DNA from: Methanosarcina sp. DH2 | Lineage (GTDB): Archaea; Halobacteriota; Methanosarcinia; Methanosarcinales; Methanosarcinaceae | DNA: 33,592 bases | Direction: 5' to 3' | Assembly: GCF_020804225.1 (NCBI RefSeq) | Contig: NZ_WJBI01000001.1 | Span: 735,000-768,591, forward strand | In this document: piece by piece, positions 1 to 33,592 of the stretch | Layout of the letters: each line of letters opens with the position of its first letter | Numbering within the stretch: the first letter of the stretch is position 1 | Program-made: the position numbers and the translations under genes | Notes under the pieces: model-generated | What the model was told of the DNA's origin: nothing | Database searches by the model: none | The model's input: only the letters and a program-made list of their open reading frames with translations

Positions 1-19
1 GTTCTCGATGTCAAGATAA

Positions 20-124
20 ACTCCTGTAATCTTTTCAGAAGACAGACCAGATAAACAAACTGAATCGCAATCGGATTTGCACAAAGAAATTGCCATAATA
101 GCTAAGAAAAGGTATCAAGAACCA
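20..124 (+). other. Possible 3' tail of an upstream gene (34 codons, no start)
   Basis: An open frame without a start codon runs from an in-frame TAA at 17-19 to a TAA at 122-124. Its translation ends in a hydrophilic, charged tail (...HKEIAIIAKKRYQEP) that looks like a protein C-terminus. The in-frame TAA just upstream means it would have to be a frameshifted or decayed end, or a chance frame. The family is not recognised. Bases 125-343 then hold only the leader of the permease gene. Confidence 0.2.
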
Positions 125-343
125 TAAAAGGGATCTTATCTCCTCTAGAGTCCTTCAGGAAAAAGGGCGAAACTTTTTAGGGAAGCTGTAGCAGGCTGAA
201 AAAAACCCTGAGCATCTTCCCTTTCTGGTTCCTGAATATCTTTCCGTTTCTTCTGCTTGCAGGTCTTGCAGGCTTATTTATGCTGCAAGAGCTGTGCGAA
301 TCGTCAGGCTATGTCAACAAACAGTAATGGAGTGTGTGTTGAA

Positions 344-1789
344 ATGAGTGATGAAAAAAGTGAATCCGGGGGGCTTCAGCGGACAATTGACTGGAAACAG
401 GGGCTTGCAATCGCCCTTGGTGTTCCCGTGCTGATCCTTCCATCTATCGGTTACTTTGCAAGCTATGTCTGGGCTTTTGCAATCATTATATGGGCATTTT
501 CTGTCTTCCAGGGCTTCATGCAGAACTTTGCTTATGGTGAGCTTGCAACAATGTTCCCGAAAGCTTCCGGACTGCCCGGATATGCCCAGAGCGTTTTCAG
601 GGCAGGAGACGGAAATAAACGTTATGAAAAGAGTAAATTGCTTGGAGGTTTCAGCGCCTGGAGCTACTGGTTTGCCTGGAACCCTGTGCTTGCTATCTTT
701 TCAATCCTTATAGGAAGCTACCTCAAAGGGCTTGTCCCTGCATTTGCCGGAGTGCCTGACCTGGCTCTATACCTTGCGTCCGGCGCGGTTGTATTTTTGT
801 TCCTGATCCTTGTAAATTACCGCGGTCTTTCAGGCGGAGCAACGCTCGGGTATATCCTTGCAGTGCTTTCGCTTGCCCCGCTTATAATTATCTCTCTTGC
901 ACCCTTCGCAACAGGGCACTTTGAGCTGAGCAATATCACTGGCGCCTGGCTTCCGACGGACTGGACCTGGGATATGGAGCACATCCTTATCCTGTTCGGG
1001 CTTATGGCAATGGCCCAGTGGAGCGCCTGTGCCTGGGAAACCGCAGCTATCTACGGACCTGAGTATAAGAAGCCGAAGTCTGACGTGCCCAAAGCCCTCT
1101 TTATCTGCGGGGCAATCTGCCTTGTGACCTTTATCCTTGTCCAGGCAGCCTGTACCGGAACCCTGGGCATCGAAGGAATCCTGGATGAGCCCTTCTCGCC
1201 AATGCTTCCGCTGGCTCAGATGACTCTGGGTCCCATAGGTGCGTCCCTTACCATCCTCATGTTGATTGCGGCAATGGTTCTTATTATCCAGACTGCTTTC
1301 CTGGGAGCTTCAAGGGCTATGTACTCCATGGCTGAAGAAGGAAATCTGCCGAAGTTCTTCGGAAAGATGAACCTGCACGGAACCCCGGTTAATGCAATGA
1401 TTGTTATTGCCCTCTTTAACATGGGTTTCATCTTCCTGGGGACGCCTGCTGCTATCCTGGCAGCATCTGCAATCGGATATGTCTGTGCCAATGGGATCAG
1501 TCTTTTCGCATACGTAAAAGCAAAGTTCGACCCCCGTTTCTCGACACTTGAAAGGCCCTTCAAGGCTCCGGGAGGCTGGCAGTATGTTGCCGCTCTCTTC
1601 GGGATCTTTAACCTGCCTTTGTGTCTAATAGGGATTATTTATCTCAATAGCCTTGAGGTGGGCTGGACTTCCACAATAGTCGGTTTCGTAATGCTTTCCC
1701 TTTACATCCCGCTCTGGTTCTATTCCCAGAATGAGAACCCGACCAGGGTTGGAAAAGAAAACTCTGTAACGGGCGAAACTGTAACATAA
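344..1789 (+). CDS. APC-superfamily amino acid/amine permease
   Basis: Integral membrane transporter, probably importing an amino acid or related amine by cation symport or antiport. The 481-residue product has about 12 hydrophobic helices and the APC-type N-terminus: a short charged tail, then a first helix with the unwound-looking stretch ALGVPVLILPSIGYF, then a second helix ending FMQNFAYGELATMFPKASGL, which resembles the conserved G-E-L-x-x-x-x-P region of the family. The frame stays open upstream to 257, and ATG 311 is an alternative. ATG 344 is chosen because GGAG at 329-332 lies about 11 nt before it and the start sits just before the first helix. It is followed by a hairpin terminator, so it is probably monocistronic. 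Its neighbour is a Cache-domain sensor kinase, which could sense a related ligand (inference). The substrate cannot be read from the sequence. Confidence 0.85.
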   Translation: MSDEKSESGGLQRTIDWKQGLAIALGVPVLILPSIGYFASYVWAFAIIIWAFSVFQGFMQNFAYGELATMFPKASGLPGYAQSVFRAGDGNKRYEKSKLLGGFSAWSYWFAWNPVLAIFSILIGSYLKGLVPAFAGVPDLALYLASGAVVFLFLILVNYRGLSGGATLGYILAVLSLAPLIIISLAPFATGHFELSNITGAWLPTDWTWDMEHILILFGLMAMAQWSACAWETAAIYGPEYKKPKSDVPKALFICGAICLVTFILVQAACTGTLGIEGILDEPFSPMLPLAQMTLGPIGASLTILMLIAAMVLIIQTAFLGASRAMYSMAEEGNLPKFFGKMNLHGTPVNAMIVIALFNMGFIFLGTPAAILAASAIGYVCANGISLFAYVKAKFDPRFSTLERPFKAPGGWQYVAALFGIFNLPLCLIGIIYLNSLEVGWTSTIVGFVMLSLYIPLWFYSQNENPTRVGKENSVTGETVT

Positions 1790-1800
1790 GTTTTAATGGG

Positions 1801-1832
1801 GTGCAGAGATATGCCCTGCACTCTTCCTTTTT
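1801..1832 (+). terminator. Hairpin plus T-tract after the permease gene
   Basis: GTGCAG at 1801-1806 pairs with CTGCAC at 1816-1821 across a 9-nt loop. It is followed by a pyrimidine/T-rich run (tcttccttttt). It lies 11 nt after the permease stop codon, so it most likely ends that transcript. Confidence 0.6.
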
Positions 1833-2322
1833 ACCGTATCCAGTTATTTTTATCGTATCCGACTTTTTACCAGACTTGCTTTAATTGATACTATCTTAAA
1901 CAAAACTACCTCAAAACAGTTAATCTGAAAACAGGCAACGTGTTAAATAAATGTAAAACAAGACTTCTCTACTGGAATTTTGAGTTCCATTTTTGAGGTT
2001 TCTTGTGGGCGTTTTTTAGGAGTATTTAAATATTTTAAGTGCCCATAAAATTTAATTCTTAAAAACCTGATAGCGCCTGACTTTTTTCTCAGATTAGTAA
2101 ATTCTTCTGATTAAAAAGAGCGTTCCAGAATAAGCATGCAGAGGATAAACATGCGGAAATTAAAAGTTTCCCTGCACGGATTCTTCTGCATAATTATAGA
2201 GATATCCTGTATAATTATATAGTTAATAACTGGTTTTTCCCATAATCCATGGCGTGGAAAAATTACTCTCTTTTTCCCTGCTGGTAGCTAAAACGAGATA
2301 AATAGAAAATGAGGATTAATAA
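1833..2322. other. Spacer and promoter region upstream of HK1
   Basis: No gene is seen. The stretch is AT-rich. An A/T-only block at about 2202-2222 (tataattatatag) could hold the TATA box for the kinase gene. A 7-bp inverted repeat, TTTTTCC at 2234-2240 and GGAAAAA at 2256-2262, lies between that block and the start and could be an operator or a weak hairpin. Confidence 0.35.
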
Positions 2323-4830
2323 ATGTTTAGCAACACCCCGTTAAGAACAAAAATGATCGTTTATACCGTGCTCGGGGTTTTTCTAATCCTTACAGCTTCC
2401 ACAGCTGTGATCATTTCCACGGTTACAACGCAGGAAGAAAAGCTGGCTTACCAGCAGTCAGTTGAGATGGCTTCCAACTATGCAAATCAGTTCGATACGG
2501 ACATGAAAGCCAACCTTGTCATTGCAAGGACAATCTCCACTACGATGGAAAGTTATGAGACTGCAGACCGGGATGAAGCCCTCCTTATTCTGGAAAATCT
2601 GCTCCGTGACAACCCTCACCTCCTCGGGACCTATGTGGCTTTTGAACCCAATTCTTTTGACGGAAAAGACTCAGAATACATAAATGCGCCTGCTCATGAT
2701 AAAACTGGCAGGTTTGTTCCTTACTGGAATAAAATAAACGGGACTGCTTCAGTTTCCCCTCTTCTTCATTATAATACTTCGGATTACTACCAGCTCCCAA
2801 AGGCTACGAAAGGGGATGTGCTCACTGAACCCTATTTTTATGAAGGAATATTCATAGTGAGCTATGTTTCTCCAATCATTAAGGACGGAAATTTTGCAGG
2901 GATTGGAGGGGTTGATGTTTCCCTTGACTACGTGGACGAGGTAGCAAGCAGCATTCGGACTTTTGATACCGGATACGCTTTTATGGTAAGCAATACTGGA
3001 ATTCTTCTTTCCCATCCGACCCATAAGGACTGGATAGGGAAAAAGCACCTTTATGATTTTGAAGGGCAAGAAATCAAAAAAGCCGCCCTTGATATAAAAA
3101 ACGGAATTAGCGGGCGCCTTGAAACCAGGGATCCAGCCACAGGTAAAACCGTCATTATGTTTTACGAACCTGTTGAGACCGGAGACTTTTCTTTCGTGCT
3201 GGTTGTCCCTAAGGAAGAAATGCTTGCCGGGGTAACTGACCTTAGAGACCGGCTTCTTATAATTTCTGCAATTTCAATCCTGTTCATGGCTGCCCTTGCT
3301 TATATGATTGCAAGATCCGTAACAAAGCCAATTAACAGAATTGTTGATGACTTCAAGAGCATTGCCGAAGACGCGGTTAAAGGAGAACTCGGAGTAAGGG
3401 CTGATACGGATGTGGAAGTCGATTTCCGGGAAATCCCTAAGGGCTTAAATGAAATCCTGAATGCTGTGGTGATCCCTATCCGGGAAACCATGAGGGTGAC
3501 CAATGCCCTTGCAAAAGGGGAATTGAAGGAAAGGGTCAATGTGGATGTATATGGAGAATTCAGGGAACTTGAAGATACCCTTGATAAGTTTTCCGAGACC
3601 CTCAATATGATTATTGATGACTCAAATACTGTCCTTACGGCTTTTCAGCATAATAACTTCAAGAGGCCTATCCGGGTGCAGGGACAGGGAGATTTTAAAC
3701 TTCTCACGGATGGGATTGAAGAGACCCGCCTTGTTCTTGACAGGGTCACAACCCAGCGCAGAGAAGCAGAAAAAGCCTTAATTGAGTATGCGAGGAAGCT
3801 TGAGCACTCAAACAGGTTAAAAGAAGAGATGGAGCTCATAATTAATAACAGCCCTGTTATCGTTTTTTTGTGGAAATACGAGGAAGGCTGGCCAATAGAG
3901 TTTGTCTCGGAAAACGTTACAAGGCTCGGGTATGAAGTAGAGGACTTTACCTCAAGGAAAATCCTTTACGGGGACATAGTCCATCCGGAAGACATGGAAA
4001 AAGTTGAGGTCGAACTTGCAAGAAATGTGGGATCAGGCTGTGAAGATTATAGTTCCGAATATCGTATCCTTACCAGGTCAGGAGAATTCCGCTGGGTGGA
4101 TGAAAGGACTTTCATACAGAGGGACGAAAAAGGTGAGGTCCATCTGCAGGGTATTATCCTTGACATAACCGAGCACAAAAAGGCTGAAGAGGCTCTTTTG
4201 CAGATGGAAGAAATCCGCAAAAAAGAGATTCACCACAGGATAAAGAATAATCTTCAGGTAATCTCAACCCTGCTATACCTCGAGTCCGGAAATTTCAATG
4301 ATGAAAAAGTAATCGAGGCTTTCAAGGACAGCCAGCACAGGGTCAAGTCCATGGCTCTGGTCCACGAAAAGCTCTACCAGTCTGAAGATATGATAAGCGT
4401 GGACTTTGCAGACTACATCCAGAACCTTGCAAATTATCTTTTCGGGGCATATTCCGTAGGTGATAGAAATATCAGCCTGAGACTTGATGTTGATAATGTT
4501 TTCCTTGGCATGGATACGGCTGTTCCCCTGGGCATTATTATCAATGAACTTGTCTCAAACGCCCTTAAGCATGCTTTCTCAGAGGGGGAGAGCGGTGAGA
4601 TTTGTGTCTGCCTCAAAAAAGAAGAGAAAGGAAATTGTTTTTCTCTCATTGTCAGGGATAATGGCAGAGGCTTCCCTGAAGAAATCGATTTCAGAGAAAC
4701 TGATTCCCTGGGCTTGCAGCTTGTGATCACTCTTGTGGACCAGATTGAAGGAAGCATTGAACTTAATACGGGTGAGGGAACCGAATTCAGGATAAGATTC
4801 AGGGAATTGAAATACAGGCAGAAAATATAA
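2323..4830 (+). CDS. Membrane sensor histidine kinase HK1 (Cache-HAMP-PAS-HisKA_2-HATPase)
   Basis: Two-component sensor kinase of 835 residues. Domains in order: helix at about 11-32; extracytoplasmic double-Cache-like sensor at about 36-300 (motifs GRFVPYW, SDYYQLP, TEPYFYEG, GGVDVSLDYV); second helix at 310-331; HAMP and a second HAMP-like linker to about 440; PAS/PAC at about 503-617; HisKA_2 dimerisation/phosphoacceptor region with HHRIKNNLQV starting at residue 637; HATPase with N-box NELVSNALKH at 741, G1 box DNGRGFP at 779, then a GLQL motif. All key catalytic motifs are present. The start is set by GAGG at 2311-2314, 8 nt upstream. It ends with TAA and has no receiver gene behind it, so it may use the receivers at 12.1 or 13.5 kb. 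It is a close paralogue of the kinase at 9.45 kb. The Cache domain suggests a small extracellular ligand such as an amino acid, amine or carboxylate, but this is inference. Confidence 0.93.
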   Translation: MFSNTPLRTKMIVYTVLGVFLILTASTAVIISTVTTQEEKLAYQQSVEMASNYANQFDTDMKANLVIARTISTTMESYETADRDEALLILENLLRDNPHLLGTYVAFEPNSFDGKDSEYINAPAHDKTGRFVPYWNKINGTASVSPLLHYNTSDYYQLPKATKGDVLTEPYFYEGIFIVSYVSPIIKDGNFAGIGGVDVSLDYVDEVASSIRTFDTGYAFMVSNTGILLSHPTHKDWIGKKHLYDFEGQEIKKAALDIKNGISGRLETRDPATGKTVIMFYEPVETGDFSFVLVVPKEEMLAGVTDLRDRLLIISAISILFMAALAYMIARSVTKPINRIVDDFKSIAEDAVKGELGVRADTDVEVDFREIPKGLNEILNAVVIPIRETMRVTNALAKGELKERVNVDVYGEFRELEDTLDKFSETLNMIIDDSNTVLTAFQHNNFKRPIRVQGQGDFKLLTDGIEETRLVLDRVTTQRREAEKALIEYARKLEHSNRLKEEMELIINNSPVIVFLWKYEEGWPIEFVSENVTRLGYEVEDFTSRKILYGDIVHPEDMEKVEVELARNVGSGCEDYSSEYRILTRSGEFRWVDERTFIQRDEKGEVHLQGIILDITEHKKAEEALLQMEEIRKKEIHHRIKNNLQVISTLLYLESGNFNDEKVIEAFKDSQHRVKSMALVHEKLYQSEDMISVDFADYIQNLANYLFGAYSVGDRNISLRLDVDNVFLGMDTAVPLGIIINELVSNALKHAFSEGESGEICVCLKKEEKGNCFSLIVRDNGRGFPEEIDFRETDSLGLQLVITLVDQIEGSIELNTGEGTEFRIRFRELKYRQKI

Positions 4831-4946
4831 ATTATCCATAAACGGAAAAATGCAAAAATCCTATAGACAATACAGAAGCTAGAAAAATGTCCTGAAAAGA
4901 TTAAACGTCAAACTCTCAAGAGATCTATCGAATTGACTACCCGGGT

Positions 4947-4976
4947 TTGAGATATCTCAGGTTGAGATATCTCGGG
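4947..4976. repeat. Two tandem 15-bp units, each holding the palindrome GAGATATCTC
   Basis: The perfect 10-bp palindrome GAGATATCTC occurs at 4949-4958 and again at 4964-4973. Each sits in a ttgagatatctcrgg unit, so the centres are 15 bp apart. They lie between two convergent genes. This could be a regulator binding site or a relic of a short repeat. Confidence 0.7.
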
Positions 4977-4994
4977 TATTAGATGCCTGGGTAC

Positions 4995-5019
4995 AGCCGC
5001 ACAATATGCGGCTCTTTTA
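4995..5019 (+). terminator. Hairpin plus T-run between convergent genes
   Basis: AGCCGCA at 4995-5001 pairs perfectly with TGCGGCT at 5007-5013 around a 5-nt loop, followed by cttttat on the plus strand. It would terminate plus-strand readthrough from HK1, whose stop is 165 nt upstream. The minus-strand side has no T-run, so it is a weaker terminator for the LEA-like gene. Confidence 0.55.
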
Positions 5020-5041
5020 TCTTTCCAGATCATCATAGGCT

Positions 5042-6034
5042 TCACTGCTGTGGTTGCTGTGTCTTTTTCTGCCCTCGTCCTCCCCCGGCTTTTTTCTTTT
5101 CACCCTCCTGATCAGATTTAGCCTCAGCTCCTGCTTCAGCAGTCGGTGAAAGGACTGATATATCAGGGAGCAGACCACCTCCGATACCCTTTGTGGTGTC
5201 CGTGACCGACTTGAGAGTTTCGCTTACAGTATCAGTGAGACCTCCTATACCTCCTAAAGGCCCTCCACCTCCGCCAGTCTCCTGCGGCTGCTGTGCCTGC
5301 TGCGGTTGCGGCTGTGGCTGCTTTTCGGTCTCTTTAGGCTCTTCCTCCTCAGGCTCTTCCTCCTCGGGCTCTTCCTCCTTTGGTTTCTCCTCCTTTGGCT
5401 GCTGTCCAGCCTGCCCGAGACCTCCTGTGAGACCACCTACAGTCTCTCCCAGGCCTCCTAAAGGCCCTCCTCCCTGCTGTGGTTGTCCCTGTTGTGGCTG
5501 TCCAGCCTGCCCGAGACCTCCTGTGAGACCACCTACAGTCTCTCCCAGGCCTCCTAAAGGCCCCCCTCCCTGTTGTGGCTGTTGTCCCTGTTGTGGCTGC
5601 TGTCCCTGCGGTACAGCCTGTCCTGCCGTATCTGTGACCTGTCCTGCAGTCTCCTGTACCTGCTCTCCAGCCTTCTCAGCAGTCTCCTGTACCTGTTCTC
5701 CAGCCTTCCCGGCAGTCTCCTGTACCTGTTCTCCAGCTTCCCCAGCAGTCTCCTTTGCCTGCTCCTCAGCTTGCCCTGCTGTCTCCTGTATCTGTTCTCC
5801 AGTTTTTCCTGCAGTTTCCTTGGCCTGTTCTCCAATCTGTTGTGCCTGCTGTCTGGCTTGTTCTGCAGCCTGCTGTGCCTGCTGTCTGGCCTGCTGTGCC
5901 TGCTCTGCAGCCTGCTGTGCCTGCTGTCTGGCCTGCTGTGCCTGCTCTGCAGCCTGTTGCGCCTGCTTTGCAGCTTCCTTGGCCTGATCTTCAGGTTTAC
6001 GAGTTTCTCCTTCTTCTTGAGCCTGAGCGCTCAT
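5042..6034 (-). CDS. Low-complexity LEA-like protein with 11-residue repeats (Gln/Ala/Glu/Gly-rich)
   Basis: A 330-residue, strongly hydrophilic protein with no signal peptide, membrane helix or cysteine. Segments: (a) residues about 20-65, 14-residue units of the AAEQAQQARQQAQQ kind, predicted helical; (b) about 66-135, six consecutive 11-mers (GEQAKETAGKT, GEQIQETAGQA, EEQAKETAGEA, GEQVQETAGKA, GEQVQETAEKA, GEQVQETAGQV), a period and composition like group 3 LEA proteins; (c) two copies of a 32-residue Gly/Gln-rich unit (GGGPLGGLGETVGGLTGGLG core); (d) an acidic KEEEPEEEEP tract; (e) a Gly-rich section and a basic tail. The start is secure: AAAGGAGGAA lies just upstream of ATG 6034. The gene is GC-richer than its surroundings. 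Likely cytoplasmic and intrinsically disordered, perhaps protective in drying or osmotic stress; this role is inferred from the repeat pattern only. A structural or adhesive role is the alternative. Confidence 0.85.
   Translation of the reverse strand: MSAQAQEEGETRKPEDQAKEAAKQAQQAAEQAQQARQQAQQAAEQAQQARQQAQQAAEQARQQAQQIGEQAKETAGKTGEQIQETAGQAEEQAKETAGEAGEQVQETAGKAGEQVQETAEKAGEQVQETAGQVTDTAGQAVPQGQQPQQGQQPQQGGGPLGGLGETVGGLTGGLGQAGQPQQGQPQQGGGPLGGLGETVGGLTGGLGQAGQQPKEEKPKEEEPEEEEPEEEEPKETEKQPQPQPQQAQQPQETGGGGGPLGGIGGLTDTVSETLKSVTDTTKGIGGGLLPDISVLSPTAEAGAEAKSDQEGEKKKAGGGRGQKKTQQPQQ
5401..5570. repeat. 96-bp in-frame direct repeat inside the LEA-like gene
   Basis: The sequence starting gctgtccagcctgcccgag at 5401 recurs at 5497, giving a 96-bp (32-codon) period. 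It is nearly identical over about 74 bp per copy. It encodes the duplicated Gly/Gln-rich unit and should be prone to copy-number change. Confidence 0.85.
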
Positions 6035-6052
6035 GATATTCCTCCTTTCTAA

Positions 6053-6739
6053 AGTCTCTTTTCAACTTTGGAGAATGATCACAGCTATTGCTCTTTCTTA
6101 ACGAGCATAATCCGAAAAACTCTTAAAATTATCGGCATTACTAGCCGTGATACCCCCACTCCAACTACTTTATAATGATACTATTATAATAATGAGCTAA
6201 TTCCTCTTAAAACCTTCATCATAATGTTTTTGAGAAAAAAGCCTGATGGTACAATATTTGAGATAACTATCAATATTATAGGCATTAGACGGAGAAAACA
6301 GCTGGAACACAACTATCCAGATTAAAAAATAGGCCACGGATAATGGCTAGTGTCGCGACAATTTAATTATTGAACATAATATTTTGATAGTTTGTTATCG
6401 ATATAAAGAGATTCGTAGCTTATTAGGTGATCAATAATTAGATTTCCATAACACGAGGCTCATGTGATTCAGAGAAAATTGAGATATTTCTTCATAGTTC
6501 AGGCAAGATCAACCAATAATTAGGGATGACCAAATACAAAAGAAAGAGAAAAATCCGTCTGGTAAAAAGCTTTTATGAAAAGTAGAATCCGTCAGGAAAA
6601 TAAGGGAAAGAATATATTTCAGTATTTAAACCAGCATTTCTTTTTCTATTTGTTTTATCCAGATGGGAGAACGAAAAGGCTAGCTGCCTTGAATCAGATT
6701 AAGGTAAATCTCTGAACCTGATTATTTTAATTCTCTCGG
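6053..6739. other. Gene-free AT-rich spacer
   Basis: No coding sequence was found. Apart from the LEA-like promoter it holds a perfect 10-bp palindrome TGTCGCGACA at 6351-6360 and a loose repeat of aatccgtc (about 6550 and 6588). Nothing else is recognised. Confidence 0.4.
6089..6176 (-). promoter_or_regulatory. Promoter and leader hairpin of the LEA-like gene
   Basis: Read on the minus strand, ATTATAAAG (plus 6168-6176) is a good TATA-like box. It would put the transcript start near 6143 and give a leader of about 105-110 nt. The leader carries the inverted repeat TGCTC/GAGCA (6089-6093 and 6103-6107), then the strong Shine-Dalgarno. A long leader with a hairpin may mean post-transcriptional control (inference). 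Confidence 0.4.
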
Positions 6740-7110
6740 TCACGACATGAGTTCAGGTTTGCCATATCTCAAGTCGCCATTAGGACCATTGTTATCATAA
6801 TCCTTACTTGAAACCCTGACCTCTGTCTGACCGGCAGTTTGCCCAATTAATTTCTCTCCAAACGAAGATATTTGTAGGAATACAACTGGCTTTTTCTGCT
6901 TTCAACTGACTTTCTCTCTTAATCCGTTTCCTGACGAATTGTCTTGATAAATCCCAAACCCACATGTTTTTTTATCGAAAACATTTTTAATATGCTTCCA
7001 AACAGATTTAATCAATTCACAGATTTGTGCACCGCTTATTTCAGTGAGTTCCCAAACTCATATCCAGTACACTCATTGTATATTTTGAGATCCTTTTTGA
7101 CATGTTATAA
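6740..7110 (-). pseudogene. Probable decayed gene of unknown family, broken by a frameshift and an in-frame TGA
   Basis: Read on the minus strand, coding-like pieces follow one another. A piece ending CTGYEFGNSL stops at a TAA. A shift of frame continues as LTEISGAQICELIKS...CGFGIYQDNSSGNGLREKVS to a TGA at 6902-6904. The same frame resumes past it as KPVVFLQISSFGEKLIGQ...DYDNNGPNGDLRYGKPELMS to a TGA at 6740-6742. The pieces have protein-like composition unlike the surrounding A/T filler. No start or Shine-Dalgarno is seen and I do not recognise the family. It could also be chance open frames. Confidence 0.35.
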
Positions 7111-7224
7111 GTTTACATGTCTTCTTTCTTTGAAGCATCGGCTTTATGTGCAGGAATAAAGCCTCCCTTCTTTTTAGCCTCAAATCATGTCAGGTTGAAT
7201 CTCCTTTTCCTGACACCTCTCTTT

Positions 7225-7350
7225 TATATATCTGATAATATATAGCCCAACCTATGAAGTTTCTTCTGCTAGCTATGGCTGGAGAAGGAGATTATGGACA
7301 TTACCTTTTTCATGAGTTTTTTCAACGGCTTTAAAATTTTCTCAGGCTTG
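7225..7350. repeat. Diverged intergenic repeat, copy A
   Basis: taatatatagcccaacc near 7236-7252, then about 75 bp later ttttttcaacggctttaaaatt, then a caggcttgag segment. The same order and spacing recur about 940 bp downstream (copy B), suggesting an old duplication of non-coding DNA. Identity is patchy. Confidence 0.35.
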
Positions 7351-7386
7351 AGATTGCAGATATAGATTCTGAAATCAAAGTTGCGC

Positions 7387-7571
7387 TGGCGCATCCCGCT
7401 GCAATCAACGGGATATATTCGCGCCACCGCTCGAAAGTCCGTAAAAGAAGAAATAAACCTAATAAGGTTTAGTTCGAGCAGAAGTCAATAAACAAAAAAT
7501 GGAATTGATAAATCTTATTATCATTAACGGTTACCTGGGAAGTTTTCTATCCCCGCAGCAAGCTAGCGGGG
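7387..7571. repeat. GC-rich hairpin cluster, possible small mobile-element remnant
   Basis: Three stem-loops stand out from AT-rich flanks. (1) TGGCGC (7387-7392) with ATCCCG (7393-7398) pairs with CGGGAT (7409-7414) and GCGCCA (7421-7426), nested stems with a 6-nt bulge. (2) AACCT/AGGTT at 7456-7469. (3) CCCCGC (7551-7556) with GCGGGG (7566-7571), where AGC/GCT extends the stem apart from one extra A. No transposase is present. The composition break suggests an inserted non-autonomous element or a structured RNA; which one is not decided by the sequence. Confidence 0.45.
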
Positions 7572-7680
7572 TATTCGACTGAAATAAATTATGAAATAGA
7601 AAATCTAAATTCAGAAAAAACAGATGTAAATTCGAAATAATAAACGTAAATATACGTAAATTATGAAACTCCAGATACAA

Positions 7681-7757
7681 ATCTTGAAAAAAGATCTTGA
7701 AAAAAGATCTTGAAAAAAGATCTTGAAAAAATATCTTGAAAAAAGATCTTGAAAAAG
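7681..7757. repeat. Tandem repeat, 6 copies of a 13-bp unit (atcttgaaaaaag)
   Basis: Five full copies and a 12-bp sixth copy of atcttgaaaaaag follow head to tail, with one g-to-t change in the fourth. Joined copies create agatct palindromes. The unit length is not a multiple of three, and the open frames read across it are artefacts. Confidence 0.9.
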
Positions 7758-7778
7758 AATATCTGTTCGAGAGCCCTG

Positions 7779-7905
7779 AGGAGCATAACATTCCCACTTG
7801 CTATTCCCCTCTGGATGTCTCGTAATGCAATTGCAGGATAAGGAGCAGTAGACTAAAAGGCTGATCGCCATTAGATATTCAGCTATCGTTATGCTCCTTT
7901 TTTGT
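7779..7905 (+). ncRNA. Possible small structured RNA or element bounded by an 11-bp inverted repeat
   Basis: AGGAGCATAAC at 7779-7789 is exactly complementary to GTTATGCTCCT at 7888-7898, and the right arm runs straight into a T-tract (ccttttttg). A closing stem about 120 nt apart with a terminal T-run fits a small RNA with its own terminator. An element with 11-bp terminal inverted repeats is equally possible. No promoter is evident because the 5' flank is the tandem repeat. Confidence 0.3.
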
Positions 7906-8164
7906 TTTCAGGCACTTAGAATTTTCCGGATTGGATTTATAAACTGGATTTATATCTATCCGGGGAGGTTTTTATTTTTTTGAGGATGCAACAATATTTC
8001 TGGTTTTGCCATTTTTTGTTTAGATTATTATTTTACTGTTTTAGTGCCGTTTTCAAACTGCTAACTGGTTTATACCGATTTATTCCTCTTTGAAATGTGC
8101 CGGGTATATTCTCCAGACAATTTGACTGCACTGAACAGGTTTTACTTTCCCTGTGCCTGATTAC

Positions 8165-8310
8165 TTTATAGTTTCAATAATATTTAGCCCAACCCTCAAT
8201 GCTTTATCAAAACTTTCAGGTAAAAGATAGAGTGAGAGGTAGATTCATCTGGCACTGGATTTTTTGGCGCCGTTAAATTTTTTAAAAGGCTTAAAATGAT
8301 CCTGGCTCAA
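8165..8310. repeat. Diverged intergenic repeat, copy B
   Basis: taatatttagcccaacc near 8179-8195, followed about 75 bp later by ttttttggcgccgttaaattt and then a ggctcaaaa segment. It matches copy A (7225-7350) in order and spacing. It lies upstream of the FilR1-like gene. Confidence 0.35.
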
Positions 8311-8501
8311 AAAAGTATATTTTTCAAGTTAAGTGGACGGTCCTTTAATTGCTTTTCCTTGATAGTGGACCATATAGCCTGTCTGGTAGATTGAAAACCG
8401 TAAGTATTTTTTCCATGTAGTGTGGAAGGCATAAACCGATTAATCAGAGGCCACAAAAACATAACATATTAATAAAAGATTATTTATATAAGGGAGTAGC
8501 A

Positions 8502-9287
8502 ATGAGCTCCTCTTTATGCGATACTATCTGGCTTTCTGAAAAAAGAAAAAATCTCCTCCTTTTGCTTATGGAAGGACCAAGGGACATCGAGCAAATAAAG
8601 ACCTCACTCAATGTGAATTCTAAAGCGATGATGCCTCAGGTTAAGATCCTGAAAAAGCAGGAACTGGTTCTCCAGAAAGGTGAGACCTACGAGCTTTCGG
8701 AAATCGGGAAACTGGTTGTAGGGAACATGCTCCCTCTTTTGAATACACTTGAGGTCATCGAGGAAAACAAAGAATACTGGGCAAGCCGGGATACCAGTGT
8801 CATACCCCATGATCTGTTCATGCGCCTCGGTGAACTTGGAGAATGCATGGTAATTGAGCCTGACCTGAACCATCTCTTTGATCTTCCCAGAGAGTTTACG
8901 GAAAACCTTACAAAATCCAGGTGCATCCTGAGTTCCCTTTCCTATTATCACCCTCTTTACCCTTCTCTTTATTCGAAGCTTGCAAAGAGTGAAGCTGAAG
9001 TAGAACTTGTACTGACGGAACCTGTATTTGAGAGGCTGAAAAATGACTCCCCTGACGATCTCAGGTCCCTTCTGGATTCTGAAAATACGATTGTAGTGGT
9101 CTGCGAAGAAAGCCTTAATATTCCTACAATTGCTGTCACGGACCGTTTCATGTACCTCTGCCTTTTTGACAGGCAGGGAAGATATGACCACAGAAAGGTG
9201 ATGAGCTTCGATGCAAGTGCACTTCGCTGGGGCAGGGAGCTTTTTATGCATTATAGAAAATCTGCCAGGAAAGTAACGGAGATTTAA
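8502..9287 (+). CDS. FilR1-like winged-helix transcriptional regulator
   Basis: A 261-residue DNA-binding regulator. Residues about 12-75 form an ArsR-like winged helix: GPRDIEQIKTSLN, then a recognition-helix region ending MMPQVKILKKQELV, then a wing KGETYELSEIGKLVV. Residues about 120-250 match the pattern of the FilR1 middle domain (formerly DUF1724) found in methanogen regulators: ESLNIPTIAVTDRFMYLCLF and RWGRELFMHYRKSA near the end are typical. GGGAG at 8492-8496 precedes ATG 8502 by 5 nt. It sits between two sensor kinases of one family, which suggests it acts in the same signalling circuit, although it has no receiver domain and how it would be controlled is not visible. Related Msr-type regulators control methanol methyltransferase genes in Methanosarcina; the target here is unknown. 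Confidence 0.85.
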   Translation: MSSSLCDTIWLSEKRKNLLLLLMEGPRDIEQIKTSLNVNSKAMMPQVKILKKQELVLQKGETYELSEIGKLVVGNMLPLLNTLEVIEENKEYWASRDTSVIPHDLFMRLGELGECMVIEPDLNHLFDLPREFTENLTKSRCILSSLSYYHPLYPSLYSKLAKSEAEVELVLTEPVFERLKNDSPDDLRSLLDSENTIVVVCEESLNIPTIAVTDRFMYLCLFDRQGRYDHRKVMSFDASALRWGRELFMHYRKSARKVTEI

Positions 9288-9296
9288 TGTTCTGTT

Positions 9297-9366
9297 TAAT
9301 ATTTCCTGCTTAATATTTCCTGTTTAATATTTCCTGTTTAATATTTCCTGCTTAATATTTCCTGTT
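9297..9366. repeat. Tandem repeat, 5 copies of a 14-bp unit (taatatttcctgYt)
   Basis: Five head-to-tail copies of taatatttcctgYt begin 10 bp after the FilR1-like stop codon. They lie between that gene and HK2. The pyrimidine-rich, T-rich plus strand could also help end transcription of the regulator gene (inference). Confidence 0.9.
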
Positions 9367-9451
9367 CAATATCATCGGTTTTTCAACACGATAGCCGCCG
9401 ACCCATGCTCAGTCTTTCCCCAAAAAACCTGATTTGCGGGAGTCCAGTACT

Positions 9452-12073
9452 ATGAGGTTAAAAAACGTCCCCCTGAAACCAAAGCTGGTTATTTTTATTG
9501 TTGTCGGAGTTTTTCTCATTCTTGCCGTATCTACAGCAGTTATAATCGGGACTGTGACCTCTCAGGAAGAGAAGCTTGCATATGAAAAATCCATTGAGAT
9601 GGCAGGTAACTATGCAAACCAGTTTGATGCTCAGATGAAGGCAAACCAGGCTGTTGCAAGAACACTTGCGTTTACCATGGCTGAATACAGGGTCGCAGAC
9701 AGGGAAGAGGCAATAGGTATTCTTGAAAACATCCTTAAAAATAATCCCACTTTAATCGGGGTTTATCTGGGTTATGAACCGAATGCCTTTGACGGCAGGG
9801 ATAGGGACTATGTTAATGCCTCAGGGCATGATTCAACAGGCAGGTTTGTCCCTTACTGCAACAAGATTGAAGGTCCTGTAGCAGTTGAGCCTCTTGTCCA
9901 TTATGATTCTTCTGACTATTACCAGTTGCCAAAAACTACTGGGAGAGACATCCTGACCGAACCCTACTTTTATGAAGGGATATTCATGGTGAGCTATGAC
10001 TCTCCTATTTTTAAAGAGGGGGAATTTGCAGGAATTGCCGGTGTGGATGTCCCGCTTGAGTATGTAGACGAGGTAGCAAGCAGCATTCGAACTTTTGATA
10101 CGGGATATGCTTTTATGGTAAGCAATACCGGCGTTTTTCTCTCTCATCCTGCGCAGAAAGGCTGGATCGGAAAGAAAAGTCTCTCGGATTTCAATGTTAA
10201 AGAAATCAAAAATGCCGCAGCTGATATCAGGCAGGGGGTCGGAGGGCACATTGAAGTCAAGGACCCGACTACAGGCAAAACCGTCATTATGTTTTACGAA
10301 CCTGTTGAGACCGGAGACTTTGCTTTCGTGCTGGTCGTCCCTAAGGAAGAAATGCTTGCCGGGGTAACTGACCTTAGAGATCGGCTTCTTATAATTTCTG
10401 CAATCTCAATTCTGTTCATGGCCGCTCTGGCCTATATGATCGCCAGATCCATCACAAAACCAATAGATGATATTGTTGATGACTTCAAGAACATTGCACA
10501 GGAGGCTGTCAAAGGCAAACTGGATGTAAGGGCAAATACCGACGTGGAAATCGATTTCAGGGAAATTCCAAACGGCCTGAACGAAATTCTTAGAGCCGTG
10601 ATCGTGCCTATCCGGGAAACCATAAGAGTAACCAACGCCCTTGCAAAAGGTGAATTGAAGGAAAGGGTAAATGTGGATGTGCAGGGAGAATTCAGGGAGC
10701 TTGGGGATACTCTGGACAAATTTTCCGAAACCCTCAACAGGATTATTGATGATTCTAATGCTGTTTTGACTGCTTTCCAGAACAATGATTTCAAGCGAGA
10801 GATCCTTGTTCACGGGCATGGGGATTTTAAACTTCTTACGGACGGGATTGAAGAGACACGCAGGGCTCTTGATCTTGTTACAACCCAGCGCAGGGAAGCA
10901 GAAAAAGCCCTGCTGGACTACGCAATGGAGCTGGAACGTTCCAACAAGCTTAAAGAAGAAATGGAACGAGTGATTAATAACAGTCCTGTGATCGTTTTTT
11001 TATGGAAATACGAACCCGGCTGGCCTGCAGAATTTGTTTCGGAAAATATTACACGGCTGGGGTATGAAGTAAAGGATTTTACCTCAAAGAAGGTTTTCTA
11101 CGAGGATATCGTCCACCCGGAAGACATCGAAAAGATGCACGAAGAACTTGCAAGAAATGTGGAATCAGGCTGTGAGGTCTATACCTCGGAATACCGGATC
11201 TTCACAAGGTCCGGGGAAGTCCGCTGGATGGATGAAAGGACTTTCATACAGAGAGACGAGAAAAACGAGATCCATTTGCAGGGCATTATCCTTGATATAA
11301 CTGAAAACAAGAAAGCTGAAGAAGTTCTGTTGCAGATCGAAGAAATCCGCAAAAAAGAAATTCATCACAGGATCAAAAATAACCTTCAGGTAATCTCAAC
11401 TCTGCTATACCTCGAGTCCGGGAGCTTCTCAGACACAAAAGTAATGGAAGCTTTCAAAGAGAGCCAGCACAGGGTCAAGTCCATGGCTCTTGTTCACGAA
11501 AAACTCTACCAGTCTGAAGATATGGTAAGCGTAGATTTCGCAGACTATATTCAGGACCTTTCCAGCTATCTCTTCCAGTCCTATTCAGTAGGAAATGGAA
11601 AAATCAGCCTGAGACTCGATGTTGATAACATTTTCCTTGGGATGGATACTGCTGTCCCTCTGGGTATTATAATCAATGAACTTGTTTCAAATGCCCTTAA
11701 ACATGCCTTTTCCAGAGGAGAGGACGGAGAAATCTGCATCCAGCTGCACAGGAACAGAAGAGGTTCTCGCTCAAAAAGAGAAAATTATAAAAATGCAGAA
11801 GGTCAAGTTGCTAAGTGCGAGAAAATCGATTGTAATGGAATTAACAGCAGCATACAGGGAAAAAATATGTTAGAGGACAGGCTGACCCTGATTGTCAGGG
11901 ACGATGGCAAAGGGTTCCCAAAATGCCTTGATTTCAGAAATACAGATTCTCTCGGGCTCCAGCTGGTGACCGCACTTGTTGATCAGATTAACGGGAGTAT
12001 AGAACTTGATACCAGCAGGGGAACCGAGTTTAAAATTATTTTTCAGGAGCTGAAGTACAAACCAGGGGTGTAA
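9452..12073 (+). CDS. Membrane sensor histidine kinase HK2, paralogue of HK1, paired with RR1
   Basis: Sensor kinase of 873 residues with the same layout as HK1: first helix, double-Cache-like sensor (GRFVPYC, SDYYQLP, TEPYFYEG, GVDVPLEYV), second helix near 311-332, HAMP region, PAS/PAC, HisKA_2 with HHRIKNNLQV starting at residue 638, HATPase with NELVSNALKH at 742 and DDGKGFP at 817. Between these last two boxes it carries about 37 extra residues, rich in Lys, Arg and Asn with two Cys, absent from HK1. A TTG at 9434 is in frame, but ATG 9452 is preferred: GGGAG at 9438-9442 lies 9 nt upstream and the N-terminus then aligns with HK1. RR1 starts 3 nt after its stop, so kinase and receiver are surely co-transcribed and form a cognate pair. 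Short stretches are almost identical in DNA to HK1, suggesting recent duplication or gene conversion. Confidence 0.93.
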   Translation: MRLKNVPLKPKLVIFIVVGVFLILAVSTAVIIGTVTSQEEKLAYEKSIEMAGNYANQFDAQMKANQAVARTLAFTMAEYRVADREEAIGILENILKNNPTLIGVYLGYEPNAFDGRDRDYVNASGHDSTGRFVPYCNKIEGPVAVEPLVHYDSSDYYQLPKTTGRDILTEPYFYEGIFMVSYDSPIFKEGEFAGIAGVDVPLEYVDEVASSIRTFDTGYAFMVSNTGVFLSHPAQKGWIGKKSLSDFNVKEIKNAAADIRQGVGGHIEVKDPTTGKTVIMFYEPVETGDFAFVLVVPKEEMLAGVTDLRDRLLIISAISILFMAALAYMIARSITKPIDDIVDDFKNIAQEAVKGKLDVRANTDVEIDFREIPNGLNEILRAVIVPIRETIRVTNALAKGELKERVNVDVQGEFRELGDTLDKFSETLNRIIDDSNAVLTAFQNNDFKREILVHGHGDFKLLTDGIEETRRALDLVTTQRREAEKALLDYAMELERSNKLKEEMERVINNSPVIVFLWKYEPGWPAEFVSENITRLGYEVKDFTSKKVFYEDIVHPEDIEKMHEELARNVESGCEVYTSEYRIFTRSGEVRWMDERTFIQRDEKNEIHLQGIILDITENKKAEEVLLQIEEIRKKEIHHRIKNNLQVISTLLYLESGSFSDTKVMEAFKESQHRVKSMALVHEKLYQSEDMVSVDFADYIQDLSSYLFQSYSVGNGKISLRLDVDNIFLGMDTAVPLGIIINELVSNALKHAFSRGEDGEICIQLHRNRRGSRSKRENYKNAEGQVAKCEKIDCNGINSSIQGKNMLEDRLTLIVRDDGKGFPKCLDFRNTDSLGLQLVTALVDQINGSIELDTSRGTEFKIIFQELKYKPGV

Positions 12074-12076
12074 GTA

Positions 12077-12505
12077 ATGGCAGAAGGACGAATTCTGATA
12101 GTAGAAGATGAACATATCGTTGCGATGGGAATAAAGCGCATGTTGAAGGGCCTGGGATATACGGTTACGGGTGTTGCTTCATCCGGAGAGGACGCTATAA
12201 ACAAAACGGAAAGTACCTTTCCCGACCTTGTGCTTATGGACATAATGCTAAAAGGGGAACTTGACGGTGTGGAAGCTGCAAAAGAAATTAGAGAACGATT
12301 TGATGTGCCTGTGGTCTATCTAACTGCTTATTCCGACAGCAGTATTCTTGAACGGGTTAAAATTACCGGTCCGTTTGGCTATATTGTAAAACCTTTTGAT
12401 GAAAAAGACCTGCACAGCAACATAGAAATAGCCCTGCACAGGTACAGGAAAGAAAAAGAAAATCCCGAAGAAGGAAATGAAGAGGAAAAACAGGCTGAAA
12501 AATAG
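12077..12505 (+). CDS. Single-domain response regulator RR1 (CheY-like receiver)
   Basis: A 142-residue receiver. Acidic pair E10/D11, phosphoacceptor D55 in VLMDIML, T83 in VVYLTAYSD and K105 in GYIVKPFDEKD are all present, so it should be phosphorylated by a kinase such as HK2, 3 nt upstream. After about residue 125 there is only a charged Glu/Lys-rich tail and no DNA-binding domain, so output must go through protein contact, possibly with the FilR1-like regulator (inference). GGGGTG about 10 nt upstream, inside the kinase's last codons, implies translational coupling. The stop is UAG, unusual for Methanosarcina-type genomes; readthrough would add the UAG-encoded residue plus nine more before TAA at 12533. 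Confidence 0.92.
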   Translation: MAEGRILIVEDEHIVAMGIKRMLKGLGYTVTGVASSGEDAINKTESTFPDLVLMDIMLKGELDGVEAAKEIRERFDVPVVYLTAYSDSSILERVKITGPFGYIVKPFDEKDLHSNIEIALHRYRKEKENPEEGNEEEKQAEK

Positions 12506-12650
12506 CCATTGGAAGATCGGTCTTTAGAAGGATAAGTCATTATAATCTGTTAAGTCATTATAAACTTTTCAGCGTGCTCATTCTTAAGCTCAGATCTTCA
12601 ACTCTGATTCAGCTCCATTATATGTCGGCTTTTATTACCTGTTTTACAAG

Positions 12651-12748
12651 ATTTGTTTTTATGGAATTTGTTTTCATGGAGTTTGTTTTTATGGGGTTTG
12701 TTTGTTGGATTTGTTTTTATGGGGTTTGTTTGTTGGATTTGTTTGTAG
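12651..12748. repeat. T/G-rich degenerate tandem repeat (15- and 27-bp periods)
   Basis: Units of the form ttttatggaatttgt repeat about three times at 15-bp period. A 27-bp unit built from ttttatggggtttg and tttgttggatttg is then present twice. It reads as FMEFVFMEF-like on one strand, but that only reflects the repeat. Confidence 0.75.
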
Positions 12749-13158
12749 AGTTTTTGTGAGATTTTTTTCCTGCCGGTACCTTCCTATATTTGACTGATTC
12801 CTTCTGAATTTGAGTGCATCTTTTCTGGTTTTCCGGGTTATACTGTTATAAGATCTCGTAAAAGGGGAAAAAAATAACAAATTCCTTGGAAAGGGCAATT
12901 CTTGTAGTTAAAATTTTGGACGGCATCAAAATATCGCGTATCCCTTGCAATAACCTTTCATTTCTGCACAGGACAAAGACTTGAAATTATCTATTCTCTT
13001 TTGTCAATACCGTATAGTGGAGGCTATATAGCATCATTTAGATATAAACTCCATATAAGAAGAACTCCCGGTTTGAGGCTCTCTTTGACCATATAGTTTT
13101 CTACGGTTGTAGATCCGCTGGACAGATAAAATGATGGTAAGCCGGAGGTCACACGGAG

Positions 13159-13178
13159 GATTTGCAAATTTGCAAATC
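13159..13178. promoter_or_regulatory. Perfect 20-bp palindrome, candidate operator
   Basis: GATTTGCAAATTTGCAAATC is its own exact reverse complement and also contains two head-to-tail TTTGCAAA boxes. It lies about 190 bp upstream of the kinase relic/RR2 unit. Perfect symmetry of this length in a spacer suggests a dimeric regulator's site; the partner is unknown. Confidence 0.45.
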
Positions 13179-13366
13179 ATTTAGAATAGTTATTCAAGAA
13201 CACTATTGATGCCTCTTATCTTTAGGGGACAGAAAGGAATGTAAGTTTGAAGCTTGTGTTAATAGTATTTTTCGGAGTGGATGCCGCAGATACTCTGTAT
13301 GTCATTATTAAAATGCCAGTTTCAAATGGCTTCAAAATGCCTTTTCTTAAGGGAGGAAGATAAGAT

Positions 13367-13483
13367 TTGAATCCAGTTGATAGAAAGATTGATAAAGATA
13401 TCAGTAGTCAAACCAACAACTTCAGCAGGGTAAACAGGGGAATAAAAACAGTTCAGGTGCTGAAGTGCAAAACGAAGGTGTAA
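13367..13483 (+). pseudogene. Relic of a histidine kinase C-terminus in front of RR2
   Basis: An open frame of 38 codons ends VQVLKCKTKV followed by TAA, 3 nt before RR2. HK2 ends FQELKYKPGV followed by TAA, 3 nt before RR1. The DNA is also clearly related over the last about 35 bp (cag, ctgaag, aaa, ggtgtaa in register) and more weakly further upstream. This is best explained as the remains of a third kinase whose body was deleted after duplication of a kinase-receiver pair. There is no ATG. GGGAGG near 13351 and TTG 13367 could still drive translation of a 38-residue peptide coupled to RR2, so a leader-peptide role is the alternative. Confidence 0.6.
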
Positions 13484-13486
13484 TGA

Positions 13487-13993
13487 ATGCCAGAAGGGCG
13501 AATTCTTATTGTCGAAGACGAACATATTGTTGCGATGGGAATAAAACGGATGTTAAAGAGTTTGGGATATACACTGGTAGGCGTCGCTTCATCCGGAGAG
13601 GATGCCATAAACAAAACGGAAAGTACCTTTCCCGACCTCGTGCTTATGGACATAATGCTAAAAGGGGATATGAACGGGATAGAAGCTGCAAAAGAGATAA
13701 AAACCCGCTTTGATGTGCCTGTGGTTTACCTGACCGCCTGTTCAGAAAGCAAAATAGTGGAGCGTGCCTGGAAGACAGAACCTCTGGGGTATATTGTAAA
13801 ACCTTTTGATGAGAAGGACCTGCAAAAAGGTATTGACGTAGCTCTATGCAGGCACAGGGTAGAAAAACATGAGCTTGAAAACGGCTTTAATTATGCTGAA
13901 AAATATTTCGAAAAATCTGAGGAATCCATCGAAAAATGCGAAAAAGATCCTCGAAAACTTCCTGGATCTGTTGAGTGCACTGAAAGTCTTTAG
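13487..13993 (+). CDS. Single-domain response regulator RR2, paralogue of RR1
   Basis: A 168-residue receiver with E10/D11, D55 in VLMDIML, T83 in VVYLTACSE and K105 in GYIVKPFDEKD. It is almost the same as RR1 over residues 1-80, with very high DNA identity around codons 40-60, and diverges afterwards: the 40-residue tail is Glu/Lys-rich and unlike RR1. No output domain is seen. ATG 13487 is chosen by alignment with RR1. Its own kinase appears lost (relic upstream), so HK1 or HK2 probably phosphorylates it (inference). The stop is UAG, with TAA two codons later, so readthrough would hardly change the protein. Confidence 0.9.
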   Translation: MPEGRILIVEDEHIVAMGIKRMLKSLGYTLVGVASSGEDAINKTESTFPDLVLMDIMLKGDMNGIEAAKEIKTRFDVPVVYLTACSESKIVERAWKTEPLGYIVKPFDEKDLQKGIDVALCRHRVEKHELENGFNYAEKYFEKSEESIEKCEKDPRKLPGSVECTESL

Positions 13994-14331
13994 AATTAAA
14001 AATAATCTCCCGAACTAATATTTATAGGGATTTTGATTACATATTCGACTTTGATCATTCTCAACCTTGATTATATTCAATTTTGATTATATTCAATTTT
14101 GATTTTTATTACTTTTTGATCGTCCACTGTCAAGCAGTTGATATTTTGACACTTTATTTTTCCAGCGCGGTTGAAGATTGATCCTTAATTTGATCGAAGC
14201 CAGTCGGTCAGGCCGCGCGCGACGTTTATAAAGAAAGGTTGAAAGAAAGGTTGAAAGAAAGGTTGAAAGATGCCATTAAGGCTGCCCTTTAGTAATATCA
14301 ACCGACTAACTACGGGCCGCCTAATATTTGG
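13994..14331. other. Spacer between convergent RR2 and PPK2 genes, with short tandem repeats
   Basis: No gene is seen. gattatattcaatttt is present twice in tandem (14069-14100), within a T-rich stretch that may end RR2 transcripts. gaaaggttgaaa is present three times (14233-14268). Read from the minus strand this second repeat is a pyrimidine tract about 65 nt beyond the PPK2 stop and may act as its terminator. A short GC-rich patch lies near 14205-14225. Confidence 0.5.
14233..14268. repeat. Tandem repeat, 3 copies of a 12-bp unit (gaaaggttgaaa)
   Basis: Three exact head-to-tail copies. On the minus strand they form a C/T-rich tract downstream of the PPK2 gene. Confidence 0.85.
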
Positions 14332-15843
14332 TTATACACTTAATTCTTTTTCGATGGTTTCAACTACAGTTTTCAGAACCTTTACTCTTGAAAAGCGCTT
14401 GTCCCTGGATTCAATAACAATCCATGGGGCACCTGTAGTGCTCGTTTTCTGAAGCATCTCATCGGCTGCAACTTTATAGTCGTCCCATCTTTTCCGGTTC
14501 CGCCAGTCGTCTTCTGTGATTTTCCATCGTTTTTCCGGTTCATTCAGCCGGCTTTCGAAACGCTCTAGCTGGGTTTCTCTATCTATATGGAGCCAGAATT
14601 TGAGGATGATTGTTCCAGCATCAGCAAGGATTTTCTCAAACTCGTTGATCTCCCTGTAGGCTCTTCTCCATTCTTCTTCCGTACAGAAACCTTCTACTCT
14701 TTCTACGAGAACACGCCCGTACCAGCTCCTGTCAAAAACAGTTATATGTCCAGCCATAGGGACTGAATCACAGAAGCGCCAGAGGTACTGGTGGGCTTTT
14801 TCAGTATCATTTGGGGAGCCTACAGGCACAACCCTGTAAAGCCTGGGGTTCAGCTCTTCCACAAGGCGGCGAATGTTCCCTCCTTTTCCTGCAGCATCCC
14901 AGCCTTCAAAAATTATTACAACTGAGCGTTTTTGTCTAAAAAGTTCATACTGGAGGGCTTCGAGCCTGTGCTGGTAAAGCTTTTTGGACTCCCTGTATTC
15001 TTCCACGGAAATGTTTTTTGAGAGGTCAGTCTTTTCCAGGGCTGAACCGTTAAGTACAGGAAGGTTAATAGTTGCCATGTCAAGGTATTTTATTATCTGT
15101 TGCCCCGGAATCCCTGTTACCTTTTCAATATATGTCTCGATTGCATGAGTTACTGTTACCATGATTTTCAGGACTGCATAATTCCTGTCGTTTGCCTCAA
15201 CTATTGTCCAGGGGGCATAGGGAACATCTGTTCTCTCAAGTATTTTTTCTATGACAGGCAGGTATTCATCATATTGATCGATAAAATCCAGCTCTCTTCC
15301 GTTTTTCCCTTCATATTCATCGATAATAAGGGGAATGTCCCTTTTTTTAATCTCCTTGAACCGCTCTTTCTGCTCTTTTTCACTGATGTGAAGGAAAAAT
15401 TTGAGTATCAGGTACCCATCGTCCGCAAGCTGGCGTTCAAAATAAGTTACTTCCTCCAGGATTTTTTCCAGGGCCTTTTCGTCTTTTTCTTTTCCGAAGA
15501 GCTCGATTATTGCTCTGCTGTACCAGCTCCGATCAAAGATTCCAATCCTTCCTTTTACAGGAGTCCGCGCCCAGAAACGCAGCAGGAAAGGCTTAAGACG
15601 GTCTTCATAACATGGCCTGGTCATTGTATGGAAATCAAATCCCCTAGGGTCCAGAGGCAGGATAAAACGGTTAATATCCTCCCCCATTCCTGATGCGTGC
15701 CAGCCTTCAAAAACAAGTATAATGGGTATTTTCAGCTCCCATGCTCGTCGTTGAAGTTCACCGAGTTTAACCTCAAGTGCCTTCATTACCTTTTTATATT
15801 CTTCGTTTGTTATCGCCTGGGAAAGATCAACGTTTTCAAGCAT
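14332..15843 (-). CDS. Two-domain PPK2: polyphosphate:AMP phosphotransferase type
   Basis: A 503-residue cytoplasmic kinase of the PPK2 family made of two fused PPK2 domains, the arrangement of class II enzymes that use polyphosphate to turn AMP into ADP. The C-terminal domain has the intact P-loop FEGWDAAGKGG at residues 312-322 and the lid/Walker B motif DRSWYGR at 371-377. The N-terminal domain keeps DRSWYSR at 104-110, but its P-loop reads FEGWHASGMGED (45-56), lacking the lysine, so it is probably structural; the same split is known for characterised two-domain members. The length fits the family. ATG 15843 has only a weak AGGA upstream. It is transcribed alone, converging on RR2. Likely role: recovery of adenylate energy charge from stored polyphosphate. 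Confidence 0.92.
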   Translation of the reverse strand: MLENVDLSQAITNEEYKKVMKALEVKLGELQRRAWELKIPIILVFEGWHASGMGEDINRFILPLDPRGFDFHTMTRPCYEDRLKPFLLRFWARTPVKGRIGIFDRSWYSRAIIELFGKEKDEKALEKILEEVTYFERQLADDGYLILKFFLHISEKEQKERFKEIKKRDIPLIIDEYEGKNGRELDFIDQYDEYLPVIEKILERTDVPYAPWTIVEANDRNYAVLKIMVTVTHAIETYIEKVTGIPGQQIIKYLDMATINLPVLNGSALEKTDLSKNISVEEYRESKKLYQHRLEALQYELFRQKRSVVIIFEGWDAAGKGGNIRRLVEELNPRLYRVVPVGSPNDTEKAHQYLWRFCDSVPMAGHITVFDRSWYGRVLVERVEGFCTEEEWRRAYREINEFEKILADAGTIILKFWLHIDRETQLERFESRLNEPEKRWKITEDDWRNRKRWDDYKVAADEMLQKTSTTGAPWIVIESRDKRFSRVKVLKTVVETIEKELSV

Positions 15844-16243
15844 GTTTGAGTCCTGTATTATCTTTGAAACCTGATTTCTTATGGTATGTTTAGAGTAATA
15901 TTAATATGCAGGTATAATTTTTGCCTTAATTTAAGACATAGAACTCATCCAAAAACAATTTTATTCTCAAATCATAAATATTTCAGAACTATTTTCCCTG
16001 ATCATAAACTCGATCTATTATTTGAGATACCGGATTCAGAGAAGCAATTTTGAGTTTGGGATCGGCTCATATTATAAGGATTCCAGATATGCCTGTGAGG
16101 TTTATAAACATCTATTTCAGATATTTCTAATGGCGTTAGTAAGTATGTCTAACAATATTATAGGTTATTATAGGCTAATTCACTATTTAAATTTTTGAGA
16201 TAAATCGAAAGTATGCGGATATAAAGAAGTAATAAGTAAAAGA

Positions 16244-16379
16244 CAAGTAAGAAGTAAAGGCAAGTAAGAAGTAAAGGCAAGTAAGAAGTAAAGGCAAGTA
16301 AGAAGTAAAGGCAAGTAAGAAGTAAAGGCAAGTAAGAAGTAAAGGCAAGTAAGAAGTAAAGGCAAGTAAGAAGTAAAGG
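16244..16379. repeat. Perfect tandem repeat, 8 copies of a 17-bp unit
   Basis: The unit caagtaagaagtaaagg is repeated eight times without a single change (136 bp), with degenerate half-copies on both sides. The perfect identity implies recent expansion and probable length variation between strains. As 17 is not a multiple of three, the apparent Leu/Tyr/Phe-rich repeat protein on the minus strand (about 16183-16437) is an artefact. Confidence 0.95.
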
Positions 16380-17583
16380 TAAGCAATGATAGAAATAGGT
16401 AAGTAAAAAATAATAGTATTTTCCATTTTACATGCATTATTTTAAGTTATTAACTGTCGTGTATAACCTGCTTTTATAGATTAATTTTGGACATATATTT
16501 TAAAAATTGATTAAATATATTCAATATTTGCTATAATCTTATGAATGTGTTTTTTATGCATAATTCAATTTGAATAGTACACGGAGGGAAGCAAAAGTAG
16601 TTTTATAAATATAGTCTAATAATATGCTGAATAGGTTTGAGGCTAATCGCTATCTTTTTTAGGCTAACTGTCGTTTTTTCAGGAGATTATTCATGAAGAT
16701 ATATACATAATTAAATACAATGGGGCATAAATTAGTTCTTTGTCAAATATTATATATTAAATATCATATGTGACTTAAGATATAATAAATGAATCATTCA
16801 CATGCAATTTTCAGGCAATGTGGGTTATACAATGAATATATTAATTTAGGCATATATAGTAATATGCTTTTTACTAGGTATTATGTAAATTACAACAGTT
16901 GACCAGGCTAAAATACATATATATTATAAGATAATTATCGCACGATATTCAATTACCTATATGTTTAAGCGCGTTTCAAATAACAATGTTAATTTTACAC
17001 ATATTAACTTTAATGCATATATCTTATTGGATGCGTTTCAAAATTTAATATACTACGGTAATTGTAGCGTCAAAATATATGTATTTGATAGGATGTTATT
17101 GTCTGGTTACCTGTATATATTCTTTTATAAACCATTCATCATGATATATTCACAAATATAGCATAATCATTGAGTGGATTCTAAAATAATGAATGCATTT
17201 AATAATGTGTTATGGGTAAAACACTATTCTGGGGAGTTCATTTAAATAATGACTTATTAATTCATTGCCTATTTTAATAAATATATTCTATTATAATCTA
17301 AAATAAGCATTTAACTTTAAGTCGATTATTTTTTTGATGAATTTTTAATATAATCTTAATTATAGATAATTCTTCACTTCATTTAAAAAGATACTCAACA
17401 AATAAATCCATGTCTTAGAGCGCATAGATTATTTTTGAAGTTATAATCTATTTACAGTCAATGGATTTCTAAGATTTCTTAATATTTATAGAAATTATTC
17501 ATGTAGCTACATTTTATTAATCTGTATTTATAATATGGTTTTTTGAGTGAATATGGTAGACTATTCAGTTAAAATTTCATCAG

Positions 17584-18320
17584 AAACACATAGGTAAAAA
17601 ACAGGCATAGAAATCGATTTATCCAGCGGAGTCTTTATTAATGGAAAGCTATGTATATTTTTTAAGAATAATTGTTTAGAAGAATGGAATTAATAGAACG
17701 TTCTGTACATAGATACTATATGTATGGTTATAGAGATTCTCAGAATTATTTTACCTCAATATTGTTTCATATTTACTATTGCGGTGATCGGCAGAAAGTA
17801 CTCTATTCCTATAGTATCTGAAATAATTGACTTAACAAAATAAGGGGTTGATCAGGAAAATTCACCCAAAGCAAAATTGATTCCTATATATTATAGGAAT
17901 AATTCATCCGAAGCGTTTCACCGGGTCGAAGGTATGGATTAAAAAGGGATGCCTGAAATCAAAAATAATCCCTATGCAAATAAATAATAATTAATGCGAA
18001 GATATATTATAAAAGAGCATTATTGTTCAGTAAAAACGCCACTTAGATGTTTTGAGAAATAATTACAGTTTTTTGTTTACCGAGAAACTCCATAATTCTA
18101 GCCTCTGGAAGAAAATAAAACATTTTCTGAAATAAGTCTTTTTCTACTTAACTATTTTATTTTTCTATTAATTCTTTCAAAATACTCTATTTTATAACTG
18201 AATAAATATATATTTACTACAATAATGGTATTTTATTAACCTATTTTTATATATTACTATTTCGACCCGATCCTCTACACTATTCAATTTAAAAATAGGT
18301 AAAAACACATAGGTAAAAAA
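17584..18320. repeat. Pair of 18-bp direct repeats (17584-17601 and 18303-18320)
   Basis: aaacacataggtaaaaaa occurs at both places, and each copy is preceded 20-25 bp upstream by a ctattcaRttWaaaa motif. The copies are 719 bp apart within the gene desert and no gene lies between them. They could be the ends of a lost element or an ancient duplication. Confidence 0.5.
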
Positions 18321-18826
18321 TAAGGAAACGATACGAAATATTCTGATAAAGTACCTTTATTTAGAATAAATAACTTTTGTTTAGAACATCCGACTTATTA
18401 TATTTTTTTGTCCTAAAGAACTTTTTACTATGCCATATTCTGGCATGATCCGGCAAATCATTAAATGATTACTTTATCAATAAGCATTTTGGGATAATAT
18501 TCTCACTTTATTTCTCATCAAACTGATCCTACTAATACATCACATTTAGTACATTGTTATATTTAACATTATTACATTTGTATTCTTATTCAAGCTTTTC
18601 ATTATTTAATCCAGAGCCTTGTTTCTTAATTTTTATCCCAGATGTTCTGATTCAAAAAATAGTTACATATTTATTCTGAAATGGATTTTTACGTTATTGT
18701 TCTTTTTTAGCGATCTGGATATTTTTAATTTCACGTAACTTTATATTATTTATCACATTTAAATTAATTTTAAGAATATCTCGGTCCAGATCCTACTAAA
18801 AAAATAGATGTTCTCATGTAACGAAA

Positions 18827-19291
18827 TTATAATTCCAGCTTTAAATCAAAAATTTCTTCAAAAAGCTCATATTTTTTGCGTGCCCTGTACAGATACTGGC
18901 GAACCGGAGTCCTGTCTTTTGCCCGGGCAAAAAGGGCTTCAATTTCCCCTTTTGAGAAAACTGCCTCAAGTTTTTTTATGGGTACGGCTTCAAGCTCTTC
19001 CCAGCTTTCAATTACGGGATTGCTTATAGGTATGGGGATGGGAAGGAGAGTTACCTGAGCCTCATCTACCCAGTTCCAGTCGGAATCATAAATGTTTGCG
19101 TAGAAGGCACCGCATGTAATACATTTTGTTATGACTGCTATATTCTCCCCTGCAGAATGGTAGCTGAGGCTCATTATCATGGAGTCGCAAACAGTGCAGT
19201 TCCCAATCTCGTTTTTTTCCAGGCTATACGCAGGTATTCGGTTTTCTTCGATATAAAGAGTTTTTTCATTAAGGTCGTACCTATATTCCAT
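18827..19291 (-). CDS. Hypothetical protein with a four-cysteine zinc-ribbon-like motif
   Basis: A 154-residue protein of unknown function. C32-x2-C35 (CTVC) and C57-x2-C60 (CITC) form two CxxC knuckles 21 residues apart, consistent with a zinc ribbon or another metal site. The C-terminal half has a Pro-rich segment (PIPIPISNP) and a helical, charged end. GGAG 9-12 nt before ATG 19291 supports the start. It is flanked by AT-rich spacers and is probably monocistronic. The family was not recognised; nucleic-acid binding or protein contact are possible roles for such ribbons. Confidence 0.7.
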   Translation of the reverse strand: MEYRYDLNEKTLYIEENRIPAYSLEKNEIGNCTVCDSMIMSLSYHSAGENIAVITKCITCGAFYANIYDSDWNWVDEAQVTLLPIPIPISNPVIESWEELEAVPIKKLEAVFSKGEIEALFARAKDRTPVRQYLYRARKKYELFEEIFDLKLEL

Positions 19292-19798
19292 ATTATCCGC
19301 TCCTGAATGAGGCCTGAAGTCCCTGAAAGTGAATTTTTCTTTTTCCGGACTGGTATTTAATTTCCTCTTTGATTTCTGTTTAAGGTAATAACCCTATTAA
19401 TAATAATCGGATATAGATACTCTTCATTTTGGTGACATTTATTCGACCAGTAAAATAAAAAGCATCCTTTTCTCTAAATTCGTAACACTAAAAATATAAT
19501 TTTATCTAACAGTTGTAATAAAAATAAGTCACTTTAAATTTTCAATCCTTTCTAAATTTTGAATCGAATCTAAATTTTTTCTCCGATATTTTTAATTGCT
19601 ATTTCTTCAAAGGCAGTAATCAAAAAAGTTACACAAGATTTTCAAGGTAACTAGCTTTTTAATCAATTTAAATCCTATCTTTTTGTTAGATCGTTTGGTA
19701 AAATCCTCAAATAGTATTTTTTTAATACGAATATCTTTTCTAAACTAGTCACATAAAAAAGAGCATTAAAAAATCAGTAAGATGTAGAAATTGTAAGT
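19292..19798. other. AT-rich spacer without recognisable features
   Basis: No gene, hairpin or repeat of note apart from a short repeat of tctaaatttt near 19550-19575. It holds the promoter of the Zn-ribbon gene on the right and the downstream region of the TPR gene on the left. Confidence 0.4.
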
Positions 19799-22279
19799 TT
19801 AATTGAAATAGTTGGAAAGAAGACTGATAAATGCGTTAAACAAATTAATAATATTTTCACTATATACAGTCACGATTACTCCAATAACAGCTGTAAGAAT
19901 AACTAATATCAAAGTATTAATGTATTTGATGATTAGTTTGAGCATATTCACTGTTTTTATCAGAAACTTTTTTAGAGCTGATGGCTCAGACTCTGGAAGT
20001 GTAAAACATGGAGTAATAGTTCCATCCCATGTTTTTATTTGTTCTCTATGTATGTCCATCTGTTCAGCGGAACTGTATAATATTTTTTGAAGAGGACCCT
20101 CAATATTATTAGTAACCTCTATTAGCTCCATAATACATTCCTCAACAGCCTTCTCGTCTAAAAACATAGCGTCTTCTTTATATTTTTTAAGATTTTGCAT
20201 ACAATCTATAGCCTTATATAAAGAATCAACAAATAATTCTCCTTTATTATTTCCAATGTAGACTTCGTGAGAGTAACTTAATTTGTTTTTCCATATAGGC
20301 ACTTTATTATCTAGATCTGTAAAAGTTCTCTTTTCAATTATTGCTCTCATACAATCAAGCATATCTGCAAAAACCGACATTGAAACGAAACAAGCATTAC
20401 AGATTTTGTTTTCTTCTGTGGATGCTTCAGCGGCCTTTTTGTAGAACTCTGCTGCCTCCTGTATACCATTTATAATTTTCTTAAAATTTTCACTATCAGA
20501 ACTATTATTAGGATAAATTGTATAAAGAACAATTTTTCTAACTCTAGCTTTTCCTTTCTTTATATATCCTAAAGTTAGTAACTCCCCCTCTGACCCCTCT
20601 CCTGACTGTTTGCCGGCTTCAATATATTCGTCGCCTGAGATATCGGTATATTTCCAACATTTTGAATTAGTTTCCTCAATATTATATTTTTGTGCCAACT
20701 GATAGTATTTATTTGCCAGTGCATCATAAATTATTGCTCGAGTTATATGCTCATAAAAATTATTTCCACTTTCTGCAAATAAGCGAGCGGCTTTTTCCAT
20801 TTCTTTTTTAACTTTTCTATCTGAAATCCTAGGTAAATGCAAGATCGTAAGACTATATAAAAAACGAATGTCTGCATAATTAGGGTCATATTTTAAGAAG
20901 TTTTTACAATGTTTCGCGGCTTCTTTTAGTCGATCCATATCATAAAGGATATGGGCGTAATTGTAATTTAGCTCTCTATTTTTCGAATCATTGGCTAAAA
21001 GTATTTTGTAGTGTTTTTCAGCCTCTTCAAACCGATTCCTCGTATTAAGAAGATTGACATAATTTGCATGAGTAGTTAAATTTTGAGGATCAATATTTAA
21101 GGCAATTTTGTAATGTTCTTCTGCTTGGTCTATTCGACCCGTTCTATCTAGTAAATATCCATAATTGTTGTGGTTTATTGAGTTTTGAGGATCAATCTCT
21201 AAAGCAATCTTGTAGTGCTCTTCAGCTTCTTCGAGCATACCCATTTTATCAAGAAGAATTGCATAACTCGAGTGGGCTGCTAAATTTTTGGAATCAAATA
21301 CCAAAGCAAGCTTGTACTCCCTCTCTGCCTCTTCTTTTCGGTCATTTTCATAAAGGAATTGTCCATAATAATAATGGAGATCTGAACTTCGAGGATCAAT
21401 TTCTAAAGCAGTTTTAAATTCGTTTTCAGCTTCCTTTGGACGATTCATCTTATCTAGCATAAATCCATAATCATAATGAATCGCATTTTGGAATTTACTA
21501 TGATTATCAACTTTAAAATGTAAACCACGATAATTATAGTTTGAATTTTCGGGGTCAATTTCTAAAGCGATCTTAAATTCTTTTTCTGCCTCTTCCAACC
21601 GACCCAAACCATCGAGGAGAATACCATAATTGTAATGAATAGCTGCACATTTTGGGTTAGACATCAAAGCAAGCTTGTGTTGCTTTTCAGCCTCATTTAC
21701 TCTATCTAGTTTGTAAAGGATAACTCCATAATTTGAGTGGATCACTGGATTTTGAGGATCAATTTCTAGGGCTTTCTTATACTGCTCTTCAGCATCCTCT
21801 AGTCGGTTCATTTTATCGAGAAGAGTTCCATAATTCACATAAGCAGTAAGGTCAGTAGAATTGGCTAACAAAGCAAGTTTGTACTCTCTTTCTGCCTCCT
21901 CTAGACGATTCGTTTTTTGAAGTAAAAATCCATAATTTGTGTGAGTAGCCGCATTTTTTGGGTCAATTTCTAAAGCGATCTTAAATTCTTTTTCGGCTTC
22001 CTCTGGATGCCCTAATCTATAAAGAAGGCGTCCGTAATTTATGCGAGTAGCTACACGTCGGGGATCGAGATCTAAAGAACTCTTAAGCTCTTCACCTGCT
22101 TCTTCTAACTGACCCATAACCTCAAGGAAGTATCCATAGCTTGCGTGAAGAGCTGCATTCTTGGGGTCAGCCAACAAGTCAAGCTTATATTGTTCATCGA
22201 CTTTTTCTGAGAGAATACTTCCAGCAATAAGAATTATATTATTTAACTGAGTGGATAAATTTTCAGGATCAGGCTTCAT
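19799..22279 (-). CDS. Large TPR-repeat protein with a C-terminal membrane anchor
   Basis: An 826-residue scaffold-type protein. Residues about 37-500 hold roughly 13 tetratricopeptide repeats, each 34 residues, of the form NYGxLLdkmnRleEAExxYKxALeiDPqN. One unit around residues 240-265 is degenerate (GLHFKVDNHSK). Residues 500-760 form a helical, non-repetitive region. A hydrophobic helix near 783-805 (INTLILVILTAVIGVIVTVY) lies close to the C-terminus, so the TPR face should be cytoplasmic with a tail anchor. There is no clear Shine-Dalgarno before ATG 22279. The upstream region is packed with TTTAC/GTAAA motifs. Many repeats are close copies of each other, indicating growth by internal duplication. 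Partner and function are unknown; TPRs generally bind peptides or proteins. Confidence 0.88.
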   Translation of the reverse strand: MKPDPENLSTQLNNIILIAGSILSEKVDEQYKLDLLADPKNAALHASYGYFLEVMGQLEEAGEELKSSLDLDPRRVATRINYGRLLYRLGHPEEAEKEFKIALEIDPKNAATHTNYGFLLQKTNRLEEAEREYKLALLANSTDLTAYVNYGTLLDKMNRLEDAEEQYKKALEIDPQNPVIHSNYGVILYKLDRVNEAEKQHKLALMSNPKCAAIHYNYGILLDGLGRLEEAEKEFKIALEIDPENSNYNYRGLHFKVDNHSKFQNAIHYDYGFMLDKMNRPKEAENEFKTALEIDPRSSDLHYYYGQFLYENDRKEEAEREYKLALVFDSKNLAAHSSYAILLDKMGMLEEAEEHYKIALEIDPQNSINHNNYGYLLDRTGRIDQAEEHYKIALNIDPQNLTTHANYVNLLNTRNRFEEAEKHYKILLANDSKNRELNYNYAHILYDMDRLKEAAKHCKNFLKYDPNYADIRFLYSLTILHLPRISDRKVKKEMEKAARLFAESGNNFYEHITRAIIYDALANKYYQLAQKYNIEETNSKCWKYTDISGDEYIEAGKQSGEGSEGELLTLGYIKKGKARVRKIVLYTIYPNNSSDSENFKKIINGIQEAAEFYKKAAEASTEENKICNACFVSMSVFADMLDCMRAIIEKRTFTDLDNKVPIWKNKLSYSHEVYIGNNKGELFVDSLYKAIDCMQNLKKYKEDAMFLDEKAVEECIMELIEVTNNIEGPLQKILYSSAEQMDIHREQIKTWDGTITPCFTLPESEPSALKKFLIKTVNMLKLIIKYINTLILVILTAVIGVIVTVYSENIINLFNAFISLLSNYFN

Positions 22280-22326
22280 TTATAACGATTTTATTTAGTC
22301 CGTTCTTAATATACTTTTTTATTTTG

Positions 22327-22520
22327 TATTAAGTTTTATTTACACTTTAAAATTTACTAGAAATTCCTGCATGGTTTTACTATTTTACCTGTAAAATTTA
22401 CCCAATACTGTTTTACTTTTTATTGTAAATGTTTACACGCTCGCCCACTAACAGTTTACACAATTTACTGTAAATTTACTAAATTTACAATTTACAAGTA
22501 AAAACATACATATTTTTACA
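22327..22520. promoter_or_regulatory. Dense cluster of TTTAC/GTAAA motifs with four palindromic pairs
   Basis: About 15 copies of TTTAC or its complement lie in about 190 bp upstream of the TPR gene. Four are arranged as palindromes: GTAAAaTTTAC (22391-22401), GTAAAtgTTTAC (22425-22436), GTAAATTTAC (22470-22479) and TTTACaaGTAAA (22491-22502). This looks like an array of operator half-sites for a regulator of the TPR gene. Spacing is irregular and the units are too short for a CRISPR array. Confidence 0.5.
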
Positions 22521-22526
22521 CTCGCC

Positions 22527-23031
22527 TTAATACAAGAAATCAATATCTTCTCTTCTTCCTTCTACATACTCCGCTAATTCAAACCCTTTCCTTTCTATTA
22601 CTTTCCTTCTTGGGATAAGTTTCCCTTCATACTCTATTCTTTCACTCATTCGGGTTTCATAAGCCTTACTTAGCTTATCGGTTCCACCTACTCTTAATCT
22701 GAGAGCATAGTTACTCATTCTCAAAAAGTCGCTTTTAGGAACCCTATAACCTTTTGAAAGTAATCTATAGACTATTACATCTATCTCCCCTCTAAAAATC
22801 TCCTGTAGGTCATATGCTAAACTTCTTTTTTCGTTTCTCATTTCATGCAAAAAAACCTCTTCAGGAATCTAAAACCCTACTGTGTTAATCAATCTCAAAC
22901 ACTCAGCCTCAAGCCATAATTCAGCATGGCACCATATCTCCTGAACCCATAGGCATTCTATACTGCTCTATCCTTGAACAGAACTCATACCTTTCAGGAA
23001 TTAGTTTGGAAAACGTATTCCGTATTTCCAT
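22527..23031 (-). pseudogene. cas1: Degraded cas1 (C-terminal half), several frameshifts and stops
   Basis: Read from the minus strand, consecutive pieces match the order of the Cas1 integrase C-terminal domain. Piece 1 (from 23031): FSKLIPERYEFCSR...GSGDMV, ending at TGA 22921-22923. Piece 2, in another frame: AMLNYG, ending at TGA 22894-22896. Piece 3, in a third frame: LEAECLRLINTVGF, stopped by TAG 22869-22871. The same frame then continues as IPEEVFLHEMRNEKRSLAYDLQEIFRG... (given here in parts: FLHEMR, then SLAYDLQEIFRG) to the end at 22527. The His of LHE and the Asp of YDLQE correspond to Cas1 metal ligands. The N-terminal beta domain and the catalytic Glu region are gone. No cas2, other cas gene or repeat array is nearby. 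A casposon Cas1 is less likely because there is no extra C-terminal DNA-binding domain. Not functional. Confidence 0.8.
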
Positions 23032-23256
23032 GCTAAACCACCTTCAAGGTATAATTCAGATTAGCTGTCATTTAGTAGCCTAATTTCTAATAATTTTTTC
23101 TTTTGTTTTTATATAATAGGCAATTATATTATTGATTTAACATAGTAGATATTATTATAAATTTTAAAATGTTCAAAAATTCTGATAAAAAAATAAATCT
23201 GTTTAATTTTATAACAACATTTTAAATTTAAAATATAGCGTTTAATAGGGACACAA

Positions 23257-24303
23257 ATGAAAAAGCGGGGCAAAGCATATCCAATCGTTTTAGCTTCAAC
23301 AGCTTTTCTCTTACTTTTAATTATTTTTTCATTTACGGAGTCAACACCCAATGTACAAAGTAATTTATCTGCTGCGTATGCATATGTGCCGAATGAAAAA
23401 AGTAACGATGTCTCTGTAATTAATATAACAACTGACACCTTTATAGCAAATATATCTGTAGGAGCTAACCCTGCTGGAGTTGCAGTCAGTCCTGATGGAA
23501 AAAAAGTATATGTAACGAACGAGGAAAGTAACAATATCTCTATAATTGATACATCAAACTATAGTAATATTACAAGTGTGTCTGTACAAATGTATCCTTT
23601 AGGGGTTGCAATTACACCTGATGGAAAAAAGGTATATGTAGCAAACTACTACAGCAAAAGTGTCTCCGTAATTGATGCCTCAAATTACAGTGTTAACAAT
23701 GTATCTGTAGGGGCCCATCCGATTGAAGTTGCAATCACACCTGATGGGTCAAAGGTATATGTGGCAAACTCCGGCGAGGCAACTGTTTCTGTAATTAACA
23801 CAGCAACAAACGCTCCTATAAAGAAGATAGACGTAGTAACTGATCCTTACGGAGTTGCAGTCACACCTGATGGAACACAGGTATATGTGACAGGTCTAAG
23901 CACCAGTACTGTTTATGTAATTGACACGATAACAGATACTATTATAGGCTCACCAATAGTAGTAGGAAAGTATCCTCGCGGAGTCGCCTTTACGCCTGAT
24001 GGAACGAAAGCATTTGTAGCAAACCACGAGAATCCTGGCGGCAGCATCTCTGTGATAAATGCCATAACAAATACTGTTACAGATACCGTTGAGAATGTAG
24101 GAAACTATCCTTGTGGAGTTGCAGTCACACCTGATGGAAAAAAGGTATATGTGACGAACTCAGGCAGTAACAATATCTGTGTAATTGATACCAAAACAAA
24201 CGAAGTAATAAATAATAACATAGATGTAAAAGGATATGGTCCTGCTGGCTTAGGTCAGTTCATAGGTCCTCTTCCAGAGCCCCCACAGAATAGTTCCACC
24301 TAG
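23257..24303 (+). CDS. YVTN-family seven-bladed beta-propeller surface protein (ends at UAG)
   Basis: A secreted or surface protein of 348 residues. A basic N-terminus and hydrophobic helix at about 9-27 (PIVLASTAFLLLLIIFSF) form a signal peptide or anchor. Residues 40-335 contain seven repeats of about 42 residues, each with a P-x-G-V/E-V-A-x-(S/T)-P-D-G core followed by KVYV(T/A)N-type and SVI(D/N)-type strands, as in the YVTN propellers of Methanosarcina surface layer proteins. The protein then has a Pro/Ser/Thr linker and stops at UAG 24301-24303. No PGF-type sorting signal is present before the stop. The frame stays open for 47 more codons and encodes a transmembrane helix (see the next entry). 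ATG 23257 has only a weak AGGGA upstream. It probably works at the cell surface in adhesion or envelope structure. Confidence 0.88.
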   Translation: MKKRGKAYPIVLASTAFLLLLIIFSFTESTPNVQSNLSAAYAYVPNEKSNDVSVINITTDTFIANISVGANPAGVAVSPDGKKVYVTNEESNNISIIDTSNYSNITSVSVQMYPLGVAITPDGKKVYVANYYSKSVSVIDASNYSVNNVSVGAHPIEVAITPDGSKVYVANSGEATVSVINTATNAPIKKIDVVTDPYGVAVTPDGTQVYVTGLSTSTVYVIDTITDTIIGSPIVVGKYPRGVAFTPDGTKAFVANHENPGGSISVINAITNTVTDTVENVGNYPCGVAVTPDGKKVYVTNSGSNNICVIDTKTNEVINNNIDVKGYGPAGLGQFIGPLPEPPQNSST

Positions 24304-24447
24304 AGATTACTCTATAAATATATTAGCCTTACATGGTATTTTATCAATAATCTTATTATCCCGTATATTCGTGAGATTATCAGTGGATTAATTGTATCCG
24401 TTCTAATAGCCGTAATAATGAAGAGATATTCCAAAACATTCAAATGA
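24301..24447 (+). other. In-frame extension past UAG: membrane anchor of the YVTN protein
   Basis: After UAG 24301 the same frame runs 47 codons to TGA 24445-24447. It encodes RLLYKYISLTWYF, then a hydrophobic helix IISGLIVSVLIAVIM, then a basic end KRYSKTFK. Extracellular propeller, linker, helix and positive inner tail is a sensible topology, so this stretch was or is coding. In Methanosarcina UAG can be decoded as pyrrolysine; the full product would have 396 residues with the UAG residue at 349. The alternative is a recent nonsense mutation that releases the propeller from the membrane. Confidence 0.65.
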
Positions 24448-25152
24448 TATTTCTTTGACTCTCCTGTACGTAAGCTTTCCAATTCGATTTTCGGCTTTAT
24501 AGAAAACCTGCCTGAATAAGCTTTTAGGGGTTGAAAAATTGTTCATTAAAACGGATCAAGCAGTTAAGTTCAAATTAATAAAGACTCTTTATCACAGATG
24601 ATTTCTACAGAGCCAGGAAAATATATAAGTCAAGCTCTTTCTCTCTACTATAAGCTAGTTTTTGAGTAAGTAAAAATCAGTTCGGGAATTAAGTTTACTA
24701 TAATAACTAGTAACCTTAATAACCAGCAACCTTAATAACCAGTAACCTTAGAAGTTCTCTTCGAGTTCTTTTCTTAAACCTTAACCTGACCCTTCAAAAC
24801 AAATTCTCCCAAGCTTTAACCCTTTCTAAAACACGACTGTTAAGGTAATAGGCTAAAATGCTTATCACTTTTGGCATTTTGCTTCATATAAATACAGGGT
24901 TCCGATAGAGAGCGTTTTAAAATTAAATTTATTTCTATAATCTGGATAGGGCTTACACGCTTGAACTGAAAGACAGTAGCATTAAACCGTAAATCTCTAA
25001 AGTGCAAATTCAAACCATGATGTTTAATGTGTTTGATTTTATGTCTCAATTGAGTGAGTCCTATGTAGTAGATTTACAGTCTGAATTTAAAGTTAACGCT
25101 GCCCATTATCCAGATATAGAAATGGTTTGAATTTTAAGACAGCCTCTCAGGA
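24448..25152. other. Spacer between the YVTN and homospermidine synthase genes
   Basis: The two genes converge here. It holds a tandem repeat (24702-24749) and an A/T block (aaaatatataag near 24617-24628) resembling a TATA box with no gene behind it. A 69-codon minus-strand frame at 24840-25049 (GLNLHFRDLRFNATVFQF within it) has somewhat protein-like content, but no Shine-Dalgarno and no recognised family, so it is not called. Confidence 0.4.
24702..24749. repeat. Tandem repeat, 3 copies of a 16-bp unit (aataaccagYaacctt)
   Basis: Three head-to-tail copies with one or two changes between them. Non-coding. Confidence 0.85.
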
Positions 25153-26601
25153 TTAATCTACGAAAAGAAAATTTTCGAATTGCCACGGATCGGAATTATG
25201 TTCCACGGCTGGATTTTCTTTGAAAAATATTTTGCGATTTTTAAGCGGTGTCCAGTCCGATGGTGTGGAAATAAATTTTCCAAGATACGGTCTGGCAATA
25301 TCCAGGATAAAATCATGAGGCAGGTCCTCAGGTGTTTTAATACCTTCTCGCGGATTTTCAAGCATCCAGAGTACAGCAGCAACAATGCCTGCAGCTACCT
25401 GAAGGGTGGTAGCATTTTGACCGGGAGCGAGGGATCTGGCTTCCTCAATGCTCAATGAGCTCCCGGTCCACCAGGAATTATAAGAATGGCCCATCAAGAG
25501 TGCTCCCATTATATCCTTTCCAGATGTGACTTCATCTGTCATAATCCTGAGTCTGGGTTGAAGATCATAATTCCGGCCTCGCAATTCGCAAAGAGAGGAA
25601 AGTGTATCATTACAGGGCATATAAGCATAATGTACGGTAGGCCGATAGATCGCCTTGCCATCTTCCCAAATAGTTAACAGTTGTGAAAGGCCATATGCTT
25701 CGCCATGACGGATCGCCATACCTACAATTTCTTCATCTGGTATCCACGATCTGACCCATGTATTAATGCCCATCTGGGGCAAGAAAATCATATTTTTCGG
25801 TTCACAAGGAGGCATATGCGCCAGGGGCGGCAATTTGCTCTCATGCGTTCCCCAACCTATTTCAACCGGAGCTATTCCTTCTTCCCTCAATCCTTCAATG
25901 CTCCATGTCCCTACAAATTCATTAACCTCCTTTGGTCGGTTAGAAATTTGAGTATCTCGCTCGCTACAATGGATCACTTTAATTCCCAGTTTCTTAGCCA
26001 GGCGGGCAAAATCCTTGTTTTTCGCAAGGAGGCAAATTTCCTTTTCATCCTCAGGAGAGACTTTCTTATCAGCACAGGTGCGCGTGGCAATATCCAGCAG
26101 GGCTTGCTTTACGAAGTGAGATATCAAGCCAGGATTTGCGCCATGGTCAATAACAGCAGTTGGTGCATCTTTCCAATCACGGGAAAGTTCAACCAATTCC
26201 ATTTGCCGTAAATAAAGCGATTTTTCTAATAGACTTTGAGTCAGAAATCCCTTCGTAGGATCCCATACTTCAACCGAAGTATTAAGGTACAATACTTTGT
26301 GATCATGGCACCACTTAATGATATCATTAGCAGCGATATTCCACGCCAGATCAATGAGCAAGCCCTCATTTTCCAGATATTGTGACAAAACTTGATCTAA
26401 ATTTTCCGGGGTAATTTTTTCACAGACATATCTTAACCCTTGATCAGTATATTTTTTCAGAGCTTTTGATTTGTCTTCAAAATCAATTAAGGTAATGTTT
26501 TCTAGCGGAACATCGAGTTTGTCCATTAAAAGGGGTAGGGTGCATTGTGAAACTGAGCCATAACCGATAATGAGGATTTTATTGGAAAATTTTTTTTTCA
26601 T
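25153..26601 (-). CDS. hss: Homospermidine synthase
   Basis: Cytoplasmic NAD-dependent enzyme that condenses two putrescines (or putrescine and spermidine) into sym-homospermidine. The 482-residue length fits the family (about 470-480). The N-terminus has the Rossmann motif ILIIGYGSVSQCTLPLL (glycines 13 and 15). Further family-like segments are DLAWNIAANDIIKWCHDH, LYLNTSVEVWDP, AVIDHGANPGLISHF and, toward the C-terminus, MGHSYNSWWTGSSLSIEEAR. The related saccharopine reductase fold is the main alternative, but these segments favour homospermidine synthase. The start at ATG 26601 has a GGAAG about 10 nt upstream. It stands alone. Methanosarcina species are reported to contain homospermidine, so a genuine polyamine role is plausible; the family is mostly bacterial, which would fit an old transfer (inference). 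Confidence 0.9.
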   Translation of the reverse strand: MKKKFSNKILIIGYGSVSQCTLPLLMDKLDVPLENITLIDFEDKSKALKKYTDQGLRYVCEKITPENLDQVLSQYLENEGLLIDLAWNIAANDIIKWCHDHKVLYLNTSVEVWDPTKGFLTQSLLEKSLYLRQMELVELSRDWKDAPTAVIDHGANPGLISHFVKQALLDIATRTCADKKVSPEDEKEICLLAKNKDFARLAKKLGIKVIHCSERDTQISNRPKEVNEFVGTWSIEGLREEGIAPVEIGWGTHESKLPPLAHMPPCEPKNMIFLPQMGINTWVRSWIPDEEIVGMAIRHGEAYGLSQLLTIWEDGKAIYRPTVHYAYMPCNDTLSSLCELRGRNYDLQPRLRIMTDEVTSGKDIMGALLMGHSYNSWWTGSSLSIEEARSLAPGQNATTLQVAAGIVAAVLWMLENPREGIKTPEDLPHDFILDIARPYLGKFISTPSDWTPLKNRKIFFKENPAVEHNSDPWQFENFLFVD

Positions 26602-26726
26602 AGGTTTTCTTCCATTGTCGACAGTGTTTTAATACCATATCCATTTAAGATAAGCACATTCCCCAGACATAATAATAGGAAGTATATAATAAAAAGATAT
26701 CAGGAAAAATAAAAGGAAAAAGAGAT

Positions 26727-26870
26727 TTATTTTTTAAGAATTCTCATTTTTCTAAGATCATTTTTGCAAATCTTTAAAAAATTAAATACTGTTTTATCAT
26801 TTATTCTGGCAATTCTTCCAGTAAACATTAATTTCCTTACTTCCAGTTCAGGCATTTCATTTGTGCTCAT
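26727..26870 (-). CDS. Possible small basic protein (47 residues)
   Basis: From ATG 26870 the minus strand encodes MSTNEMPELEVRK..., a Lys/Arg-rich peptide containing TGRIARINDKTVFNFLKI and ending LRKMRILKK. An AAGGGA lies 12-17 nt upstream, within a purine-rich tract, so the ribosome site is doubtful. Composition is more protein-like than the spacer around it, but there is no known family and the frame is short. Upstream codons of the same frame are the purine repeat. Confidence 0.22.
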   Translation of the reverse strand: MSTNEMPELEVRKLMFTGRIARINDKTVFNFLKICKNDLRKMRILKK

Positions 26871-27261
26871 CCTGTTTTTGTCCCTTCTTTTTCCTTCTTT
26901 TCCCTTCTTTTTCCTTCTTTTTCCGGCATTTTCAATACTTTTTCTTTCTTTACAACAGTAAAAAAATATTGATTCCACCACTTTCACCAAAATAACCGAA
27001 GAAGATGTTTTCTAATCTTGAGACTTTAAGTAACTTATTTTGATTACGTCCCTTTAGATTCTTGTTATTGTTTCTAGTATTACTCTTCAGAAAATTTGTG
27101 TTAAAATTAGTCTAATGTTACGAATTGAACTAAAAATATAAAATACTGTGGAAATCTAACAGTTCAGGTATACAAAACAAAGAGTACCTATACCCGATTA
27201 ATATTAATTCCTTTTTTGATGAAGAAGTTGCGAGTTCAGGACCGTTCAGGTTTTTCTTACT

Positions 27262-27327
27262 TTTACTTATTCCATTTCCCTATTTTACTTATTCCATTTT
27301 CTTATTTTACTTATTCAATTTCCTTGA
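27262..27327. repeat. Tandem repeat, 3 copies of a 22-bp unit (tttacttattccatttYcYtat)
   Basis: Three head-to-tail copies at 27262, 27284 and 27306 with a few changes. Non-coding and T-rich on the plus strand. Confidence 0.8.
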
Positions 27328-27920
27328 CTACTAACACATTGTCACATATTCTTCAACGATAGACTTTTAAACCTGTTTTGTGTATGTAATCAATTTACTT
27401 TAATGAATCAAATGATTTGATTCATTAAGAGTGAATCAATTTTTAAAACAATAGCATCCGAAGGTTTCTCTGGATTTTACAGGGTCCTGAAATAATACGT
27501 AAAATATTATAAACTAACAGAAAATTCGGAGTCTCGTTATACCAATCAAATAAACTCAACGTGTTTTTGAGTATTGAACACAAACTTAATATATCCGTTA
27601 GTAAGAAAATAATAATGTTGTCAAGTAAATATATTATCTAAGTGTTCAATTTCTCGCAGGAAATTTTAAGGTTTTTTCAGCCCCCCAAGGAGTACAAAGG
27701 ATTATCAGAAAAAAATAGTTAAAGACAAAAATATAAAAATCATTACCTGTTCAGGACAAATACGGGATAATGACAGAGGTATAGAGAATGGAAATGGATA
27801 ATAAAAAGCGATATATTGGAGAAAGGATATATCAATACACGAAGCTGAATTTGAAGCAAAGTAAAATTGCCTGAAAAGCAGGAGCTTTAATATCCATTCC
27901 CATCAGGACGAATAAATTTA

Positions 27921-27972
27921 CAAACCTATATATAGAGCTATAACTGACATAGTTTACTACATCAGTAGAGGT
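27921..27972 (+). promoter_or_regulatory. TATA box and ribosome binding site of the DUF2551-like gene
   Basis: caaacc followed by tatatata (27927-27934) is a BRE/TATA arrangement. It predicts a transcript start near 27955 and a leader of about 25 nt. GAGGTGG at 27967-27973 is a strong Shine-Dalgarno 7 nt before ATG 27981. Confidence 0.6.
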
Positions 27973-27980
27973 GGTAATTT

Positions 27981-28313
27981 ATGGTATCCATCCGAGCTAA
28001 AATTAAATCCAGACTAGAGAAATTTCTTGAAGTTGATTCCAATGGATATCGAAGGGCAATACTGTGTATCTTCATCAAGGTAAAAAAAGCAACTATTGAT
28101 GAGCTGCATGAAATGCTTTCAAGTAGATATAATGTATCAAGGAATACAGTAGCATCCATGGTAGGGTATATTCATTCGAAACTTGGAATTCTGAGGGCAC
28201 ATAAGGAGTCCTACAAAACCCCGATGGTTTATCTTTTAAGGGAAGAGTATATAGACCTGCTTATGAAGATAGTTTCTTCACCCACAAAAACATCTACTGA
28301 CTCCTCAGTCTGA
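27981..28313 (+). CDS. Small winged-helix-like protein (DUF2551-like)
   Basis: A 110-residue protein that resembles the methanogen DUF2551 family. Residues about 20-95 have a winged-helix pattern: YRRAILCIFIKVKKATIDELHEML, then SRNTVASMVGYIHSKLGIL as the likely recognition helix, then a wing ending MVYLLREEYIDLL. A transcriptional or DNA-binding role is likely but the target is unknown. Start and promoter are well supported. A second small winged-helix-like gene follows after 37 nt in the same direction, suggesting a two-gene operon. Confidence 0.75.
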   Translation: MVSIRAKIKSRLEKFLEVDSNGYRRAILCIFIKVKKATIDELHEMLSSRYNVSRNTVASMVGYIHSKLGILRAHKESYKTPMVYLLREEYIDLLMKIVSSPTKTSTDSSV

Positions 28314-28350
28314 AAAGCTTACAACTTCAAGCCCAATTACCTGATAGACA

Positions 28351-28752
28351 ATGTCACTTGTGAAAAACGCACCCAGAACAGCAACTACTATCGTTGTACG
28401 ATCGGATGCCAATACCCGTATAAGTCACTCAAGAGACCCATACTATAATCTTATGCGGCGTATTTTCCAGGAAGATGCCACTGCCGTTAGAGGCCAAAAA
28501 TTTCTGTCAATGGTTGAAGAGCGGCAGGCAGCAGGCAATGCGATCCGAACCGATGAATGGAAGACCATTCTGGAAGAGCTCCAGATAGGCCGTGCCTCTT
28601 TTTATTCTATGCGCAATAAGCTTCTCGGGGCCGGGCTTATCTCTATTAAAAACAGAGAATACAGACTTTCCGGCCAGTTTACGAAAGACCTTATAGATAT
28701 GGCCCGCTGGTGGTGGACAGCTGTCCTCAATCAGCCTGAAGAAAGCCTTTGA
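28351..28752 (+). CDS. Small putative winged-helix protein
   Basis: A 133-residue protein. The N-terminal 30 residues are polar and probably flexible. Residues about 30-108 look like a helix-turn-helix/winged domain: [32 protein letters not shown] reads as helix, turn, recognition helix (quoted here as [12 protein letters not shown], then [17 protein letters not shown]), followed by a beta wing [11 protein letters not shown] Trp-rich ARWWWTAV segment lies near the C-terminus. ATG 28351 has no good Shine-Dalgarno, and translation may depend on the gene 37 nt upstream. The family is not recognised; a regulator is the best guess. Confidence 0.65.
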
Positions 28753-28883
28753 CTTGATACCAATAATAGAAACTTTTGGCCAGAATAACTTTTTTTTCTC
28801 AAATTAGACTATTTAAAATTATAATACATTATAGATTGAGCTTCTTCCTGAACCTTTAAAGAATTCAAAGCGCTCAGCCGAAA

Positions 28884-28897
28884 GTTATATATATATA
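28884..28897 (+). promoter_or_regulatory. TATA box of the tRNA-Gln gene
   Basis: An uninterrupted gttatatatatata block (28884-28897) preceded by cgaaa is a strong archaeal TATA box. It would start transcription near 28915-28922, leaving a leader of about 40-45 nt to be removed by RNase P. Confidence 0.65.
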
Positions 28898-28960
28898 ATC
28901 TTCCTTTAGAAGATACGCTTCAGGGCGCAAGAATCACGCCCCACAGCGAAAAATCATCGA

Positions 28961-29033
28961 AGCCCGGTAGTGTAGCGGTCAATCATGCGGGACTCTGGAT
29001 CCTGCAACCTCGGTTCGAATCCGTGCCGGGCTA
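28961..29033 (+). tRNA. tRNA-Gln (anticodon CUG)
   Basis: A 73-nt cloverleaf. Acceptor AGCCCGG pairs with CCGGGCT, discriminator A29033, no encoded CCA. D arm GTG/CAT. Anticodon arm CGGGA/TCCTG with loop CTCTGGA, giving anticodon CTG for CAG codons. Four-base variable loop. T arm CTCGG/CCGTG around TTCGAAT, with one T-T mismatch in the stem. The first pair is A1-U72, typical of archaeal tRNA-Gln, which is made as Glu-tRNA and amidated by GatDE. No intron. Confidence 0.93.
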
Positions 29034-29537
29034 CTCTATATTTTGAAAGTTATAGTCTTTTGACTGAAAGGCGAAAGTTTTATTCTTGTTTTTGATCTTT
29101 AATATTCTTGTTTTTGATCTTTAATATTATTTTTGTTTTTGATATTTAATATTTAACCTTTTCTGTAATTTGATAATTTGAGACCTGCTTTTATAGACCT
29201 GCATACTGCAGGAGCAAAAACGACACCATTCCACGATATCACCCCTCGTATTATCAAAAAATGCGGCTGTACAATGACCCGTTCAGTGAGTTTCAGATTT
29301 TTTATGAGGGCAGATTGCTGAGATTTACAGGTCTACAGCTTGATCTGAAATACCTTTAAGGTGATAACGGCCAGGTTCTGAACCTTCGAATTTCAACTGG
29401 ATAGATTTCTGAACTTTTTTAAAACCATTTTTTAGGTCTCTTTTTAAAAACGTGTTTGACCACAAATTAACAAAGTATATAACATATAAGTCAAATAAAA
29501 TAATTAGAGAGAAAGAGTGATTTAAAGGGGTTTTAAA
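29034..29537. other. Spacer with tandem repeat, small hairpin and promoter of the TPR/cold-shock gene
   Basis: It holds a 22-bp unit attcttgtttttgatctttaat in two exact copies and one longer variant (29082-29150); the T-rich repeat may end the tRNA transcript. It also has a hairpin CCTGCA/TGCAGG at 29198-29212. agtatataa at 29474-29482 is a TATA-like box with a predicted start near 29506. AGGGG at 29526-29530 is the Shine-Dalgarno of the next gene. Confidence 0.5.
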
Positions 29538-29540
29538 GTG

Positions 29541-32500
29541 ATGGGCTTATTTTCCAGAAAGGCATCAATCGGGAATAGAGTCAATCTAACTTTGATCAAT
29601 GGAAGTGTGTTTGAGGGAGAAATAGAAGGTATTGGTGAGGATTTCACCATAATTAAGACAAAAAGAGGGACTGCCGGCGTATATTATAAAATGATAGGGG
29701 CATGGGAAATCTTATTAGACTCAATTTCAGACCAGGGCTTGGAAGGACCTTTAAGTAATATGGACCCGAGCTCTAAACCTGTAGAACTGAGTGTAGAACC
29801 TGCACTGGAATCTGCTTATCCCGGATCTGCAAACGAGAAAATAGGGCAGCCTCAAAATCCTGAAACTGGAAAAGAAACGTCAGAAAACGAAGACGAAGAT
29901 CATAATCTGATTGAGAGTCAGATCGAAGAAGTTCTCGGAGATTTTAAAGTAAATGTAGCCTCTGCAAAGCTGACACTTAATGGGCCGGATTTATCATTTC
30001 CCTTAAACAGCCTTGATTCAACCCATCTGCAAGAAGACAAAAAGAAGTGGGACAAAATAAACAGCCAGTACCAGAACTGCATAAAAAACAAAAATTACTC
30101 TCCCCTATCTTCCCTGATTTCGGAATTATCGAAATTTGCTGAAAAATACCCGGATATTGGTGTTTTCCATTATAATGCAGGCTGCTGTCTGGCACATCTT
30201 GAGGCTTTTGAACAGGCTCTGGGCTATTTTGAAGAAGCATTCTATAGAGAACCCCTGCCTGAATATATCCATAATGCGGCATATGCTGCCCTTAAAATAA
30301 ATAACTGTGAAAAAGCCCATATCAACCTGTCAGTATATTTTAACCTGATACTGCCGATAGAAGATCCTGATACCTGGTACATATTCTGCGTCCTGACTGA
30401 AGACGGGAGAAGGTACTCAATATTCAAGGACGTACTTCTTTCACTACTGAGCAAAAATGTCAGAGTTGAGGAAACTGCCGGGAAAGGGAATGAAAAGTAT
30501 AATGATGATGTTCTCCCTCTTTTGTTAAAATCCTCTATTTATATTCTGCAAAGGGACAAAAAATACAGAGCAGCTGAATCTCTTATAACAGCCCTGCAAG
30601 AAAAAAACAGTGAGCACGAAAGTACTCGCCTGGAAAACGTGATATCCCTGTTTGATTCTGCTTTTAAAGACTATTCCGGACAAATATGTGTAGAATATGA
30701 AAAGCTTATAGGCTATGGAAAACTCATGGGCGTGTTGAAGGAATATAAAGGCTCCAGGATAGAAAAATCTGTCAATTCTTCTATCGAGTCCTTATCTATC
30801 GGCTCTCTTTTTATTAACTCCCCCTCCACTAACTCCTCATCTATTAACTCCCCTTCCACTAACTCCTCATCTATTAACTCCCCTTCCACTAACTCCTCAT
30901 CTAATAACTCCCCTTCCACTAACTCCTCATCTATTAACTCCCCTTCCACTAACTCCTCATCTATTAACTCCTCTCCTCCCTTTATAAGCCCCTCTAACTC
31001 TTCTCTTATCCCTGAAAAGCTAAAACCTGCCCCGGATGAGGTGGATCTCCGTTCCGAAGATGATCACGACGATGAAACCAGGCAGTTAGAGAAAGATTTC
31101 TGCAGTAAAATTTCTCGCAGGCAGGGCCAGATTTTCAAGTATATTGCACCACAGGGTTACGGGTTTATAACAGGTCAGGATGGAAAAACATATTTTTTTC
31201 ATGTCAGTTCAATAATCGACAGTTCAATATCTAACGTTGATTTAAAGAATGTATACTGGGGAGCTCAAATTCAGGTTGTGTTTCAGCCTACAAGAGGACC
31301 GCAGGGGGATATAGCTGTCCAGATCTCTGCATATCATGCAGTGAATGAGATGCAAAAGCTGGCTCTGCGATATGCGGATTCGGGAGATTTCGGGAAAGCA
31401 ATAGAACAGATAGAGTATGTTCTCTCAATTGATTCGGAACATCCTGACTCAAGATCCCTTCTTGAAACCTGGAAAAACAAACAAAATAAAATTCTTGAAG
31501 AGGAAAAGTCCCTTAATGAGTTGATTGAAACAGAACCTGGCAACCCAGATGGCTGGCGTTTAAAAGCGGAATTTCTTATCAAACATAAAAGATATGAAGA
31601 AGCATTTTATGCGCTTGATGAAGTAATCCGCCTTACTCCGGACTTTATAAACACTCTTTCGTCAAAAAGACAGTTATCTTCTTTTAGCGAGCTATGTAAT
31701 TTCAACCCGGAATATGTAAAAGCCCTGTGTAAAAAGAGTTTTGTGCTCTATCAATTAGGAAGGTATAAAGAGACATTAGAGATTGCAAATAAAGTACTTG
31801 AAATTGAGCCGGACAGTGTGGATGCTCTCCCTCTTAAAATTTCAAGTCTCCTGGAACTCCAGAGACCTCAGGAAGCCCTTGAGCTTGCGGACACCGCACT
31901 CGATATGGACCCGGAGAATAGTGAATTCCTTTTTTTGAAAGGAAAGACCCTTCTAAAGTTCCATAAATATGAAGAAGGGCTCGAGTACCTTGAAAAAGCA
32001 TATCAGCTTACACCGGAAAACCCTGAAATAATGCTGAGAAAAGGATATGCCCTCTCCAAGCTAAACAGGTTTGAAGAGGCTTTAAAAGCCTATGATAAGA
32101 TAATAAACCTTCAGCCGGATAATGCAAAAGCGCTGTCAAACAAAGGTTTCATCCTTATAATGACCGGAAAATACGACGATGCACTCAGCATGTATAACGG
32201 GCTGATACAGCTAAATCCTTTCAACCCGGTCCTCTGGTCAAAGAAAGGAGCAATCCTCACCAGAATGCACAGGTCAGATGAAGCCTTAAAAGCTGTTGAC
32301 CGAGCTCTGGAAATTGTCCCTGAAAATTCGGATTCTCTTTTTACAAGAGGATACATTTACTCCAAAAACGGGATGTATGAGGAAGCATTGAGACATTTTA
32401 ACAGCGTACTGGAACTCAACCCATATGACCAGAAAGCTCTTGCAAAAAGGGCCTTTATGCTTTCAAGGTTAGGTAGACACGATGAAGCATTTATGGCTAT

Positions 32501-32783
32501 TGAAGACGCGCTTAAAATTAACTTGCATAACTCAAGAACCTGGTATTATAAGGGTGTCCTCCATTACAACACAGGAGAATACGATAAAGCACTTTCAGCT
32601 TTAAACAGGTCTGCAGAATTGAACCCCGAAGATACCCGGATTGAAAGAATGAAGCAGTTTACTCTTGTTGAACTTGGCATGCCTGAAGGAAAAACCGGAA
32701 CTGGAACCAGTACATTGAAGGTTGAAGAAGAACTTTTTGATAGGGAACTGCAGGAAGAGTATGAACTGAAATTTGAAGATTAA
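29541..32783 (+). CDS. Sm-like / cold-shock domain / TPR fusion protein
   Basis: A 1080-residue cytoplasmic protein with an unusual domain order. Residues 1-60 look Sm/LSm-like (IGNRVNLTLINGSVFEGEIE, then DFTIIKTKRG). Residues 60-180 are acidic and probably disordered. At 185-265 there is a TPR-like pair (HYNAGCCLAHLEAFEQALGY). At about 412-485 is a Ser/Asn/Pro linker with five 10-residue units (SINSPSTNSS). At about 526-598 is a cold-shock/OB-like domain with GYGFITGQDGKTYFFHVSS covering both RNP motifs. At 605-1045 there are eleven TPRs. Two RNA-binding-type domains plus a TPR scaffold suggest an RNA-associated assembly factor (inference). GTG 29538 directly precedes ATG 29541; AGGGG at 29526-29530 could serve either. 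No membrane segment. It appears monocistronic. Confidence 0.87.
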   Translation: MGLFSRKASIGNRVNLTLINGSVFEGEIEGIGEDFTIIKTKRGTAGVYYKMIGAWEILLDSISDQGLEGPLSNMDPSSKPVELSVEPALESAYPGSANEKIGQPQNPETGKETSENEDEDHNLIESQIEEVLGDFKVNVASAKLTLNGPDLSFPLNSLDSTHLQEDKKKWDKINSQYQNCIKNKNYSPLSSLISELSKFAEKYPDIGVFHYNAGCCLAHLEAFEQALGYFEEAFYREPLPEYIHNAAYAALKINNCEKAHINLSVYFNLILPIEDPDTWYIFCVLTEDGRRYSIFKDVLLSLLSKNVRVEETAGKGNEKYNDDVLPLLLKSSIYILQRDKKYRAAESLITALQEKNSEHESTRLENVISLFDSAFKDYSGQICVEYEKLIGYGKLMGVLKEYKGSRIEKSVNSSIESLSIGSLFINSPSTNSSSINSPSTNSSSINSPSTNSSSNNSPSTNSSSINSPSTNSSSINSSPPFISPSNSSLIPEKLKPAPDEVDLRSEDDHDDETRQLEKDFCSKISRRQGQIFKYIAPQGYGFITGQDGKTYFFHVSSIIDSSISNVDLKNVYWGAQIQVVFQPTRGPQGDIAVQISAYHAVNEMQKLALRYADSGDFGKAIEQIEYVLSIDSEHPDSRSLLETWKNKQNKILEEEKSLNELIETEPGNPDGWRLKAEFLIKHKRYEEAFYALDEVIRLTPDFINTLSSKRQLSSFSELCNFNPEYVKALCKKSFVLYQLGRYKETLEIANKVLEIEPDSVDALPLKISSLLELQRPQEALELADTALDMDPENSEFLFLKGKTLLKFHKYEEGLEYLEKAYQLTPENPEIMLRKGYALSKLNRFEEALKAYDKIINLQPDNAKALSNKGFILIMTGKYDDALSMYNGLIQLNPFNPVLWSKKGAILTRMHRSDEALKAVDRALEIVPENSDSLFTRGYIYSKNGMYEEALRHFNSVLELNPYDQKALAKRAFMLSRLGRHDEAFMAIEDALKINLHNSRTWYYKGVLHYNTGEYDKALSALNRSAELNPEDTRIERMKQFTLVELGMPEGKTGTGTSTLKVEEELFDRELQEEYELKFED
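30811..30960 (+). repeat. 30-bp in-frame tandem repeat, 5 copies
   Basis: The 30-bp unit beginning ctattaactccccttccac is present five times; the last four differ by at most one base and the first by two. It codes for the SINSPSTNSS linker units, so copy-number change would alter linker length without breaking the frame. Confidence 0.93.
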
Positions 32784-33500
32784 ACCCGCATAAGTCGAAA
32801 ATAGGTATAGAGTTCCATTTAATGTTTACTGCAGAGGGTTTTTGAATATGGATCTCCCTAAAAATTTCCAGTGGTCTAGACCCACCTCTCAAATATTTTC
32901 TATTTAAGTCTCTCATTTTCTATTTAAGTCTCTCATTTTATTTTTTAAATCTCCCATTTTATTTTTAAATCTCATTTTCTTTTTAAATCCAGTATTTATT
33001 AATCTATTATTTAGTTTTAAATCCATTATTTAGTTTCAGATTCATTATTTATTTATTAAATATGTCATATTCATTGGTACGAAGCATAAACCCTGTCTAC
33101 ATGGATGGTTTCCATGTCTTTTGTAAAATTATCAAAATCTTAAGCTGAAAATATAGGAACTCTACGAGTTAAAAGTCAGGATAAATTGAAATGTTTGTAA
33201 AAAAAATTATAGTAAGAAAGATAGCAAAAACCAAAGAAAAGATGAGACAATCGTCTGTATAGAGTGATTTTATTCGGTTTTGAGCTTTTAAAAGCTATTT
33301 TAAGGAACCTGATAAAAGTAGAATACCCAGTATACTATCTAAATAATATTAGTCCAATGAGATAACTATTTATAATAAGTATAAGTAGTTAATACTGTAG
33401 TAAAAACATAAAACTACCTGAAGATAAAACTGCCTAAACATAAAATATCTGAGCATAAAACAACTTAAAACATAAAAAAACTTTACAGTGGGGGAAAAAC
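32784..33500. other. AT-rich spacer with degenerate tandem repeats
   Basis: No gene. attttctatttaagtctctc occurs twice exactly (32895-32934) and then in three decaying copies to about 32990. This T-rich tract about 110 nt after the TPR gene may act as terminator. A second loose repeat of cataaaa-type units fills 33405-33478. GTGGGGG at 33488-33494 is the ribosome site of the next gene. Confidence 0.55.
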
Positions 33501-33592
33501 ATGAGAATAAGAGTAGTTAGTTCCAGAGAAGAAATCTTTACACTTAATCCGAATGAGCGTATCGTCCACCTGGCCTTCAGGCCTTCGAACAA
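33501..33592 (+). CDS. DUF1699-like protein, N-terminal 30 codons only (runs off the window)
   Basis: ATG 33501 follows GGGGG at 33490-33494 by 6 nt. The visible product starts MRIRVVSSREEIFTLNPNER and continues IVHLAFRPSN, which resembles the start of the small methanogen family DUF1699. The rest of the gene lies outside the window. Function unknown. Confidence 0.65.
   Translation, partial: MRIRVVSSREEIFTLNPNERIVHLAFRPSN

What the first reader, a model, noticed from the sequence alone, without database searches (positions are those of the whole stretch)
23257..24447. YVTN propeller with an in-frame UAG separating it from a membrane anchor
The UAG at 24301 is followed, in the same frame, by 47 codons that encode a hydrophobic helix and a basic tail, then TGA. 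The topology of the full product is coherent (outside propeller, linker, helix, positive inside). In pyrrolysine-using methanogens UAG is often read through, so this gene could make both a secreted and an anchored form, or a pyrrolysine-containing surface protein. A fresh nonsense mutation is the plain alternative.
Basis: partly seen in the sequence, partly recalled or inferred. Interest (0 to 1): 0.78.

Follow-up and report, generated by a model that had tools for sequence, protein, structure and literature searches.

The report
Amber codon before a membrane anchor
In a Methanosarcina that can insert pyrrolysine at UAG, a surface beta-propeller gene has picked up a UAG just before its inherited membrane anchor, so the cell probably makes a mostly anchor-less protein plus a little anchored, pyrrolysine-containing one; whether this is useful or just a tolerated mutation is open.

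Summary
A 348-codon YVTN propeller gene (23257-24300) ends in UAG (24301-24303), followed in frame by 47 codons (hydrophobic helix, basic end) and TGA. The tail is inherited coding sequence: the gene falls in a well-supported clade (100/98) of eight Methanosarcina proteins, and all six other complete members run in one open frame into a C-terminal transmembrane helix with a basic end. The two relatives with the same short linker have Arg where this gene has UAG. A profile of their tails ranks this tail above every other post-stop extension tested. The genome has complete pylTSBCD, and mtmB and mtbB with the classic in-frame UAG. UAG ends only 3.4% of called genes. Published reporter work in M. 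acetivorans gives 20-30% pyrrolysine readthrough of an introduced UAG, so a mix of truncated and anchored product is expected. I found no sign that it is programmed or selected: no clade relative has the UAG, no stimulatory RNA fold is evident, and stops of all three kinds interrupt other family members sporadically. Most likely this is a species-specific amber mutation at the domain/anchor joint, partly suppressed by tRNA-Pyl: a new instance of a known phenomenon (compare Thg1 in M. acetivorans).

The parts
23257..24303 (+). Open reading frame up to UAG: N-terminal hydrophobic helix, YVTN propeller, short linker (348 codons)
   Evidence: TIGR02276 E=3.6e-77; PF21783 and PF10282 above cutoff
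23284..23331 (+). N-terminal hydrophobic helix (residues 10-25), signal peptide or uncleaved N-terminal anchor
   Evidence: helix 10-25 in the model, low confidence; cleavage not tested
23377..24225 (+). Beta-propeller, residues 41-323, complete before the UAG
   Evidence: AlphaFold model, pLDDT mostly above 90, 27 strands; seven YVTN-type repeats counted in the sequence
24301..24303 (+). In-frame UAG (codon 349); Arg in the same column of L007 and L060
24304..24447 (+). 47-codon in-frame tail plus TGA: inherited C-terminal anchor
   Evidence: homology to tails of clade relatives; helix 346-395 in the model
24367..24420 (+). Transmembrane core of the tail (residues 371-388)
   Evidence: hydropathy maximum 2.08 over 19 residues; boundaries judged from the sequence
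24421..24444 (+). Basic end KRYSKTFK (residues 389-396), positive-inside
   Evidence: similar basic ends in L004, L006, L059, L061

Best explanation
The gene descends from an uninterrupted ancestor coding for an N-terminal signal or helix, a seven-bladed propeller, a short linker, and a C-terminal transmembrane anchor with a basic cytoplasmic end. In this species a linker codon became UAG. Because the cell has tRNA-Pyl (CUA) and the enzymes to make and charge pyrrolysine, the UAG is ambiguous: release factor ends most chains, giving a complete propeller without the C-terminal anchor, and a minority are read through with pyrrolysine at residue 349, restoring the anchored form. Shown: the tail's ancestry, the complete pyl set in this genome, and a propeller that is complete before the UAG. 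Inferred: that readthrough happens on this mRNA, its level, and where the short form goes. Not shown: any benefit or regulation.
For: Clade of eight (100/98) in which all six other complete members have an in-frame C-terminal transmembrane helix and basic end. Tail homology tests. Arg at the UAG column of L007 and L060. tRNA-Pyl, PylS, PylB, PylC, PylD present. mtmB and mtbB with in-frame UAG. UAG is 3.4% of called stops against 18.8% of intergenic stop triplets. 20-30% readthrough of an introduced UAG in M. acetivorans and the Thg1 precedent (PMC2933860).
Against: No expression, ribosome or peptide data. Codon usage gives no positive coding signal for the tail. No relative closer than about 55-57% identity and no syntenic orthologue, so continued constraint on the tail after the UAG arose cannot be measured.
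Confidence: 0.6

Rival explanations
1. Plain nonsense mutation: the UAG ends the protein for practical purposes, the anchor is lost, the tail is a recent relic, and any suppression is noise without consequence, or the gene is on its way to a pseudogene.
For: UAG is unique to this species. In-frame stops occur sporadically elsewhere in this family, with UAA and UGA as well as UAG. Family members that end directly after the propeller exist (L017, L072, L083). Tail codon score is neutral.
Against: The UAG is the only lesion, at a joint between domains, with 47 clean codons and a recognisable anchor after it. In a cell with pyl genes some readthrough is expected for any UAG (PMC2933860).
Confidence: 0.27
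2. Selected dual-product or regulated switch: UAG is kept because it yields a released and an anchored form, with the ratio set by pyrrolysine supply, so by methylamine metabolism.
For: UAG lies exactly between a finished propeller and the anchor helix. The pyl set is present and the organism has methylamine methyltransferases.
Against: No relative has a stop at this joint. No stimulatory fold after the UAG (z = 0.34). UAGs in other family members sit inside propeller blades, where no such switch makes sense.
Confidence: 0.08
3. Sequencing or assembly error at one base; the real gene codes for the anchored protein without interruption.
For: Draft assembly of 37 contigs; a single base change can create UAG.
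Against: Assembly is 99.92% complete with 1.04% contamination, with no N or frameshift in the gene. Reads were not available.
Confidence: 0.05

Closest known systems
Thg1 of Methanosarcina acetivorans (PMC2933860)
   Same: Gene in a Pyl-decoding Methanosarcina that acquired a UAG in one species only; relatives have a sense codon; pyrrolysine not expected to be essential.
   Different: In Thg1 pyrrolysine was observed physically. Here the UAG lies at the joint to a membrane anchor, so termination leaves a complete domain, and translation past it is untested.
Methylamine methyltransferases MtmB, MtbB, MttB
   Same: In-frame UAG in a pyl-bearing genome, with coding sequence on both sides; mtmB and mtbB of this genome have it.
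   Different: There the UAG is conserved in the family and pyrrolysine is in the active site; here it is unique to one species and in a linker.
Anchored YVTN propellers of Methanosarcina (L004, L006, L007, L059, L060, L061)
   Same: Propeller of the same clade and a homologous C-terminal anchor with basic end.
   Different: Uninterrupted reading frame; four have an extra domain before the anchor (Big_3_5 Ig in L004).

Membership tests
Pyrrolysine-containing protein | Genome encodes tRNA-Pyl and PylSBCD | tested here: met
   tRNA-Pyl (cta) in L054; PylS, PylB, PylC, PylD all above curated cutoffs
Pyrrolysine-containing protein | Homologous coding sequence continues in frame after UAG | tested here: met
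   Tail homologous to the C-termini of clade relatives
Pyrrolysine-containing protein | UAG position conserved in the family | tested here: not met
   No clade member has a UAG there; Arg in L007 and L060
Pyrrolysine-containing protein | Pyrrolysine present at the UAG position in the protein | not testable with these tools
   Needs mass spectrometry
Programmed stop-codon readthrough with a cis element | Stable or conserved RNA structure after the stop | tested here: not met
   100 nt after the UAG: -12.5 kcal/mol, z = 0.34 against shuffles. Reported not to be essential for Pyl insertion in any case (PMC2933860)
YVTN beta-propeller repeat proteins (TIGR02276) | Profile match over repeats | tested here: met
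   E = 3.6e-77, 254 bits against a cutoff of 27.85
Pseudogene | Several lesions or loss of coding constraint | tested here: inconclusive
   UAG is the only lesion; no relative close enough for a substitution-rate test

The most novel reading that the evidence does not exclude
A natural switch in which pyrrolysine supply (methylamine growth) decides how much of a surface propeller stays tethered to the membrane and how much is released, with pyrrolysine displayed on an extracellular protein.
Probability: 0.07. Interest if true: 0.85.

Novelty: new member of a known kind. Interest (0 to 1): 0.42.

Why it matters
It is a clean natural test of what an ambiguous UAG does to an ordinary gene in a Pyl-decoding archaeon: the tail is inherited, losing it changes localisation rather than folding, and the two products can be told apart by size or fractionation. 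If both forms are made, Pyl suppression would be shown to give protein isoforms outside methylamine metabolism. If not, it shows how well such a cell keeps ordinary UAGs as stops.

Tried and rejected
A search with the 47-aa tail alone in 60 relatives finds nothing at E <= 0.001, and only chance-level hits at E <= 10: it is too short and divergent, so the propeller was used to find relatives and their C-termini were read. The first family search used a wrong accession (PF00995, Sec1) and means nothing. Synteny: the neighbouring gene 25153-26601 is conserved at 84-89% in 17 other genomes, but none of the 15 flanks examined (some cut by contig ends) holds this propeller; one (L192) holds a different propeller without this anchor. 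A scan of GTDB contigs gave only more distant relatives. Separate translation of the tail was rejected: no start codon before its codon 39. A PYLIS-like structure was not found. The terminator scan was uninformative. Coding-potential scores do not discriminate for hydrophobic helices. UAG enrichment among interrupted family members: with a single stop I count 3 UAG, 4 UAA and 1 UGA in the listed rows, so no enrichment is claimed.

Full report
Observation. The reading frame that starts at ATG 23257 meets TAG at 24301-24303 and continues for 47 sense codons to TGA at 24445-24447. The first part is a YVTN beta-propeller protein (TIGR02276, E = 3.6e-77; PF21783 and PF10282 above cutoff). An AlphaFold model made from the window protein (Lys in place of the UAG residue) and four relatives has mean pLDDT 86. 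It shows an N-terminal helix 10-25, a propeller from residue 41 to 323 (seven YVTN-type repeats in the sequence, so seven blades), and a continuous helix 346-395. The UAG, residue 349, therefore lies after a finished domain and at the start of the anchor helix.

Is the tail more than chance? Mere openness is not. In 1.54 Mb of the same genome, 117 of 844 called genes have an in-frame extension of 40 or more codons, and 20 of the 844 also have a hydrophobic stretch there. Codon usage in the tail is neutral. The decisive evidence is descent. Homologues were collected from 30 other genomes of the genus and their C-termini read. In a tree of 49 propellers the window gene sits in a clade of eight (support 100/98) and more narrowly in one of six (99/88). 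One member (L003) is cut by its contig end. The other six all end in a transmembrane helix followed by basic residues, in one uninterrupted frame. Four of them (L004, L006, L059, L061) have an extra domain before the anchor, identified as Ig-like Big_3_5 in L004 (E = 1.3e-20). Two (L007, L060) have, like the window gene, only a short linker. Most of the other proteins in the tree end in other ways, although a few have a different kind of C-terminal anchor (L018, L019, L023).

The window tail aligns with the L004 C-terminus (IIPYIREIISGLIVSVLIAVIMKRYS against IIEFIIAVISGIIVTLIGILAQKRLS). That score is reached by none of 1000 segment-preserving shuffles and by none of 93 real hydrophobic C-termini of this genome. 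A profile of the clade's tails ranks the window tail above all 494 other post-stop extensions, and above all (four-tail profile) or all but one (six-tail profile) of 1551 ORF C-termini. Similarity to L006, L059, L007 and L060 taken singly is weaker. In L007 and L060 the column of the UAG, ungapped from the motif LGQFIG, is Arg (CGT, AGG). So the ancestor most likely had a sense codon and an anchor, and this species has a UAG.

Can the UAG be read? The genome carries tRNA-Pyl (CUA), PylS, PylB, PylC and PylD in one cluster. Near it, mtmB has its classic in-frame UAG. Two mtbB-type genes also continue in frame through UAG; one of them (TIGR02368, 1010 bits when read through) ends at window position 54. 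UAG ends 3.4% of called genes against 18.8% of stop triplets in intergenic DNA. According to a review (PMC2933860), UAG serves as both stop and sense in such archaea. An E. [quoted passage not shown] acetivorans, and Thg1 of M. acetivorans is a species-specific UAG gene whose pyrrolysine was seen but is not needed. By inference the window gene should give mostly anchor-less propeller and a minority of anchored, pyrrolysine-containing protein, if it is expressed.

Is it programmed or useful? No support was found. No clade relative has the UAG. The 100 nt after it fold no better than shuffled sequence (z = 0.34). No syntenic orthologue was found and the nearest relative is about 55-57% identical, so neither age nor selection can be measured. 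In-frame stops of all three kinds occur sporadically elsewhere in this large family. In G028 a UAG stands where the sister G029 has Trp in an otherwise intact propeller, and G010 has another UAG inside a propeller. This looks like drift in a fast-evolving family, with UAG perhaps better tolerated because it is partly suppressed. The N-terminal helix may or may not be cleaved, so the short form could be secreted or still tethered by its N-terminus.

Conclusion. 'Two forms by amber suppression' is the most likely mechanism. 'Pyrrolysine surface protein by design' is not supported. This is a new instance of a known phenomenon.

Noticed in passing
window 1-54 and G000:C25:733650-735053: The window begins inside the 3' end of a dimethylamine methyltransferase gene (mtbB, TIGR02368) with its in-frame UAG; the next gene, 257-1789, is an APC-family permease (below-cutoff match to a trimethylamine N-oxide permease model), so probably a methylamine permease.
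   Followed up: partly
L204 (G028:C2:3797500-3801500), L205 (G029) and L206 (G010:C82:31500-34500): Other YVTN propellers of the genus carry single in-frame UAGs: in G028 a UAG replaces the Trp of its sister G029 in an otherwise intact gene, and in G010 a UAG follows a YVTNL motif. A count of UAG against UAA and UGA interruptions in this family across strains would test whether UAG is better tolerated.
   Followed up: partly
window 2323-4830, 9434-12073, 12077-12505, 13487-13993: Two similar large proteins with histidine-kinase-like C-termini and two nearly alike response regulators suggest a duplicated signalling cassette.
   Followed up: no
window 19799-22279 (-): Long TPR protein that ends in a C-terminal hydrophobic helix of its own.
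   Followed up: no
window 25153-26601 (-): Saccharopine-dehydrogenase-like protein (PF03435/PF16653) conserved at 84-89% in 17 other genomes of the genus, while none of the flanks examined carries the window's propeller gene.
   Followed up: partly
L007 (C-terminus): The clade relative in G007 ends in UAG after its anchor, with 23 further in-frame codons, so it too could get a short extension by amber suppression.
   Followed up: no
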